Assembly (NCBI RefSeq): GCF_026229185.1
Contig: NZ_JAGGJA010000018.1
Span: 1 to 64,000, forward strand
Source: Fodinibius salsisoli
GTDB taxonomy: Bacteria > Bacteroidota > Rhodothermia > Balneolales > Balneolaceae
DNA length: 64,000 bases
Reading direction: 5' to 3'
The notes beneath the pieces are model-generated. The model saw nothing but the letters and a program-made list of their open reading frames with translations. It was not told the origin of the DNA and did no database searches. Made by a program: the position numbers and the translations under genes. Below, piece after piece: positions 1 through 64,000 of this stretch. Every line of letters begins with the position of its first letter. Position 1 is the first letter of the stretch.

Positions 1-121
1 TGCCTAAAACCACCTCTTTATCGGGATTTTTTTAAATGGAATCCCTCCATTTGTGGAAAAGGTGCATCTTAGTTACCCTTTTTAACACTTTTATTTGACT
101 CTTAGCTAAGGGTATGCGCGG
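1..121. other. Left-edge non-coding stretch
   Basis: No gene is visible. A perfect 7-bp hairpin (AAATGGA at 34-40 with TCCATTT at 46-52) and a palindromic CTTAGCTAAG near 101-110 occur here. The stretch ends in GCGCGG directly before the GTTAGGC box at 122-128, much as GCGCTG precedes GTTAGGT at 815-821. It may therefore hold a degenerate attC-like site, partly outside the window. Confidence 0.4.
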
Positions 122-134
122 GTTAGGCGTAAGC
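122..134. repeat. Left 13-bp inverted repeat of the DinB cassette-like unit
   Basis: GTTAGGCGTAAGC reads as the exact reverse complement of 689-701. It begins with GTTAGGC, which fits the integron core site GTTRRRY. The pair encloses the DinB-like gene. In a circularised integron cassette these two arms would be joined into one attC stem, which is why the match runs beyond the core heptamer. Seen: the exact 13/13 match. Inferred: the integron interpretation. Confidence 0.6.
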
Positions 135-154
135 TCTTTTCCCAATAATGCTTA

Positions 155-661
155 TCATGCTGGAACCCCGTGTTTTTCTGCGTAATAAAAAAGGATATCA
201 AAACTTCCAGGGGCATAGCCGAGCTCTCGCAGTAGCACAGCAATTTGCCCGCGATGGTGTGCGCCATGAATAATTGAATGATGCAGTAATTCTCCCAAAG
301 GCATTGACCGTTTTTTGTCTTCTTTGCCAGAGTATTCAACCCTTTGATTTAGATCCTCATCTTCGAATTGAGATAAAAATTCACGCATATAACTTTCAAC
401 GTTATGCCAATCCTTAATCAGTGGCTCCACTGTGGGATAGTCTTCAGCTTTAAGGCTTGCCCCGCGTTGGTGCCCACCACATCGACTAAGCCAACCCCAT
501 TCTGTACTAAGTAAATGAACCATTGTATTTCTGATGGATCGGTATCCTCCGGCAACAGTTTGGGTAAATTCTGCAGTTGTAAGCTGGGAGACCACAGGCA
601 AAATTTTTTTATTTGCCCAATAGTTATAATCGTAGAAAGTTTCTAAATCTTGAACCGTCAT
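155..661 (-). CDS. DinB family protein
   Basis: 168-residue protein of the DinB/YfiT metalloenzyme superfamily, a four-helix bundle that binds a divalent metal through three histidines. His49 lies in the MVHLL segment, and the second cluster LLHHSIIHGAHHRGQ (around 126-139) supplies the other two, probably His132 and His136. The C-terminal LGYAPGSFDILFY is also typical. Many members are thiol-dependent S-transferases or stress-induced proteins; the substrate cannot be read from the sequence. It stands alone on the minus strand, flanked on both sides by the 13-bp inverted repeat at 122-134 and 689-701, so it looks like a self-contained gene unit. The family call is firm; the specific function is unknown. 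Confidence 0.85.
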   Translation of the reverse strand: MTVQDLETFYDYNYWANKKILPVVSQLTTAEFTQTVAGGYRSIRNTMVHLLSTEWGWLSRCGGHQRGASLKAEDYPTVEPLIKDWHNVESYMREFLSQFEDEDLNQRVEYSGKEDKKRSMPLGELLHHSIIHGAHHRGQIAVLLRELGYAPGSFDILFYYAEKHGVPA

Positions 662-694
662 TCTACTTGGATTTACATTTCGATAGTTGCTTAC

Positions 695-821
695 GCCTAA
701 CGACCTGGCGCTTAAGCGGCAGGCGTCAGAATGTTGTAATTGGTTACAAAAGAAGGTTAGCTAAAAAATGGTAAGCGGGCAAGGGAGGGTGAGGCCTGTC
801 CGTTTATAGCGCTGGTTAGGT
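695..821. repeat. attC-like recombination site between two cassette-like genes
   Basis: This 127-bp element starts with GCCTAAC (RYYYAAC) and ends with GTTAGGT (GTTRRRY). Inside these, GCGC at 708-711 faces GCGC at 809-812, CGG at 717-719 faces CCG at 800-802, and CAGGC at 720-724 faces GCCTG at 794-798, leaving unpaired bases between the blocks. That is the R''-L''...L'-R' layout of an integron attC hairpin. No integrase gene is in the window, so an integrase-less cassette cluster is the best reading. Orientation is not settled. A covariance-model search for attC would decide. Confidence 0.5.
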
Positions 822-861
822 GTACTTTGAACTTGGATTTTTTAAAAGATAAAATTATTTC

Positions 862-892
862 TTGACTCTGACGCGACGTAAGGTCTTATCTT
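862..892 (+). promoter_or_regulatory. MerR-type promoter with 19-bp spacer
   Basis: TTGACT at 862-867 and TATCTT at 887-892 are separated by 19 bp, the lengthened spacing that MerR-family activators correct by twisting DNA. The spacer contains an imperfect dyad, CTGACG...CGTAAG (868-882), suited to a dimeric regulator. It sits 32 bp before the start of the MerR-like gene, which suggests autoregulation. Confidence 0.7.
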
Positions 893-924
893 ATTGACAG
901 AACAACAATAAAACAAGAAAAATC

Positions 925-1656
925 ATGAACGACCGACTGTTAAAGATTGGAGAACTTGCCGAAAAGACTGGTTTGACTAACAGAACAATTCGTTATTACG
1001 ATGAGCTTGACCTGTTAAAACCTACAAAACGCAGCAGATCAGGATATCGGTTGTATGGGCGGGACGAGCTGGAGCGTCTCCAAAAAATAAGATCTCTCAA
1101 ATTTATAGGATTACAACTAGAAGAGATAAAGGAATGCCTGGAAGATGAGGATTATAATTTGGAGAAAATTATATACCGGCAGATGAAGCAAGTACGAACT
1201 GAAATAGAACTTGGAAAAGAACTCTACAGTCGCCTGAAAACAATCGCTAATCTTCTAAAATCTTCAGAGGATCTCTCTACAGAAGAACTTTTAAAAACCT
1301 TAAATACAATGACTAAATACGAAAAATACTATACGAAGGATCAATTGGAATATTTAGAAAAGCGGAAGCAGAAGCTTGGTGAAGAACGAATTAAAGAAGT
1401 ACAGCAAGAATGGAAAGAACTCATAGCAGAAGTTCGAACAGAAATGGAGAAGGATACCGATCCGAACAGCGAAAAGATGCAAGAACTCGCTGCTCGCTGG
1501 GAAGAATTAATCCAGGAATTTACCGGAGGTAATAAAGAAATACGGAAATCACTTTCTAACATGTACAGTAATGAGGATACTGAAGAGGCCTCTCATGGAT
1601 ATGTGGACAATGAGACCATGCAATTTATTAGTAAAGCAATGAAAAAAGCTGATTGA
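925..1656 (+). CDS. MerR family regulator with TipAS-like effector domain
   Basis: 243-residue regulator. Residues about 5-75 form the MerR winged helix-turn-helix (KIGELAEKTGLTNRTIRYYDE, then SGYRLYG), followed by a long dimerisation helix. Residues about 130-240 resemble the TipAS antibiotic-recognition domain (YYTKDQLEYLEKRK, then the WKELIAEVRTEM helix). No cysteine pattern for metal sensing is present. TipA-type proteins bind small molecules such as thiopeptides and activate promoters with stretched spacers, and such a promoter (19-bp spacer) lies directly upstream. The gene lies between the attC-like element and a 13-bp repeat at 1661-1673 that matches 814-826 in reverse. The natural ligand cannot be inferred. 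Confidence 0.85.
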   Translation: MNDRLLKIGELAEKTGLTNRTIRYYDELDLLKPTKRSRSGYRLYGRDELERLQKIRSLKFIGLQLEEIKECLEDEDYNLEKIIYRQMKQVRTEIELGKELYSRLKTIANLLKSSEDLSTEELLKTLNTMTKYEKYYTKDQLEYLEKRKQKLGEERIKEVQQEWKELIAEVRTEMEKDTDPNSEKMQELAARWEELIQEFTGGNKEIRKSLSNMYSNEDTEEASHGYVDNETMQFISKAMKKAD

Positions 1657-1660
1657 TTAT

Positions 1661-1673
1661 AGTACACCTAACC
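1661..1673. repeat. Right 13-bp inverted repeat of the MerR cassette-like unit
   Basis: AGTACACCTAACC is the exact reverse complement of GGTTAGGTGTACT at 814-826, so the regulator gene is enclosed by a perfect inverted pair, just as the DinB gene is by a different pair. It contains ACCTAAC (RYYYAAC). No matching L'' block or downstream GTTRRRY box was found, so if this is an attC its distal half is lost or very divergent. Confidence 0.55.
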
Positions 1674-2110
1674 TAAGCTTATTCATATGGTTTCTATGGT
1701 ACGTATCGAATGGATAATATTCAAGAAGTGGGCCTATAGAGAATAATAGCCGATAATGATCATATTATTTGTATTCAAAAGATGTTACCAATACAGATAA
1801 TGTCGATGGATAATATATTTTATCTGTATCGAAACCGGGGGCATTACTGATCTAAGATCCAACATGTTACCCAAAATCGGTACGATTTTATGGAGACGTA
1901 ATCGCTTTTTTCGTGCTGTTATTGTAAATACTGATACAATATTTTAATTCTGGTAAGCTATCCAGTCATAAAAATCATCAATATCATGAAAGTCACCCTA
2001 TGTCCGCGGGTCTACGTTTGAACAAAGCATTACTTGCCAGCTGAAGGGCAAGACGTAGTTGGGATATTCCATTCTATCGTTCAAAAGAATGGCAGGAATA
2101 ATAAAAGTCG
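1674..2110. other. Non-coding spacer with several hairpins
   Basis: No credible gene lies in these 437 bp. Perfect inverted repeats are ATACAGATAA (1791-1800) with TTATCTGTAT (1820-1829), ATTGTA (1921-1926) with TACAAT (1935-1940), and CCATTCT (2069-2075) with AGAATGG (2086-2092). The motif TCGA(A)TGGATAATAT occurs twice, near 1706 and 1803. The last hairpin lies just past the end of ligA but has no T-tract in that direction. Confidence 0.5.
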
Positions 2111-4138
<2,028 letters not shown>

Positions 4139-5233
4139 TTAGTTATCAAGGTCGTGAACAACGGAGGGGGGCGGCGCTTGGATGGGCAGGGTATCCGGCG
4201 CGGGCTGGAGCCATTTGGAATCTTCCTGGAAAAAAGAACGATTTATTTCCACTCGGCCTGTTTCAGGATTCAGAAACTGCTCCTCAAAATCTGTAATAAC
4301 GTGCCCATTCATCAACAGTACAATGCTGGATAGACCGTCCCGAAAATGAAATTCGTTGACAAAATCAAACTCAATAGCTTCGCCGCGTTGAATCCAGTAG
4401 GGGTTCAGCTGATCCGTGATATCGGTGTAAACTCTAACCGGCTCCAGCTTCTCGTATGCTGCATACAGTACAATAGAGAGCGTGTCTGGTAGTGCCCCTT
4501 GAGCTTGAGGTTGGCCTCTAAAATCAGAAAGATTCACCGTATCATCACTTGCCCGAGGGTTTAACTCTGATTGGATAGAATCAGGGGTACTGGTTGTTTG
4601 GGGAAGGCCCTGCTGAGTAGTCTGAGTGTTGGTCGGGGCGCCTTTGAAATAGAACCAATACACAAAAAATGCAGCAACTGCCAACAAGATCAGCCCAACG
4701 ATAAGGGCAAAACGCCTCTTGGATTTCACGGTCTTGGCAGGCTGGAACTGGTACCCTAAGTTTACCCAATCTACGGATTCCACATCCTGAGAACGCAGTA
4801 CAGGATTTTCTTCTTTTGGCGCCGAAGCCTCGGGTTGTGAGGGCTGATCAGAAGTGGTTTCCTCCTCTTCTTGGGAAGCTTCATCATCTTTCGTTTGCTC
4901 GGTGATGTCATCATTTTTTTGATCCGGAGCGTCGCTATCCTCAAAGCTGCTGCGTTGCTCATCCTCAATAAGAGAACCATCGTAATTATTGTGCTGTACT
5001 CGATTCAGAGCATACACAATTTTTTGTTCTTCAATAGACAAGGCCTTGGCATAACTCCGAACATAACTGCGGACATATATAGCACTACCGTCCGAATTTT
5101 GAAAGATAGAATTATCCTCAATGGAAGATAAAACTTTCTTTGGAATTTTAGTGGACTGATGAATCTCTTCAATAGTCAGTCCCTGGCTTTTACGAATTAA
5201 AGCCAGATCATTTCCCAGTGATGGCATAGGCAA
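4139..5233 (-). CDS. RodZ-like helix-turn-helix membrane protein
   Basis: 364 residues with the RodZ architecture: an N-terminal helix-turn-helix of HTH_25 type (LGNDLALIRKSQGLTIEEIH, residues about 5-75, including YVRSYVRSYAKAL), a long acidic Glu/Asp/Ser/Thr-rich linker (about 85-150), a basic stop then a single membrane span (FALIVGLILLAVAAFFVYWFYF, about 177-198), and an extracytoplasmic C-terminal domain of about 160 residues. RodZ links MreB filaments to the cell-wall elongation machinery in rods. Whether this homologue does so is inference. It precedes ligA with a 24-bp gap. Two close start codons (MPMP) make the exact start ambiguous by two residues. Confidence 0.8.
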   Translation of the reverse strand: MPMPSLGNDLALIRKSQGLTIEEIHQSTKIPKKVLSSIEDNSIFQNSDGSAIYVRSYVRSYAKALSIEEQKIVYALNRVQHNNYDGSLIEDEQRSSFEDSDAPDQKNDDITEQTKDDEASQEEEETTSDQPSQPEASAPKEENPVLRSQDVESVDWVNLGYQFQPAKTVKSKRRFALIVGLILLAVAAFFVYWFYFKGAPTNTQTTQQGLPQTTSTPDSIQSELNPRASDDTVNLSDFRGQPQAQGALPDTLSIVLYAAYEKLEPVRVYTDITDQLNPYWIQRGEAIEFDFVNEFHFRDGLSSIVLLMNGHVITDFEEQFLNPETGRVEINRSFFQEDSKWLQPAPDTLPIQAPPPSVVHDLDN

Positions 5234-5388
5234 GTTATAGATTTAATTATATTCATATAAGAGCCGCTTTAATAGGCGTAAATCTAAGCAAATATCATGG
5301 TTGGCAAAAGTTTTTTGACCAGTTGACTTTTTTATTTGTAAGGATTCCCTTTTTCAAGGGACTTACCTGTAAAAAGGAGGACCTGACG

Positions 5389-6105
5389 ATGACTAAATTA
5401 TTCAAAATTCTTGCAGAAGGGCTTTCTGAGGTTCTTTTTCCCAAAGTGTGTGTTTGCTGTGGCAGAGAAAACACTCAGAAGCATCGGCAGATATGTTCTT
5501 TTTGTCTGCAGGAACGATTTGAGGACGCCAATCCTGGTAATGAGCTGAGCTCCGGCGATACGCTTCTTCCGGAAGGGGTTCTTGCCCAACATGCCTTATG
5601 GCAATTCGATAAAGGGGGTGACTTGCAGGATTTACTGCACTTACTAAAATATGAACGCTTAACGACCGTCGGTATAGATTTAGGCCGGGAGCTGGGGAAG
5701 CGGGTACACAAGCATCCATTTTTGTCGCGGACTGTAAAGGAGGCGCCCCAAGCCGTTATTCTTCCAGTACCGCTGCATTATCTTAAATTTCGTTATCGAG
5801 GCTTCAACCAGGCCTTTAAGATTGCGAAAGGGTTTCAAGAGGCCTGGCCTGACATTCCACTGTGCGATATTAAAAGTGTCGTCAGAAGAAAGAATACACG
5901 CACGCAAACCGGCTTTTCTTTAGAAAAACGATTGCAGAATATCGAAGATGCCTTCCGGGTGAAGGTACCATCTGTGGTAGATAAGAAGTTGATTATCATC
6001 ATTGATGATGTTTTTACAACCGGAGCTACTACATTTGAGCTCGCCCAAACGGTGCGGGCATCCGGAGCTGAATCGGTAGTTGTATTGACCGTTGCACAGG
6101 CATAA
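5389..6105 (+). CDS. comF: ComF family phosphoribosyltransferase-like protein
   Basis: 238 residues from the ATG at 5389, chosen because GGAGG lies 8-12 bp upstream (AAAAAGGAGGACCTGACG); a longer frame from 5323 adds 22 residues with no such site. An N-terminal zinc-ribbon (CVCCGREN...ICSFC) is followed by a type I phosphoribosyltransferase domain with the PRPP-binding loop IIIIDDVFTTGAT near the end. ComF proteins take part in DNA uptake during natural transformation and in strand processing in several bacteria. Divergent from the RodZ-like gene; it may lead the plus-strand run that follows. Confidence 0.9.
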   Translation: MTKLFKILAEGLSEVLFPKVCVCCGRENTQKHRQICSFCLQERFEDANPGNELSSGDTLLPEGVLAQHALWQFDKGGDLQDLLHLLKYERLTTVGIDLGRELGKRVHKHPFLSRTVKEAPQAVILPVPLHYLKFRYRGFNQAFKIAKGFQEAWPDIPLCDIKSVVRRKNTRTQTGFSLEKRLQNIEDAFRVKVPSVVDKKLIIIIDDVFTTGATTFELAQTVRASGAESVVVLTVAQA

Positions 6106-6155
6106 TTTTTAGGATATAATTCATTTTTTGCTAAAAGAAGGATATTTTTAGAACT

Positions 6156-6791
6156 ATGAACAGACAAACCTCTCGATCTCAAAATTTATTCCTGGAAACA
6201 CAACTGGGTATTGTTACTCGCACCGGCGACTGGTTCCATACAACTGCAAAGCATATTGAACAATTTGTGCCGGGCTTATTAAAAGAACGTTCGCTCGATT
6301 TATTGGTTGAGGAAGCCGTGGCATGGGTGCGCAGTGCCGACAGTTTAGCCCTGACTATTCTACTGGTACTGTTGATGTTTATTCATCCCATTTTTGCAGC
6401 TATTATTGCTATTACCTTCCATTTTTTCTGGTATCGTTTTAAAAGTGGTTTTGTGACCATCTACCTGGGCAAGGTGCTGAAAATGATGAATACCGATGGT
6501 TACCTGTTGATTACTTCATTGGTGGTAATCAGCCTGGTGGGCATGGATGGACAATACCTGGCAGCAGGAGTCGGACTGGTATTCTTTTTCCTGATGAAAC
6601 TAGGCCTTCTAAAGCGGCTATGGGATAAGATTGATGACGAGAAATCTGAAAAACTATCGCTGAATGATCGTGTGTTTAAGATGGTTTTGGTAAAATATGC
6701 AATGCATTACAACAAGGCTCCTTCAGAAATCCAAAGTATGGAAGATAAATTTAAAGAATTAGCAATTAGCAGAAAAAAGGGTGGAAGTTAA
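6156..6791 (+). CDS. Unrecognised integral membrane protein
   Basis: 211 residues, family not recognised. Hydrophobic stretches lie at about 63-92 (long enough for one or two spans), 116-130 and 134-150. The N-terminal 60 residues are amphipathic and the C-terminal 55 are charged and probably cytoplasmic (DDEKSEKLSLNDR). No catalytic motif is evident. It lies 50 bp after comF and 6 bp before a histidine phosphatase gene, so it is very likely translated from the same message. The overall look, helices followed by a soluble tail, fits a small membrane scaffold, but no function is proposed. Confidence 0.7.
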   Translation: MNRQTSRSQNLFLETQLGIVTRTGDWFHTTAKHIEQFVPGLLKERSLDLLVEEAVAWVRSADSLALTILLVLLMFIHPIFAAIIAITFHFFWYRFKSGFVTIYLGKVLKMMNTDGYLLITSLVVISLVGMDGQYLAAGVGLVFFFLMKLGLLKRLWDKIDDEKSEKLSLNDRVFKMVLVKYAMHYNKAPSEIQSMEDKFKELAISRKKGGS

Positions 6792-6797
6792 CTGAAT

Positions 6798-7421
6798 ATG
6801 ACGAATTTATATTTGGCCCGACACGGAGAGACCGAGTACAACAGGCGTAGCCAAATGCAGGGCAGAGGTATTGATGCACCTCTCAATGAAACCGGCCGTG
6901 AGCAGGCTAAAGCTATTGCAACACATGCCAAGTCGTTAGATTTGCATCATATTTATAGCAGTAGCTTGAAGCGTTCTCGCCAAACCGCAGAATTTGTTGG
7001 CCAGGATTGTGGACTGGATGTTCAATCTTACAGCGAGCTCGATGAAATGGATTTTGGTGAGTTTGAGGGTAAGCGGGCATCAGAAATAAAAACGGAATTA
7101 CAGACTCTTCATACCAACTGGAAATCAGGGAATGTTACGTTCGCGGCCTCTGGTGGTGAGAGCCCACAAATGGTATTAGATCGGGCCGCCACTAAAGCTG
7201 AGCAAATTATGGCCGAACACCATACCTCGAATTTATTGTTTGTACTTCATGGGCGACTGATAAGGATATTACTATCGCACTGGCTTGGACTTGGTCTGTC
7301 AGCTATGCACCATATTGAACACAGCAATGGAGCGTTATATCATTTACGTTGGGACGGTGAGCATTATAATTCCGTTTACCTGCATAACACCGATCATTTG
7401 CAAAATGGAGCGTTAAGCTGA
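6798..7421 (+). CDS. Histidine phosphatase family protein
   Basis: 207 residues of the phosphoglycerate mutase-like branch 1 superfamily. The phospho-accepting histidine is in LARHGETEYN at the N-terminus, with the companion arginine in SSLKRSRQTA, and the second histidine in LFVLHGRLIRI near residue 153. Members dephosphorylate small metabolites such as alpha-ribazole phosphate, sugar phosphates or 2,3-bisphosphoglycerate; the substrate cannot be chosen here. A cobalamin adenosyltransferase occurs elsewhere in the window but not next to it. The start is 6 bp after the membrane-protein stop. Confidence 0.9.
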   Translation: MTNLYLARHGETEYNRRSQMQGRGIDAPLNETGREQAKAIATHAKSLDLHHIYSSSLKRSRQTAEFVGQDCGLDVQSYSELDEMDFGEFEGKRASEIKTELQTLHTNWKSGNVTFAASGGESPQMVLDRAATKAEQIMAEHHTSNLLFVLHGRLIRILLSHWLGLGLSAMHHIEHSNGALYHLRWDGEHYNSVYLHNTDHLQNGALS

Positions 7422-7486
7422 TAAGAAGGCAGAACGGTCAATTTAACTGTGGATACAGGAATCAAATTTAAAATTGTTGAGCATTT

Positions 7487-8176
7487 ATGAGTGAAAAAGT
7501 ACGGAGTATGTTTGCGGATATCGCCGATGACTACGATCGCGTTAACTCCATCCTGTCATTTGGGGTACATCACGCATGGCGTAATCGAACGGTGCATCTG
7601 AGTACCGCAAAAGAAGGGGATCGGGTACTCGATTGTGCCACCGGAACCGGTGATTTGGCCCTGCAGTTTAAAGAAAAAGTTGGTCCAACGGGGCATGTGC
7701 TGGGCACAGATTTTTGCAGGGAGATGATTAAACATGCGCCCGAGAAGGCGCGCAAGAAGAAGTTGGAAGTGGATTTTGAGGTGGCAGATGCCATGGATCT
7801 GCCCTACGAAGACGATCGGTTTGATATTGCAAGTATAGCCTTTGGAATCCGAAATGTGGATGACCCCGTGCAGGCGCTTAAAGAAATGGGCCGGGTGGTA
7901 AAGCCGGGTGGCAAGGTGGTTATACTGGAGTTTGGACAGCCAAAGGGACTGCTTAAGTATCCATACGAATTGTATAGCCAGCATATTATGCCAGCTATCG
8001 GTGGCTGGATTAGTGGCAATCGGGAAGCATATACCTACCTGCCCCGTACAAGTGCTGAGTTTCCGGCGGGCGATAAGTTTATAGCATTGATGAAGGAGTC
8101 CGACGCATTCTCGTCGCAGACATCTGAAAAATTAACCGGTGGAATTGCATATGTTTATGTGGGTACCGTTCAATAA
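7487..8176 (+). CDS. menG: Demethylmenaquinone methyltransferase
   Basis: 229 residues matching UbiE/MenG, which methylates demethylmenaquinone (or the ubiquinone precursor) with S-adenosylmethionine. Visible signatures are the N-terminal MFADIADDYDRVNSILSFG, the SAM-binding motif VLDCATGTGDLAL, and FGIRNVDDPVQALKEMGRVVKPGG. In a Bacteroidota-like organism menaquinone is the expected quinone, and the two succinate/fumarate enzymes in this window would use it. It opens a tight group with fabZ and panB (gap 48 bp to fabZ). Confidence 0.94.
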   Translation: MSEKVRSMFADIADDYDRVNSILSFGVHHAWRNRTVHLSTAKEGDRVLDCATGTGDLALQFKEKVGPTGHVLGTDFCREMIKHAPEKARKKKLEVDFEVADAMDLPYEDDRFDIASIAFGIRNVDDPVQALKEMGRVVKPGGKVVILEFGQPKGLLKYPYELYSQHIMPAIGGWISGNREAYTYLPRTSAEFPAGDKFIALMKESDAFSSQTSEKLTGGIAYVYVGTVQ

Positions 8177-8224
8177 AAAATGTATATTAAACTCCAATTT
8201 TACTACAATTAAATACCATTTGAC

Positions 8225-8671
8225 ATGTCAGTAATGCAAATAGAAGCGATTAAAAAAGTATTACCTCATCGATATCCTTTCTTGTTGGTAGATCGGGTCT
8301 TAGAGCTTGAAGAAAAGCGTATTTTAGCGCTTAAAAATGTTACGGTGAATGAAGAGTTTTTTAATGGTCATTTCCCGGGAAAGCCCCTAATGCCGGGTGT
8401 ACTGCAGGTAGAAGCACTGGCCCAAACCGGATGTATTATGCTTACCGAAAAACATATAGAAGACCCGGATAACAGCCTTATTGTCTTTACCAATATCAAC
8501 AAAGCAAAATTCAGAAGATCAGTAGTGCCGGGCGATCAGCTTATGATGGAAGTAGAACTTACCAACAGGCGCCGCAATTTTACCACCATGGAAGGGACTG
8601 CAAAGGTAGATGGTACCGTGGTGTGTGAACTGGAAGCGACATCTGCAATTGTTCCAAAAGAAGACGAATGA
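8225..8671 (+). CDS. fabZ: 3-hydroxyacyl-ACP dehydratase FabZ
   Basis: 148 residues, a full stand-alone FabZ, which removes water from beta-hydroxyacyl-ACP in the fatty-acid elongation cycle. The hot-dog-fold signature is clear: [13 protein letters not shown] at the N-terminus, the active-site histidine in [15 protein letters not shown], then the catalytic-glutamate segment [11 protein letters not shown]. In many Bacteroidota fabZ is fused to lpxC; here it is separate. Its stop overlaps the panB start by 4 bp (ATGA), implying translational coupling. Confidence 0.95.
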
Positions 8672-9495
8672 GCACACAGAATCCCACAGATCGGCCTGCC
8701 AAAATAACGACCCAAACCATCGTTGATATGAAAGCCGATGGGCAGAAGATTAGTATGCTCACGGCTTACGACTATACGATGGCTCGTATTCTTGACCAGG
8801 CGGGTATTGAAGTCATTTTAGTAGGTGATTCGGCCAGTAACGTGATGGCAGGCTATGATACCACGGTACCGATGACCCTCGATCACATGATTTATCATAC
8901 TTCTTGCGTAGTTCGTGGCGTAGAAACGGCCCTGGTGATTGCAGACTTGCCTTTTATGAGTTATCAGGTTACGCCCAAAGAAGCGTTAATAAGCGCCGGA
9001 AGAATGATGAAAGAAGCCGGTGCGCATGGCGTGAAACTGGAAGGAGGGAAGCCCGTGGTACAAACAATTTCCAAAATTGTGGAAGCCGGCATTCCCGTAA
9101 TGGGCCATCTGGGACTCACCCCCCAGAGCATTTATAAGTTTGGTACCTACAAAGTACGCGCTACGGATACTGAAGAAGCCCAGCAACTTATAGATGATGC
9201 CAAAAGTCTCGAAGAAGCGGGATGTTTTTCCATTGTGTTAGAAAAAATACCCGCTCAGCTTGCTCAAAAAGTTACTGAGGAAATTACTATCCCCACCATC
9301 GGCATTGGTGCGGGGCATGAATGTGATGGACAAGTATTGGTAACCCACGATATGCTGGGACTTAATAAAGACTTCAAACCGCGGTTTTTACGACGTTATG
9401 CTGATATGGATACCGATATGACTGACGCCGTACAGCATTACATCCAGGATGTTAAGTCGGGTGATTTCCCCAATAAAGATGAAGAGTATAATTGA
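8668..9495 (+). CDS. panB: 3-methyl-2-oxobutanoate hydroxymethyltransferase PanB
   Basis: 275 residues. PanB adds a hydroxymethyl group from methylene-tetrahydrofolate to alpha-ketoisovalerate, the first committed step to pantothenate and coenzyme A. Signatures: [20 protein letters not shown], the metal-binding [26 protein letters not shown] in VKLEGGKPV, and [21 protein letters not shown]. The N-terminal 15 residues are poorly conserved; the start is set by the 4-bp overlap with fabZ. coaBC, a later step of the same pathway, lies about 6 kb away on the other strand. Confidence 0.96.
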
Positions 9496-9637
9496 TAAAT
9501 AGGCAGAGATTCGTAGTAGCTAAACGACTGATCAGCTGGCTATTTTTATTATTTATTTAACATTCATCATTACAAATTAAGCGTTGAAAAGCGTAGATTA
9601 ATTGAACGTTAGAGTGACTTAAGTAAAAGAGTTTTTT

Positions 9638-10399
9638 ATGAGTGATAATAAGCCTGTAATTCTTATTTGTAATGATGACGGTATTTTTTCTCCTGGTATC
9701 CGGGCACTCGCTGAGGTAGCCGACGAATTTGGGGAAGTCCATATTATTGCCCCGGACCGCCAGCAGAGCGCGGTGGGACATGCCGTAACGGTTAGCACGC
9801 CCCTGCGGTCACGTTCGTTCCAGATTGACGGACGGTTTAGCGGTCAGGCGGTAACGGGTACCCCTGCTGATTCTATAAAACTGGCCCACGATCAGCTGAT
9901 GAAACGCAAGCCTGACCTGGTGGTAAGCGGAATTAACCATGGAAGTAACGCCGGAGTCAATATACTCTATTCCGGCACTGTAAGTGCGGCCACGGAGGGC
10001 ACGATTTTAGGATATCCTTCCATTGCGGTAAGCTGCACCGATTTTGATGAAGATGCCGACCTGAGCGGCTCCAAAGAGGCCGCCCGCAAGGTTATCAGGT
10101 ACGTTTTGAACCAGGGATTGCCCAAAGGAGTGACCCTCAACCTGAACGTCCCGGCGGGCGAACTTAAGGGTATAAAGTGGGCCCGACAGGCCGATAGTCG
10201 GTATGTTGAAGAGTTCGAAGGTCGCGTGGATCCCAATAATCGATCGTATTACTGGCTCACCGGCCGACTGGAACTGCTGGATGAAGGCGATGATCTGGAT
10301 ATCAACGTGCTGAAAAAGGGGTATGCATCACTTACTCCCATCCAATACGATATGACGGCGTACTCTCTGCTTAAAGATGTAGAAGATGTTGAGCTTTAA
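9638..10399 (+). CDS. surE: 5'/3'-nucleotidase SurE
   Basis: 253 residues. SurE is a metal-dependent phosphatase acting on nucleoside monophosphates, linked to stationary-phase survival. The metal-binding ILICNDDGIFSPGI is at the N-terminus, followed by VHIIAPDRQQSAVGHAV and the third motif VVSGINHGSNAGVNILYSGTV. It is preceded by 142 bp of non-coding DNA, so it may have its own promoter. It converges on the lipase-like gene, and the two stop codons overlap within a single TTAA. Confidence 0.95.
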   Translation: MSDNKPVILICNDDGIFSPGIRALAEVADEFGEVHIIAPDRQQSAVGHAVTVSTPLRSRSFQIDGRFSGQAVTGTPADSIKLAHDQLMKRKPDLVVSGINHGSNAGVNILYSGTVSAATEGTILGYPSIAVSCTDFDEDADLSGSKEAARKVIRYVLNQGLPKGVTLNLNVPAGELKGIKWARQADSRYVEEFEGRVDPNNRSYYWLTGRLELLDEGDDLDINVLKKGYASLTPIQYDMTAYSLLKDVEDVEL

Positions 10400-11256
10400 T
10401 GCCCCTTCTCTTCCAGCATTTGGATGACATTCAGCCAAAAGTCTTGGAAGGCAGCTTCCCGATCATTCTTTATGCGGACGTGCATTTGCTCTAAGTGCGA
10501 GAGATTTACGGTTTCAATATGATTACCCCATTTTGAACTTTGCACGGATACCATACCATCATTAATCCCTTCCTGCTCGTAAATATGGTTGTTTTGGTAA
10601 CGCCCCATCACTTTAATGGGATGGGACGTTCCTTTCCCTACAGCTGAGCTATACGAGTAGTAGGGAATGTCCGGTACGTCAGCAATAACGGGGTTAAACT
10701 CCTCCGTGATATAACGGCGCGTTAATTGGGCCGCTGATGCTACGGAATCACTTTTGGTATGCGGATAGATACGATCCCCCATCCAGTCGAGAAAGTCGGC
10801 AAGTTTATCTCTGATAGCCTCCGGAGTTTTGAGGGTGAGCTCAGCCAGAGAGGTGCCATGATGCGGTGTGCAGACCGTCGTCAATGAGGCCACTTTGGGA
10901 GCAATGTCAAGTTTGGCAAGCGCATAACGAATATCAAGCCCACCCATGCTATGAGCTATAATATTCACCTTTTCGAAGGATTCTCCTTCAGTTAGTCGCG
11001 AGAGTAAATGAACCCAGCTCTCAGCCCGGGTTTCTATTTTAGCATAGGGTACAATGTTGGGAGCAAAAGCCGTGATGTTATGGGTTCGCAGCAGCATGGC
11101 TACATCATACAGCGGAGAAGGTTTCACCAGGGAGGCTATGGCTCCATAGCCATGGCATAGCAACACAGGGTGCTTTAGGCGAACGGTATCAGGTTCCGGG
11201 AACTCCTCGAGCTGCAGTTTATCCAGCCATTGGGTGGTATTAAAGCGTTCTAACAT
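10396..11256 (-). CDS. Alpha/beta-hydrolase, triacylglycerol lipase-like
   Basis: 286 residues of the alpha/beta-hydrolase fold. The oxyanion-hole segment HPVLLCHGYGAI is near residue 29, and the nucleophile elbow is AHSMG, a lipase/LCAT-like AxSxG variant of GxSxG. A PHHG segment (TTVCTPHHGTSLAEL) and a late NDGMVSVQSSKWGNH followed by HLEQMHV provide likely acid and histidine of the triad. No signal peptide is seen, so it is probably cytoplasmic. It is one base downstream of the YibQ-like gene, so they form a pair. The natural ester substrate is unknown. Confidence 0.85.
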   Translation of the reverse strand: MLERFNTTQWLDKLQLEEFPEPDTVRLKHPVLLCHGYGAIASLVKPSPLYDVAMLLRTHNITAFAPNIVPYAKIETRAESWVHLLSRLTEGESFEKVNIIAHSMGGLDIRYALAKLDIAPKVASLTTVCTPHHGTSLAELTLKTPEAIRDKLADFLDWMGDRIYPHTKSDSVASAAQLTRRYITEEFNPVIADVPDIPYYSYSSAVGKGTSHPIKVMGRYQNNHIYEQEGINDGMVSVQSSKWGNHIETVNLSHLEQMHVRIKNDREAAFQDFWLNVIQMLEEKGH

Positions 11257-11257
11257 G

Positions 11258-12220
11258 TCAAAATGTTGTTTTAGGTGGCGGTATGATCTGGACGCCCGCT
11301 TTTTTTAGGTCTGGCAGCTTTTGTTCCAGCCAGCTTAAGGTAGTCTCATTGCCGGTAATAATGGCAACAGGGAAAGAAGGATCAGATTTTAGGGTTTCCA
11401 ATTCTTCCAGGAAAGCGGCCTTGCCAAGTTCTTGATGCAGACGCAAAGCATTTTCTACCTTAACAAAGGATAAATTGGTTTCAGATACAATACTATTGTT
11501 GGATTCTCGTCCCTGGTTGGCCAACAGAATATCAGCCTGAGGCAGAATATCCTCAAACTGTTTCATTCGGCGTAAAGCTGCAGTGGGATTGTTGCGGATT
11601 AAATCCTTGTTATCTTCTGTTTGCAGCCAAAAAAGAAATCGATTATATCGTCCGGAAAGTGATTTTCTAATTTCATTAGCTTCCATTGGATGGTTGACAC
11701 CAAGTACTACAGGGATCGGTTCTCCAAAGTTGGAAATAACATTAAGCAGGTCAACATCCGGCAGCTCATTAAAGGCAATGATGATGCTGGCTCTGTTACG
11801 CTGCAGCGTTAGGTCAGCATCGGTTCGTAACTCGACCGTGCGGATAACAGTCTGCTTATACTCCAGATGAATCTGCATTTCCTGTTCCGGGAATGTAACT
11901 TTCGCCGGCATGGCAATACCGTAGGGATGGAAAACCTGGTTTAACTCTGCATGCAATTGAGTTTTAGAAAACCCTTCGGGTAGGTCAACCCGGTAAATTT
12001 TACGGTTAAAAGAGGAGTCAAGCGATACGGAAGTGCGCTCAATTTGGTGTTTGCTAATGCTAAAGTTAGACAGTTCAAGCTCTATAAGAGAGTCGGCCTC
12101 AGCAAATGACTGCAAATGCCTGGTGGCCCCATCAGAGGTCTGGAATAGCATGTAACCACTTAGCAGGCATGCCGCCAGCAATAGCAGAGCAATAAATCGT
12201 TTTTTCTTTTGTTCCTTCAC
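11258..12220 (-). CDS. Divergent polysaccharide deacetylase-like (YibQ-type) protein, probably inactive
   Basis: 320 residues with an N-terminal membrane anchor or signal (FIALLLLAACLLSGYMLF, residues 9-26). The second half resembles the divergent polysaccharide deacetylase family: ASIIIAFNELPDVDLLNVI matches the position where active members have IIIDDLG, followed by IPVVLGVNHPME and a closing TLSWLEQKLPDLKKAGVQIIPP. The metal-binding aspartates appear replaced (IIIAF), so catalysis is doubtful. The first 120 residues are a separate domain not recognised. One base upstream of the lipase gene. Alternative: an unrelated exported protein. Confidence 0.55.
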   Translation of the reverse strand: MKEQKKKRFIALLLLAACLLSGYMLFQTSDGATRHLQSFAEADSLIELELSNFSISKHQIERTSVSLDSSFNRKIYRVDLPEGFSKTQLHAELNQVFHPYGIAMPAKVTFPEQEMQIHLEYKQTVIRTVELRTDADLTLQRNRASIIIAFNELPDVDLLNVISNFGEPIPVVLGVNHPMEANEIRKSLSGRYNRFLFWLQTEDNKDLIRNNPTAALRRMKQFEDILPQADILLANQGRESNNSIVSETNLSFVKVENALRLHQELGKAAFLEELETLKSDPSFPVAIITGNETTLSWLEQKLPDLKKAGVQIIPPPKTTF

Positions 12221-12360
12221 GCCAGTTGTAGATATTTAGTTGGCATTCAAGCCATCTAATAATAGGCGTTATTCTGTTGTAAATCTATGATAAATTAAAA
12301 TGAATGAACGGCTGTTATTTTAGCAGTAATCGACCCTAACGATCTGAATTTTTTTGCAAT

Positions 12361-13503
12361 ATGCCATACTCTTTTAGCCGTGTTGAAACATCACAAGAAG
12401 TTGATGCTTTTCATGAATTACCTTTTCGTATTTATGAGGACGATCCCCATTGGGCACCTCCCTTTCGATTTGAGATTGAAAATGTTTTTGATCCTGATCA
12501 CAACGATTTTTTTAATTATGGAGAGTGTGAACGTTATTTAGTGCATAGGGATAGTCGGGTAGCAGGGCGCTTTGCCGTGATGAATTCACCAGAACGTGAC
12601 AAAGTACTGGAGCCCACAATGGGAGGGCTGGGGTTTATAGAAATGGAAAACGATCCCGAACTGGCCCGGGCGATCGTATCATTTGCAAAAGAGTGGCATA
12701 AAGAGCGGGGCTACCAAGCTATGCGGGGACCTATTAATTTTGGAGAAAATGATACCTATTGGGGACTCTTGGTTGAAAATTATGAAGAACCGCCCATCTA
12801 TGGGATGTTTTATCATGCACCTTATTATAAAGAACTGTTAGAGCAAACGGGCGCTCAAAAGTTGGATGACCATTGGAGTTATAAGCGGAACTTTGATCAG
12901 CCGATTCCCGAGCGTATGCAGAAAATTACAAATCGCATCGAAAGTCGATCCGGCGTTTCGTTACGTTCTATTGATATGAGTAATCTACAGCGCGATGCCG
13001 AATTCATCCGGGAAATATATAATGATGCCTGGAGCAATCAGGATATTGGAGAGCGTGAATCAGAGTTTACAGAACTGGCCAGGGAGACGGTCCAAGCCAT
13101 GGTCAAGAAGCTGAAGCCGGTAATGATTCCGGAGAGTATCCTAATCGCCTTTGTTGATGATGAGCCAGCTTCTTTTATTGTTTGCGTGCCGGATCTCAAT
13201 GAAATTTCAAGAGAAACAGACGGTCGTCTACGTTGGTGGCATTACCCCAAGTTACTGTGGTTTAAGCGCCGGGCCAAACACCTGCGCTCGCTGGTCTACG
13301 GTACTAAACCCAAGTTTAGAAAAATGGGGTTGGAAGCTCTGACGTTTACCCGTGGCATCCAATTTACTAAAAAAGCGGCTCCCAGCCTGGAATATTTAGA
13401 AGGGGCGTGGGTGAGTGAAAAAAATTGGCTGATGCAGCGAAGTTTGGAGGCTTTGGGATGCCATCATCATAAAACGCATCGGACGTATAAGTGGGAGTTT
13501 TAG
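12361..13503 (+). CDS. Large GNAT-fold protein, YghO-like
   Basis: 380 residues, a family of unknown role with a GNAT-like fold found in many bacteria. The recognisable parts are the N-terminal FHELPFRIYEDDPHWAPP, the segment MRGPINFGENDTYWGLLVENYEEPP, and the C-terminal acceptor-like part GTKPKFRKMGLEALTF...YLEGAWVSEKNWLMQRSLEALG. No classic acetyl-CoA loop Q/RxxGxG/A is clean (KFRKMGLEA comes closest), so the transfer reaction is uncertain. It stands alone, with its own upstream spacer of about 140 bp, before the sensor kinase. Confidence 0.65.
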   Translation: MPYSFSRVETSQEVDAFHELPFRIYEDDPHWAPPFRFEIENVFDPDHNDFFNYGECERYLVHRDSRVAGRFAVMNSPERDKVLEPTMGGLGFIEMENDPELARAIVSFAKEWHKERGYQAMRGPINFGENDTYWGLLVENYEEPPIYGMFYHAPYYKELLEQTGAQKLDDHWSYKRNFDQPIPERMQKITNRIESRSGVSLRSIDMSNLQRDAEFIREIYNDAWSNQDIGERESEFTELARETVQAMVKKLKPVMIPESILIAFVDDEPASFIVCVPDLNEISRETDGRLRWWHYPKLLWFKRRAKHLRSLVYGTKPKFRKMGLEALTFTRGIQFTKKAAPSLEYLEGAWVSEKNWLMQRSLEALGCHHHKTHRTYKWEF

Positions 13504-13562
13504 ATTTTCTGCTGATATTTACATTATATTAGAGAGGTAATATATAATTTAGGGGTAGTAGT

Positions 13563-15698
13563 ATGGAACAAGAACTGTTTGAGTTAAATCCGAACCCCGT
13601 CTTTATTTTTGAGTTAGACTCATTACAGATTGTGAAGGTCAATCAGGCTTTCATAAAGAAATATGGATATAGAGAGAAGGAAGCTTTAAAACTTAGACTC
13701 ACAGATATACAGTCCTCCAATGGGGTAGCGGGGGGACTAGATGAAATGACCTCAGGATACAAGAATCCAGAAATTATTCGTGAGGATTCTGTAGAGCATA
13801 TCTCAAAAGATGGGGAACATTTTTATGTAATGATTTCCTCTCATCCTATCACTTTTAAGAATAAAAGGGCTCGGATCGTTTTTATACATGATGTTACAGA
13901 TCGTGTTGAAGCAGAGCAGAAAGCCCAAAAAGCCTTTGATGAACTCAGCCAGCATGTAAATAATAGTCCGTTGGGGATGATCAAATGGAGTTCCAGTTTC
14001 GAAATTATTGAGTGGTCAGACCGCATATCAGAAATAATAGGATATAGCCGGGAAGAGGTGCTGGGGAAAACGCCCTATTTCTTCCAATTTTATTCCGAAG
14101 ATGATTTGCAGATCGTTGAAAATGAAATGTCTGCTATACAAGCTGGGGAAAAGAATAAAACACGGACTGATATTAAGATATACCGGCCCGATGGCAAATT
14201 AATCGATTTGCGAGTGCACGCCTCGGCTATAAGAGATAATAATGACCAGCTCATTTCTACCATTACCTTTGTGGAAGAGATTACCAGGCAAAAGAGGATG
14301 AGGCTTCGGTATCAGCGGCTTTTTGAAAATGCCAATGATGGCATCTTTTTGATGAAGGGAGATACTTTTATCGCCTGTAACCAGCAAGTTTGTAATATCT
14401 TTGGATGCACAAAAGATGAAATTTTAGGGCAGACGCCTGCTGACTTTTCACCAGAATACCAACCGGATGGTAACCCTTCTCTGGAACAGGCACGCAAAGT
14501 CATTGACAAGGCGTTGACCGAAGGTCCCCAGGTTTTTCCATGGCGGCATCAAAAAAAAGACGGAACCCTTATTGATACGGAGATTAGCCTTAACAGTATT
14601 AGTCTTGATGAAGATGGAGGATATGTGCAGGCTATTGTTCGGGATGTGACCAAGCAAAATAAGGATCAGGAAGAATTACGCCGGAGTGAGGAGTTGTTTC
14701 GCAAACTATTTCTGGAAGCACCAAGTGCAATGGTGATGGTCGATACGCAAAATAAGGTTACAAAAGTAAATCAAAGTTTTGAACAGCTATTTGGGTTTGA
14801 GAAAGATGAGCTTTTGGGCAGGGATCTGGATCAAATATTAGGGTCTGATGAAGATGCACCAAGAATGACGGAAGAAGGCTTGAAAGGGCAAGAGCTTTAT
14901 ATGGATATACAGCGTTACAATAAAGAAGGAGAAAAGCTTGATCTTCTGTTAAGTATCATTCCGGTGTACCTGGATGATAAACCAATAGCAGGATTTGGCA
15001 TATATGTTGATATATCAGATCAAAAAAGGTATGAACGGGAGCTCAAAAGGTCGCTCGATGAGAAACAAGTTTTGCTCGAAGAAATTCATCACCGGGTAAA
15101 AAATAACCTTGCTATTGTATCCGGATTATTACAAATGCAGATGCTAAGTGTAGAAGAACCCCGTTTGACAAGTTATTTGCAAGATAGCCAGTTACGTATC
15201 AAGTCCATGGCTATTGTACATGAAATGTTATACCAGTCAGAGAAATTATCCCAGATTAATATGGATAGCTATGTTAAGAAGCTGGTTCGGGTAATTTCCA
15301 ATACTCTGTCTCCAGAGAATAAAAATATACAAGTGGAGGTAAAGTGTAATGAATGTACATTGAATATAAATCAGGCTATTCCCTGTGCCCTTAATATCAA
15401 TGAACTGATTACCAATAGTTTTGAATATGCTTTTAAGGGAAGGCAGAAGGGGTTGATAGAAGTGAAGGTCATTGAGAAAGAGGGAGTCATTACCGTAGAA
15501 GTTAAGGATGATGGGGTAGGTTTAGCCGATAATTTTGACGAATTGCGTAAAACTTCGCTGGGAATATCGCTTATTGAAAACTTAGTTAAGCAGCTCGATG
15601 CCAATCTGGATATAGATACGGGCGAATGGGGAACGGCTATTTCTTTTTCCTTTAATAAGGCAGATGTAGGCGGATCCAGCAGCTCCGGACGGGTTTAA
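13563..15698 (+). CDS. Multi-PAS sensor histidine kinase of the HisKA_2 type
   Basis: 711 residues, with no membrane spans, so a soluble sensor. Four PAS domains in series (about 1-115, 125-245, 250-365, 375-490; for example the repeated GYSREEVLGKTP, CTKDEILGQTP and FEKDELLGRDL) lead to a HisKA_2 phospho-acceptor region with LLEEIHHRVKNNLAIVSGLLQ (His near 509-510), then an HATPase domain with NINELITNSFEYAF and DDGVGLADNF. HisKA_2 kinases often control general stress or two-component outputs. No response regulator gene is adjacent, so it is an orphan. Ligand unknown. Confidence 0.92.
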   Translation: MEQELFELNPNPVFIFELDSLQIVKVNQAFIKKYGYREKEALKLRLTDIQSSNGVAGGLDEMTSGYKNPEIIREDSVEHISKDGEHFYVMISSHPITFKNKRARIVFIHDVTDRVEAEQKAQKAFDELSQHVNNSPLGMIKWSSSFEIIEWSDRISEIIGYSREEVLGKTPYFFQFYSEDDLQIVENEMSAIQAGEKNKTRTDIKIYRPDGKLIDLRVHASAIRDNNDQLISTITFVEEITRQKRMRLRYQRLFENANDGIFLMKGDTFIACNQQVCNIFGCTKDEILGQTPADFSPEYQPDGNPSLEQARKVIDKALTEGPQVFPWRHQKKDGTLIDTEISLNSISLDEDGGYVQAIVRDVTKQNKDQEELRRSEELFRKLFLEAPSAMVMVDTQNKVTKVNQSFEQLFGFEKDELLGRDLDQILGSDEDAPRMTEEGLKGQELYMDIQRYNKEGEKLDLLLSIIPVYLDDKPIAGFGIYVDISDQKRYERELKRSLDEKQVLLEEIHHRVKNNLAIVSGLLQMQMLSVEEPRLTSYLQDSQLRIKSMAIVHEMLYQSEKLSQINMDSYVKKLVRVISNTLSPENKNIQVEVKCNECTLNINQAIPCALNINELITNSFEYAFKGRQKGLIEVKVIEKEGVITVEVKDDGVGLADNFDELRKTSLGISLIENLVKQLDANLDIDTGEWGTAISFSFNKADVGGSSSSGRV

Positions 15699-15719
15699 CA
15701 TTAACAGTTACTTGGAGGC

Positions 15720-16919
15720 CTATGCCTTAAAGATGAGGGCTAATATTTTCTGAGCAATCTTTTTCTTGGAACCTGCAAAAGATTCAGTGCTCTGCTTGTT
15801 AATAACAGTAACGGTATTTGAATCAGATTCAAAGCCCACATTTTCTGCAGATATAGTGTTAGCTATAATCCAGTCGAGATTCTTTTTCTTTAATTTCTGT
15901 CGGGCATTTTTAACGAGATCCTCAGTTTCCATAGCAAAGCCGATGAGCGTTTGTGCCTCTTGCTTATGCTGGCCGAGCCACTGTAAAATATCCTGCGTTG
16001 ATTGTAGGTGCAGAGTTTCTTTGGCTTCGTCTTTTTTCACCTTCTGTCCATGATAATCAGCGGGAGTAAAGTCGGATACAGCAGCCGCCATAATAATGAC
16101 ATCGGCATCCGCGTGATGCTTCATCTCTTCAAAAAGGTCTGCGGTTGAGGTAATCCCGATATAGTTGATACCCTCTGTTTTAGGCAGTTGAACCGGGCCG
16201 TGAATGACGGTGACCTCCCCGCCCAGCTGTTGTGCGGCATCAGCCATCGCAAAGCCCATTTTCCCTGAACTGGGATTGGATATAAACCGAATAGGATCAA
16301 TGAATTCCCGGGTAGGTCCGGCCGTAACGACTACTTTTTTGCCGCTAAGGGGACCTTCACTGACTGTTCGAGTCAGGATGGCGCTTGATTCGTCTAAAAT
16401 ATCTTCAGTCTCTGGCAGGCGCCCTTTGCCTTCCAGCCCACTGGCTAAATAACCTTCCTCAGGTTCCAGGATATGGTATCCGTCGTCTCTCAATGTTTGG
16501 ATGTTCCGTTTTACGGCTGGGGCACGGTACATCTCTCCGTCCATAGTGGGACATATAAGCAGGGGACAGCGAGCAGCCAGCACCGTTGAAGTAAGCATAT
16601 TATCAGAGATGCCCCCGGCAATCTTGGCTATAGTATTGGCCGTACAGGGAGCAATAATAAAAAGGTCGGCCCATTCGCCCCATTCAATATGCTGAGTCCA
16701 GCTATCAGCAGCTGCTTGATTTTCCGGGAAGATGTGGGTAGCAACAGGATGTTTCGAGAGAGAGGCAAAAGTATCGACTCCTACAAAGCGATGTGCCGCG
16801 GGAGTCATTGTAACGCGTACTTCAGCACCGGCTTTTTGGAAGGCACGTAAAAGAAAAGCAGCCTTATAGGCTGCAATTCCTCCGGTAACTCCTAAAATTA
16901 TCCGTTTGTCGGATAACAT
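15720..16919 (-). CDS. coaBC: Bifunctional CoaBC (phosphopantothenoylcysteine synthetase/decarboxylase)
   Basis: 399 residues catalysing two steps of coenzyme A synthesis. The N-terminal flavin-dependent decarboxylase (CoaC, about 1-180) shows [18 protein letters not shown] and the active-site region [14 protein letters not shown]. The C-terminal synthetase (CoaB) shows [27 protein letters not shown] and the later [10 protein letters not shown]. It is last in the run yicC-gmk-rpoZ-coaBC, two bases after rpoZ, an arrangement common in Bacteroidota and relatives. Confidence 0.96.
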
Positions 16920-16921
16920 CG

Positions 16922-17215
16922 TTATTCCTCGTCTTGAGGATATCGAAAATAGATTTCGCCACGCCGCATTTCATCGATGGCCCGCTGTGTGGCATGTGGA
17001 TATTTCTCAAATTCCTTAGAAATATTTTCCTGCTCTTCATTGAAAGAAAATTCATCTTCATCTTCAAAGCCTTCAAAATATTTCAGCTTTTCATCCAGCT
17101 CAAGCTTTTCTTGTGCCGCCACCTGACGCGCACGTTTAGACATGATAGAAATCAATTCATACTGATTTCCAGTGTTCTTATTTAGCTTCTCAATATCAAG
17201 CGTCTTAATAGGCAT
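16922..17215 (-). CDS. rpoZ: RNA polymerase omega subunit (RpoZ/Rpb6 family)
   Basis: 97 residues. Omega assists assembly of RNA polymerase by binding the beta-prime subunit. The recognisable core is NQYELISIMSKRARQVAAQEK, the equivalent of the family's AAKRARQI segment, followed by an acidic tail and KYPHATQRAIDEMRRGEIYFRY. The family is weakly conserved outside this, but the position between gmk and coaBC supports the call strongly, since rpoZ is commonly there. Gaps are 15 bp to gmk and 2 bp to coaBC. Confidence 0.85.
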   Translation of the reverse strand: MPIKTLDIEKLNKNTGNQYELISIMSKRARQVAAQEKLELDEKLKYFEGFEDEDEFSFNEEQENISKEFEKYPHATQRAIDEMRRGEIYFRYPQDEE

Positions 17216-17230
17216 AGTAATGTTCGCTTT

Positions 17231-17806
17231 TTAATCGGTAATAAAAGATTCAATAATAGCTTGTATTTCTCCGTATGCGGTATCTAAATCATCGTTAACT
17301 ACAGCATAATCGAAGCGCTGGGCAAAGCTCAATTCTTGTTCAGCCCGGGCCAGTCTTTTCTGAAGTGAATGGTCTGTTTCACTACCTCTGTTTTGGAGGC
17401 GAGTTTTCAAAACCTCCATTGAAGGGGGCTTGATAAAAATTGACACCACATCTGATCCATACATTTCGAGAACATTCAGGGCACCCTTCACTTCAATGTC
17501 AAGCAAGGGAAAATAGCCAGATTCCACTAATTTATCAACTTCGGATCGAAGGGTACCATAACGATTTCCACCGTAGTGTTCCCACTCCAAAAATTGATGG
17601 TCTTGTACTTTGGTATCAAACTCTTCTTCGGATAAAAAATGATAGGCCTGGCCGTCTTGTTCCCCCTCACGTGGTGGACGCGTTGTTGCGGATACCGAAA
17701 ATTTGATTTGAGGATAATCGTTTAACAAACGCCGGGCTAAAGTCGTTTTTCCGGCGCCACTTGGAGCTACGAGTACAATTATTTTTCCACGGTTGGCTTT
17801 ACTCAA
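17231..17806 (-). CDS. gmk: Guanylate kinase
   Basis: 191 residues. Gmk phosphorylates GMP to GDP with ATP. The P-loop is APSGAGKTTLAR, followed by SATTRPPREGEQDGQAYHFLSEEEF, the GMP-binding region characteristic of the family, and FLEWEHYGGNRYGT. The C-terminal lid and LARAEQELSFAQRFDYAVVNDD segment are intact. It overlaps the yicC gene by 8 bp at its start, so the two are coupled, and rpoZ follows 15 bp later. Confidence 0.97.
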   Translation of the reverse strand: MSKANRGKIIVLVAPSGAGKTTLARRLLNDYPQIKFSVSATTRPPREGEQDGQAYHFLSEEEFDTKVQDHQFLEWEHYGGNRYGTLRSEVDKLVESGYFPLLDIEVKGALNVLEMYGSDVVSIFIKPPSMEVLKTRLQNRGSETDHSLQKRLARAEQELSFAQRFDYAVVNDDLDTAYGEIQAIIESFITD

Positions 17807-18680
17807 CGTTCTGTACCTGCTCTCGAATTTGTTCTAAACTTTCTTTGGCCTGAACAACATACTGTGATATCTCTGAATCATTAGCCTTGGAACCGATGGT
17901 GTTAATTTCACGGTTGATTTCCTGGCTTAAAAAGTTAAGTCGTCGTCCCACGGATTCTTCATTCTTTACAGCCTCTCGAAAAAATTTAATATGAGACTGG
18001 GTGCGCACAATCTCTTCAGTAATATCCATTTTATCGACCAGCACAGCTACCTCCATTTCCAGCCGATCCGGATCAATTTTGTCATTATCAACTAAGTTTT
18101 CAATTCGTTCTAACAACTGTTGCTTAGTCTCTTCTGCCCGGCCATTGGTCTTTTCCTGGATGATTCCCAACATTTTTTCAATATGATTGATCCGGTCAAG
18201 CAGGTCTTTTTCCAGCTGTGTTCCTTCTTGTAACCGCATTTTTGAAAGAGCTTCGGCCGCTTGCTGGGTAGCAGAATGGCAGAGCTCCCAAACGATTTTT
18301 TGGGTCTCTTCATCTTCCTCGCGAGACTCAAAAATATCATTAAATTGCAGGAGATCATCCAGAGTGACGGGCTTATCAATATTGGCTGTTTCTCGTAAGT
18401 CGTTGAGCATTTTACGATAACCGCGAACCAGGTTTTTATTGAAGGTAACCTCGGGCTTGCCGGTATTAGCTTTGTCAACGCGGACGTTAACATTCACTTT
18501 ACCCCGTTGCATATGCTGTTGAAGCAGCTCTTTAAATACAAGCTCCTTCTCTTGAATAATCTGGGGAAGCCGGAGGGATATATTAAGATAGCGGCTGTTA
18601 ACAGTTTTTAATTCAACGGTAACAGAAATGCCGTCAGAAGAGGCTTCTCCGCGACCAAATCCGGTCATGGATGTAATCAT
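17799..18680 (-). CDS. yicC: YicC family endoribonuclease
   Basis: 293 residues with the invariant N-terminus ITSMTGFGRGEA, the VELKTVNSRYLNISLRLP segment, and the C-terminal HIKFFREAV...RRLNFLSQEINREINTIGSKAND, all diagnostic of the YicC/YloC family. Members are hexameric, metal-dependent endoribonucleases that act in RNA turnover. Middle residues form long helices rich in Glu and Lys. It leads the minus-strand run yicC-gmk-rpoZ-coaBC. The 75-bp gap to glmM upstream probably contains the promoter. Confidence 0.95.
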   Translation of the reverse strand: MITSMTGFGRGEASSDGISVTVELKTVNSRYLNISLRLPQIIQEKELVFKELLQQHMQRGKVNVNVRVDKANTGKPEVTFNKNLVRGYRKMLNDLRETANIDKPVTLDDLLQFNDIFESREEDEETQKIVWELCHSATQQAAEALSKMRLQEGTQLEKDLLDRINHIEKMLGIIQEKTNGRAEETKQQLLERIENLVDNDKIDPDRLEMEVAVLVDKMDITEEIVRTQSHIKFFREAVKNEESVGRRLNFLSQEINREINTIGSKANDSEISQYVVQAKESLEQIREQVQNVE

Positions 18681-18755
18681 AAAGGAATCCGGGTAAAATG
18701 AATATTAACAATAATTTTAGGGCAAATATAAGAAAGTAAGGCCTCGAATAAAATG

Positions 18756-20099
18756 CTATTGCACGGCTTTCACCACTTTATCAGCCAGCACTTTGGCTTT
18801 TTCTGCGGTAGTGCCTTCAGAGTAAACCCGAATAATAGGCTCCGTATTGGATTTACGCAGGTGGACCCATCCATCTTCAAAATCAATTTTCACCCCGTCG
18901 GTTGTATCTGGATCAAGATCCTGATAAACGGCTTGTGCTTTTTGAAGGATAGCATCACCATCTACATCGGCAAGCTGCATTTTACTTTTGCGCATCTCGT
19001 AGTCGGGAAGAGTAGCTCTGTATTCATCAGCTGTGATATCGCGTTCTGCAAGTAGTTGCAAGATCATGGCTACGCCCACTAATGCATCGCGGCCGTAGTG
19101 CAAGTCTGGGTTGATGACGCCTCCATTTCCTTCGCCGCCAATAACAGCGTCTACTTCCTTCATTTTTTGAACCACATTAATTTCGCCTACTGCCGAGCGA
19201 TGGCATTGTTGGCCATGTTTTTTGGCAATATCTTCAGCGGCGCGAGAGGAGGAAAGGTTAGTGGCACATGGCCCCGGCTTTTTATCCAACAGAAAGTCAA
19301 AAGCCGCTACCTGGGTATATTCTTCACCAAAAAGTCGTCCTTGGTCGGTGATAAGAGCCAGCCGGTCGGCATCAGGATCAGTAACAATACCGAGATCGCA
19401 TTCCTTTTCTTTTACGAGCGCAGAAATATCCTGCAGGTGCTCCGGCAGGGGTTCGGGGTTGTGGGCAAAAAGTCCCGTGGGTTCTTCATTAATTGCATGG
19501 ATAGTATCCACCCCCAGGGCCTCCAGGATGGCCGGAATGCCAATACCCCCCGTACCATTGACCGGATCAAGGCCGATGGTAAAATCTTTGGAAGCAATGA
19601 GTTCCTGGTCGATATAAGGAAGAGCTAAAATTTTCTGAATATGATAATCTAAGGCTTGCGAATCTACCTCCACCGAGCCAATTTCGTCAAAGGGTTTATA
19701 TTGATAGGACTGCTCTTCGCTAATCTGGATGACTTTTTCTCCCTCTTCGGCATCCAGAAATTCACTTTTGCCATTTAAGAGTTTAAGGGCGTTCCATTCT
19801 TCGGGATTATGGCTCGCAGAAATGATAATGGCACCGTCCGCATCGTGTTTATGAACGCCCATGGCAACCGTAGGAGTGGGAGCCACGCCTACTTTAACAA
19901 CATCACAGCCGACCGATTGGAGAGTCGCAACTACGATATCTTCACAGATCTGACCGGTTACGCGGGTGTCACGACCTACAACAATTTTTCCACTACTGGA
20001 CCACGCACCAAAAGCAGCAGTAAAACGGCCGAGGTTTTCAGGAGTAAGGTCAGTACCAAAAATGCCCCGGATGCCCGAGACGGAAATCATAAGTGCCAT
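18756..20099 (-). CDS. glmM: Phosphoglucosamine mutase family protein GlmM
   Basis: 447 residues of the alpha-D-phosphohexomutase superfamily. Sequence marks: VSGIRGIFGTDLTPENLGRF at the N-terminus, phospho-serine loop IISASHNPEEWNALKLLN, metal-binding loop DPDADRLALI, sugar-binding GGEGNGGVI, and phosphate-binding loop RKSNTEPIIRVYSEG. GlmM makes glucosamine-1-phosphate for peptidoglycan and lipopolysaccharide precursors. The SASHNPxxWNALK type is the one used in Bacteroidota-like genomes; phosphomannomutase activity cannot be excluded from sequence alone. Transcribed alone or with the upstream adenosyltransferase gene 90 bp away. Confidence 0.88.
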   Translation of the reverse strand: MALMISVSGIRGIFGTDLTPENLGRFTAAFGAWSSSGKIVVGRDTRVTGQICEDIVVATLQSVGCDVVKVGVAPTPTVAMGVHKHDADGAIIISASHNPEEWNALKLLNGKSEFLDAEEGEKVIQISEEQSYQYKPFDEIGSVEVDSQALDYHIQKILALPYIDQELIASKDFTIGLDPVNGTGGIGIPAILEALGVDTIHAINEEPTGLFAHNPEPLPEHLQDISALVKEKECDLGIVTDPDADRLALITDQGRLFGEEYTQVAAFDFLLDKKPGPCATNLSSSRAAEDIAKKHGQQCHRSAVGEINVVQKMKEVDAVIGGEGNGGVINPDLHYGRDALVGVAMILQLLAERDITADEYRATLPDYEMRKSKMQLADVDGDAILQKAQAVYQDLDPDTTDGVKIDFEDGWVHLRKSNTEPIIRVYSEGTTAEKAKVLADKVVKAVQ

Positions 20100-20189
20100 A
20101 ATTAAATGTTAATCAGTTAAGCTTCTAACTTTTAATACTACATTTTCTGTACGGATAGAATATACAAACTCAAAGTTCAATGGCAACGC

Positions 20190-20747
20190 TTATTTAGGCG
20201 ACTGATGATCTGGTTTCCAGGCTTCTTCCCGCGTTCCGGCTTTTTTGTTTTCAAAACGAGCCAGCACAAAAAAGAAATCGGACAGTCGATTCAGGTATTT
20301 GATTGTCAGGTCCGATATTTCTTCCGTCTTGCGACAGGCAACAGTCGCCCGCTCTGCTCTGCGGCAGACGGTGCGTGCCAGATGGAACGTAGCTCCTGCC
20401 TGAGATCCGCCGGGTAAAATAAAGTTTTTAAGGGTGGGAAGTTCTTCCTCCATTGTATCGATAGCCTCTTCGAGGTAAGTAATAGCCTCTTCATTAATCC
20501 GGTCGATGCGTGTCTTGGAAGAAGGGGGGGTAGCTAAGTCGGCACCGAGCACAAATAAGTCTTCCTGCACTTTTTTAACCCACTTAGTCCCCTGGTCAGA
20601 AAGAGTATAGCTTGCTCCAAGACCAACGATGGAATTTAGCTCATCAACAGTGCCATAGGCTTCAATACGAGCTGATGACTTGGGAACGCGTGTCCCTCCG
20701 AAGAGGGAGGTGTTACCTTGGTCGCCTTTCTTGGTATAGATTTTCAT
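20190..20747 (-). CDS. ATP:cob(I)alamin adenosyltransferase (PduO-type)
   Basis: 185 residues. Transfers the adenosyl group of ATP to reduced cobalamin, making coenzyme B12. The N-terminal ATP-binding sequence YTKKGDQGNTSLFGGTRVPK and AYGTVDELNSIVG are diagnostic, as are the helix FILPGGSQAGATFHLARTVCRRAERA and the closing YLNRLSDFFFVLAR. The presence of this enzyme implies use of adenosylcobalamin enzymes such as methylmalonyl-CoA mutase, which are not in this window. Stand-alone gene on the minus strand. Confidence 0.95.
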   Translation of the reverse strand: MKIYTKKGDQGNTSLFGGTRVPKSSARIEAYGTVDELNSIVGLGASYTLSDQGTKWVKKVQEDLFVLGADLATPPSSKTRIDRINEEAITYLEEAIDTMEEELPTLKNFILPGGSQAGATFHLARTVCRRAERATVACRKTEEISDLTIKYLNRLSDFFFVLARFENKKAGTREEAWKPDHQSPK

Positions 20748-20916
20748 AACAGTCTGTTGTTAATATTCGTGCTAAGAGTTTCATAGAACTACTTGGTATT
20801 GTTATTCTGAACCTAATAGCATTTGGGGCAGTATAACACGTAAAATTTTGCAAGTTCTTTGGCCAATAAGGTACAAGGCGTGTTGCACTTTTGCAGGCGC
20901 AATTAAAAACTGGATG

Positions 20917-21540
20917 TTAAAGCGTTACGAAACCGCGCTCGAGCTTTTCAGTTTCAATGCCAAGATGTTGTCGTTGTTCCAGAGCATGATGAAAGGAGGG
21001 GGCCTGTTCGATGCGACAGCCCATAACAAGCGTTACCTTTTCCAGGTATTCGGCGGATAATTCTTTGAGGTCGAACGTATTTTTTAGCTGGTCAATTTCG
21101 CTCTGTGTTGAATAATCGTAGGTAATCCTGAAGTTTTGAGTAAGTACAAGTGCAGAAAAAGAGGCTTGGTGCAGGCAGAGGCGTGCAGATTTGCCATAGG
21201 CTTGTATTAATCCCGATTTACCCAGTTTAGTTCCACCATAGTAGCGCACCACTATACATCCACAGTTAACCAGCTCGTGCGACTTTAACTCATTGAGGAT
21301 CGGCAAACCGGCCGTGCCGCTTGGTTCACCGTCATCCTGAGCGAATTCTTCTATTTTATGAGGATTAATGCGCCAGCCATAACAGTGATGGGTCGCATCC
21401 GGATACTCTGAGATGATGCTTTGAAGCTCCTTTTGGAAATTTTTTTTGGATGAAACGGGAAAAAGATACCCTATAAACTTTGAACCTTTTTCTCGAAAGG
21501 TGTGACTGTAAGTAGAAGATAGTGTTTGCACGGGAGCCAA
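20917..21540 (-). CDS. YigZ/IMPACT family protein
   Basis: 207 residues. The N-terminal domain carries the IMPACT-family marks: GSKFIGYLFPVSS, DATHHCYGWRI, the hallmark DDGEPSGTAGLPILNEL and VVRYYGGTKLGKSGLIQAYG. The C-terminal 70 residues fit the ferredoxin-like DUF1949 domain. In eukaryotes IMPACT regulates the kinase GCN2; the bacterial role is unsettled. It lies alone on the minus strand, with 200 bp before the divergent sdhC gene. Confidence 0.92.
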   Translation of the reverse strand: MAPVQTLSSTYSHTFREKGSKFIGYLFPVSSKKNFQKELQSIISEYPDATHHCYGWRINPHKIEEFAQDDGEPSGTAGLPILNELKSHELVNCGCIVVRYYGGTKLGKSGLIQAYGKSARLCLHQASFSALVLTQNFRITYDYSTQSEIDQLKNTFDLKELSAEYLEKVTLVMGCRIEQAPSFHHALEQRQHLGIETEKLERGFVTL

Positions 21541-21740
21541 AGGCCATTTTATGTTCTAAATTAGTGGATACAACAGGTCTAATTTAGAATATTTCTGAAT
21601 AAGATTGAAAAACTGAAACCTTGTCTCATAATCTTGCCTTTTTATCCATTTCGCCTCATCTTCCACCCCTCGGTAAGAGGATCCGTGCGTTGGCATAAAG
21701 CAGCGGGTCAATAGACAGAATTTAATAATGATTATCAGCG

Positions 21741-22436
21741 ATGGCATCACTTCTAAAAGCGCTAAAGTCACAAGTTGGACGAAAGATATTAACGGGCATC
21801 ACGGGTATTGGCTTAATTATTTTTATCATTACACACCTTTTGGGTAATCTTCAATTGTTTGGGGATGCTCAGGCATTCAACGAATATACGTATGCTCTCG
21901 AAAGTTTGGGCTGGATTTTATACGTGTTGGAAGCCGGTTTGGTATTTGCGTTTTTGCTGCATGCCTATTTGGGAATTTCTATCTGGTGGAAACGCCGCAA
22001 AGCACGGCCCGAAGGGTACAGCAAGTACCAGAGTAAAGGAGGTCCGAGTCATCAAACATGGGCATCTAAATCCATGATTGTTACCGGAATTGTATTACTG
22101 GTATTCCTGGTATTCCATCTCGATACATTTAAATTTGGAGCCACGGAAACAATTATGCTGAACGGTCATGAAGCACGGGATCTGAAGGCATTAGTTATAA
22201 ATACTTTCCTAAACCCACTTTATGCTTTTGGATATACCGCAGTCATGATTTTGCTTGGTTTCCACTTGGGACATGGTTTTTGGAGCGCTTTCACTTCCTT
22301 AAGTATGAAGCATAACCAGTATTCGGCCTTGATATATACGGTAGGTATTATATTTGCCGTTTTGATGGCTGTAGGATTTCTTTTCATTCCGCTCTACATT
22401 TACTTTACCGGTGGGCAGGGCGCATTACTTGTTTGA
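21741..22436 (+). CDS. sdhC: Succinate dehydrogenase cytochrome b subunit (single-subunit type)
   Basis: 231 residues and about five membrane spans, the di-heme type B anchor found in Bacteroidota and epsilonproteobacteria, where one subunit replaces SdhC plus SdhD. Histidines in FIITHLLGNLQLF, LLHAYLGISIWW, VFLVFHLDTF and LLGFHLGHGFWSAF are candidate heme ligands. It anchors the SdhA and SdhB subunits and exchanges electrons with menaquinone. The partner genes sdhA and sdhB lie downstream, but a GxxExxY gene separates sdhC from sdhA. Confidence 0.93.
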   Translation: MASLLKALKSQVGRKILTGITGIGLIIFIITHLLGNLQLFGDAQAFNEYTYALESLGWILYVLEAGLVFAFLLHAYLGISIWWKRRKARPEGYSKYQSKGGPSHQTWASKSMIVTGIVLLVFLVFHLDTFKFGATETIMLNGHEARDLKALVINTFLNPLYAFGYTAVMILLGFHLGHGFWSAFTSLSMKHNQYSALIYTVGIIFAVLMAVGFLFIPLYIYFTGGQGALLV

Positions 22437-22477
22437 AGATGTTGCCACAAAAGCTCAAAAACTCAAAATAAGTCAAT

Positions 22478-22873
22478 TTGGAACAGGCTGATAAACATAA
22501 CCAATATGATCCGATATCTCCTGAGTTGGAGAAAATTGGGAAAGGTATTGTCGATTCAGCTTACAGGGTTCATAAGTCCCTTGGTCCCGGATTATTAGAA
22601 AAGATTTATGAAATTTGTTTTTGCCATGAACTGTCCAAGAAAGCTATCCAAAGTAGGAGACAGGTAGCTTTGCCTATTCACTATGAAGGATTGAGACTGG
22701 ATGTTCTTGTTGCTGATGAGGTAATTTGTGAGTTGAAAGCATTAGATGAAATAAACCCTGTTTGGGAAGCACAGATTTTGAGTCATCTTAAATTACTTGA
22801 TAAAAGACTTGGTTATTTAATTAATTTCAATGTGAAAAACATTGGCAAAGGAATAAAACGGTTTGTCAATTAA
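22478..22873 (+). CDS. GxxExxY family protein (PD-(D/E)xK-like)
   Basis: 131 residues with the family hallmark GPGLLEKIYEICFCHEL, followed by a central VLVADEVICELKALDEINPVWEAQILSHLKLLDKRLGYLINF, which is a PD-(D/E)xK-type nuclease-like core (D, then E-x-K). Function unknown; members are scattered as single inserted genes in Bacteroidota. No in-frame ATG is available near the start: TTG at 22478 is the best candidate, and no Shine-Dalgarno precedes it. It sits between sdhC and sdhA, and a 12-bp stem-loop follows at 22883-22926, so it appears inserted into the operon. Confidence 0.8.
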   Translation: MEQADKHNQYDPISPELEKIGKGIVDSAYRVHKSLGPGLLEKIYEICFCHELSKKAIQSRRQVALPIHYEGLRLDVLVADEVICELKALDEINPVWEAQILSHLKLLDKRLGYLINFNVKNIGKGIKRFVN

Positions 22874-22882
22874 AATTTTACT

Positions 22883-22926
22883 CACTAATGCATATAAAAA
22901 AAATTTGGTGTTTTTGTGTATTAGTG
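22883..22926. repeat. Stem-loop at the end of the inserted GxxExxY unit
   Basis: CACTAATGCATA (22883-22894) can pair with TGTGTATTAGTG (22915-22926) over 12 positions including two G-T pairs, with a 20-base A/T-rich loop. TTGCCAC near 22442 also faces GTGGCAA at 22924-22930, so the gene lies between short inverted ends. The hairpin lacks a T-tract. It could be a structural end of the inserted unit or attenuate sdhA transcription. Confidence 0.45.
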
Positions 22927-22943
22927 GCAAAAAGTAGGTTTCT

Positions 22944-24863
22944 ATGAACTTAGATTCGAAAGTACCATCCGGACCGTTAAAAGATAAATGGTCTAATCAT
23001 TTAGAGCACATTAACTTGGTGGCTCCCAACAATAAGAGGAAACATGATATTATTGTTGTGGGAACGGGGCTGGCCGGAGGATCAGCAGCGGCAACACTGG
23101 CTGAACTTGGCTACAACGTAAAGAGTTTCTGCATTCAGGATTCCGCACGCCGAGCTCACAGTATTGCTGCACAGGGGGGGATTAATGCCGCCAAAAATTA
23201 TCCCAATGATGGGGACTCGGTGTGGCGATTGTTTTATGATACCATCAAAGGAGGAGACTACCGCTCTCGTGAATCCAATACCTATCGATTGGCTGAGATA
23301 TCCAATGAAATTATTGACCAGGCGGTGGCACAGGGCGTTCCTTTTGCCCGTGAGTACGGCGGACTGTTAGCCAACCGGTCGTTCGGTGGTGCACAGGTTT
23401 CTCGTACATTTTATGCCCGTGGACAAACGGGCCAGCAGCTTTTACTCGGTGCCTACCAGGCGATGATGCGACAGGTGCACGAGGGGAATATTGAGATGCA
23501 CACGCGCCACGAAATGTTGGATTTAGTGAAGGTGGATGGACGTGCCCGTGGTATTGTAACCCGGGATCTTGTCTCCGGTAAAATAGAGCGCTGGATGGCC
23601 GATGCGGTCGTTCTGGCCAGCGGTGGCTATGGAAACGTTTTTTATCTGTCGACAAATGCAAAGAATTCCAACGTCACGGCAGCCTGGCGCTGTCATAAGC
23701 GAGGGGCCGGCTTTGCCAATCCTTGTTATGTACAGATCCATCCAACTTGTATCCCTGTTTCCGGAGACTATCAGTCTAAGCTGACGCTGATGAGTGAGAG
23801 CCTCCGTAATGATGGTCGGGTTTGGGTCCCCAAAGAAAAAGGCGATGACCGCCATCCGCACGATATTCCTGAGGATGAACGGTATTATTATTTGGAAGAG
23901 AAGTACCCTGCTTTCGGAAACTTGGTGCCTCGTGATGTAGCTTCCCGGAATGCTAAGATTGTTTGTGATGAAGGCATGGGGGTAGGACCAACGGGACGAG
24001 CGGTCTACCTGGATTTCCGTGATGCTATCGAGCGGGATGGCCGGAAGACAATCTCTGAGAAGTACGGCAATCTTTTTGAGATGTACGAGAATATCACCGG
24101 CGACAATCCCTATGAAGAGCCCATGCGCATATTCCCGGCGGTACACTACACCATGGGCGGCTTGTGGGTTGATTATAACCTAATGAGCAATGTGCCGGGA
24201 CTGTTCGTAGCCGGTGAGGCAAACTTCTCCGACCACGGGGCTAACCGTTTAGGTGCAAGTGCATTGATGCAGGGACTTTCGGATGGATACTTTATCATCC
24301 CGTACACCGTGGGGAACTACTTAGCTGATGTAGAGCTGTCTGACATAGATACCAAGCATGAAGCTTTTGATGAAGCCGCTGATAATGCCCAAGGCCATAT
24401 TGATAAGCTATTAGGTGTTCAGGGGGATAAAAGTGTGGTCGATTTCCACCGTGAACTGGGACAGATTATGTGGGATAAGGTGGGTATTGCCCGTAGCGAA
24501 GAGGGGCTTAAGCAAGCAATCGAAGAAATTAAGGCTCTTCGTAAGGAATTCTGGGAAAACGTTCGTGTGCCCGGTGAAGCAACGAATTACAATAAATATT
24601 TAGAATTTGCCGGACGTGTGGCTGACTTCCTCGAACTGGGTGAGCTGATGGCAAAAGATGCCCTCCAGCGGGATGAGTCCGCCGGCTGCCACCTTAGAGT
24701 CGAACATGAATCTGATGAAGGAGAAGCCCTTCGGAATGATGAGGATTTCTCTTACGTAGCTGCTTGGGAATTCCAGGGTGTGAATGGCGAGCTCCAGGAA
24801 AAGCTGCACAAAGAAAATCTGGAATTTGAATTTGTTGAACTGAAACAACGTAGTTACAAATAG
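22944..24863 (+). CDS. sdhA: Succinate dehydrogenase flavoprotein subunit
   Basis: 639 residues, the long form typical of Bacteroidota-type enzymes. The FAD-binding dinucleotide fold is [21 protein letters not shown], the flavin-linked histidine lies in [15 protein letters not shown], and later segments include [19 protein letters not shown] and the [15 protein letters not shown] loop. It oxidises succinate to fumarate in the citric acid cycle. Partner of SdhB (12-bp gap) and SdhC upstream. The start at 22944 gives an N-terminal extension of about 30 residues before the FAD fold, as in relatives. Confidence 0.96.
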
Positions 24864-24875
24864 AATACGGATAAA

Positions 24876-25643
24876 ATGGCTGAAGAATTTAGCATCCACT
24901 TAAAAGTATGGCGACAAGAAGGACCGGACCAACCGGGTAAGCTGGTTGATTATACCCTCAACAATGTCAATGAGCACATGTCTTTTCTGGAGATGCTCGA
25001 TGTTCTGAATGAACAGATCGTCGCCGAAGGAAAAGAAGATCCTGTGGAATTTGATTATGATTGCCGCGAAGGAATCTGTGGCTCTTGTAATCTGGTTATC
25101 AACGGACGGGCGCATGGACCTAAGGCGATGACCTGTACCTGTCAGCTGCACATGCGTAATTACAGCGATGGCGATACCATTGTTGTTGAGCCTTTCCGGG
25201 CAAAAGCATTTCCTGTGATAAAAGATTTGGTTGTAGATCGCAGCGCTTTCGACAGGATTGTCGAGGTCGGTGGCTATGTGTCCATAAAGACCGGTTCAGC
25301 CCCCGACGCGAATTCTATACCCATAGATAAATCTGTAGCTGATACTGCTTTCGATTACGCAACCTGTATCGGATGCGGTGCTTGTGTAGCAGCCTGTCCG
25401 AACTCTTCAGCCTCCTTGTTTACTGGTGCTAAATTGGCCCACCTCAATCGTTTACCGCAGGGTGAACCGGAACGCAAGAAGCGAACGATAGCTATGGTAG
25501 AACAGATGGAAGAGGAAGGATTTGGGGACTGCTCCAACTATGCCGAATGTGAAGCCGTCTGTCCAAAGGGAATTTCAATCTCAGCTATTGCAGAAATGCG
25601 TAGAAATTATATGAAAGCGGCACTGGCAGGCGAAGAGGTGTAA
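24876..25643 (+). CDS. sdhB: Succinate dehydrogenase iron-sulfur subunit
   Basis: 255 residues. The 2Fe-2S cluster is bound by CREGICGSCNLVI and the later C of MTCTC; the 4Fe-4S and 3Fe-4S clusters by CIGCGACVAACPN and CSNYAECEAVCPKGIS. It passes electrons from the flavin of SdhA to the heme b anchor. The N-terminal 40 residues (LKVWRQEGPDQPGKLVDYTL) have the Bacteroidota-type extension. It ends the sdhCAB set; a 33-bp REP-like palindrome lies 46 bp downstream. Confidence 0.96.
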   Translation: MAEEFSIHLKVWRQEGPDQPGKLVDYTLNNVNEHMSFLEMLDVLNEQIVAEGKEDPVEFDYDCREGICGSCNLVINGRAHGPKAMTCTCQLHMRNYSDGDTIVVEPFRAKAFPVIKDLVVDRSAFDRIVEVGGYVSIKTGSAPDANSIPIDKSVADTAFDYATCIGCGACVAACPNSSASLFTGAKLAHLNRLPQGEPERKKRTIAMVEQMEEEGFGDCSNYAECEAVCPKGISISAIAEMRRNYMKAALAGEEV

Positions 25644-25689
25644 TACTTGGCTATTTTTAGTGAGCTAAATTGGCTTAAAAGCTATATTT

Positions 25690-25722
25690 ACCCGTCAGAC
25701 CGCTCCAGTCGATCTGATGGGT
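25690..25722. repeat. Degenerate REP-like palindrome
   Basis: A 33-bp sequence with left arm ACCCGTCAGACCGCT, a 3-base loop and an imperfect right arm GTCGATCTGATGGGT. The left arm is identical to that of the copy at 30534-30566, and the length is the same. It is located just after sdhB and may serve as its transcript end. Confidence 0.6.
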
Positions 25723-25890
25723 AGAACAGATGTCGGTCGTCGTTGTATATTTTTTAAATCAGAGAGAGCTTCTTTCAAGAAGATATTGGCAGGCTTCCAT
25801 TTACCCGAAGAATAGGTATTAAAGATAAAAGAAAGGAAGAATTTTGTTATTTTAAATAAAGTAGCGTTTTTAACGCCTAAATTCTCCGTT

Positions 25891-26394
25891 ATGCCTGAAT
25901 TAAAACCAATATCGCAAGAGGCCATTCCGCAAGCACTGGAGAAAGCCACTCGTTACCGCCTGCTAAATCAACCCTGGCAGGCCGAAAGCATATGCCGTGA
26001 TATCCTTAGGACAGATCCTGATAACCAGCAAGCAACTCATACCCTTATTCTGGCCATTACAGATCAGTTTGAGGGAGAAAATAAGAGAAGTCTGCAACAG
26101 GCCCGTGAGGTTGTTTCAAAATTAACCGATAACTATGAGACAGAATATTGCCTCGGCCTTATCTACGAACGCCAGGCCAGGGCGGCTCTGAAGCGTTCAA
26201 CACCCCGGGCCAGTTATATGGCCTATGAATACCTTAATCAGGCTTTACAGCACTATAAAAATGCAGAGGAAATCCGTCAAGAGACGAATGAAGAGTCCAT
26301 ACTCCGTTGGAATGCTTGTATTCGTTTTATTAAGCAACACAATCTGAAGCCGGCTCCGGATGATGTGCGAGAGCCCCCGTTTCTCGATGTGTAG
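25891..26394 (+). CDS. Small tetratricopeptide-like protein
   Basis: 167 residues, soluble, almost entirely helical, without a signal peptide. The repeat-like helices ALEKATRYRLLNQPWQAESICRDILRTDPDNQQATHTLILAI fit a TPR pair (the A-x-x-I-x-R-x-I-L-x-x-D-P-x-N pattern is typical), and the later YLNQALQHYKNAEEI is another possible TPR helix. No catalytic motif. It lies between sdhB and frdA on the same strand, with 247 bp before and 298 bp after it, so it may have its own transcript. A role in complex II maturation would be only a guess from position. Confidence 0.65.
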   Translation: MPELKPISQEAIPQALEKATRYRLLNQPWQAESICRDILRTDPDNQQATHTLILAITDQFEGENKRSLQQAREVVSKLTDNYETEYCLGLIYERQARAALKRSTPRASYMAYEYLNQALQHYKNAEEIRQETNEESILRWNACIRFIKQHNLKPAPDDVREPPFLDV

Positions 26395-26678
26395 TGGTAT
26401 GATGAGTAACAGCTTTACGTTAGCGGAATGAAGCCATGGGAAGAGTTCTTTATTTAGCCTTGTATTTCTAGCGGAAGTATGGTTAATTAAATAATAGCAG
26501 CATTGTGGAATAAGAGATAGGGTTGCGCCTTGTCAGGCTTTTAATAGTTAAAAGCGGAGGAGGGTAAGACAGTGTTTCGAAAATATGCGCAAAGGAGAGA
26601 GCTGTTCGTATTGTGATGAGGTTTACCAGAGGTGTCGATCCCACTTTCGGCAATATTAGACGTGCAATCCGTAACCAT

Positions 26679-26688
26679 AGGAGGGGAA
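26679..26688 (+). promoter_or_regulatory. Strong ribosome binding site of frdA
   Basis: AGGAGGGGAA ends four bases before the ATG at 26693. This is one of the clearest Shine-Dalgarno sequences in the window and fixes the start of frdA. The preceding 280 bp of spacer hold no gene, and no confident promoter or FNR-type box was found. Confidence 0.7.
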
Positions 26689-26692
26689 AATT

Positions 26693-28447
26693 ATGGCTCG
26701 TTACGGACCTAATGAACACGATGTACTCATTGTTGGGGGTGGCGGTGCGGGGCTACGTGCTGCCATTGCGGTGGCTGAGACGAATCCTGAACTGAGCATT
26801 GCGGTAGTTTCAAAAGTTTATCCTATGCGGAGCCATACAGTTTCTGCAGAAGGGGGATCCGCCGCCGTGATTAAGGACAACGACAGTTTCGATGACCATG
26901 CCTATGACACTATCTCAGGAGGCGACTGGTTGTGTGATCAGGATGCTGTGGAGGCATTTGTCAAGGAGGCCCCGAAAGAGTTGCTTCAGCTCGAGCATTG
27001 GGGATGTCCATGGAGCCGGGAGGAAGATGGCAGTATTGCGGTCCGTTCGTTTGGCGGCATGACCAATAAACGCACTTGGTTTGCAGCTGACAAAACTGGA
27101 TTTCACCTACTTCATACAATGTTCCAGACCACTATGAAGTATGATCCCATCCAGCGTTATGACGAATATTATGTAACCAGGTTGTTGGTAGATAACGGGC
27201 GGTGCCAGGGAGTCGTTGCTATTGAGCTGGCTACGGGAAAGATTGAAGCTATAGCGGCGAGGAGTGTCATTATGTGTACCGGTGGGTGTGGTCGTATTTT
27301 TCCGTTTACTACCAACGGCAACATCAAGACGGGGGATGGGATGGCATTTGCTTATCGAGAGGGCGTTCCGCTCAAAGATATGGAATTCGTACAGTATCAC
27401 CCTACGGGACTGCCGTTTACCGGTATACTCATCACTGAAGCGGCCCGTGCTGAAGGAGGACACCTGCTCAACAAGGATGGTTACCGGTATCTTCAGGATT
27501 ATGACCTCGGCGAGCCCAAACCGGAACCGATTCACCGTTCAATGGAACTGGGCCCCCGGGATCGTCTCTCCCAGGCGTTTGAAAAAGAAGAGGAAAAGGG
27601 ACGGACAATAGAAGGCCCTTATGGCTCTTATATCCATCTTGATATTCAGCATCTCGGCGAAGAAATCATAGACCGAAAACTCCCCTTTGTGAGAGAACTT
27701 TGCCTGAAATACGAAAATATCGATCCCGTCAAAGAGATGATACCGGTTCGTCCCGTCGTACACTATATGATGGGGGGGATCGATACAGATATTCACGGAG
27801 CCACGAAGCTGGACGGTCTTTACGCCGCCGGGGAGACGGCTTGCGTCAGTATAAATGGTGCGAATCGCCTTGGATCAAATTCACTGACGGAGCTGCTTGT
27901 ATTCGGAGCCCGGGCGGGACAGGCCGCGGCCGAATTTGCATCTGAACAAAAACCATTCAGTTCTGCCCTGGAAGCTCTTGCAACCGATGAGAGCAGACGC
28001 ATTGAAAAGGGATTCTTTTCTGAGAATGGCAGTAATCCCGAATCTATCGCCTCCATAAGGCAGGAGATGTATCAGGCCATGGAAAAAGGGGTCGGCATTT
28101 ATCGAAGTGAGGACTCCCTGGAAAGATCACAAGAAAAAATTCAGGAGCTGCAAGAGCGCTTGATGAACGTCTCTATTGAAGATCACAGCTATACCTTCAA
28201 TACGGAACTTGTTGCGGCCCTTGAACTTTCGAATATGCTTGATATTTCGGAGGCTATCATTCAATCTGCTTTACAGAGAACGGAATCCCGGGGATCTCAC
28301 CAGCGGGTGAACTATCCGGACCGGGACGATGAACATTTTCTGGCCCACAGTATGGCTTATAAATCCGAAGTTGGGCCACCTAAAATTGAGTATCAGCCTG
28401 TAACCATTACCCGCTGGCCACCGGGTGAGCGGGTATATGGACATTAA
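26693..28447 (+). CDS. frdA: Fumarate reductase flavoprotein subunit
   Basis: 584 residues, closely patterned on enterobacterial FrdA rather than on the SdhA encoded upstream: [34 protein letters not shown] with the FAD-linked histidine, [60 protein letters not shown] and [14 protein letters not shown]. It reduces fumarate with electrons from menaquinol, the reverse of SdhA. With frdB, frdC and frdD it forms a complete QFR operon. A second complex II of a different type next to sdhCAB suggests acquisition by transfer. Confidence 0.92.
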
Positions 28448-28476
28448 AGAATGTTCAATATGAAACCATAAATGTT

Positions 28477-29220
28477 ATGGAAACGACCATCACACTTGAA
28501 GTTCAGAGATATTTGCCCGAGAAGGATACGGAACCTTACTTCCAGGAATATAAAGTGCCGCTTCGCAAAAAGTGGGTCGTACTCGATGCACTTAATTACA
28601 TCAAGGATAACATTGATGGGACACTCTCATACCGTTGGTCTTGCAGGATGGGGGTATGCGGCAGTTGCGGCATGATGGTTAACGATAAGCCTGTACTTAC
28701 ATGTGCTACTTTTCTGGAGGAATGTCTTCCCGGCCCCATCCGCGTTGCTCCGCTCTCTTATTTTGATGTTATTCGTGATCTCGTTGTCAACACCGATGGT
28801 TTTATGGACAAGCTGAAGCGGGTTAAACCCTGGTTGATAACGGACCAGGTAAAACCGGTTCCCGAGGGCGAATATCGACAGACACCGGAGCAAAAAGCCG
28901 AATACGATCAATACAGCATGTGCATTAACTGTATGCTCTGCTATGCCGCCTGCCCGGTAGCAGGACTTGAACCGGAATTTGTGGGTCCTGCAGCTATTGC
29001 ACTGGCCCAGCGCTATAATTACGACAGCCGAGACGAGGGCCGGAAACAACGAAACGAAGAACTGCTGGGCGAGGGGGGGATCTACAGTTGTACGCTGGTT
29101 GGTGAATGTTCTGAAGTCTGTCCCAAGGCGGTTGACCCGGCCGGTGCTATTCAGCGGTATAAGGTCTCGGGCGCCGCAGAGTGGTGGAAATCGGTTGTTG
29201 TGCCGTGGGGAGATACATAA
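28477..29220 (+). CDS. frdB: Fumarate reductase iron-sulfur subunit
   Basis: 247 residues. Cluster ligands: 2Fe-2S in SCRMGVCGSCGMMVNDKPVLTC (given as C-x5-C-x2-C...C), 4Fe-4S in CINCMLCYAACP, and 3Fe-4S in CTLVGECSEVCPKAVDP. The sequence is of the enterobacterial FrdB pattern. It moves electrons between the membrane quinol site and the flavin of FrdA. Thirty bases separate it from frdA and 25 bases from frdC. No internal damage. Confidence 0.93.
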   Translation: METTITLEVQRYLPEKDTEPYFQEYKVPLRKKWVVLDALNYIKDNIDGTLSYRWSCRMGVCGSCGMMVNDKPVLTCATFLEECLPGPIRVAPLSYFDVIRDLVVNTDGFMDKLKRVKPWLITDQVKPVPEGEYRQTPEQKAEYDQYSMCINCMLCYAACPVAGLEPEFVGPAAIALAQRYNYDSRDEGRKQRNEELLGEGGIYSCTLVGECSEVCPKAVDPAGAIQRYKVSGAAEWWKSVVVPWGDT

Positions 29221-29245
29221 ATGGCAACCTATAAGCCGCAAAAAA

Positions 29246-29686
29246 ATGGCTAAAACTGATGACATCAATACCAGCACGAATCCTCGGTACCAGCGTTACC
29301 GACCCGAGAGATACAGCCCACGAATGTCCATTTTCTGGTGGGTTCATAAAAAGCCCTTTGTGAAGTTTATCGTGCGAGAACTAACCAGTCTCTTTGTAGC
29401 AGCTTATGCAGTACTTTTAATTTTTCAGGTAAGGGCGTTAAGCCAGGGTGCGGAAGCCTGGGAGGCGTTGGTTGCGTGGTTTAGTACACCTTTTTCAATA
29501 GGGTTGCATGTTATCATCTTTTTATTTGTGGTTTTTCATGCTATCACCTGGTTTAACCTTGCACCGACAGCCATGGTACTTCGGATCGGAAAGAAACGAA
29601 TACCCGGAGGGGTGATCATTACTATAAATTTTTTGATGTGGATCGCTCTTTCCCTGGCCATTGCAACTCTGATACTGGCCAGATGA
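29246..29686 (+). CDS. frdC: Fumarate reductase membrane anchor subunit C
   Basis: 146 residues from the ATG at 29246; an upstream extension of the open frame overlaps frdB and is not used. The FrdC pattern is visible: YRPERYSPRMSIFWWVHKKPFVKFIVRELTSLFVAAYAV for the first helix, then two more spans (IGLHVIIFLFVVFHAITWF and GVIITINFLMWIALSLAIATLIL). The glutamate in VRELTS corresponds to the quinone-site residue of E. coli FrdC. Such anchors lack heme, unlike the sdhC product upstream. It pairs with frdD 22 bp later. Confidence 0.9.
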   Translation: MAKTDDINTSTNPRYQRYRPERYSPRMSIFWWVHKKPFVKFIVRELTSLFVAAYAVLLIFQVRALSQGAEAWEALVAWFSTPFSIGLHVIIFLFVVFHAITWFNLAPTAMVLRIGKKRIPGGVIITINFLMWIALSLAIATLILAR

Positions 29687-29708
29687 ATAACTGAAATCTA
29701 TAGTCTGT

Positions 29709-30062
29709 ATGGCTAACAAAAAAAATAACGATCCATTCTGGTGGACCCTTTTCGGAGCGGGAGGGACGATTTCGGCTTTCTTTATCCCTATACATGTCGC
29801 CCTGATAGGAATTGCAATTCCTCTTGGCTGGTTTGCCATGCCGGATTACGAGGGGCTCGTCGAATTGGCGCGACATCCGCTTTCGCGCATCTATTTATTT
29901 GCCCTTATATCACTGTCCCTGTTCCATTGGGCGCACCGTTTCCGTTTTACTCTTTATGATGGACTGCAGCTCAAGCATCTGGAGCAGTATATTGTAGTAT
30001 TTTGTTATGGCAGCGCTATCGTAGGAACGGTAATAGGACTTATCTTTGTGCTGTCTATTTGA
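29709..30062 (+). CDS. frdD: Fumarate reductase membrane anchor subunit D
   Basis: 117 residues with three membrane spans, matching FrdD: FWWTLFGAGGTISAFFIPIHVALIG for the first helix, RIYLFALISLSLFHWAHRFRFTLYDGLQ for the second and its loop, and YGSAIVGTVIGLIFVL for the third. HWAHRFRxTLYD is the best family mark. It completes the quinone-binding module with FrdC and ends the frd operon. A stem-loop followed by a T-rich run lies about 100 bp downstream. Confidence 0.9.
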   Translation: MANKKNNDPFWWTLFGAGGTISAFFIPIHVALIGIAIPLGWFAMPDYEGLVELARHPLSRIYLFALISLSLFHWAHRFRFTLYDGLQLKHLEQYIVVFCYGSAIVGTVIGLIFVLSI

Positions 30063-30164
30063 GTTTGTAAACTACTGAAAAGATATCGCTACGTGAAAAA
30101 GGCACATGCCTTGCAAAGGCTTTTTGGGGATGAAAAATCCTGCCCATTTTATTCCTATATTTTT

Positions 30165-30195
30165 CTCCATCGCTCAGCGAATGGAGCTTATTTTT
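30165..30195 (+). terminator. Probable terminator of the frd operon
   Basis: CTCCAT (30165-30170) pairs with ATGGAG (30181-30186), extended by CG/CG inside, and is followed by CTTATTTTT. It lies 103 bp after frdD. Stem of about 8 bp with one bulged A; a plausible intrinsic terminator. Confidence 0.55.
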
Positions 30196-30317
30196 AGAAA
30201 TTTGATAAAAAGTTGAATGGATACCGTTCATTGATTATCAAGTTAATAACGGATAAAATGAAAATATTTTGTAAGGATTGGGTCTGGCAGCGGTCTTACT
30301 TACAAAAGCAAAGATTC

Positions 30318-30932
30318 ATGAACTTTAAGCCAGAGAGTCTATAACACGTTTATAATCAAGGCAATAACCATCAACCTATATTCTTTTCACGGAGAAACTA
30401 TCTCTATTTTATCAGGAAAATGCGTTCGCAGCTGATTCCACATTGTGATATTCTCAGCTATTGTTTGATGCCTAATCATTTTCACTGGCTGTTATATGTG
30501 AGGAAGGTTGGAAAGAGTAAAAATGTCCGAGAAACCCGTCAGACCGCTTTGAGCGGTCCGGCGGGTGAAGAGCAACACCCTTTGATTAGAAAAATTGCAG
30601 TTCTGTTAAGCTCTTATACACAGGCAATCAATAAACAAGAGCAACGGAGTGGATCTCTATTTCGGCAAAAAACTAAATCGATTAAAATAGATTCGAGAGA
30701 GTATGGAAGGATTTGTCTTTATTACATTCATCATAATCCATTGAAAGCCAATCTTGTTGATAGCCTTCTAAAATGGGAATATTCGAGTTTCCCTGATTAT
30801 GCTGGTATAAGAAGCGGATCATTGATAAATAAAAAGAAAACTATGGAGCTTTTGAGTGTAGGTAAGAAAGATATCTTAAAAAAATCTTGCAAGAAGGTTA
30901 GCCAAAATAAAATTAAAAATATCTTAGAATAG
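30318..30932 (+). pseudogene. REP-associated tyrosine transposase (Y1_Tnp), interrupted by a nonsense codon
   Basis: The frame starts MNFKPESL at 30318, then hits TAA at 30342-30344, and continues in the same frame with HVYNQGNNHQPIFFSRRNY. In intact relatives this position reads LYHVYN, so a Tyr codon (TAT/TAC) has become TAA. The remainder is open from ATG 30420 (170 residues) and keeps the HUH motif MPNHFHWLL and the catalytic-tyrosine region YGRICLYYIHHNPLKANLV. Such transposases act on REP palindromes. Unusually, a 33-bp REP-like palindrome lies in frame inside the gene (30534-30566), adding about 11 codons. Restart at 30420 would remove the first 34 residues. Confidence 0.8.
30534..30566. 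repeat. REP-like palindrome inside the transposase frame
   Basis: Left arm ACCCGTCAGACCGCT, loop TTG, right arm AGCGGTCCGGCGGGT; 13 of 15 arm positions pair by Watson-Crick plus one G-T. The length of 33 bp keeps the reading frame and adds residues around RQTALSGPAG, between NVRE and the conserved HPLIRKI segment. The copy at 30940-30972 differs at 4 of 33 positions. Confidence 0.75.
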
Positions 30933-30939
30933 CTCCAGT

Positions 30940-30972
30940 ACCCGTCAAACCGCTTTGAGCGGTCTAACGGGT
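30940..30972. repeat. REP-like palindrome after the transposase gene
   Basis: Left arm ACCCGTCAAACCGCT, loop TTG, right arm AGCGGTCTAACGGGT. It sits eight bases after the transposase stop and ten before the proC stop on the opposite strand, so it may also act as a shared transcript end. Second clear copy of the family in the window. Confidence 0.75.
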
Positions 30973-30982
30973 GTAGACAGAT

Positions 30983-31780
30983 TTATCTAATATTCTCAAT
31001 CATATCGCACGAGAGCTTTATGCCTTTAATCAGGGCTGAGCTTAGTCCATTGTGTTCCATCTCGTTAAGGCCGGCAATGGTACACCCTTTGGGGGTCGTG
31101 ACCTTGTCGATCTCCTGTTCTGGATGGCTGTTGGATTCCAGTAGCAGGGCGGAAGCACCAAGGGCCGTTTGCGAAGCAATAAGCTGTGCTTCCTCGGCAT
31201 GGAAACCGACCTCAATACCTCCCTGTGATGCAGCGCGAATGTATCGCAAGAAGAAAGCAATACCACAGGCTCCAAGTACCGTCGAGGCTTCCATCAGTTC
31301 CGAATTAATAACCAGCGTTTCACCCAATGTATCAAACAGGGCAATAACCTCTTTCTCAGCTTCTTTATGAGGCGTTTTCTCGATACAGGTCATCGCCTGA
31401 TTGATAGCAGCAGCTGTATTGGGCATCACCCGAAGAATTCGTACCCCGGATCCCGTAAGCTTTGCAATATCTTCGCTTTTGACACCGGCCATCGTCGAAG
31501 CAATGATATGCTTTTGTGGATCTATGGCCGGCTTAATTTCTTCAATAAGTCCTTCTATTTGAGCCGGCTGAACCGCTATAATAAGCAAATCTGCTCCTTT
31601 TACGGCTTCCGTATTATCGTCAGTTACGGTAATGCCTTTATCTTCAAGATGCCGGATATGGTCAGGAGTCCTCCGTGTTACGGTTACTTTGTATTTAGAT
31701 GCGGCTTCTTCGGTACGCGCCAACCCCTGTGCCAGCGCCGTACCAAGATTTCCCCCACCAAGAATCGCTACATTTTTCAT
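30983..31780 (-). CDS. proC: Pyrroline-5-carboxylate reductase
   Basis: 265 residues. Reduces pyrroline-5-carboxylate to proline. N-terminal NAD(P)-binding IAILGGGNLGTALAQGL, the middle VMPNTAAAINQAMT, and the C-terminal signature LGACGIAFFLRYIRAASQGGIEVG...ALGASALLLES and TTPKGCTIAGLNEME are all present. It is the last gene of the arginine cluster on the minus strand, 20 bp after argH. Linking proC to arginine genes is common in Bacteroidota, where the two pathways share glutamate-derived precursors. Confidence 0.94.
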   Translation of the reverse strand: MKNVAILGGGNLGTALAQGLARTEEAASKYKVTVTRRTPDHIRHLEDKGITVTDDNTEAVKGADLLIIAVQPAQIEGLIEEIKPAIDPQKHIIASTMAGVKSEDIAKLTGSGVRILRVMPNTAAAINQAMTCIEKTPHKEAEKEVIALFDTLGETLVINSELMEASTVLGACGIAFFLRYIRAASQGGIEVGFHAEEAQLIASQTALGASALLLESNSHPEQEIDKVTTPKGCTIAGLNEMEHNGLSSALIKGIKLSCDMIENIR

Positions 31781-31800
31781 TGTTCAGTGATTTTAGATTA

Positions 31801-33093
31801 TTAAAATTGGTTATAAACGAGATTAAATTTTTCTCGTATTTCTTTATTGCAAAGATTCCCAATACTGCCTTCATGAGTATGGTTGATAGACTTATCCGGT
31901 ACAAAATTGCCCTCTTCAATCGCCTGGCCTACGCTCTGGTAGGCTTCCCTGAAGGGCACACCATCCAGAACATTTTTGTTGACTTCCTCTACACTAAAAA
32001 GATAATCATACTTTTTATCTTCAATGATATCCGTTTTGACTTCCACCTGCTCAAACATAAAGCGGCTGATATCCAGGCACGATTTTAAGGTTTCGACAGC
32101 CGGAAAGAGCGTTTCCTTGAGCAGTTGAAAGTCGCGATGGTAGCCGCTGGGCAGGTTATTGGTTATAAGTGTAAGCTCGCTGGGCAGATTCTGGATACTG
32201 TTGGATTTTGCCCGCACCAGCTCAAAAACATCCGGATTCTTTTTATGCGGCATAATACTTGAGCCGGTAGTCAGTTCATCCGGGAATGAGAGAAAGCCAA
32301 AATTCTGGCTCATGTATTGACAAACATCCATACTCAGTTTGGAGAGCGTTCCGGCCACCGCGCTTAACGCAAAGCTGGTCATCTTCTCCAGGCGGCCGCG
32401 ACTCATCTGCGCAGCTACGGAGTTATATTTTAAAGTATCAAAATCGAGTAGTTCCGTAGTCATGGATCGATCCAACGGGAGCGAGGTACCATAACCGGCC
32501 GCTGATCCCAACGGGTTTTGATCCGCAATACGATAAGCAGCCTGCAGCATATGCAAGTCATCAATCAGTGATTCGGCATAGGAACCGAACCATAGGCCAA
32601 AGGACGAAGGCATCGCTACCTGCATGTGCGTATAACCGGGAATAAGCACTTCTTTATGCTCTTCACTGAGTTCAATAAGCTGCTCAAAAAGAGCTTTGGT
32701 AAGCTCCTTAATTTCCGTTAGCTGCTCTTTCACATACATATGCAGGCAGACGAGCACCTGGTCGTTGCGCGAACGTCCGGCATGGATTTTTTTTCCTGTC
32801 TCGCCCAGCTCCTGGGTGAGTTCATATTCGATCTTTGAATGCACATCTTCAAAATCTTCTTCAATCGTGAAGGTGCCTTCATCAACTTGAACCAACAGCT
32901 GATCGAGGGCCGCGATCAGATCCGCTGTTTCTTGATCAGAGAGAATTTCAATACTGTTGAGCATCTTGGCGTGTGCTTGGGATGCCTTTAGATCGTATTC
33001 GGCAATCTGTAAATCCAACACTCGGTCGTTGCCAACCGTAAATCGATCAATGATGTCGCTGGTAGAGGTTTGTCCTTTATCCCAAAGTTTCAT
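31801..33093 (-). CDS. argH: Argininosuccinate lyase
   Basis: 430 residues. Splits argininosuccinate to arginine and fumarate, the last step of arginine synthesis. The fumarase/aspartase superfamily signature GSSIMPHKKNPDVFEL is clear, with HAGRSRNDQVLVCLHMYVKEQL and PGYTHMQVAMPSSFGLWFGSYAE also intact. Slightly shorter than the usual 460 residues at the C-terminus, as in other Bacteroidota-type ArgH. It follows the argE-like gene after a 75-bp gap on the minus strand. Confidence 0.95.
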   Translation of the reverse strand: MKLWDKGQTSTSDIIDRFTVGNDRVLDLQIAEYDLKASQAHAKMLNSIEILSDQETADLIAALDQLLVQVDEGTFTIEEDFEDVHSKIEYELTQELGETGKKIHAGRSRNDQVLVCLHMYVKEQLTEIKELTKALFEQLIELSEEHKEVLIPGYTHMQVAMPSSFGLWFGSYAESLIDDLHMLQAAYRIADQNPLGSAAGYGTSLPLDRSMTTELLDFDTLKYNSVAAQMSRGRLEKMTSFALSAVAGTLSKLSMDVCQYMSQNFGFLSFPDELTTGSSIMPHKKNPDVFELVRAKSNSIQNLPSELTLITNNLPSGYHRDFQLLKETLFPAVETLKSCLDISRFMFEQVEVKTDIIEDKKYDYLFSVEEVNKNVLDGVPFREAYQSVGQAIEEGNFVPDKSINHTHEGSIGNLCNKEIREKFNLVYNQF

Positions 33094-33168
33094 GGCGGTT
33101 TTGTTATTTGTTAATGGTTATTGGTTATTCAGAAAGTGGCTTGTGTCCTAAGTCCTAATAACCAATAC

Positions 33169-34230
33169 CTATTTATTGACAACGGCATCCAGCAGTTTGA
33201 TATAGATGTCAATCGCTTCCTCGATCTCCTCCAGTTTGATAAACTCATCCGCAGTATGTGAACGTGCCGACTTGCCAGGACCCATCTTCAACGAAGGAAC
33301 TGAAAGTACCGACTGATCGGATAGCGTTGGAGATCCGTACTTCGCCAGGCCCAGTTTATCACCGGACTGGACGATAGGATGATCCAGTGGAATGAACGAA
33401 GGGTTCAGGCGGATAGACCGCGCGGTAACTTCAGATTCAATATTTTCTTTAAGCGTTTCCAAAATCTGAGCATTATCGTACACATCGGTACTTCGGATAT
33501 CCACCGTAAAGGTACAGGTATCGGGTACGACATTATGTTGGCTGCCGGCCTGAATTTCGGTCACGGTCATCTTAACGGGACCCAAGGTCTCCGATACTTC
33601 CTCGAAGCGGTAGTTCTTAAACCAGTTCACATCGTCCATGGCAATGTAGATGGCATTTTTACCTTCATCACGGGCTGCATGTCCACTAATACCCTTGGCG
33701 GTACATTCCAGTACCATAAGTCCTTTTTCGGCCACCGCCATTCGCATCTGTGTCGGTTCACCCACAATAGCAAAATCAATATCCGGAATCTTATCCAGGA
33801 TGGAGACAATACCATCATCCCCGGAAATTTCCTCTTCCGCTGTTGGGGCGAGTACAAAGTTATAGTTCAAGTTTTTCTGTGGATAAAAATGAACAAAAGT
33901 TGCAATAAGAGTTGTAAGTGGTCCACCCGCGTCATTCGAGCCAAGACCAAAGAGTTTACCATCTTCTACCTGCGGGGTAAAGGGATCTTTGGTATACCCG
34001 GAATTCGGTTTAACGGTGTCGTGATGCGAATTCAGTAAAATCGTCGGTTTTTCCGGATCAAAATGCTTGTTGGTTGCCCAAATATTATTCTTGTGTCGAG
34101 AAGTCGGAATGTCTCGATCCTCCAAAAACTGCTGGATTATATCTCCGGTCTGATCTTCTTCTCGGGAAAGAGAAGGGGTGGCGATCAGCCGTTTGAGAAG
34201 TTCTGTTGCATCCGTAAATAGTTCGCTCAT
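33169..34230 (-). CDS. argE: M20 family N-acyl-ornithine/citrulline deacylase (ArgE-like)
   Basis: 353 residues of the M20 di-zinc peptidase family. Metal-binding and catalytic marks: LLNSHHDTVKP (H and D), GLGSNDAGGPL (bridging D), APTAEEEISGDDG (catalytic EE), then AIVGEPTQMRM and a closing SARSHTADEFI. In this type of cluster carbamoylation happens on the acylated ornithine, so the enzyme would remove the acyl group from N-acylcitrulline rather than from N-acylornithine; that is inference from the argF' gene. Its start overlaps the argB stop by 4 bp. Confidence 0.88.
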   Translation of the reverse strand: MSELFTDATELLKRLIATPSLSREEDQTGDIIQQFLEDRDIPTSRHKNNIWATNKHFDPEKPTILLNSHHDTVKPNSGYTKDPFTPQVEDGKLFGLGSNDAGGPLTTLIATFVHFYPQKNLNYNFVLAPTAEEEISGDDGIVSILDKIPDIDFAIVGEPTQMRMAVAEKGLMVLECTAKGISGHAARDEGKNAIYIAMDDVNWFKNYRFEEVSETLGPVKMTVTEIQAGSQHNVVPDTCTFTVDIRSTDVYDNAQILETLKENIESEVTARSIRLNPSFIPLDHPIVQSGDKLGLAKYGSPTLSDQSVLSVPSLKMGPGKSARSHTADEFIKLEEIEEAIDIYIKLLDAVVNK

Positions 34231-35003
34231 GGTGTAAGTTTAGTTCCCCTTAGGTTTAACAAATTATCGGCATGTTTGATATTAACTTGGTGCACTCCTT
34301 GCTGAAGCGCTTCAAATGCGGTGTCGAGTTTGGGAATCATGCCTTCGTGAATTATTCCCTCATCTTTTAGCTGGATGTATTTATCATGGTCAATTTCCTC
34401 GATCCAGGATTCTTCATCATTAATATCCCGGAGGACGCCCTGTTTTTCAAAACAGTAGGTTAACGTTGATTGATAGCGATCAGAAAGCGCAATGGCCAGG
34501 ACCGAGGCAATGGTATCGGCATTGGTATTGAAAAGCTGGCCTTGGGTATCGTGCGTGATAGCCGGAAAGACAGGCACGACCTGCTCATCCAGCAGTCGCT
34601 TAATAAAGTAAGTATTGACGTCTTCAGCCGTAATATCGCCTACAAAACCAAAATCTATGGTCGGATGGTTTCGTTTTTTTGCAGGGATGATATTGAGGTC
34701 AGCGCCTGAAAGACCAATTGCATTGGTAGAACGTCCCTGGAGTTTTGCAACAATCTTCTTATTGAGCAGTCCGGCGTACACCATCACAGCCACATCCAAA
34801 GCAGGCTTGTCCGTAATGCGCCGCCCATCTTTCATTTGGATGGGGATGCCCAGCTTTTTGCAGAGATCAGAGGCGGAGGATCCGCCGCCGTGGACCAGAA
34901 TCTTGGGATGGTCCATGGCTACAAAATTATCCAAAAAAGTTGGTAGTCGATCTTCATTATTGGCAATACTGCCGCCAATCTTTACAATGTTCAAAGTCTG
35001 CAT
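34227..35003 (-). CDS. argB: N-acetylglutamate kinase
   Basis: 258 residues from the ATG at 35003, chosen because it overlaps the argF' stop as TAATG and begins MQTLNIVKIGGSI; a longer frame to 35132 only adds out-of-family residues. Amino-acid kinase family marks: NIVKIGGSIANNE, KILVHGGGSSASDL, IGLSGADLNII and LFNTNADTIASVLA. It phosphorylates N-acylglutamate. Whether the acyl group is acetyl or succinyl depends on the pathway variant (see argF'). Coupled on both sides by stop/start overlaps. Confidence 0.93.
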   Translation of the reverse strand: MQTLNIVKIGGSIANNEDRLPTFLDNFVAMDHPKILVHGGGSSASDLCKKLGIPIQMKDGRRITDKPALDVAVMVYAGLLNKKIVAKLQGRSTNAIGLSGADLNIIPAKKRNHPTIDFGFVGDITAEDVNTYFIKRLLDEQVVPVFPAITHDTQGQLFNTNADTIASVLAIALSDRYQSTLTYCFEKQGVLRDINDEESWIEEIDHDKYIQLKDEGIIHEGMIPKLDTAFEALQQGVHQVNIKHADNLLNLRGTKLTP

Positions 35004-35938
35004 TATAGATTTTCCAATAGGTTTTGAAGTACGGCTTGCGCAGCATACTCGCGGTTCTTGGCCTGCTGGTACACAATAGAGTGATCTATCACTTCGTCCG
35101 ATGCTACCACATTTCGGCGTATCGGAAGGCAATGCATAAATTCAGCCTGGTTCGTGAGTGCCATTTTCTCTGGTGTGATGGTCCAGGTGCCATTGACGTT
35201 CGGCGTAGCTCCATAATCAGTGTAGCTTGACCAATTTTTAGCATAAATAACGTTGGCATCTTTAAAGGCTTCTTCCTGGTCATAAGTTTGCATAAATCCA
35301 TCTGCAAAGCTTTCTGCCAGTTCATATCCTTGAGGGTGAGTTATAGTAATATCGGCCTCGATGGCCGGGAGCCACTGCAAAAAAGAATTGGCTACGGCCT
35401 GTGGAAGCGGCTTGGGATGGGGTGTCCAGCTGAGTACTACTTTCGGTTTTTTGATCCCGATGTCGGCAATGGTCGCCATGTCCGTGAGTGACTGCAGCGG
35501 GTGGAGCGTCGCAGATTCCATACTGATGACGGGTACCGAGCTGTGTTCAATAAAATTGTTCAGCACCTGCTCACCGTAATCTTTTTCGCGGTCACGAAGT
35601 GTGGCAAAACTGCGGACGGCCAAAATATCGCAATAGCTGCTGATGACTTTCACCGTATCCTTTATGTGCTCCTGGGAAATGCCGTCCATCACGGTACCAT
35701 CCTCAAATTCAACCTTCCAGGAGTCTTTGCTGATGTTGAGCACAATAACATCCATCCCCAGGTTTTGGGCGGCCTTTTGGGTACTCAGTCGGGTACGCAG
35801 ACTGGGATTAAAGAATATGAGTCCTACCGTCTTTTGCCGGCCGACCGAGGAGGAGGTCGGGTTTTGTTTTAGATCAACGACTTGCTGAATAAGTTGCTGA
35901 GGATCATCGACATCCTCGATTGATGTAAAATGCTTCAT
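35003..35938 (-). CDS. N-acyl-L-ornithine transcarbamylase (ArgF' type)
   Basis: 311 residues from the ATG at 35938 (MKHFTS); an ATG one codon earlier is possible. It is the Bacteroidota/xanthomonad type, not ordinary ArgF: FFNPSLRTRLSTQKAAQNLG binds carbamoyl phosphate, SWKVEFEDG supplies the tryptophan characteristic of this branch, and FMHCLPIRRN replaces the usual HCLP motif ending. Relatives use N-acetyl- or N-succinyl-ornithine, with one residue (Glu92 in Xanthomonas, Pro90 in Bacteroides) deciding. By my alignment the equivalent here is Gln89 in GISQEH, so the substrate is open. Overlaps argD and argB ends. Confidence 0.9.
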   Translation of the reverse strand: MKHFTSIEDVDDPQQLIQQVVDLKQNPTSSSVGRQKTVGLIFFNPSLRTRLSTQKAAQNLGMDVIVLNISKDSWKVEFEDGTVMDGISQEHIKDTVKVISSYCDILAVRSFATLRDREKDYGEQVLNNFIEHSSVPVISMESATLHPLQSLTDMATIADIGIKKPKVVLSWTPHPKPLPQAVANSFLQWLPAIEADITITHPQGYELAESFADGFMQTYDQEEAFKDANVIYAKNWSSYTDYGATPNVNGTWTITPEKMALTNQAEFMHCLPIRRNVVASDEVIDHSIVYQQAKNREYAAQAVLQNLLENL

Positions 35939-37077
35939 CATGCCATACATAGTTTGAGCGCATTTTCGAGCGCGGTTATAAATTGATTTACTTCGTTTTG
36001 AGTAACACTCAAAGGAGGAAGGAGCCGCAGCACGTTGGGATCAGATGAAACCCCCGTCAGCACCTGTTCTTCTTCAATAAGTGTATGGCGAAGCTCCTTA
36101 ATGGGGAAGGGAAATTCAATACCAATCATGAGTCCCCGGCCGCGTACCTCTTCAACTTGAGGCAAGTTCTCAAGTCGTTCCAGCAGCTCCTGTCCCCGTT
36201 GAGCCGCATTTTCAATAAGGTTTTCATTTTCAATAACATTAAGCACGGCCGTTGCTGCTGCACAAGCCAGATGGTTGCCACCGAAGGTAGAGCCCAGCTC
36301 TCCATAAAAAGGTTCGATATCGGGATGAATAATAGTACCCGCAACCGGAAATCCGTTACCCATGCCTTTGGCGACTGTCACAATATCGGCTTTAATGCCG
36401 GCGTGTTGGTGGGCAAAGAACTGTCCCGAACGTCCGTATCCGGATTGGATTTCATCACAGATAAGCAGCGCATCGGTCTCAGAGCAGAGTTGACTCACAT
36501 TCTGTAAGAAGTCGTCATCGGGAATGTTAATACCGCCAATGCCCTGGATGCCTTCCACGATGACCGCACAGACATCACCGCCGGCCAGTTCTTTTTGGAG
36601 GCCTTCCAGATCATTAAGTTCTAAAAAAGTTACTTCCGCACTTTTATTGACGGGGGCTACGTATTTGTCATTATCCGTGATGCCGATGGCCGCTGACGTT
36701 CGTCCGTGAAAAGCCTTCTTAAAGGCTACAATTTTTGATTTTCCGTTATGGAAAGAAGCAGCCTTCAGGGCGTTTTCGTTGGCTTCAGCCCCGGAGTTGC
36801 TCAAAAACAGTTGGTAATCCTCATAGCCCGAAAGTTTACCTAATTTAGTTGCAAACTTTTGTTGCAGGGGATTTTGAACGGAGTTGGAATAAAATCCGAT
36901 ATCCCGCAGCTGGTGATTAATTTGGTTCACATAATGAGGATGCGAGTGGCCGATAGATATTACGCCATGGCCGCTGTAAAAATCCAGGTATTGATTGCCA
37001 TCGGCCGTGAAGACATGGCGGTCCTGGGCTTTTACAGGTTCTAAATCAAGTAAGGGATAAACATCAAAAAGTTTCAT
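35938..37077 (-). CDS. argD: Acetylornithine/succinylornithine aminotransferase
   Basis: 379 residues, PLP-dependent class III aminotransferase that makes N-acylornithine from the semialdehyde. Visible marks: YLDFYSGHGVISIGHSHPHYV, SNSGAEANENALKAAS, GRTSAAIGITDN, LLICDEIQSGYGRSGQFFAHQ and the PLP-lysine in TVAKGMGNGFPV. The stop codon overlaps the start of the transcarbamylase gene and it starts two bases after argC ends. The family also includes gamma-aminobutyrate and succinylornithine enzymes, but the operon places it firmly in arginine synthesis. Confidence 0.95.
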   Translation of the reverse strand: MKLFDVYPLLDLEPVKAQDRHVFTADGNQYLDFYSGHGVISIGHSHPHYVNQINHQLRDIGFYSNSVQNPLQQKFATKLGKLSGYEDYQLFLSNSGAEANENALKAASFHNGKSKIVAFKKAFHGRTSAAIGITDNDKYVAPVNKSAEVTFLELNDLEGLQKELAGGDVCAVIVEGIQGIGGINIPDDDFLQNVSQLCSETDALLICDEIQSGYGRSGQFFAHQHAGIKADIVTVAKGMGNGFPVAGTIIHPDIEPFYGELGSTFGGNHLACAAATAVLNVIENENLIENAAQRGQELLERLENLPQVEEVRGRGLMIGIEFPFPIKELRHTLIEEEQVLTGVSSDPNVLRLLPPLSVTQNEVNQFITALENALKLCMA

Positions 37078-37079
37078 AG

Positions 37080-38057
37080 TTAAAAGTGTGAAGGTTTGAG
37101 ATAAAGACCTGCAGATTCATCGAGATCAAACATCAGGTTCATATTTTGGACGGCTTGCCCGGATGCTCCTTTCAAGAGATTATCAATGATGCTGGTAATA
37201 AGCAGTTTGCCATCCTCTTTTGCCACGTGCAGCAGGTCTTTGTTGGTGTTGACGGCTTGTTTTAAGTGAATAGGTTCATCACTGAGATGAACGAAGGGTG
37301 AATCTTGGTAATAATCTTTAAAGAGTTCCCGGGCTTGCTCAGCCGAGAGGTCGGATTGCGTATAGGCGGAGATAAAGATCCCACGCGTAAAATCGCCTCG
37401 AACGGGAATAAAGTTCAGCTCTCGATCAAAATTGGGATCCAGCTGCTCAATTTTTTGGCGAACTTCACCGATATGCTGGTGGCGCAATGGTTTGTAGATG
37501 GAGACATTGCTATCACGCCAGCTAAAATGCGTGGTTTCTCGCATTGAACTCCCTGCACCAGTTGAACCAGTGATACCGTGAATATGCACATCCTCATTAA
37601 GGTTAGAACTATTTGCTAACGGATAGAGAGCCAATTGAATAGCGGTAGCAAAGCAACCGGGATTGGCAACATTGTCCGCGTTCTTAACAGCCTCTTTCTG
37701 AAGCTCCGGCAGTCCGTAGGTAAATCTTCGATCGTTGTACGTTTGATCCGGTGCCAGGCGGAAATCCCGACTCAGGTCGATGATTCTGGTGCTATCATCC
37801 ACGGGGTGGGAGTCTAAGAACTCCACAGAATTTCCGTGGCCCATGCATAAAAAGAGCACATCGATATCAGAATCAAGCTCGTGGCTGAAGTGTAAATCAG
37901 TTTCTCCCAGCAGGTCACGGTGGACTGAAGCCACAGGCTCGCCGGCCTTGCTGGTACTAAAAATAAATTGGATCTCTGTTTCCGGATGATTGAGTAGAAT
38001 ACGCAACAGTTCGCCCGCTGCATATCCGGTGCCCCCGACAATTCCTGCTTTAATCAT
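37080..38057 (-). CDS. argC: N-acetyl-gamma-glutamyl-phosphate reductase
   Basis: 325 residues. Reduces N-acylglutamyl phosphate to the semialdehyde with NADPH. N-terminal AGIVGGTGYAAGELLRILLNHP, active-site cysteine in NPGCFATAIQLAL, and HIHGITGSTGAGSS plus FIPVRGDFTRGIF. It lies between argG (8-bp overlap) and argD (2-bp gap). Length and motifs are normal for the Bacteroidota type; the alternative N-acyl-aminoadipyl enzyme of lysine synthesis is unlikely given the operon. Confidence 0.95.
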   Translation of the reverse strand: MIKAGIVGGTGYAAGELLRILLNHPETEIQFIFSTSKAGEPVASVHRDLLGETDLHFSHELDSDIDVLFLCMGHGNSVEFLDSHPVDDSTRIIDLSRDFRLAPDQTYNDRRFTYGLPELQKEAVKNADNVANPGCFATAIQLALYPLANSSNLNEDVHIHGITGSTGAGSSMRETTHFSWRDSNVSIYKPLRHQHIGEVRQKIEQLDPNFDRELNFIPVRGDFTRGIFISAYTQSDLSAEQARELFKDYYQDSPFVHLSDEPIHLKQAVNTNKDLLHVAKEDGKLLITSIIDNLLKGASGQAVQNMNLMFDLDESAGLYLKPSHF

Positions 38058-39252
38058 TACTATTGTTATTAACTGATTGGTGGATTTTAATTTGATTGGA
38101 TAGGATTTTAGCGAACCCTTTTACGTCTTCGCCGCTCCAGGCGTTATTCATTTCGCCGTAGTCTCCAAATTTAGCGTTCATCAGGTCGTTGTCGGACGTG
38201 ATGCCCTCAATTTCAAAGCGATAGGGCAACAGACGGATGGAAACCGTGCCGTTCACAACGGGCTGTGTATCATCCAAAAAGGCTTCAATATTGCGCATCA
38301 CCGGATCGAGATATTGTCCTTCGTGGAGCATCATACCGTACCAGTTGGCAAGCTGATCTTTCCAGTGGAGCTGCCATTTGGTGAGTACATGCTTTTCCAG
38401 CTGCTCATGGGCTTTGATAATAAGCATGGCTGCAGCGGCTTCGAATCCAACCCGGCCTTTAATGCCAATGATTGTATCGCCCACGTGGATATCGCGGCCA
38501 ATGGCATATTGGGAAGCAAGGGCATCCAGCTTTTGGATGAGTTCGATGGAACCGTAGCTTTCACCATTGATAGCTGTCGGTTCGCCTTCAGTAAACGTTA
38601 ATTTCAGTGTTTGAGGCTCTTCCTTTTTGAGCGGACTGGGATAGGCTTCATCCGGCAATGGCTGGTCTGACGTCAGGGTCTCAGCTCCGCCCACGCTGGT
38701 GCCCCACAGGCCCTTGTTAACCGAATATTTGGCCTGGCTCCAGTCCATATCCACATCGTGATCCTGCAGAAAAGCCACTTCTTCCTCACGCGTCAGCTGC
38801 TGATCGCGGATGGGGGTAATAATATCCAGGTCAGGGGCAATTACATTGAAAACAAGATCAAAGCGCACCTGATCGTTGCCGGCTCCGGTGCTTCCGTGGG
38901 CAATAGCATCGGCGCCCACTTCCAGGGCGTATTTAGCAATAGCTACGGCCTGGAATACACGTTCCGAGCTAACTGAAAGGGGATAAGTGTTATTTTTGAG
39001 AATATTCCCAAAAATAAGATACCGGATAACTTTTGAATAATAGTCTTCTGTTCGCTCCAGTGTCTGGTGCGTATGGCTGCCGAGGCTGTACGCATGCTGC
39101 TCAATATCATCCAGTTCCTGTTGGTCAAATCCACCGGTATTTACGAGGACGGTATGAATTTCAGCTTGGTATTGCTCCTTTAAATAGGGCACACAATAGG
39201 AGGTGTCAAGTCCTCCGCTAAACGCTAATACTATTTTCTTTTGTTGAGCCAT
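38050..39252 (-). CDS. argG: Argininosuccinate synthase
   Basis: 400 residues. Joins citrulline and aspartate with ATP. The ATP-binding PP-motif VLAFSGGLDTSYCVPYLKE opens the protein; SVSSERVFQAVAIAKYALEVGADAIAHGSTGAGNDQVRF and KYSVNKGLWGTSVGGAET follow. It belongs to the Bacteroidota branch of ArgG. Its start lies 35 bp inside the 3' end of the GNAT gene and its stop overlaps argC by 8 bp, so translation is probably coupled throughout. Confidence 0.95.
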   Translation of the reverse strand: MAQQKKIVLAFSGGLDTSYCVPYLKEQYQAEIHTVLVNTGGFDQQELDDIEQHAYSLGSHTHQTLERTEDYYSKVIRYLIFGNILKNNTYPLSVSSERVFQAVAIAKYALEVGADAIAHGSTGAGNDQVRFDLVFNVIAPDLDIITPIRDQQLTREEEVAFLQDHDVDMDWSQAKYSVNKGLWGTSVGGAETLTSDQPLPDEAYPSPLKKEEPQTLKLTFTEGEPTAINGESYGSIELIQKLDALASQYAIGRDIHVGDTIIGIKGRVGFEAAAAMLIIKAHEQLEKHVLTKWQLHWKDQLANWYGMMLHEGQYLDPVMRNIEAFLDDTQPVVNGTVSIRLLPYRFEIEGITSDNDLMNAKFGDYGEMNNAWSGEDVKGFAKILSNQIKIHQSVNNNSND

Positions 39253-39907
39253 CTTGGATTAGAAAGTTTAGGAATTTTTTGGTTTTACGTTGAAGGTTTC
39301 GTTGATGGAGCCGAAGAAACCGCTTAAATTTCTTCCAGCGGGTCTGTTTGTCAGCTTTTTTCTCGGAGGTCTTCTCATTGGGGTCGTAAAGCATACCCGT
39401 GCAGAGGCAACCCTTGCGATCTTCGTTGGTAAGAATATCATAATTAGGGCAGCTCTGGCATCCTTTCCAATACTCTTCGTCGTCGGTCAGCTCGGAAAAC
39501 GTTACGGGTTTATATCCCATATCTGAGTTGATCCTCATGACCGCCATGCTGGTGGTGATACCGAAGATTTTGGAATCCGGGTATTTTTTGCGAGAAAGTT
39601 CAAAAATGTTCTCTTTAATGCGTCGGCCTAATCCCAGCTTACGGTAATGGGGATGCACAATAAGGCCGGAATTGGCAATATATTTTTCGTGTCCCCAGCT
39701 TTCGATATAACTGAAGCCAGCCACTTGATCTTTGTCAAGATCAACAGCAATAACGCCTTTGCCTTCTTCCATTTTGGACTGCACATACTCGGGCTTACGT
39801 TTGGCGATACCGGTACCTCGCTGCTTGGCAGCTTCTTCCATGAGGTCGCAAATTTCTTTTGCATGCTTAAAATGCCGCGAATCTGCTACAGATATTTGAA
39901 TATCCAT
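39218..39907 (-). CDS. GNAT acetyltransferase heading the arginine operon (probable acylglutamate synthase)
   Basis: 229 residues. The GNAT fold occupies about residues 1-150, with the acetyl-CoA loop HPHYRKLGLGRRIKENIF and TTSMAVMRINSDMGYKPV. After this comes a cysteine motif CQSCPNYDILTNEDRKGCLC and a strongly basic tail. Its position as first gene of a full arginine operon that lacks argA and argJ makes it the best candidate for the first step, acylation of glutamate; that is inference from context. Its 3' end overlaps argG by 35 bp. No Shine-Dalgarno is visible before 39907. Confidence 0.75.
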   Translation of the reverse strand: MDIQISVADSRHFKHAKEICDLMEEAAKQRGTGIAKRKPEYVQSKMEEGKGVIAVDLDKDQVAGFSYIESWGHEKYIANSGLIVHPHYRKLGLGRRIKENIFELSRKKYPDSKIFGITTSMAVMRINSDMGYKPVTFSELTDDEEYWKGCQSCPNYDILTNEDRKGCLCTGMLYDPNEKTSEKKADKQTRWKKFKRFLRLHQRNLQRKTKKFLNFLIQDGSTKENSISV

Positions 39908-39994
39908 ATTGTTAAAAGGGTAAAATTGATATCAAACAACAGCATATAGTTATTGCTGATGTTAAAAGAGTTTGTCGGTAAAGTCGGAGTGTGG

Positions 39995-40030
39995 GGAGAG
40001 TGGCGAAAAAGAGACTCTCCACCAAGAGAG
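39995..40030 (-). promoter_or_regulatory. Alternative hairpins in the arginine operon leader
   Basis: Read on the minus strand, GGAGAGT (40020-40014) can pair with a downstream ACTCTCC (40001-39995) over 7 bp, or its GAGAG can pair with the upstream CTCTC (40030-40026) over 5 bp. The two pairings exclude each other, which is the geometry of a 2:3 versus 3:4 attenuator. No clean T-tract follows, so termination by this hairpin is not proven; Rho or a translational effect are alternatives. Confidence 0.45.
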
Positions 40031-40034
40031 GTGT

Positions 40035-40091
40035 TTAGGAGCCCAGGAGGGCCCGCGGTCGTGGCCGCCGAATTGGACAAAGCGGAGACAT
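40035..40091 (-). CDS. Arginine-rich leader peptide of the arg operon
   Basis: An 18-codon frame, MSPLCPIRRPRPRALLGS, lies 128 bp before the first arginine gene. Four of residues 8-13 are Arg (CGG CGG CCA CGA CCG CGG). The codons are G+C-rich in an otherwise A+T-rich spacer. A strong hairpin (GGGCCC, TCCT loop, GGGCTC) covers its last codons, and the alternative hairpins follow. This is what a ribosome-stalling attenuator for arginine would look like. No Shine-Dalgarno is visible, and another frame (MSSLCLRFV...) overlaps it, so expression is unproven. Confidence 0.55.
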   Translation of the reverse strand: MSPLCPIRRPRPRALLGS

Positions 40092-40162
40092 AGGGAGGAC
40101 ATCAACAGATGGACTGTCGAATAAAAAATTGATATGTCTTCCGCGTTTTTTCATTAGGGACT

Positions 40163-40191
40163 ATTATAATATCTTATCCGGCAAAATACAA
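40163..40191 (-). promoter_or_regulatory. Promoter of the arginine operon
   Basis: On the minus strand TTGTAT (40191-40186) and a perfect TATAAT (40168-40163) are separated by 17 bp. The start of transcription would fall near 40155, leaving about 65 bases before the leader peptide and 250 before the GNAT gene. It is divergent from recQ. Confidence 0.65.
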
Positions 40192-40292
40192 AATATTTTT
40201 TTGGCCATGTAAATTGTAAGTTGTACTGCTGGTTTATGATCTGTCCTTTTCAGTGGACCATTATATGATGACCATAACTTTTATGTGTTAGA

Positions 40293-42227
40293 ATGGATAA
40301 CGAAACCTTAGAAATAGCCCGAGAAGCCTTACAAAAGCATTGGGGATTTACCTCCTTTCGCGAGGGGCAGGATGCTGCTATTAAGTCTGTGTTGGAGAAA
40401 AAGAATACGATGGTTTTGTTCCCAACAGGTGGTGGGAAATCTCTCTGTTACCAGCTGCCTTCCGTATTATTCGAGGGGCTGACCATTGTTATTTCTCCAC
40501 TGGTGGCCCTTATGCAGGACCAAGTGCACCAATTGAATGAGAGAGGTATTGCAGCCACCTTTGTAAATAGCACTATTTCTTCCTGGGAGGTAGAACAGCG
40601 GCTGGTTAATGCCCGCAACGGCATGTATGATTTGCTTTATTGCGCCCCTGAACGACTCGAGACCCCTCTCTGGGAAGCGGAGCTTCCAAGATTGGATGTA
40701 GACCTGATTGCCATTGATGAGGCCCATTGTATTTCGGAGTGGGGACACGACTTTCGGCCAAGTTACCGCCAGATTAGACCCGCTTTTGAGTCCATAGCTG
40801 ACTCGGTAAGCTGGATTGCCCTTACTGCTACCGCTACCCCTGAAGTGCGTGCAGATATTGCAGAAAACCTTGGTTTTACCGATCCGGAAGTGATCTCAAA
40901 AGGGTTTGAACGGCCCAATTTAAAATGGTGGGTTACCGCAACTGAGCAGAAACAGAAAAAAATATTGAATGCTGTCAAAAAAGCGGCTCCATTGGGATCG
41001 GGGCTCATTTATGGGGGTACCCGTCGTAATTGTGAGGAACTTGCCCGGAAAATTACGAATCAGCTTGGAGTCAAAACAGAAGCATACCATGCAGGGATAG
41101 AATCATCAAACAGGGAAGAGGTTCAAAACAGGTGGATAGCGGGTGATCTGCCTCTCGTGGTGGCTACAAATGCCTTCGGCATGGGCATCGATAAAGCCGA
41201 CTGCCGTTATGTGATCCACTACGAGATGCCGTATTCTCTGGAAGCGTATTACCAGCAGGCAGGCCGCGCGGGGCGCGATGGACTGGAGAGCTTCCCGATG
41301 CTTCTGTTTAAGCCTTCGGATTTAGCTATTGCCCGGCAGCGTATCAAAGATTCGTATCCCGAAAAGGACCAGCTGCAACACGTATATGATGTACTTTGCG
41401 ATAGCTTAAATTTGGCAGTAGGAGCTGAAATGGAGAAGTCAGAAGAAGTTTCGATACGAGCATTGGCCAAGCGGTCCGGCTACCCGGCTCGAATTACACA
41501 GTCGGCACTTAAAGTACTTAACCAGCTGAGTATCATTGAGTTAATTGAATACCTGAAGCCACGGGTAGGTATCCAATTTGTTGCAAGCCAGGATTATATC
41601 CGTGAGCAGATACAAGTATCCGAGAACCAGCGAAAATCACTATTCCTGGATACCTTGCTCCGGCAATTCGGAGGAGAGGCCTTTGCTGCAATGAAATACC
41701 TGGATTTCGATTATATACAACAAAAGCTGGGCGTATCTCCTAATGCGGTCAAAAAGGGATTGCAGGTGCTTCAGGATCATGATCAGCTACTGAAGTTTGA
41801 ACTCAACGGAGAGCAACCCATGGTAAAACTGGTAGATGAACGGCAGGCAAAACTTCGATTACGAAAGGAAGAATTAGAGCAATACCGTAATACCCTGCTT
41901 GAAAAATTAGCCTATATGAAAGGCTATATTCAAACGGAAAATTGTCGGGAAGTATATATCCGTCAGTACTTTGGGGAGCAAGAAGTATCGCCTTGTGGTC
42001 ATTGCGATAATTGTTTACAGAAGAAAAAAGAGGACGTACAGTTTACGAATTCTGACCTATTAGCGATCAGGCAGGCACTAAGCGGGGGAGGGAAAACATT
42101 AGGACACCTTTGCCGGCAACTGGGGTGGAGTAAAGCACGGATAAAGCGATCATTAAGCCACCTGATACGCGAAGAAAAAGTCAGGGCAAAGACGGAAAAA
42201 TATTTCTGGGTCAATAACAATAAGTAG
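40293..42227 (+). CDS. recQ: ATP-dependent DNA helicase RecQ
   Basis: 644 residues. Motif I FPTGGGKSLCYQLP, motif II IAIDEAHCISEWGHDFRPSY, motif III LTATATPEV, motif VI QQAGRAGRDG, and the zinc-binding cysteines in NCREVYIRQYFGE...CGHCDNC are visible. The last 70 residues (SDLLAIRQALSGGGKTLGHLCRQLGWSKARIKRSLSHL) form a helix-turn-helix-like end rather than a full HRDC domain. RecQ unwinds DNA in repair and recombination. Single gene, divergent from the arginine operon. Confidence 0.95.
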   Translation: MDNETLEIAREALQKHWGFTSFREGQDAAIKSVLEKKNTMVLFPTGGGKSLCYQLPSVLFEGLTIVISPLVALMQDQVHQLNERGIAATFVNSTISSWEVEQRLVNARNGMYDLLYCAPERLETPLWEAELPRLDVDLIAIDEAHCISEWGHDFRPSYRQIRPAFESIADSVSWIALTATATPEVRADIAENLGFTDPEVISKGFERPNLKWWVTATEQKQKKILNAVKKAAPLGSGLIYGGTRRNCEELARKITNQLGVKTEAYHAGIESSNREEVQNRWIAGDLPLVVATNAFGMGIDKADCRYVIHYEMPYSLEAYYQQAGRAGRDGLESFPMLLFKPSDLAIARQRIKDSYPEKDQLQHVYDVLCDSLNLAVGAEMEKSEEVSIRALAKRSGYPARITQSALKVLNQLSIIELIEYLKPRVGIQFVASQDYIREQIQVSENQRKSLFLDTLLRQFGGEAFAAMKYLDFDYIQQKLGVSPNAVKKGLQVLQDHDQLLKFELNGEQPMVKLVDERQAKLRLRKEELEQYRNTLLEKLAYMKGYIQTENCREVYIRQYFGEQEVSPCGHCDNCLQKKKEDVQFTNSDLLAIRQALSGGGKTLGHLCRQLGWSKARIKRSLSHLIREEKVRAKTEKYFWVNNNK

Positions 42228-42240
42228 GTAAGATGGCACA

Positions 42241-42618
42241 TCAATTGTTGGGGGGCAGGGGAGCTCTTCGTCTGGTACGGATGGAGTCGGCCACCCGATC
42301 CATGCGAAGCTCTTCAATAGCTTTATCAATTCTCTTTTTTTGTTCGCCTGGGAATTGCTGGTAATAGGTATGGCTGGATTGGAAAGCAGTTGGTGAAATA
42401 TTATAGTGTTGAAAGATGCGTTTTCGCAATGAATCAGTCGCCAGGCTATCAATTCGTCCGGTTTCCTGGTAGGTACGTACCAGCTGGAACTCAACCAACA
42501 GAGAAATATATTGATCTTCCGGAATTAAGTTGTCCGGTTCTTCGGGAGAGGTCATGCAGCCCACCAAAGCACAGAGTAGAAATAACAATCCAACAGAACT
42601 TCTCATTTTACTGCTCAT
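42241..42618 (-). CDS. Small DUF4296-like lipoprotein
   Basis: 125 residues. The signal peptide SSVGLLFLLCALVGC ends in a lipobox (LVGC, Cys21), giving an outer-surface or periplasmic lipoprotein. NLIPEDQYISLLVEFQLVRTY and RIFQHYNISPTAFQSSHTYYQ match the pattern of DUF4296, a family typical of Bacteroidota with unknown function. The start is either the ATG at 42618, overlapping the end of the SDR gene by 11 bp, or the ATG at 42606 just after it. Probably co-transcribed with the SDR gene. Confidence 0.75.
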   Translation of the reverse strand: MSSKMRSSVGLLFLLCALVGCMTSPEEPDNLIPEDQYISLLVEFQLVRTYQETGRIDSLATDSLRKRIFQHYNISPTAFQSSHTYYQQFPGEQKKRIDKAIEELRMDRVADSIRTRRRAPLPPNN

Positions 42619-43327
42619 CCGGATGCTTTGGATTTAACGGTCGCATGGTAATTTCATTAATCAAGAAGTTGCTGGGGGTCTCCAGTATATTGATAAGTAC
42701 ATCCGCCACTTCCCCGGGTTGCATCATGTTGGCGTGCGATTCAGAATTGTTGGCCTCATTAAAAAAGTTTGTAGCAATAGAGCCGGGGCAAAAGCAGGTC
42801 ACTTTGATACCATCATAACGTAATTCTTTGAAGAGGGCCTCACTGAATCCACGAACACCAAATTTGGAGGCGTTATATCCGGATAGTTGGGGATTACCTA
42901 TTTTTCCTGCAATAGAAGCAATATTGATGATATGGCAACCATTGGGGTTTTTCTTCATCTTAGGGACAATTTGTCGGCACATATAGAAGACGCCCGATAG
43001 GTTGGTACTGATCATCGCTTCCCAATCGTCAAGAGGCAGAGCGTCAACATCTCCAAAGCGTCCCAGGCCTGCATTGTTAATCAGGATATCCGGATATTCC
43101 TGTTGGAAGGTCTTATTAACCCACTGGTCAATGGTATCATGGTTGGTAATATCCAGGGTAACCGGGATGAATGAATCGCCCAGCTTTTGCTGAATCTTTT
43201 CCAGTTTATCAGAACTACGGGCGAGGCCAAATACGGTGACTCCTTTTTCAATCAATGCCTGGCTAAAAGCCGTGCCGATGCCACTGCTTGCCCCGGTAAT
43301 AACGGCTGTTTTTGATGTTAACTCCAT
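42608..43327 (-). CDS. Short-chain dehydrogenase/reductase (FabG-like)
   Basis: 239 residues of classical SDR type. Cofactor loop AVITGASSGIGTAFSQAL, NNAG in LINNAGLGRFG, catalytic Ser in INIASIAGK, and Tyr-x3-Lys in YNASKFGVRG. The lack of an Arg/Lys directly after the glycine loop leaves NAD versus NADP open; ARSSDKL at the end of the second strand favours NADP. The substrate cannot be named; it resembles 3-oxoacyl-ACP reductase-like ketoreductases. Located between udk and the lipoprotein gene on the minus strand. Confidence 0.88.
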   Translation of the reverse strand: MELTSKTAVITGASSGIGTAFSQALIEKGVTVFGLARSSDKLEKIQQKLGDSFIPVTLDITNHDTIDQWVNKTFQQEYPDILINNAGLGRFGDVDALPLDDWEAMISTNLSGVFYMCRQIVPKMKKNPNGCHIINIASIAGKIGNPQLSGYNASKFGVRGFSEALFKELRYDGIKVTCFCPGSIATNFFNEANNSESHANMMQPGEVADVLINILETPSNFLINEITMRPLNPKHPDEQ

Positions 43328-43399
43328 AGAAAAATGACTCTAATTCAAATGTTTTTAACAGATCTGGCAAAAATTACTTCCAAAGCAATATAACCAAAA

Positions 43400-44032
43400 T
43401 CATTTTTGGTTTGCAGAAGATTTCAAGCGGTCTTGGATAAGGGCATTTACCATATCGAGGGCAATTTCATTCTGGCCGCCCCGGGGAATGATGATATCTG
43501 CATATCGCTTGCTCGGTTCTACAAATTCCAGGTGCATGGGACGAACAAACTTTTTGTACTGGCTGAGTACATTTTCAAGCTGACGATCACGTTCAACAAT
43601 ATCACGCTTGATGCGCCGGAGCAGCCGAATATCGTCATCCGTATCCACATATAGCTTGATATCCATCTGGTCGAGGAGCTCCTTTTCACTAAAAATAAGA
43701 ATACCGTCAATCAGGATGATTTTACGAGGACTGGCCATCCGCGTTTCTTCTTTCCGGATGTGTTTGCTAAAATCGTAAATCGGGATTTCTGCCTGGTATC
43801 CGTTTTTCAGTGCCTTAATGTGGCGAATCATGAGTTCGGTCTCAAGCGAGGAGGGATGGTCAAAGTTCTGCTGGATGCGTTCCTCAAAAGATAAATGCTT
43901 AAGGTCGCGATAGTAGGAGTCGTGCTGTAGCAATAGAATATTCTCCTGACCAATGGAATCGATGATATGCCGTACAACCGTTGTTTTCCCAGAGCCGCTA
44001 CCCCCTGCTACGCCGATAATGAGTGGTTCCAA
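43400..44032 (-). CDS. udk: Uridine kinase
   Basis: 210 residues. P-loop GVAGGSGSGKTTVVRHI, then LLQHDSYYRDL, FDHPSSLETELMIRHI and YDFSKHIRKEETRM, all typical of uridine/cytidine kinase, followed by IILIDGILIFSEKELLDQMDIKLYVDTDDDIRLLRRIKRDIVERDR. It phosphorylates uridine and cytidine for pyrimidine salvage. Six bases separate it from the amidase gene, so these two are one transcript. Confidence 0.95.
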   Translation of the reverse strand: MEPLIIGVAGGSGSGKTTVVRHIIDSIGQENILLLQHDSYYRDLKHLSFEERIQQNFDHPSSLETELMIRHIKALKNGYQAEIPIYDFSKHIRKEETRMASPRKIILIDGILIFSEKELLDQMDIKLYVDTDDDIRLLRRIKRDIVERDRQLENVLSQYKKFVRPMHLEFVEPSKRYADIIIPRGGQNEIALDMVNALIQDRLKSSANQK

Positions 44033-44038
44033 AAGAAG

Positions 44039-45349
44039 TTATCTTGTTTTAGGTTGCTGGGTCTGTTCCGTCTTTTCTTTGTAGTCTCGAATTGCTCTGA
44101 AAATAGCCGATGAAATAATATTCTGTCCGTACTCAGTACTAAGGTAGCGTCCTTCATCAGGATTGCTGATAAAACCCGTCTCTACAAGAACAGCAGGCAT
44201 TGAGGCATGATACAGGACGACAAATCGCGCCTGCTTTACGCCCCGTGAATGCCGCTGGGCCCGGTCGTCAAATTGATGCTCAAGCATACCGGCAATGCGT
44301 TCGCTGGTAGATATATAGCCACTGTTTGCAAGTTCATAAATCAATAAATCTTCCTGGCTCAGTTGTTTCTGTTCAACATCATCATTGGCCCGCACCACTT
44401 TATTCTCACGTTTCATGACTTCAAGAGCAGTTTTGCTGCGTTCCAGTCCCAGGAAATAGACTTCAGAGCCATAAGCCCGCCGTGAATGAGCCGCATTACA
44501 GTGAATAGAGACAAAGAGGTCGCCCTCATGACGATTGGCAATACTTCCCCGTTCTTCGAGCTCTATAAAAGTATCATCATCTCGCGTATAAACAACTTTT
44601 ACGCCGGGCATATTGGATTTAATATAGTCCCCAACCTTTTTGGCAATATCCAGCACAATGTCTTTCTCCTGGATACCTCCGTGGCCGATTGTGCCGGGGT
44701 CGTGTCCGCCATGCCCCGGATCAAGAACGACGACATCAAACTTCATTTTGTCACGCACTTCATTATAGGTCGTATTTTCCGGAACAGAATTATTGTTGGG
44801 AGGCTGCTGTTCCTGGTTCATCAACAAATTAGGCACGGCTGAGGCCGACCATGTTACTGCTTTCAGCTCTTGGGTGTGTGCGGCAAGCTGCTTCTTATCC
44901 GTTTTTGTAAGGCCTATAAGCAAATCACTGCTTTGTCCATCCGGATAGGCACTACTATTCAGGAACTGATCTTTCTGAAGCCTGATGTTAATACCAAGGC
45001 CATTAGGAATCGTGCTAAAAGTAACCTCACTAAAAGCCGGAGAATCGGATGTGACTTTTATGTTATTGGGATTAATTTTTGGACTGAATAGAGCAAATTG
45101 AATAAGATGGGGCTCGGGTTGATAAACTTGAAAAGAATCCGCTTTCTCTTTGAGATGAAACCGAAGCACATACCCTTTGCCATCACTTCTGACAGCGGTG
45201 GAAATACGGCTAAGAGTATTATCTTGGGCCTTTTGAGCCTGCGACATGGTATTACATCCTACCATAAAAAGACCGCTGACCATTAGGGCCAGAAAAAACT
45301 GGCTGTAGAAATTTATACTATGTCTGCCAACAAAAAAATTTGTGTTCAC
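44039..45349 (-). CDS. N-acetylmuramoyl-L-alanine amidase, lipoprotein-anchored
   Basis: 436 residues. A signal with a lipobox-like VGC (FFLALMVSGLFMVGC, Cys near residue 32) suggests lipidation. An AMIN-like beta region (about 45-150) precedes an Amidase_3 zinc domain: VVVLDPGHGGHDPGTIGHGGIQEKDIVLDIA (first His and Glu), SIHCNAAHSRRAYGSEVYFLG (His), and VLVETGFISNPDEGRYL with the catalytic Glu. It cuts the amide bond between MurNAc and the stem peptide during cell division or wall turnover. Divergent from the large P-loop gene. Confidence 0.92.
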   Translation of the reverse strand: MNTNFFVGRHSINFYSQFFLALMVSGLFMVGCNTMSQAQKAQDNTLSRISTAVRSDGKGYVLRFHLKEKADSFQVYQPEPHLIQFALFSPKINPNNIKVTSDSPAFSEVTFSTIPNGLGINIRLQKDQFLNSSAYPDGQSSDLLIGLTKTDKKQLAAHTQELKAVTWSASAVPNLLMNQEQQPPNNNSVPENTTYNEVRDKMKFDVVVLDPGHGGHDPGTIGHGGIQEKDIVLDIAKKVGDYIKSNMPGVKVVYTRDDDTFIELEERGSIANRHEGDLFVSIHCNAAHSRRAYGSEVYFLGLERSKTALEVMKRENKVVRANDDVEQKQLSQEDLLIYELANSGYISTSERIAGMLEHQFDDRAQRHSRGVKQARFVVLYHASMPAVLVETGFISNPDEGRYLSTEYGQNIISSAIFRAIRDYKEKTEQTQQPKTR

Positions 45350-45513
45350 CTTGTATGCTATCCGTTTTGTAGTGATGCTATTAATAGATTGAAATTAAGT
45401 AATATTTATAGAAGAATAAAAAGTAGAAATCATGCTCTTTGTTTCTAAACGATGTTATGTTAGATTGTATTTTGTAATTATTTGCTATTAACACTTAGGT
45501 TGAGAGAATACAG

Positions 45514-48294
45514 TTGGATCGTCAGTCAGTTATACAAGCGTTAGATACAGCTTTACAACAAAAAATTGTAAGCTGTTTTGATGAGCTGATCAAAAAATAT
45601 GATGGCTATTACGAACAGTTTGCCCAATCACTTTCCGTGCTCCCGGAGCAGGACAGTGAGGAAGATATTGAGGCAGAACTCGCCCATCTTTTTGAAGATG
45701 TTTCAACATTTTTGAAAGTGCAGCAGCTTACCACCTTTACGAGATGCTTTATGGATGGGACCAGGGAAGCCGTAGCCGAAGTCCCGGAAACAGTGGAATG
45801 GCAAACCGAAACTCCATTGCGGAAGGAGGTGCAGTATATTCTTGCTGATTCAGAAATGATAGCCGATCTGTTGCGCGAGTTTAAGCAGCAACAACTGCCC
45901 TTTTTAATGAGGCTCGAAAAAGAATTGGCTCCTTTTCTGCAAGAAGGTCGCGATGAACAGGTACAGTTGGCAGTAGATTATGCCTCTGTGGCCGAGCTCT
46001 TGCAAAAGCAAAGAGCCTTTATGGAAGGACCGTTTAGGGAAAAGCTGAAAGAAAAGATAGCATCTATGCATACTTCTGTAGCGGCCCAGCTTAGAGAGGA
46101 TACCAAAGTCTGGAAAAAATCAAAGGCCGGCCAGGCAGAAAAGCAGTGGTCATTAATGGGCCAAAAGCTAAAGCGAATAGAAAAACAATGGCATGAACCT
46201 CAGGAGCTATTAGCTGAACGGGGTGAAAATATTCTGTCTTTTCTAAAATTGAAAAGGGAGCTCCGGGAACATCGGATCGATTTTTTAAAAGATATGGCGG
46301 CCCTGTTCCAGGAACAACTCTACCTGCCGTTGCAGCAGTTTCGGCAAACGTTGATAGAGGCGGTTTTTGATATCAGAAAAGGAGGCGGTAAGCGTTCTTA
46401 CGAGTATATATCCGCATTAAAGCAGAAATTGCTGAAATATATTAGTCATCATCTGGAAGGACCTTTTAGAAAGATGAGGGATAGAGAACAGCTCTCCCAA
46501 AAGGTCGAAAAGTTTTCTGAACAGCTTCTGTTTAGGATAACACAGACACCGGAACAGATGAGTTTTATCTTTAACCTTCCCAGGGAAGAACAACCGTCTG
46601 CAGAAGATCTGAAACAGATAGAATGGCGATTATTGTTACTCCGGATTTTCAGGCAGCAAATAATCAATGAGATTAAACCTTCCAAACAAGAGTATGATCA
46701 CTTTATAACAAACATTATTGAGGCTATCACCGAACTTAAAGAGATTCTGGATGTCAACCTGGAGGCCTCGCTGGAGCATAAAGAAGAGGACGAGGAGGGC
46801 GATCCGGGACAGGTTGCTACAGAGGCACTAGAGCGAATTATTAAACGTCTGGGGCATTTAACTCTTATTCTCCAAAATGAATACGATAGCATTGAAACGG
46901 TCATCAAAGGGGCCGAAGAACAGTTTATTGAATCCGTAGAAGCATGTTTTAATGCTAAAAGTGCCAATGAATTACAGCTGTTTATCACCCAATACCGGGT
47001 TAAAGAAACTACCAGCGACTGGCAAAATATTGCTCATACAAAAGCCCGTAGGTCGAAAGATAAGTTGTCGCTCTGGTACCGTTTTGTGAGGTTGAGACTC
47101 CATGGTTATATCAAAGAAGTAACGCATTTTTTCGGCTATGGAGATGTCGCTGTGGAAGAGGCCAAAAGAGCCGATATCATCAGTTATTTGTCGGAAACCG
47201 ATCAGAAGATACAGGAGCTGCCTTATATCTATCGCCGCCTTTTTGATTTTAACCAAGCGGTTGATCAGCGGTTTTATATACCTGTGGTAGAATCGACTGC
47301 TACCTTTAAAAAAGCGTATGACCAATGGCAGAATTCGCCCTCTGCTCTTGCTGTAGTTGGCGAAAAGGGGAGTGGGAAATCTACCTTTTTACAGCTGATG
47401 AGGGATGAATTAACAGCTGGCGAACCGCTATATGAGATGGAAATAGCACAAACGATCTGGACTGAAGAAGAGCTGGCCGCTTTAGTTTGCAGGGAGCTGA
47501 ATATTGAGGAGCAAAACTCTGTTGATGGAATTATTGAGATTCTTCAGCAAGAAAAAGAACGACGAATTATAATTTTTGAGTCGATACAAAATAGTTTTGT
47601 GCGAAACATCAATGGCTACGAGGCCATTGAAAAACTCTGTTACCTGATTTCCGAGACGAAAAATGACGTTTTTTGGATTGTCAGCTGTTCGCGCTATGGG
47701 TGGCACTTTCTGGATAAAGTGCACAAGCTGGGTGAATACTTTTCCCAGACCATTCAGGTGGATACGCTCGATGCCGGGGATATTGAAAAGATGATCATGA
47801 GCAGGCATCGTTCCAGTGGCTATATGCTGCAGTTCGAAGATAATCCGGATAGCCCCAAGAGCCGGTCAGCAAAGAAGATGACCGAAAAGGAAGAGCAGCA
47901 GAACCTGAGGAAAGAATATTTTAAGAAGTTAACCGAGTTTGCGGATGGAAATGCCTCCATAGCCATCATTTTTTGGATCCGGTCTATTCGTACGGTGGAT
48001 GAAAATTGCATTTATATAAAACCGCTGGAAATAACATCGGTTGAAATTATCGCAGACCTTAGTCCTGAAGTACTGTTTGTCCTGGCTGCATTTGTTATAC
48101 AGGATACCATTTCGGATAAAGACTTGGCGATGATTTTAAATATGAGCCTATCAGAAAGTCGACTAATGCTAAAAAGGCTTAGTACGAGGGGACTTTTGTT
48201 GGAAAAAGAAGGTCATTATATGCTGAATCATTTAGTGTATCGGCAGATTGTGCGAGTGTTAAAAGAACGGAATATTATTCACCTGGTGGAATAA
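45514..48294 (+). CDS. Unrecognised 926-residue protein with P-loop ATPase domain
   Basis: No family recognised. Residues 1-590 are almost all helical, Gln/Glu/Leu-rich, with coiled-coil-like stretches. A P-loop NTPase follows: Walker A GEKGSGKST at 616-624 and Walker B-like IIIFES at 685-690. Residues about 855-926 look like a winged helix (LAMILNMSLSESRLMLKRLSTRGLLLEKEGHYML). This order, sensor-like helices, ATPase, winged helix, resembles AAA/STAND regulators, but the call is only structural. Start TTG at 45514; no ATG is nearby and TAG lies in frame upstream. Two bases separate it from the MscS gene, so they are coupled. Confidence 0.75.
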   Translation: MDRQSVIQALDTALQQKIVSCFDELIKKYDGYYEQFAQSLSVLPEQDSEEDIEAELAHLFEDVSTFLKVQQLTTFTRCFMDGTREAVAEVPETVEWQTETPLRKEVQYILADSEMIADLLREFKQQQLPFLMRLEKELAPFLQEGRDEQVQLAVDYASVAELLQKQRAFMEGPFREKLKEKIASMHTSVAAQLREDTKVWKKSKAGQAEKQWSLMGQKLKRIEKQWHEPQELLAERGENILSFLKLKRELREHRIDFLKDMAALFQEQLYLPLQQFRQTLIEAVFDIRKGGGKRSYEYISALKQKLLKYISHHLEGPFRKMRDREQLSQKVEKFSEQLLFRITQTPEQMSFIFNLPREEQPSAEDLKQIEWRLLLLRIFRQQIINEIKPSKQEYDHFITNIIEAITELKEILDVNLEASLEHKEEDEEGDPGQVATEALERIIKRLGHLTLILQNEYDSIETVIKGAEEQFIESVEACFNAKSANELQLFITQYRVKETTSDWQNIAHTKARRSKDKLSLWYRFVRLRLHGYIKEVTHFFGYGDVAVEEAKRADIISYLSETDQKIQELPYIYRRLFDFNQAVDQRFYIPVVESTATFKKAYDQWQNSPSALAVVGEKGSGKSTFLQLMRDELTAGEPLYEMEIAQTIWTEEELAALVCRELNIEEQNSVDGIIEILQQEKERRIIIFESIQNSFVRNINGYEAIEKLCYLISETKNDVFWIVSCSRYGWHFLDKVHKLGEYFSQTIQVDTLDAGDIEKMIMSRHRSSGYMLQFEDNPDSPKSRSAKKMTEKEEQQNLRKEYFKKLTEFADGNASIAIIFWIRSIRTVDENCIYIKPLEITSVEIIADLSPEVLFVLAAFVIQDTISDKDLAMILNMSLSESRLMLKRLSTRGLLLEKEGHYMLNHLVYRQIVRVLKERNIIHLVE

Positions 48295-48296
48295 TT

Positions 48297-49367
48297 ATGA
48301 TCATAAATAAAAAAAATAAAATCCTTTGCTTTGTTTTCTGGCTGATTGGATCGGCCCTGTTGCTAAATGCGGAGGTGCATGCAATGCCCGTTTATCCGGC
48401 AGATGCTCCTCAGGAAATTATTCAACAGCAGGATACAACCCGCACGGACACCAGTCGTACTGACACGCTGCGCATCAGGCAGAAAGGGGACACGACCATT
48501 ATCGTCGGACCGGTCCGGGTCGATACATCCACCGCTACAAGGGATTCTACCATTGGCGATAAGGTTGGTCAAAAGGTAACCGAGGTGCATGAACTTATTT
48601 CTGCAGGGACCATTATTTTAATTCTGGTACTTCTCATAGTCACGCATCTGATCAATCGCCTGCTGATAAGTATTCTGGATACTCTTTCGGAGCGATTCTT
48701 CAAGTATCGCCTCACGCTTAAACGATTGATACCGGTTATCCGGTTGGTAATCTGGGCTATTGCTTTTTATATCATTCTTGCTGGCATTATCGATCCACCC
48801 TGGGGAACGGTTATTACCGTGTTAGCTTCTATAGGTGTTGCCGTTGGATTTGCTGCCCAGGATATTCTCAAGAATGTGTTCGGCGGATTTATGATCATAC
48901 TTGATCGTCCCTTTCAGGTGGGCGATAAAATTGAAGTCGGAGACGATTATGGTGAAGTCACACAAATTGGATTACGCTCCAGCCGCATTTTAACGCCTGA
49001 CGATTCTATCGTATCGTTACCCAACGGGGAATTGATGAATAAAGCCGTCTCGAACGCCAACTCCGGGGCTTTTGATTGTCAGGTTGTTGCCGAAATTTAT
49101 TTGCCGGCGCATGTCCCCATCGACTTAGTGAAACGTATCGCTTATAAAGCAGCGGTTTCATCGCGGTATGTATATCTTAATAAGCCGGTGTCGGTTATCG
49201 TATTGAATGAAGTGCATGAAGAGAATTTCATTGTCAAATTACGGGTCAAAGCTTATGTACTGGATATTCGGTACGAGTTTCCCTTCAAGAGTGACATGAC
49301 GGAACTGATATTGGGTGAATTGAATGAAAAAGAGATATTAGCAAGCAGCGTACATCGCAAAGGATAA
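48297..49367 (+). CDS. Mechanosensitive ion channel of the MscS family
   Basis: 356 residues. N-terminal signal or first span (ILCFVFWLIGSALLLNAEVHA), a Thr/Asp-rich low-complexity stretch (about 43-85, with RTDTSRTDT repeats), then spans and the MscS pore segment with GVAVGFAAQDILKNVFGGFMIILDRPFQVGDKIEV, the family's best mark, and the beta domain DYGEVTQIGLRSSRILTPDDSIVSLPNGEL. These channels release solutes when membrane tension rises. Its start is two bases after the stop of the 926-residue P-loop protein, suggesting joint function. Confidence 0.92.
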   Translation: MIINKKNKILCFVFWLIGSALLLNAEVHAMPVYPADAPQEIIQQQDTTRTDTSRTDTLRIRQKGDTTIIVGPVRVDTSTATRDSTIGDKVGQKVTEVHELISAGTIILILVLLIVTHLINRLLISILDTLSERFFKYRLTLKRLIPVIRLVIWAIAFYIILAGIIDPPWGTVITVLASIGVAVGFAAQDILKNVFGGFMIILDRPFQVGDKIEVGDDYGEVTQIGLRSSRILTPDDSIVSLPNGELMNKAVSNANSGAFDCQVVAEIYLPAHVPIDLVKRIAYKAAVSSRYVYLNKPVSVIVLNEVHEENFIVKLRVKAYVLDIRYEFPFKSDMTELILGELNEKEILASSVHRKG

Positions 49368-49479
49368 ATCGAATAATTTTGAAAAAAAGCTACAATTCTA
49401 ATAAAGTGAGATTTTTAGTCAAGAGGTTCAGGAGCTTGAACTGAACTAAGTGAATAGTTATGGATATCTCTTACTAAAT

Positions 49480-49513
49480 AAGGATGAATCGATATACTTA
49501 TCGATTCATCCTT
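49480..49513. terminator. Perfect 15-bp stem-loop between convergent transcripts
   Basis: AAGGATGAATCGATA (49480-49494), loop TACT, TATCGATTCATCCTT (49499-49513): a perfect 15-bp palindromic stem. No T-tract follows on either side. It lies between the end of the MscS gene and the end of the cysteine-peptide frame on the other strand, so it may work as a shared end of transcription. Confidence 0.55.
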
Positions 49514-49558
49514 ACAATATTTAATCAGCGATTTTTCGTTTATTTCTAATATTGGTAT

Positions 49559-49717
49559 TTAACACGTAATGTGTGAACATGACTGATGGTCCGGACGTGG
49601 TACACAACTTCTCGCACCATCCTTTTCTTCGCATTTGGGACCACCGTCAGAGCAACCCATATCCTCACAAGGATAAAAAGTTGGTGGGGTTTTATTTTGG
49701 TTTGGTTTTTTATTCAA
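49559..49717 (-). CDS. Cysteine-rich small peptide frame (six Cys)
   Basis: An open frame whose C-terminal part reads PCEDMGCSDGGPKCEEKDG, then ARSCVPRPDHQSCSHITC, with six cysteines and no other strongly conserved feature. It directly follows the beta-propeller gene on the same strand. In Bacteroidota similar Cys/Gly-rich exported peptides (NVEALA-like) are often encoded beside such propellers. No ATG is in frame: TTG at 49717 gives 52 residues, and TAA closes the frame at 49757-49759. A leader is missing, so this may be a remnant, or the start lies in another frame after a frameshift. Confidence 0.4.
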   Translation of the reverse strand: MNKKPNQNKTPPTFYPCEDMGCSDGGPKCEEKDGARSCVPRPDHQSCSHITC

Positions 49718-49782
49718 AGAATAACCCGATGGCTCGCCTCGGGATTGTTCATTGTATTAGAGCAACTAGTAATCAAGAGTTA

Positions 49783-50802
49783 CTAATTGTTAACTCCGTT
49801 AATTTTGACGTGTGGTGTCGGATAATTTGCCCCATAAATTATTTGACCTTTCACATGATCAAATATTAAGGGCAAGTTCTTTGATATTTTATAAGTACCA
49901 TCACTCAAATCTACACTAAAACTGATAATAGACTGTTGGTCGGATTCTGAGAAAAATCTTTTATATTGAACCAGTAATTGATTGTCAATAGCTGCTATAT
50001 TTTCTAAACCATCATGATAATCACCCTTGTCGTTATAGGCTTCTCCCGGATAATATTTCCGTGCAAAACCGACCCCCCCATTACGACTTATTTTAGATAT
50101 TTCAATAGGAATAGCCTCTTTAATTTCGATTTTTTTAAGTAAATTCCCAGTATTTTTGTTATAAACCCGTATTATATTATCTGTGGTAAAGCCTGTGTAG
50201 ATATTCTGACCTTTGCAAGCAAGTACACCATTTTGAGAAATTTCTCGTGTAACGATATCATCGGAGTCATAACCACCTCCGATAGAATAACTTTTTGATT
50301 TTAGATCATCACTCAATCGGTGTATAACATTGTTCTCTTTTCGTGCATGAACCCAAACATTGCCATCTGATACGCAAAGATTACTCATGTTCATGTTATG
50401 GGCTCCAGATTTTTTGACCTCCCATTTTTTTGATTCATTGTTATAAAAGTATTGGGTAACCCTTCCTAAGTTTTGATCGAGTAAAACAAGATCACCAGTA
50501 TCGAAAATATCAATTGATACTGGGCTCAAATATTCACCTGGCCCTTTCCCTGCCCGTCCTATTTGTTGAATTAATTTACCTTTTTTAGATAGTATTAGGA
50601 CTTTCGGGGCTGCCTCGTCAATTAAGTATACCGTCTGATTATGATGTTTCACATCCTGTATATTACCTATCAGATAATCTTTTTGATTACCATTGAAGAC
50701 CGTTGAACTTTTGGATTTATTGATTTTTAAACCTTGGGCTTGGAGACCAGAGGTGATTATTAACAATAGACTAAAAAGTAAAGGGAGGGTTTTATATTTC
50801 AT
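49783..50802 (-). CDS. Exported six-bladed beta-propeller protein
   Basis: 339 residues. Signal peptide LPLLFSLLLIITSGLQAQ, then a repeated beta-propeller pattern of NHL/6-bladed type: VYLIDEAAPKVLILSKKGKLIQQIGRAGKGPGEYLSP is the typical blade with the GRxGxGPGEY end, followed by LVLLDQNLGRVTQYF, VWVHARKENNVIHRL and others. It is likely a secreted or periplasmic binding protein. It begins 18 bp after the thioredoxin-like gene and is followed by the cysteine-rich peptide frame. The DNA is markedly A+T-richer than the flanking housekeeping genes, suggesting recent transfer. Confidence 0.8.
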   Translation of the reverse strand: MKYKTLPLLFSLLLIITSGLQAQGLKINKSKSSTVFNGNQKDYLIGNIQDVKHHNQTVYLIDEAAPKVLILSKKGKLIQQIGRAGKGPGEYLSPVSIDIFDTGDLVLLDQNLGRVTQYFYNNESKKWEVKKSGAHNMNMSNLCVSDGNVWVHARKENNVIHRLSDDLKSKSYSIGGGYDSDDIVTREISQNGVLACKGQNIYTGFTTDNIIRVYNKNTGNLLKKIEIKEAIPIEISKISRNGGVGFARKYYPGEAYNDKGDYHDGLENIAAIDNQLLVQYKRFFSESDQQSIISFSVDLSDGTYKISKNLPLIFDHVKGQIIYGANYPTPHVKINGVNN

Positions 50803-50820
50803 CGGTGGTTAATTAATATT

Positions 50821-51430
50821 TTAATTAGATTTGTACTTCAATGAATCTGATTGAAAAACAAATTGTTTTATTTCATCTAATCCTTTAAAACGTGCGTACT
50901 CAGTTTTATTGGAGATTTTGTATTTGTTTTTAATTGGTCGAGATTCGTATAAAACATTTCTAAAAGCCAAAAGGATTTGAGGAACTGATCCTTTGGTATC
51001 GGTAGGAATATCTGTATGAATGTATATTCTTGCACCAGTATTAAACCAACTTCTACCTACCATGATTTCGTCAAAAGTTCCAAACTTTTCTAAATGGCTA
51101 AAACCTTTTCTAGCTGACCAACTAATACCTACTCCGATTGTAGCAAAATTTGCATTATGTTCTTTTGCTATTTCAAGAGCCTTTAGTTTAGACATCTCAA
51201 CATATTTTGGCATATCAGGTAAATTACAGTAATTGCAATTGGGTGAACCAATGTAAACCATTACTAATTCTTTGCCGCTCTCATATTGGTAGCTGGGTAT
51301 GTATAAACTATCAACAGGCAGTTTAGATATATTCTCGGACTTATTGTAAAAAAATATTACCGAAAGAATATGTAGTTAAAATATAAATAGTAAATAAAAT
51401 AAATATATATAAGTATTTTTTAATATTCAT
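50821..51430 (-). pseudogene. Exported thioredoxin-like protein with a frameshift in a T7 run
   Basis: The body (50821-51261 and upstream) has a thioredoxin-like CxxC, VYIGSPNCNYCNLP, and ends KSN. No good ATG opens this frame, but ATG at 51430 in another frame encodes a typical leader (MNIKKYLYIFILFTIYILTT, then YSFGN). The two join if one T is removed from the run of seven near 51347-51353, giving about 202 residues continuing FYNKSENISKLPVDSLYIPSY. This is a real lesion, a sequencing error or phase variation; the sequence cannot tell. It leads the operon with the propeller gene 18 bp later. Confidence 0.65.
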
Positions 51431-51644
51431 ATAGTGAAATTACATATAATAACTTTATTAAATGGTATAATTATATATGGTAAAAATAAAACTGTGAAAT
51501 TATGTTTTAATATAAAGTAGTAATATATTCAGGGCGTAATTTCTAAAAAAAGTCTCTTCCTTTTGAAAGAGGTTGATTATGATTTGTGAATCAATTACAA
51601 TGCATTTACATACCTACCTAAAAATAGAAGAGGAGGATTATTAT
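51431..51644. other. Very A+T-rich spacer
   Basis: No gene. The stretch is dominated by TATA-like runs (for example around 51441-51530) and probably contains the divergent promoters for the thioredoxin-like/propeller genes and for the ankyrin gene, but too many TATA-like sites exist to pick one. Confidence 0.5.
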
Positions 51645-52022
51645 ATGGAAGAAAACGCCTTTCTGGAAGCAGCCGAGAATGGAGATTTGGAAGCCGTTAA
51701 GCGACACCTCTCAAAGGGATCAACGGTCAACACCAGTGATGAGCACCAGCGAACCGCATTATTGAAAGCCGCCAAACATGGTCATTTAGAAATTGTGCAA
51801 TATTTGTTGGATCATGGTGCCAATGTAAATATGAGAGATAATCGGGGAACCAGTGCTCTGTACTGGGCCTCAAGTAATGGACATCATGAAATCGTACAAC
51901 TTTTGATTAAGCACCACAGTGATGTAGGCGTGCATGATGATCGGGGATGGTCGGCTAAAGATCAGGCCAGTTACCATAAGCACCACGACATTGTGCATAT
52001 GCTGGAAGAGGCAGGAGCTTAA
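51645..52022 (+). CDS. Ankyrin repeat protein
   Basis: 125 residues from ATG 51645, chosen because AGGAGG lies nine bases upstream; an ATG at 51573 is in frame but has no such site. Three to four ankyrin repeats fill the protein: FLEAAENGDLEAVKRHLSKG, TALLKAAKHGHLEIVQYLLDHGANVN, SALYWASSNGHHEIVQLLIKHHSDV and a final partial repeat. Ankyrin stacks mediate protein binding. No signal peptide, so cytoplasmic. A terminator follows 29 bp after its stop. No partner is evident. Confidence 0.9.
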   Translation: MEENAFLEAAENGDLEAVKRHLSKGSTVNTSDEHQRTALLKAAKHGHLEIVQYLLDHGANVNMRDNRGTSALYWASSNGHHEIVQLLIKHHSDVGVHDDRGWSAKDQASYHKHHDIVHMLEEAGA

Positions 52023-52050
52023 CGAAAATGAATAGATTCAGGTAACAAGG

Positions 52051-52081
52051 AAAGCCCGCTCTATTGTGAGTGGGCTTTTTT
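52051..52081 (+). terminator. Rho-independent terminator after the ankyrin gene
   Basis: AAAGCCCGCTC (52051-52061) pairs with GAGTGGGCTTT (52068-52078) with one G-T pair, a 6-base loop and a run of T to 52081. The A-run on the left side may let it serve the opposing RsmI-like gene as well. Confidence 0.85.
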
Positions 52082-52092
52082 ATAGGTCTAAA

Positions 52093-52818
52093 CTATGCAG
52101 ATAACAGAAAAATCGTAGGCCTTTTATGGATAGAAGGGGGATTCTCTTGCTTCCATTCATGTATAGCCTGCGAAATAATGCGCTCTTCTGGCTGGGTTAA
52201 ATTGGTAGCAGTACAAAACCGAGTATCGTCTTGGCAACATTGGATCACATCTTTAACCACAGCATCATTTCGGTGAGGCGCCTCCATAAAAATTTGAGTC
52301 TGTTGACTCTTTCGGGCCTTCTGTTCAAGCTTCTTTATGGCCTGCCGGCGCGGGTTCTGCTCGATTGGCAGATAGCCGTGGAAAGCAAACTGTTGCCCAT
52401 TGAATCCGGAACCCATCAAAGCCAATAAAATGGATGAAGGACCGACTAAAGGAGAGACCCGGATATGCCGGGCATGGGCCATCTTAATGAGTTCGGAACC
52501 GGGATCTGCAACCACAGGACAGCCTGCTTCCGAGAGAAGACCTGCATCTCTGCCTTTTTTTAGCGGATTTATAAAAGAGGCGATTTCTTGTGTAGGCGTC
52601 TTCTTATTTAGGAGTAAAAAATCAATTTTATAATCCGGGATTGTCTCGCCCACCCACTGTAAATAACGCGATGCCGTCTGGATATTTTCTACGATCAGCA
52701 CATCAAGACGCCGAATGACATTCAGTACATACTCGGGGATGGTATTATTCTCAGGCGTTTTCCCAAGCGTATTAGGGATGAGGTAAAGGGTGCCTTGGGA
52801 GGAATCTTTACTGCTCAT
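52093..52818 (-). CDS. RsmI-like SAM-dependent methyltransferase (tetrapyrrole methylase fold)
   Basis: 241 residues. GTLYLIPNTLG at the N-terminus, then LLSEAGCPVVADPGSELIKMAH, the diagnostic loop of RsmI (SDAGTPxISDPG in E. coli), and VSPLVGPSSILLALMGSGFNGQQFAFHGYLP. It belongs to the branch common in Bacteroidota that lacks the extra C-terminal domain of RsmI, which 2'-O-methylates 16S rRNA at C1402. Whether this branch uses the same target is uncertain. Two bases after the DUF3592-like gene. Confidence 0.85.
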   Translation of the reverse strand: MSSKDSSQGTLYLIPNTLGKTPENNTIPEYVLNVIRRLDVLIVENIQTASRYLQWVGETIPDYKIDFLLLNKKTPTQEIASFINPLKKGRDAGLLSEAGCPVVADPGSELIKMAHARHIRVSPLVGPSSILLALMGSGFNGQQFAFHGYLPIEQNPRRQAIKKLEQKARKSQQTQIFMEAPHRNDAVVKDVIQCCQDDTRFCTATNLTQPEERIISQAIHEWKQENPPSIHKRPTIFLLSA

Positions 52819-52820
52819 AA

Positions 52821-53312
52821 TTAGATGTCAATCCGTTCAATTTCTAATTTCTCATTGCCGCTTTCCAACTTTCGGTTGGCCAGCCGATGGGTGAAGATGG
52901 CAATGATAAGGGTACAGAGTAGAGCCACAACGGCCATTGCCAAATTCGACCAGACCAGGTTTTTTTGAGTACTGTAAGCGGGCATCAGTACAATTTCTTG
53001 CATAGTACCTGGCTGGTACCGGATAGGGATGACACGAATTTGTCGCAACTCTCCCGCCATCTCTACCGGAAGCGAAAGCTTTCGTTGGATTTCCTGTTCA
53101 TTGCTATCCACAAATCGCAGAATAATATAGCCGTTTGTCTGCGCAGCAATTTGTTTGATATCAAAATCTACCACTTCAGCAGTGTAGCTGGTTCCATTTT
53201 CATAGGTATCGTGGATACCGTACCAGACAACCGTTTGGTGCAGGCAAAGAAACAGAAAAGCAGCCGGAATGAGCCACACAAAATAGAGATACTTATAAGG
53301 ATTCACGTTCAT
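52821..53312 (-). CDS. DUF3592-like two-span membrane protein
   Basis: 163 residues with a first span YLYFVWLIPAAFLFLCLH (about 8-26), an extracytoplasmic beta-rich stretch of about 85 residues (GTSYTAEVVDFD...GYIILRFVD...VIPIRYQPG), and a second span SNLAMAVVALLCTLIIAIF (about 121-140). The middle with a two-strand YxAxVVD motif and PIRYxPxxP-like end is the DUF3592 pattern. Function unknown. Immediately precedes the RsmI-like gene, so they are co-transcribed. Confidence 0.7.
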   Translation of the reverse strand: MNVNPYKYLYFVWLIPAAFLFLCLHQTVVWYGIHDTYENGTSYTAEVVDFDIKQIAAQTNGYIILRFVDSNEQEIQRKLSLPVEMAGELRQIRVIPIRYQPGTMQEIVLMPAYSTQKNLVWSNLAMAVVALLCTLIIAIFTHRLANRKLESGNEKLEIERIDI

Positions 53313-53381
53313 AAATCAAATACTTAAAAACTGAATAATCAACGGATGAGAAAATTACGGGTGGTTTATAGGGTACGGTGA

Positions 53382-53549
53382 CTAATAAAAAAGAGCATAA
53401 TAGATCACGTAGAGCCAGCTCAACAAACCGTGGATGATGGCCCAGATAATTGATTTATTGACAGACCAGGAGATGGCGATCGCCAGTGCTGATCCCAGCG
53501 TGATACCGCCCCGGACTGATTCGGTAACTTTGTTGTTCGAGTCTCCCAT
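53382..53549 (-). CDS. Conserved 55-residue membrane protein
   Basis: Short frame of 55 codons between the DUF3592-like and serine-hydrolase-like genes. It starts MGDSNNKVTESVRGGITLGS and contains two hydrophobic segments (ITLGSALAIAISWSV and IIWAIIHGLLSWLYVIYYALF). The GG-helix-SW-x-N-x-SI-x-WA-x-IHG pattern looks protein-like and free of low complexity; I believe similar small proteins occur in related genomes, but that is from memory. No function known. Confidence 0.65.
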   Translation of the reverse strand: MGDSNNKVTESVRGGITLGSALAIAISWSVNKSIIWAIIHGLLSWLYVIYYALFY

Positions 53550-53590
53550 AATCAGTGATCATTGAATTAAAGGTTACAGCAAAGATAATA

Positions 53591-54787
53591 CTATTTATTG
53601 ATTTGTTGCATAGTGGCTTCACGCAAAGCCGGGTCCCACATCAGTCGCTGTTGGTAATCCTGGTGCATAAGCGTGCTACTCATGTGGAACCAGAAAGCTA
53701 CCTGAAGGGAGTCAAAAAATACGGCTTGTCCAAAGGGTTCTTCGGAATAAGTTGAAGCCCCGTAGTCCAGGCCATTCAGCAGCCCCATCCGATTGTCATA
53801 AAGCGCCCCATAGTAGGTAAAGTCGCTATTGAGGCTTTGGCGCTCATAAGGCCAATCCATAATCGATTTTATTCGTTTGGAAACAGCCGGTGAAATAAGT
53901 TCATTTTGTTGAAGGCGGACCATAAGCTCCGAAAGCTCGCTGGCTGTTGATTGCGGGAATAAACTCAGCGCATCGCGACGGTGCCTGAACTGCATAGAGA
54001 GTCCCTGGGCCGCTTTGAATGTGTCCGAAATCTTTTTGTAGTAGAGCGAATCAGATTGATATCTGCGGGCATTCGCCAGAACAGTATCCTGAAAAGCCTG
54101 TTCGCTCATCGCCGTTAATGTTTCAAAATGTGGCTGAAAGGTAGTGCCTGTAACAGCCGGATTAATGGTGATGTAAAGCCCTGAAAAGGGAAGGGGATGA
54201 TCCGTATGCTGCAGGTTCAGCTGCTCGAAAGTGGTACTTATATTATCCTGGCCTAATTTATAAAAAAGGTAGTCAGAAATGGCCAAATCATTGAAAACCA
54301 GGGCCGTTCGGACCAATGCGTCCAGTGGAGCCTTGCCCTCCCTTAGCACGCCCTTATTGGTGAGCGAAGTCTTGGCATCTGTATGATTTGAGGCATCAAT
54401 ATACGGCAGTTGATACCGGTCGATTTGCGTCAGTGGAATCAGTTCATCCGGATCCAGGGAATCTGCTTCAACCAACCGGGCATAAGTAGCAATTAGAAAA
54501 AAGTTGGAAAGCGTACCCATGGTATGCTGTTCATTGCCGCCATAAGAAATAGTAGTATCCGCGTTGACCGTTGAACGTGATACCACGGCCACTCGCTCGG
54601 GATTCGCGGCAATGTACTCAGTGAGCCCTTTAAGAGAAGTAGTTTTGGGGACCCACTGTTGGCCTTCCTGCAGATCGTCGCTGTTTTCTGATAAGGTAAC
54701 GAGGGCATCGAGGTTAAAACCAAAGACAATGAAAAAGACGAGCAAGAGGGTGCCAATAGTGACACCAATAAATTTTAAAATGCGCAT
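53591..54787 (-). CDS. Beta-lactamase-like serine hydrolase protein, catalytic residues doubtful
   Basis: 398 residues. An N-terminal span (FIGVTIGTLLLVFFIVFGFNL) anchors it to the membrane with the bulk outside. The layout resembles class A beta-lactamase/transpeptidase-like proteins: MGTLSNFFLIATYARLVEA takes the place of the SxxK helix, ALVFNDLAISDYLFYKLG that of the SDN loop, and TYYGALYDNRMGLLNGLDYG that of KTG. The SxxK lysine is missing (SNFF), so normal catalysis is doubtful. It may be an inactive relative or belong to a divergent family. No neighbour suggests a substrate. Confidence 0.6.
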   Translation of the reverse strand: MRILKFIGVTIGTLLLVFFIVFGFNLDALVTLSENSDDLQEGQQWVPKTTSLKGLTEYIAANPERVAVVSRSTVNADTTISYGGNEQHTMGTLSNFFLIATYARLVEADSLDPDELIPLTQIDRYQLPYIDASNHTDAKTSLTNKGVLREGKAPLDALVRTALVFNDLAISDYLFYKLGQDNISTTFEQLNLQHTDHPLPFSGLYITINPAVTGTTFQPHFETLTAMSEQAFQDTVLANARRYQSDSLYYKKISDTFKAAQGLSMQFRHRRDALSLFPQSTASELSELMVRLQQNELISPAVSKRIKSIMDWPYERQSLNSDFTYYGALYDNRMGLLNGLDYGASTYSEEPFGQAVFFDSLQVAFWFHMSSTLMHQDYQQRLMWDPALREATMQQINK

Positions 54788-55133
54788 GAATACGATTAGA
54801 GCGTATGAAATTTGAACCCTGAAATATAATCATCCTGCCAATAGAAATCAGGTCTAAAAGCAAGAAGTAATGAGCGAGAAGGAAGAAGCCAGAAGAGTAC
54901 TTAAAAAACGGTTAGAAAGTGTTTGGAAGGCGTTTTTAAAAATCCGTTTAGCGGTTATAGATGAGTATTCAATCTCCCTCTACTCCGTTAAAACTTCGTA
55001 GAGTTGGCTAAATCCTTCTTACCGCCGGCAGGCGATCATGGCTCCAAAGCTTGTCCCGAATGCTATCGGGGAGGGACTTCAAAATGGTAGCTTCTAAAGG
55101 GGGGGCACAAGCCTCGATCTCTATTAAGGAGTT

Positions 55134-55172
55134 CCTCCTTGCGTGTCCCGAGCGATTCGGGGGAGAAGGAGG
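55134..55172. repeat. Nested hairpin, REP-like
   Basis: CCTCCTT (55134-55140) pairs with AAGGAGG (55166-55172); inside, TCCCGA and TTCGGG form a second stem around GCGA. A related CCCGA...TCGGGG palindrome lies 70 bp to the left. Unlike the ACCCGTC family at 30.5 kb, so a separate repeat type. Confidence 0.55.
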
Positions 55173-55304
55173 ACAGGAGGATTGACCTGCCTGATGGAGT
55201 CGAATCAGCTCTTTCACCATATAGAAGACGATTTTTAATTCAGTAAGTGGTTTAATTCCCTGACCCTCTGGGTCGGAAAGAATAATAAGTTGAAATTAGA
55301 TAGA

Positions 55305-55330
55305 TACCTCGTGGGCTCTGCCCCGAGGTA
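55305..55330. repeat. Stem-loop before the DUF819 gene end
   Basis: TACCTCG (55305-55311) and CGAGGTA (55324-55330) form a perfect 7-bp stem with a G+C-rich 12-base centre. It lies 62 bp past the stop of the DUF819 gene on the minus strand and could end that transcript, though no T-tract follows. Confidence 0.45.
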
Positions 55331-55391
55331 GTTCATTCACTAAATGCATACTTTTTACTTTTCGGTCTTTACTTCTGGCTTCTCACCGATG

Positions 55392-56645
55392 CTAACTCAC
55401 AAACTTCATCATGAGGGCACAAACATAGGCCGCATAGGTGCCAAGGGCATAGCCCAAGACGGCAAGCAATACACCCACCGGAGCCAGGGCCGGATGGAAA
55501 GCAGAAGCTACAATTGGGGCTGATGCCGCGCCCCCAACATTGGCTTGGCTACCAACTGCAACAAAGAAAAAGGGTGCATTGATAATCTTGGCAACGATAA
55601 AGAGAATGCTTACATGGATGAGAATCCACATAAGGCCGATGAGAAAGAAACCCGGGTTTTCAAAGATAGCCAATACGTTCATCTTCATTCCGATGGTGGC
55701 TACAAGAATATAAAGAAATAGGCTCCCAACTTTAGAAGCTCCCGCTCCTTCCAGTTCACGTGCCTTGGTAAAAGAGAGTAAAAGTCCCCCGGTGGTGGCT
55801 ATCACAATTATCCAGAAAAACCGGGAATCCAGGCTCAATTGACTTAATTGAGGAGCGTTTTCAGCAATCCAGGGAGCAATGGCATCGGCTCCCAGATGTC
55901 CAATAGCGGTTATGACAAAAGCCACGGCAACGATGCTGGTTAGATCAGACAATGTAGGAATTTTGGCAATGCTTGCTTTATAATCCTCAATTTTCTTGCG
56001 CAGTTCGGTAATGGGCGTGGCATCCGCTTTAAACCACCGGTCGATGCGTTCCGAGATGCCGGCTCCATACAGCAGAAAGGCCAGCCAGATATTGGCTACA
56101 ATGATATCCACAGTAACCATAGCCGAAAACAGGTTATCACTCGGGTTAAAAACTTCGTACATGGCCGTTTGGTTTGCGCCGCCTCCAATCCAGCTGCCGG
56201 CTACGGTTGAGAGTCCTCGCCAAAGGGCATCAGGTCCGGTTCCTCCCACGAGATCCGGGGCAAAATAGCCGGCAGTAAGCACTGCAATAGGCCCGCCAAT
56301 AGCAATGCCCACAGTCCCGGCTAAAAACATGATAATGGCCTTGGGACCCAATCCAATGATGCCTTTGAAGTCAATACTAAGGGTCAAAAGTATCAGGCTG
56401 GCGGGTAGGAGGTAGCGGGATGCAACGAAATAGAGATTCGACTCTTCACCGGATATCAGCCCCAGCGAATTGAAAATAGATGGGATGAAATAGCACAACA
56501 GGAGCGAGGGAACGAAGGTGTAGAATTTCTTCCAAAAGGGTTTTTCACTGCTGGAGGTAATAAAAATTAATGCCAATATGGCCAGCAGGAGGCCTAAAAC
56601 AACCGCATCATTCGTGAAAACCGGGGCAGCAAAAAGTGTAATCAT
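55392..56645 (-). CDS. DUF819 (YjcL-like) membrane protein
   Basis: 417 residues with about ten to twelve membrane spans. Marks of DUF819: AVVLGLLLAILALIF at the start, SRYLLPASLILLTLSIDFKGIIGLGPKAIIMFLAGTVGIAIGGPIAV, the loop LSTVAGSWIGGGANQTAMYEV, and the C-terminal VAVGSQANVGGAASAPIVASAFHPALAPVGVLLAVLGYALGTYAAY. The family resembles secondary transporters (an inverted repeat with GSWIGGGAN and GSQANVGGAAS halves), but no substrate is established. It is divergent from the dap-thr operon. Confidence 0.9.
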   Translation of the reverse strand: MITLFAAPVFTNDAVVLGLLLAILALIFITSSSEKPFWKKFYTFVPSLLLCYFIPSIFNSLGLISGEESNLYFVASRYLLPASLILLTLSIDFKGIIGLGPKAIIMFLAGTVGIAIGGPIAVLTAGYFAPDLVGGTGPDALWRGLSTVAGSWIGGGANQTAMYEVFNPSDNLFSAMVTVDIIVANIWLAFLLYGAGISERIDRWFKADATPITELRKKIEDYKASIAKIPTLSDLTSIVAVAFVITAIGHLGADAIAPWIAENAPQLSQLSLDSRFFWIIVIATTGGLLLSFTKARELEGAGASKVGSLFLYILVATIGMKMNVLAIFENPGFFLIGLMWILIHVSILFIVAKIINAPFFFVAVGSQANVGGAASAPIVASAFHPALAPVGVLLAVLGYALGTYAAYVCALMMKFVS

Positions 56646-56775
56646 AATTTTATTTATTTAGATGATTAAGCGGGAATCTACATTATATTAAGGGTTCTGT
56701 GCAAATGGTATGAAAATAGGGTTTGAAAAGGTTATACTTACTGACTCTATTTTAAATTCGAATTGTTAGGTATAT

Positions 56776-57450
56776 ATGAAGTTTGCAGTAATTGGGGCCG
56801 GTAAAACCGGTGGTAAAGTAGTTGACGTTTTAGGGAAGGAACAGGTCGTTGGGCCTTTTGATGAATTTAATAAACCCACGGCCGAGAAGCTTAAAGAAGC
56901 AGATGCCGCAATTCTGTTTGTCCCCGGTGCGGCGGTTGAAGATGTCTTTGATCCATTGATCGAAGCTGGAATTCCTGCTGCTTGGGGCACAACGGGTTAT
57001 GAGTGGCCGGATGATCTTGATGCTAAGCTGCGCACAAAAGGAATTAAGTGGCTGAAAGCGTCTAATTTTAGTTTGGGTATGAGTATTGTCCGGCGCTGCC
57101 TTAATATAATCGGGCAAGGTTCTTCCGTACTGACGAATCCTACGTTCAAGATACATGAGGTTCATCATGTTCATAAACAGGATGCGCCCAGCGGTACCGC
57201 ACTCTCGTGGGAAGAATGGCTGGGCCGCGATGCGGAGATAACCTCCGAGCGGAAGGGGGATGTTAAAGGCATCCATCAGCTGGAAGTTCGAACAGAAACC
57301 GAGTCAATACAGTTGGAACATAAGGCGCATGACCGGAAAATTTTTGCTGAAGGAGCTATTTGGGCTGCCGAACAGCTGGTAAAATCTGATATCGAGGCCG
57401 GATTTTACGACTTTTCAACAATTTTTGACCAAGCAATGCAACGACAATAA
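56776..57450 (+). CDS. dapB: 4-hydroxy-tetrahydrodipicolinate reductase
   Basis: 224 residues, a short form of DapB. N-terminal NAD(P)-binding FAVIGAGKTGGKVVDVLG, GIPAAWGTTGYEW, the proposed active-site segment EVHHVHKQDAPSGTALSW, and the closing ADR-like region IQLEHKAHDRKIFAEGAIWAAEQL. It reduces the DapA product on the way to lysine and diaminopimelate. It is the first gene of the aspartate-family operon; dapA follows after two bases. The 130-bp upstream spacer holds no clear leader peptide or riboswitch. Confidence 0.93.
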   Translation: MKFAVIGAGKTGGKVVDVLGKEQVVGPFDEFNKPTAEKLKEADAAILFVPGAAVEDVFDPLIEAGIPAAWGTTGYEWPDDLDAKLRTKGIKWLKASNFSLGMSIVRRCLNIIGQGSSVLTNPTFKIHEVHHVHKQDAPSGTALSWEEWLGRDAEITSERKGDVKGIHQLEVRTETESIQLEHKAHDRKIFAEGAIWAAEQLVKSDIEAGFYDFSTIFDQAMQRQ

Positions 57451-57452
57451 CT

Positions 57453-58337
57453 ATGAGTATTAGAGAAAGGAAATTATGGACCGCCCTGGCAACCCCCATG
57501 CAGGAAAATGGAGATCTTCACTTAGAAGATTTTGCTTCGCTGGTCCACCGACAAGATGATGCCGGGAACGGGGTGCTTGTACTGGGAAGCACCGGTGAGG
57601 GATTGGCGTTGGGACTCGAAGACAAAAAGAAAGTCGTTGAAACGGCGGCCAGTCTCAATATCGAAGTTCCCCTTATGGTGGGCGTAGGAGGGTTTAACCT
57701 CCGCGAACAAATAGAGTGGATAGAGTATTGTCAACAGTTCGAAGTTGATGCGTTTTTGTTAGTGACTCCGCTATACGCTAAGCCCGGCGAAAAGGGACAA
57801 GTTGAATGGTTTAAGGCTTTATTAGACGCAGCAGATAAACCCTGTATGCTCTATAATGTGCCTTCGCGCACGGGCACTAAAATGAGTCCGCTCGTACTGT
57901 CCGAACTGCACGATCATCCAAACTTTTTGGCCTTGAAAGAAGCCAGTGGCAGCATCGAAGAGTACCAGGATTATCGGAAAACAGCTCCGGATGTAGCCTG
58001 CTACAGCGGAGATGACGCTTTGTTGCCGTTCTTCGCCATGGCGGGATGCAGCGGATTGGTTTCAGTAGCTTCCAACGTATGGCCTAAAGCCGTTCATCGA
58101 TATGTGGAATGGTGCCTCGACGGACGTGGACCTGAGCTTTTGCCTTTGTGGCAAGAGTGTTCAGACGTTCTTTTTAGAGCACCGAATCCTATTCCGGTGA
58201 AAGTATTGCTTAAGGAAAAGGGTTGGATTTCATCCGCAACCCTGCGTCCACCGTTAACCGGTGATGAGGTTGAAGATATCAGCGTATTAAAAAATGCAGA
58301 CCAGATGATTCAGAACTGGTACGAAAATAATAGCTAA
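57453..58337 (+). CDS. dapA: 4-hydroxy-tetrahydrodipicolinate synthase
   Basis: 294 residues. Condenses pyruvate with aspartate semialdehyde. GVLVLGSTGEGLALGLEDKKKVVE near the N-terminus, tyrosine and YNVPSRTGTKMSP, and the Schiff-base lysine in FLALKEASGSIEEYQD, followed by YSGDDALLPFFAMAGCSGLVSVASNVWP. All are usual for DapA. It starts two bases after dapB and is followed, after 71 bp, by dapD. Confidence 0.95.
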   Translation: MSIRERKLWTALATPMQENGDLHLEDFASLVHRQDDAGNGVLVLGSTGEGLALGLEDKKKVVETAASLNIEVPLMVGVGGFNLREQIEWIEYCQQFEVDAFLLVTPLYAKPGEKGQVEWFKALLDAADKPCMLYNVPSRTGTKMSPLVLSELHDHPNFLALKEASGSIEEYQDYRKTAPDVACYSGDDALLPFFAMAGCSGLVSVASNVWPKAVHRYVEWCLDGRGPELLPLWQECSDVLFRAPNPIPVKVLLKEKGWISSATLRPPLTGDEVEDISVLKNADQMIQNWYENNS

Positions 58338-58408
58338 CGATAATTTTATCCGGGTAATAAACATCCGGGACAAGAATAAAGATCTAATTTTAAAATATAG
58401 ATTAAGTA

Positions 58409-59164
58409 ATGAGTGACAATAATTGGGAAGAAGTGTTAGAAGAACTTGAGAAAGGAAATGTACGGTCAGCCAATCCCAAAGGGGATGGCTGGGAAGCTAA
58501 TGTAGAGGTCAAAGAAGCGATTCTGGCTTCCTTTGGTGCGGGCGAAAATACCGAGTATTCCGGCATCTATGATGGTTTTGTTGATAAGCACAATTTGCCT
58601 CCCCGACGTTTTACCGCGGATGAAAACGTACGATTGGTGCCCGGTGGATCATCCGTGCGGCGGGGAGCCTATATCGCACCTGGCGTTATCATTATGCCCC
58701 CGGCTTATGTTAATGTAGGCGCTTACGTAGATGAAGGGACCATGGTGGACAGCCACGCATTGGTAGGATCGTGTGCACAGGTGGGTAAAAATGTTCACCT
58801 TTCTGCCGGCGTTCAGCTGGGAGGCGTATTAGAACCGGTAGGATTATCGCCCGTTGTGATTGAAGATGACTGCTTTATTGGAGCAGGAGCCGTTATAGTA
58901 GAGGGCATCTTGGTCAAGAAAGGAGCCGTTATTGCACCCGGTGTGACGTTGTCAAAATCTATTCCGGTTTATGATTGCGTTAATGAAAAGATCCTGGAAA
59001 AAGGAGCTCCTATCCCTGAACGAGCGGTAGTCATTCCCGGTACACGACCGATGAGCAGCAAATGGGCGCAAGAGCAGGGATTGAATATGGCCTGCCCCAT
59101 GATCGTCAAATATCGCGATGAACAAAGTGATGCTTCTCTTGAGTTAGAAGACGCTTTACGTTAG
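58409..59164 (+). CDS. dapD: Tetrahydrodipicolinate N-succinyltransferase
   Basis: 251 residues, shorter at the N-terminus than the E. coli enzyme of 274. The left-handed beta-helix is clear: SSVRRGAYIAPGVIIMPPAYVNVGAYVDEGTMVDSHALVGSCAQVGKNVHLSAGVQLGGVLEP, then IEDDCFIGAGAVIVEGILVKKGAVIAPGV. This is the DapD rather than DapH pattern, so the succinylase route to diaminopimelate is likely, though the acyl donor is inferred. The gene sits between dapA and thrA. Confidence 0.9.
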   Translation: MSDNNWEEVLEELEKGNVRSANPKGDGWEANVEVKEAILASFGAGENTEYSGIYDGFVDKHNLPPRRFTADENVRLVPGGSSVRRGAYIAPGVIIMPPAYVNVGAYVDEGTMVDSHALVGSCAQVGKNVHLSAGVQLGGVLEPVGLSPVVIEDDCFIGAGAVIVEGILVKKGAVIAPGVTLSKSIPVYDCVNEKILEKGAPIPERAVVIPGTRPMSSKWAQEQGLNMACPMIVKYRDEQSDASLELEDALR

Positions 59165-59205
59165 ACTAAATCGGTAACAACACCTCGGTCCAAAAAGTAT
59201 TTCCA

Positions 59206-61677
59206 ATGCGTATTTTAAAATTCGGCGGCTCTTCGGTAGGTTCTGAAGAAGCCATCAAACAAGTTATCCAAATTATTAGCCGTAAGCTGGAGAACGACCG
59301 TATTCATGTGGTCGTTTCGGCTTTCGGTGGTGTTACTCATCTGCTGGAAGAAATGGTAGAGGAAGCTTATGCGGGGGAAGAGGCCTACCGGACCAAGCTT
59401 AAAGAAGTGGAAGAACGACACATCGAAGTTGTTCGGAAACTTATTAAGGTTAAACAGCAAAGTCATGTGTTAACGCAACTCAAGGTGCTGTTCAATGAGC
59501 TGGAAGATGTGTTGCACGGAGTTTCCTTAACCCGCGAGCTGACCGAACGCACCCGGGACTTTGTGCTGGGCTTTGGAGAGCGTTTTTCCGCTTTTATCCT
59601 GAGCCATGCGTTACAGAGCGAAGGCATAGAAGCCGAATATATCGATGCGCGTGAGCTGATCACCACTGACAATAGATTTGGAAATGCCCGTGTGCGTACT
59701 TCGGACACCTATGCTGCCATTCAAAACAAATTAGGAGCGCTGGATAGCGTAGCTATTATTACCGGCTTCATCGCTTCTACGGAGACGGGAGAAACAACCA
59801 CACTTGGAAGGGGAGGATCGGATTATACGGCTTCCCTCATCGCAGCTGCACTGAAGGCGGAGGCCATCGAAATTTGGACCGATGTTACCGGTATAATGAC
59901 CGCTGACCCCCGTAAAGTCAGTGATCATTTGCCGATAAAAGAACTCTCCTATGAAGAAGCCATGGAGCTTTCTCATTTTGGGGCTAATGTCATCTATCCG
60001 CCTACCATACATCCTGCTATGGCGGATTCCATTCCCATATACATAAAGAATACATTCGAACCGGACGCTGCCGGTACCATCATCAGTAAGGACGGGAAGA
60101 AAGATTCCACCAACGTGCAGGGCATCTCCTCGATAGATGAGGTGACGCTCATCACCCTCGAAGGCAGTGGAATGGTGGGGGTCAGTGGATTCGCTGCTCG
60201 CATCTTTTCGGTGTTGGCTGATGCCGGGGTTAATATTATCATGATCACCCAGGCCTCTTCGGAGCATACCGTTTGTTTTGCCGTGTTGCCGCACCAGGCG
60301 AATAGGGCGATGGATGCACTAAACGACAACTTTAGCCGGGAGATAGCCGAAGGAATCATTGATGAGATTATCGCAGAAAAAGATTGTTCGGTTGTAGCGG
60401 TTGTAGGAGAAGGCATGAAGCGTACGCCGGGCATCTCGGGACGACTCTTTCGTTCGCTTGGCCGTAACGGTATTAATGTACGCGCTATTGCTCAGGGCTC
60501 CTCGGAGCGTAACATCTCGGTGGTTGTGAAGGAGAAGGATCTATCCAAGACGCTGAATACCATCCACGATGCTTTTTTCCTGAGTAAGTTAAAATCCGTG
60601 AACCTGTTTCTGATAGGCATCGGCCTGATCGGAAGCAAGCTGCTTGAACTGTTTGAGAAGCAGACCGAGCTGCTTTTTGAAAAGCATAATATTAAGCTCA
60701 AGCTGTGCGGTATCGCCAATTCCCGCCACTTTAAGATCAATGCCGAGGGTATGCCGTTTACCGGCTGGCCGGATCATTTGGAGGAGAACGCAAAGCCGAT
60801 GAGCCTGGATCAGTTTTTGAAAGAAGCCGATCAGTTGAACCTCCCCAACAGTCTGTTTATTGATTGTACAGCCAGCCAGGAAGTATCGGATTTTTATCCG
60901 GAAGTCATGAAAGCAAACTTTTCGCTGGTGACGGCTAATAAGAAGGCCAACTCGGGTTCGTTAAAACGTTATGAAGAGCTCCAGGAACTGGCGCTCGAGC
61001 ATAACGTCATGTATCTCTATGAAACCAATGTTGGGGCGGGGCTTCCCGTGGTCAAAACGTTGAAAGAACAGGTGCTGGCCGGAGATACGATCACCAAGAT
61101 TGAAGGGGTGCTATCCGGGACGCTAAGCTACATCTTTAATACCTATGATGGAGCAACACCATTCAGTGAAGTAGTGCGTACCGCTTTGGAAAAAGGCTAT
61201 ACGGAACCCGATCCGAGAGAAGATCTGAATGGTCGTGATGTGGCCCGCAAGCTGATCATATTGGCGCGGGAGGCCGGTATAGAGATAGAGATGGATGACC
61301 TGTCAGTTGAAAACCTGGTCCCTGAGCCTGCCATGCAAGCCAATAGTATCGACCAGTTTTTTGATGAACTGGCTCAATTTGACGATGAGTTTAAAAAACG
61401 GTATGATCAGGCGGCTTCCAGGGGGAACAAGCTTTGCTACATCGCCAGTTACCAGGATGGTAAAGCCAATGTAGGGCTCCAGGAAATTGGTGGTCAACAT
61501 CCGTTTAACGGTCTTTCGGGCAGTGACAATATCTTTGCTTTCCACACCAAGCATTACCAGGATACGCCCTTGGTCGTAAAAGGACCGGGTGCCGGGGCTG
61601 AAGTTACGGCCAGCGGTATATTGGCGGATATCCTGAGGATCAGTAATGTGCCCGCATTTAGTAACGAAATTGTGTGA
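59206..61677 (+). CDS. thrA: Bifunctional aspartokinase/homoserine dehydrogenase
   Basis: 823 residues. The N-terminal aspartokinase (about 1-290) begins ILKFGGSSVGSEEAI and includes TLGRGGSDYTASLIAAAL; two ACT-type regulatory domains follow (VTLITLEGSGMVGVSGFAARIF and CSVVAVVGEGMKRTPGISGRLF), then homoserine dehydrogenase (from about 465) with LFLIGIGLIGSKLLELF, TANKKANSG, and GVLSGTLSYIFNTYDG. It performs the first and third steps of the aspartate pathway. It is the only aspartokinase in the window and serves both the lysine genes before it and thrBC after it. Confidence 0.97.
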   Translation: MRILKFGGSSVGSEEAIKQVIQIISRKLENDRIHVVVSAFGGVTHLLEEMVEEAYAGEEAYRTKLKEVEERHIEVVRKLIKVKQQSHVLTQLKVLFNELEDVLHGVSLTRELTERTRDFVLGFGERFSAFILSHALQSEGIEAEYIDARELITTDNRFGNARVRTSDTYAAIQNKLGALDSVAIITGFIASTETGETTTLGRGGSDYTASLIAAALKAEAIEIWTDVTGIMTADPRKVSDHLPIKELSYEEAMELSHFGANVIYPPTIHPAMADSIPIYIKNTFEPDAAGTIISKDGKKDSTNVQGISSIDEVTLITLEGSGMVGVSGFAARIFSVLADAGVNIIMITQASSEHTVCFAVLPHQANRAMDALNDNFSREIAEGIIDEIIAEKDCSVVAVVGEGMKRTPGISGRLFRSLGRNGINVRAIAQGSSERNISVVVKEKDLSKTLNTIHDAFFLSKLKSVNLFLIGIGLIGSKLLELFEKQTELLFEKHNIKLKLCGIANSRHFKINAEGMPFTGWPDHLEENAKPMSLDQFLKEADQLNLPNSLFIDCTASQEVSDFYPEVMKANFSLVTANKKANSGSLKRYEELQELALEHNVMYLYETNVGAGLPVVKTLKEQVLAGDTITKIEGVLSGTLSYIFNTYDGATPFSEVVRTALEKGYTEPDPREDLNGRDVARKLIILAREAGIEIEMDDLSVENLVPEPAMQANSIDQFFDELAQFDDEFKKRYDQAASRGNKLCYIASYQDGKANVGLQEIGGQHPFNGLSGSDNIFAFHTKHYQDTPLVVKGPGAGAEVTASGILADILRISNVPAFSNEIV

Positions 61678-61683
61678 TAAATA

Positions 61684-62640
61684 ATGAGCGAATTTAAGTA
61701 TAAGGAAGTCCGGGTTTTTGCCCCGGCCAGTGTAGCCAATGTAAGTTGTGGATTTGATGTGATGGGATTCGCCCTGGGCACCCCCGGTGACGAAATTATC
61801 GTCCGCCAAAATCCGGAAGGGGAGGGCGTTACCATCAACAAGGTGACAGGTGATGAAGGGGTGCTGCCCCTGGATGCCGACAAGAACACCGCCAGCGTTG
61901 CCGTTCAGGCACTGTTCCGCTCGCTGGGGTTCGATGGAGGCGTCGCAATTGAAGTACACAAGCAAATGCCCCTGGGCAGTGGATTAGGTTCCAGTGCGGC
62001 AAGTGCAGCCGGTGCCGTGTTGGCCGCCAACCATCTGTTGGGTAATCCCCTGGCCCGAAAGGCCCTGTTACCGTTTGCCGCTGAAGCGGAAAAGGCTGCC
62101 TGTGGAACGGCTCATTACGATAACGTAGGCCCTTCATTATTGGGAGGATTCGTATTTATCCGGAGCTCCGAAGCGCCGGATATACTCAACCTGTCTTATC
62201 CGGAAAACCTGCATGCAGTAGTGGTACATCCCCAGATTGAAATTAAAACCGGGGACACCCGTAAAATATTGCGGAATGACATCCAGCTGGGGAAAGCCGT
62301 AAAACAGTGGGGCAACGTGGGCGGTTTGGTAGCCGGACTGATGACCAAAGATTTAGACCTGATGGCCCGTTCGATGGAGGATGTGATTATTGAACCCATC
62401 CGTTCTGTACTGATTCCAGGTTATGACGCCGTCAAAAAAGCAGCTCTTGACGCAGGAGCCATCGGGGCCGGCATCGCGGGATCCGGTCCGTCCATTTTTG
62501 CACTGACGGCCGACCGTCAGATCGCTGAAAAGGTAAGCAAACGAATGAAAGCGGAATTAGATGGTATCGGTTTGCCATCGGATGAATATATCTCTGAGAT
62601 TAATACCAAAGGTTCAAAAGTAATTGATGTTAAAAGCTGA
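61684..62640 (+). CDS. thrB: Homoserine kinase
   Basis: 318 residues of the GHMP kinase family. N-terminal VRVFAPASVANVSCGFDVMGFAL, the ATP-binding glycine-rich loop PLGSGLGSSAASAAGAVLAAN, and the third motif GAIGAGIAGSGPSIFAL. It phosphorylates homoserine for threonine synthase. It starts six bases after thrA and overlaps thrC by 17 bp, so the three are translated from one message. Confidence 0.96.
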   Translation: MSEFKYKEVRVFAPASVANVSCGFDVMGFALGTPGDEIIVRQNPEGEGVTINKVTGDEGVLPLDADKNTASVAVQALFRSLGFDGGVAIEVHKQMPLGSGLGSSAASAAGAVLAANHLLGNPLARKALLPFAAEAEKAACGTAHYDNVGPSLLGGFVFIRSSEAPDILNLSYPENLHAVVVHPQIEIKTGDTRKILRNDIQLGKAVKQWGNVGGLVAGLMTKDLDLMARSMEDVIIEPIRSVLIPGYDAVKKAALDAGAIGAGIAGSGPSIFALTADRQIAEKVSKRMKAELDGIGLPSDEYISEINTKGSKVIDVKS

Positions 62641-63940
62641 AATACAATATCACAGTACGCGGGGCGAGGCCGGGGACGTTAATTATTGGAAAGCGATGAT
62701 GGAGGGGTTGGCTCCTGACCAGGGGCTTTACCTGCCCACCCAATGGCCGGACCTGTCAGAGACGCTATGGAACAACATTCAGGGAAAATCGATCCAGGAA
62801 ATAGGGAGGCAGATCGCCCGGGCCTTTATTTCAGACATCTCCGATGAGAAGTTAGATGCCTTGGTGACCGACGCTCTTTCTTTTGATGCGCCACTTCGGT
62901 CCCTGCATGACGATCTGTATGTGTTGGAACTTTTTTATGGTCCTACGCTGGCTTTTAAAGACTTTGGAGCCCGTTTTATGGCTCGCCTGATGAGTTACCA
63001 GGCGCTGAAAAATGATCAAAAGATGGTCATTTTGGTAGCTACTTCCGGCGATACGGGAAGTGCCGTGGGACAGGCTTTTGAAGGCGTAGAAGGCATTGAC
63101 GTCTGTCTGCTTTATCCCAGTGGAAAGGTGAGTAAGCTCCAGGAACAGCAGCTTACCACTATTGGAAATAACGTTACCGCTTTGGAAGTGGACGGCACTT
63201 TTGATGATTGTCAAAAATTGGTCAAGGATGCCTTCGCCGACCAGGATTTACGGAATCAGCTGGTATTGAGTTCGGCCAACTCTATTAACATCGGTCGCCT
63301 GTTGCCCCAGATGTTTTACTATGGAAGAGCGTTGGCCCAGCTCGAGGAGCAAACAGAAGTTCATTTTTGTGTACCCAGCGGAAACTTTGGGAACCTTACC
63401 GCCGGCATGATGGCCGCGAAGACGGGCATGCCCGCCCGGCAGTTTTTAGCAGGCACCAACGTCAATGATGTGGTACCGGAATTTCTTCGCGAGGGTACCT
63501 TCACTCCCCGGCCTTCTCAAAATACGATTTCCAGCGCTATGGATGTAGGAAACCCCAGTAACCTGGAGCGTATTCGGGCTTTGTTCACCGAGATGCCGCT
63601 TCTGAAGAATCATCTCTGGGCTACTTCTTTTGATGATAACCAAACCCGGGAGGCTATTGCCAAGGTGTACCAAGAAGCAGGTTATACACTGGATCCTCAT
63701 ACCGCCGTGGGATATCTGACCGCTCAGCAGTATAAGCAAGAAGAGAACTGTGACCACCCGATCGTTATTTTATCAACCGCACATCCCGCCAAGTTTTCGG
63801 ATATTGTAGAGCCTGTTATTGATGCTAATATTGAATTGCCTCCTGCTTTGAAAGAAAGCATGAGTAAGGATAAAAAGAGTATCAAAGCATCCACTTCTTA
63901 CCCGGCATTCAAAAGCTTTCTGCTCTCAGAATACGTTTAA
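62624..63940 (+). CDS. thrC: Threonine synthase
   Basis: 438 residues, PLP-dependent. The N-terminal YHSTRGEAGDVNYWKAMMEGLAPDQGLYLP, the PLP lysine in ELFYGPTLAFKDFGARFM, phosphate-binding ATSGDTGSAVG, and SSANSINIGRLLPQMFYY are all typical of the long, class I form. It converts phosphohomoserine to threonine. It starts inside thrB (17-bp overlap) with two adjacent ATG codons, either of which may be used. Last gene of the dap-thr run; 60 bp of non-coding DNA follow to the window end. Confidence 0.96.
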   Translation: MMLKAEIQYHSTRGEAGDVNYWKAMMEGLAPDQGLYLPTQWPDLSETLWNNIQGKSIQEIGRQIARAFISDISDEKLDALVTDALSFDAPLRSLHDDLYVLELFYGPTLAFKDFGARFMARLMSYQALKNDQKMVILVATSGDTGSAVGQAFEGVEGIDVCLLYPSGKVSKLQEQQLTTIGNNVTALEVDGTFDDCQKLVKDAFADQDLRNQLVLSSANSINIGRLLPQMFYYGRALAQLEEQTEVHFCVPSGNFGNLTAGMMAAKTGMPARQFLAGTNVNDVVPEFLREGTFTPRPSQNTISSAMDVGNPSNLERIRALFTEMPLLKNHLWATSFDDNQTREAIAKVYQEAGYTLDPHTAVGYLTAQQYKQEENCDHPIVILSTAHPAKFSDIVEPVIDANIELPPALKESMSKDKKSIKASTSYPAFKSFLLSEYV

Positions 63941-64000
63941 AGAGGGCCTGAAATAACTGATCGTTCATTCTTCGATTGTCATCCACCTGATGAGTACGGA

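Follow-up and report, generated by a model that had tools for sequence, protein, structure and literature searches.

Ribosome-mediated transcription attenuators are known for the trp, his, leu, ilv, thr and phe operons; in E. coli, attenuation is described as being used for no arginine gene (PMC6245113). In tnaC of E. coli, the ribosome near the leader stop codon governs Rho access, and it stalls with excess tryptophan by way of its peptide. A study of Actinobacteria found no conserved RNA structure before their arginine operons and mentioned T-boxes for arginine genes elsewhere (PMC1262725). Clues to leader-peptide attenuation upstream of flavobacterium amino-acid operons have been published, with arginine not named in the relevant section (PMC9723704), as have Bacteroides short open reading frames (ORFs) reminiscent of leader peptides (PMC7366714). 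One survey does not contain the word ‘arginine’ in its main text (PMC2965389), and another includes a motif before carA of beta-proteobacteria (PMC8632094). In the open-access literature that we searched, subscription papers and supplements being outside its scope, no bacterial arginine-biosynthesis operon was found to have a leader-peptide attenuator. An initial sequence-only reading of the locus described here had called such control undescribed, a claim that holds only for the literature searched.

The locus is the spacer between the divergent recQ gene and an arg operon of Fodinibius salsisoli, within a window of 64,000 nucleotides (the whole stretch of DNA that was analyzed). Like the trp, his, leu, ilv, thr and phe attenuators, the spacer combines a short ORF, codons for the product of the pathway and possible mutually exclusive hairpins, all placed before the matching operon. 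An arginine leader attenuator is likely to be the best explanation of the spacer as a whole, including a probable stop by Rho; its arginine-sensing part is well supported, and the way in which transcription stops in operons led by a GNAT acetyltransferase gene is inference.

The leader ORF and its arginine codons

The features of the locus, in window coordinates, are as follows.

40293..42227, plus strand: recQ, the divergent neighbor in the genus
40191-40186, minus strand: -33/-35 element TTGTAT of the leader promoter
40168-40163, minus strand: -10/-7 element TATAAT, after a 17-nt gap from TTGTAT
40035..40154, minus strand: leader peptide ORF MKKRGRHINFLFDSPSVDVLPMSPLCPIRRPRPRALLGS, 39 codons plus TAA, ATG at 40154, stop ending at 40035
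40082..40144, minus strand: hairpin within the leader’s 5′ half, 40144-40133 (GCGGAAGACATA) pairing with 40092-40082 (TATGTCTCCGC)
40053..40070, minus strand: Arg sensor codons R29 R30 P R32 P R34 (CGG CGG CCA CGA CCG CGG)
40039..40054, minus strand: hairpin GGGCCC/GGGCTC over the final leader codons
40026..40031, minus strand: segment A (CCTCTC), directly 3′ of the leader stop
40014..40020, minus strand: segment B (GGAGAGT), partner A or C
39995..40001, minus strand: segment C (ACTCTCC), partner B
39908..40013, minus strand: C-rich, G-poor stretch ending at the first gene, a putative Rho loading and termination region
39940..39958, minus strand: hairpin (CAGCA..TGCTG) 5′ of the first gene, no role assigned
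39218..39907, minus strand: GNAT acetyltransferase, first gene of the operon
38050..39252, minus strand: argG (argG models, slightly below cut-offs)
37080..38057, minus strand: argC (TIGR01850, above cut-off)
35938..37077, minus strand: argD-like transaminase (TIGR00707, below cut-off)
35003..35950, minus strand: N-acetylornithine carbamoyltransferase (NF003384, above cut-off)
34227..35132, minus strand: argB (TIGR00761, above cut-off)
33169..34230, minus strand: argE/dapE-family deacylase (TIGR01910, below cut-off)
31801..33093, minus strand: argH-like, named by eye from its translation without family-library support

The sequence-only reading had proposed a promoter with a perfect TATAAT at 17-bp spacing, and both points hold, but the -35 hexamer matches TTGACA at only three of six positions and the promoter was not reported by a simple sigma-70 scan of the window. 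TATAAT ends 8 nt from the leader ATG; by usual promoter geometry, the leader transcript should therefore be leaderless or nearly so. Of 30 family loci, only that of Fodinibius salsisoli has a perfect TATAAT no more than 16 nt from the leader ATG; the relatives have A+T-rich sequence at this position. A TTG starting 35-38 nt 5′ of the leader ATG is present in 27 of the 30 loci, against a background of 10%; promoters of the -33/-7 type are typical of the phylum, and the TTG spacing fits them.

The same reading had recognized an 18-codon frame, MSPLCPIRRPRPRALLGS. This frame exists at 40091-40035, yet it forms only the last 18 codons of the 39-codon ORF, and its internal ATG at 40091 is not a methionine codon in every relative, whereas the ATG at 40154 is kept in all nine genus spacers that precede the operon. 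The claim of four Arg within six codons (R29-R34) is correct, and so is that of a G+C-rich leader amid an A+T-rich spacer (60% G+C at 40000-40099 versus 30% at 40100-40199). The Arg cluster precedes a GNAT-argG-argC-argD-acetylornithine carbamoyltransferase-argB-argE operon, so that the sensor codons match the end product of the operon. ORF and arginine codons are shown; translation of the ORF and a response to arginine are inferred from sequence alone, without transcript, ribosome or expression data. A similar Arg leader was sought before carA of the same genome and was not found.

The GNAT protein gave only a weak match to a generic N-acetyltransferase model (NF005840, 23 bits, cut-off 154), and it is possible, by inference, that the gene encodes an unrecognized N-acetylglutamate synthase. 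It has relatives in Flavobacterium and others. The mechanically called argB ORF opens at a far-upstream TTG, the true start probably being the ATG of MQTLNIVKIGG inside it.

Conservation of the arginine-rich leader

A DNA search of 20 genomes, that of Fodinibius salsisoli included, gave matches in seven; a protein search found the GNAT first gene in 9 of 12 genus genomes. Each of the nine spacers carries a frame of 34-39 codons with in-frame length changes and an Arg cluster near its end (for example, PIRRRPRALPGS, PIRRRPRALSGS, VRPRPVRV and VRRRALRAQQ). Relatives without the frame or its Arg codons had been named as the observation that would refute the attenuation reading, and none of the nine genus spacers is of this kind. 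In clade I (four species), the 3′ half of the ORF has 20 synonymous versus 8 nonsynonymous single changes, where neutrality predicts 28% synonymous; this coding-type conservation is shown. The 5′ half of the same clade (8 versus 48) and both halves in clade II (five species; 10 versus 43 for the 5′ half, 6 versus 16 for the 3′ half) reveal no coding constraint. As a synonymous excess is confined to the clade I 3′ half, constraint at the protein level is demonstrated in one clade alone, and there only for the part with the Arg codons, from pairwise counts that are not independent. The remaining three genus genomes (G005, G007 and G008) have no match to the GNAT gene or to argG, so they provide no case of a leader lost while the pathway stays. 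These three may be arginine auxotrophs.

The GNAT gene occurs in 43 of 128 genomes of the order, 42 of which belong to the family of the window genome. An Arg-rich ORF precedes it in 40 of these 42, namely in the nine genus loci, 21 of 21 further loci, L110, L111 and L120, and seven of the nine remaining; outside the genus, the Arg cluster is thus present in 31 of 33 family loci. This position before the arg operons of the family is shown. Family-wide, the only misses are G044 (L137) and G097 (L138), which, like G124 (L140) of another family, have no Arg-rich ORF within 330 nt before the GNAT gene; whether an arg operon follows the GNAT gene in these three genomes has not been established. In the DNA retrieved for the 21 non-genus loci, recQ turned up once (L018), whereas the Arg ORF is present in all 21, indicating that the leader travels with the arg operon and not with recQ. 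Over 30 leaders (G000-G011 spacers and L018-L038), CGG accounts for 112 of 176 Arg codons, compared with 52 of 213 in eleven window genes; this excess could reflect a codon chosen for sensitivity to arginine shortage.

A strict test required an ATG, 15-45 codons, at least three Arg in five codons within the last 15, and a stop no closer than 60 nt to the gene. It was passed by 28 of 30 family loci versus 0.26 expected from dinucleotide shuffles, with 2 of 30 on reverse strands; the two misses (G004 and G009) have three Arg in six codons. The leaders of G030 and G034 are identical, and many loci are close relatives.

Leaders were also sought before other arg operons of the class. The order was searched for argG in a selection of 34 genomes rather than in full; 33 of these lack the GNAT gene, and 25 gave an argG-like match (26 loci, three of them from family members G045 and G051); a class sample outside the order added 10 further arg loci. 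An Arg-rich leader precedes 32 of these 36 loci. Three of the misses (L055, L061 and L062) have only 0, 34 and 170 nt of upstream DNA, respectively, and only L044 is a genuine miss. The strict test was passed by 20 of 23 order loci (1.0 expected; 7 on reverse strands) and by 10 of 10 class loci outside the order (1.0 expected; 2 on reverse strands). Since CGN runs read as Arg on the reverse strand too, the reverse strand is a weakened control.

This bears on the explanation that the frame is a chance product of CGG/CCG runs in a GC-rich spacer. In its favor, CGN runs give Arg on both strands, and reverse strands pass in 2 of 30, 7 of 23 and 2 of 10 cases. Against it stand the 28 of 30 family loci versus 0.26 in dinucleotide shuffles, the fixed promoter-to-ATG distance and the synonymous substitutions in the Arg part of clade I; chance is thereby all but excluded.

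Beyond the class, the GNAT gene was found in 47 of 118 genomes of a phylum sample. Loci outside the class, taken as the best-scoring of the phylum search, pass the strict test in 9 of 16 cases (0.28 expected; 1 on reverse strands) and fail in 7; left out were L118, which is of the window’s own class and has no argG beside the GNAT gene, and L120, of its own family. Ten named loci, eight of them from Flavobacterium, give one pass (0.10 expected; 2 on reverse strands) and nine failures. Arg runs are present in L066 and L112 though missed by the strict test, and the eight Flavobacterium loci, which precede the same GNAT gene, have no Arg run. By eye, a frame around SR..SPEVR seems to recur in several Flavobacterium spacers (L067-L074); its Arg codons are merely scattered, and it may be a weaker leader. 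A looser pick outside the class finds a leader in 11 of 17 loci, with no terminator in any and with C exceeding G in 9 of the 11. In four loci outside the class (L113, L114, L122 and L123), two Arg-ended short frames stand in tandem upstream of the gene, as in L113, where MHTSNKTNQISLRRRRPMRRR is followed by MQSYNTFLSLPIIIITTDNRISVRRFFPRP; only in L113 does the second frame begin with an ATG.

No match to the ArgR repressor model PF02863 was found in the window genome, which is 98% complete; the control matched in 8 of 14. This failure to find ArgR is shown. With the same search settings, ArgR was found in 46 of the 118 phylum genomes, all outside the class, and the ArgR and GNAT sets overlap in a single genome, G184, whose ArgR match lies at the 25-bit cut-off and carries a stop. 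These counts are uncorrected for relatedness, no tree-based test having been made. It is possible that the leader does the job of the repressor ArgR used elsewhere.

RNA folding and the stopping step

The minus strand of the spacer folds better than dinucleotide shuffles (z -4.7). Several genus members are predicted to form helices like the one in the 5′ half of this ORF (mean z for the ORF -2.1, n=9), whereas other genera are not (mean z for the ORF +0.2, n=21); RNA structure may be what holds the 5′ half of the leader ORF.

The plus strand folds likewise, and a structured noncoding RNA directed toward recQ, with the ORF accidental, is a further explanation. It is supported by the plus-strand score (z -4.25) and by a GC hairpin ahead of a TTTTTT run at 40146-40151. 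However, this T-run is not kept in all relatives, recQ accompanies only 1 of 21 non-genus loci although each has the Arg ORF, both the Arg codons and the signs of coding belong to the minus strand, and Rfam covariance models (T-box, riboswitches, 6S and others) gave three matches within 39800-40400, all far below the gathering score. We regard it as very unlikely. A 6S-like plus-strand RNA in particular, suggested by conservation, a GNRA-like loop and the T-run, was rejected on account of the minus-strand frame, the Arg codons and the synonymous changes in genus spacers. The 6S model had no match in the genome; 6S-Flavo had none either, but its control matched nowhere, so that absence is not shown.

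On the minus strand, the GGAGAGT of segment B had been noted as able to pair either upstream or downstream, and this holds: a CTCTC segment lies upstream and ACTCTCC downstream, at 40001-39995. In the other genus members segment B reads GGAGGG. Both A:B and B:C are possible in all nine genus members, exceeding 95% of shuffles in four (A:B) and five (B:C), a modest strength. The full post-stop fold has z values of -2.0 to -5.0 in all nine, and the post-stop hairpin a mean z of -2.3 across 30 family leaders. A ribosome is generally taken to reach 13 nt, counted from the first nucleotide of the codon in its A site. By this figure, one at the leader stop extends to +10, so that most of A is covered; segment B starts at +11 to +17 in eight of nine members, free of that ribosome, and at +9 in G003. 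When the ribosome is on the last Arg codon, its edge lies between -8 and +4: A is then free in eight of nine members, and in G010 its first base is touched. By this geometry, starvation favors A:B and plenty favors B:C, which suits B:C as the OFF state; that the switch is in actual use is inferred. By eye, a hairpin with a similar loop, of the GAAC-TTAGGTGAGTCCG-GTTC type, follows the Arg leader in L065, L112, L113, L114, L122 and L123; its stem varies and it has no strong T-run.

No intrinsic terminator was found by a hairpin plus T-run test after any of the 30 GNAT-led family leaders, nor in any of 11 leaders outside the class (for L113, L114, L122 and L123, the upstream one of the two leaders was picked; the L126 pick is doubtful). 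A terminator scan of the window gave one weak site, located on A:B (6 pairs, 3 of them G-C; 0.4 expected by shuffles). The A:B hairpin was considered as an intrinsic terminator and rejected: it is terminator-like in the window genome, but none of the relatives has one by the hairpin plus T-run test. As none of the 30 family leaders has a terminator, the OFF step is unproven.

In the other arg operons of the class, a GC hairpin with a T-run follows 31 of the 32 leaders, versus 2 of 32 reverse complements, and these terminators are shown. Two of the 31 are from G045 (L063 and L064), a family member in which a terminator-type leader precedes a different arg operon. Lack of a terminator is therefore not special to the family, because 0 of 11 leaders outside the class have one while G045 does. 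RNA lying after the Arg codons and ahead of the terminator can form an antiterminator with the terminator’s 5′ arm, as in L106 (GGAACCGGCGC with GCGCCGGTTCC) and in L050 (GTGAAGATT with AATCTTCGC), where the codons involved encode a recurring CEDCV; such pairing is better than 95% of shuffles in 13 of 31 leaders versus 1.6 expected, judged by mononucleotide shuffles only. By their sequence, the class arg operons other than those of the GNAT-led type have the makeup of textbook attenuators, with leader and terminator and, in some, an antiterminator.

For the GNAT-led type, a Rho-dependent stop is favored as an inference and remains unresolved, C-richness being weak evidence and no proof of a Rho site. 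The best 60-nt stretch after the leader in the window genome has 24 C and 4 G. Over the family, the segments from leader stop to gene total 859 C versus 400 G, with C exceeding G in 30 of 30; the terminator-bearing class set has 781 C versus 702 G, with C exceeding G in 17 of 32. Rho is encoded in the window genome by one locus above the cut-off (standard rho on C22). There is also a second Rho-like gene (G000:C39:29795-30877; L076), which scores 411 bits, below the cut-off of 509.

The missing terminator also leaves room for an arginine leader with a different output, namely translation or mRNA decay, with stalled or terminating ribosomes altering the RNA fold around the first-gene start codon rather than ending transcription. 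Besides the absence of an intrinsic terminator from the 30 family leaders, this explanation can draw on a hairpin shortly before the first gene in genus members, on a hairpin that could form at the start codon (CATCG or CATTG pairing with CGATG) in five of five clade II sequences, and on rbfL (PMC13009471) and speF (PMC6386406), which show such outputs for arginine. It is opposed by the intrinsic terminators with which the same kind of leader works in other class arg operons, by the hairpin ahead of the gene, which in many of the other genera falls short of significance (mean z -1.15, n=30), and by the fact that no pairing was found that frees or hides the first-gene start. On balance, we consider it unlikely.

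Another explanation is nascent-peptide arrest, for which TnaC and the fungal arginine attenuator peptide are models: the peptide together with free arginine would stall the ribosome near the stop codon, so that high rather than low arginine would cause the stall. PRRR directly precedes the stop in 15 of 21 non-genus family leaders, where a ribosome that stalls and one that terminates would occupy almost the same place. Apart from Arg, however, the peptide sequences vary widely between genera and families, which is unexpected of an arrest peptide, and the antiterminator layout of the class relatives fits starvation stalling. Peptide arrest is therefore very unlikely.

Proposed mechanism and comparison with known systems

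The reading that we prefer remains attenuation through arginine starvation. In this model, transcription from the promoter would begin at the start codon of the 39-codon ORF, which has the Arg cluster at its end, or a few bases ahead of that codon. When arginyl-tRNA is plentiful, the ribosome would run to the stop codon and cover A, B would pair with C, and the ribosome would leave; C-rich RNA would then be exposed, and transcription would stop before the arg operon, probably by way of Rho. When arginyl-tRNA is short, the ribosome would wait on the Arg codons, and either A:B would form or the waiting ribosome would shield the RNA; termination would be avoided and the operon made. Alternatively, the waiting or leaving of the ribosome may itself be the switch. 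Both readings are inferred to converge on exposure or protection of a Rho-type region. The attenuation proposed by the sequence-only reading is thus supported, with the corrections that the ORF has 39 codons and is nearly leaderless and that a search of this operon type found no intrinsic terminator.

A bolder reading, which we can neither favor nor discount, is that Arg-codon leaders replace ArgR in the class and in part of the phylum and come in two forms: one with a textbook terminator, the other terminator-less, preceding GNAT-led operons, stopped by Rho and with an almost leaderless ORF. Leader control that replaced ArgR across the class and part of the phylum, in one form with a terminator and another without, would illustrate how the sensing and stopping halves of such a device evolve apart. 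The leader would, by inference, be an easily tested arginine-responsive control element, and many short ORFs of this kind may be missed by annotation. The pathway concerned is the one for which E. coli is said to lack attenuation (PMC6245113).

Among described systems, the trp- and his-type attenuators are matched most fully by the other arg operons of the class, which also have a terminator and, in part, an antiterminator; unlike the known attenuators, the leader in the window is inferred to sense arginine, has no intrinsic terminator and has a nearly leaderless ORF. In the speF leader of Salmonella (PMC6386406), as proposed here, Arg codons of a leader ORF (orf34) respond to arginine and Rho-dependent termination is involved, but orf34 controls ornithine decarboxylase, has two consecutive Arg codons and acts via mRNA decay and the ribosome-binding site. 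The rbfL leader of S. aureus (PMC13009471) likewise senses arginine shortage through its Arg codons, but it has eight codons and hides the ribosome-binding site of a biofilm regulator. The carA leader of Pseudomonas aeruginosa (PMC4997734) places, like that of the window, a leader peptide ahead of a gene required for arginine; however, carAB also serves pyrimidines, and there attenuation is tied to pyrimidines and arginine to transcriptional control. Candidate leaders of mycobacterial cys operons (PMC1262725) share with the window leader a run of sensor codons near the stop, the absence of a terminator and a proposed role for Rho (a weak prediction), but concern cysteine and Actinobacteria. 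With tnaC, finally, the window leader shares a decisive ribosome near the stop codon; here, the favored stall is one caused by arginine shortage on the Arg codons.
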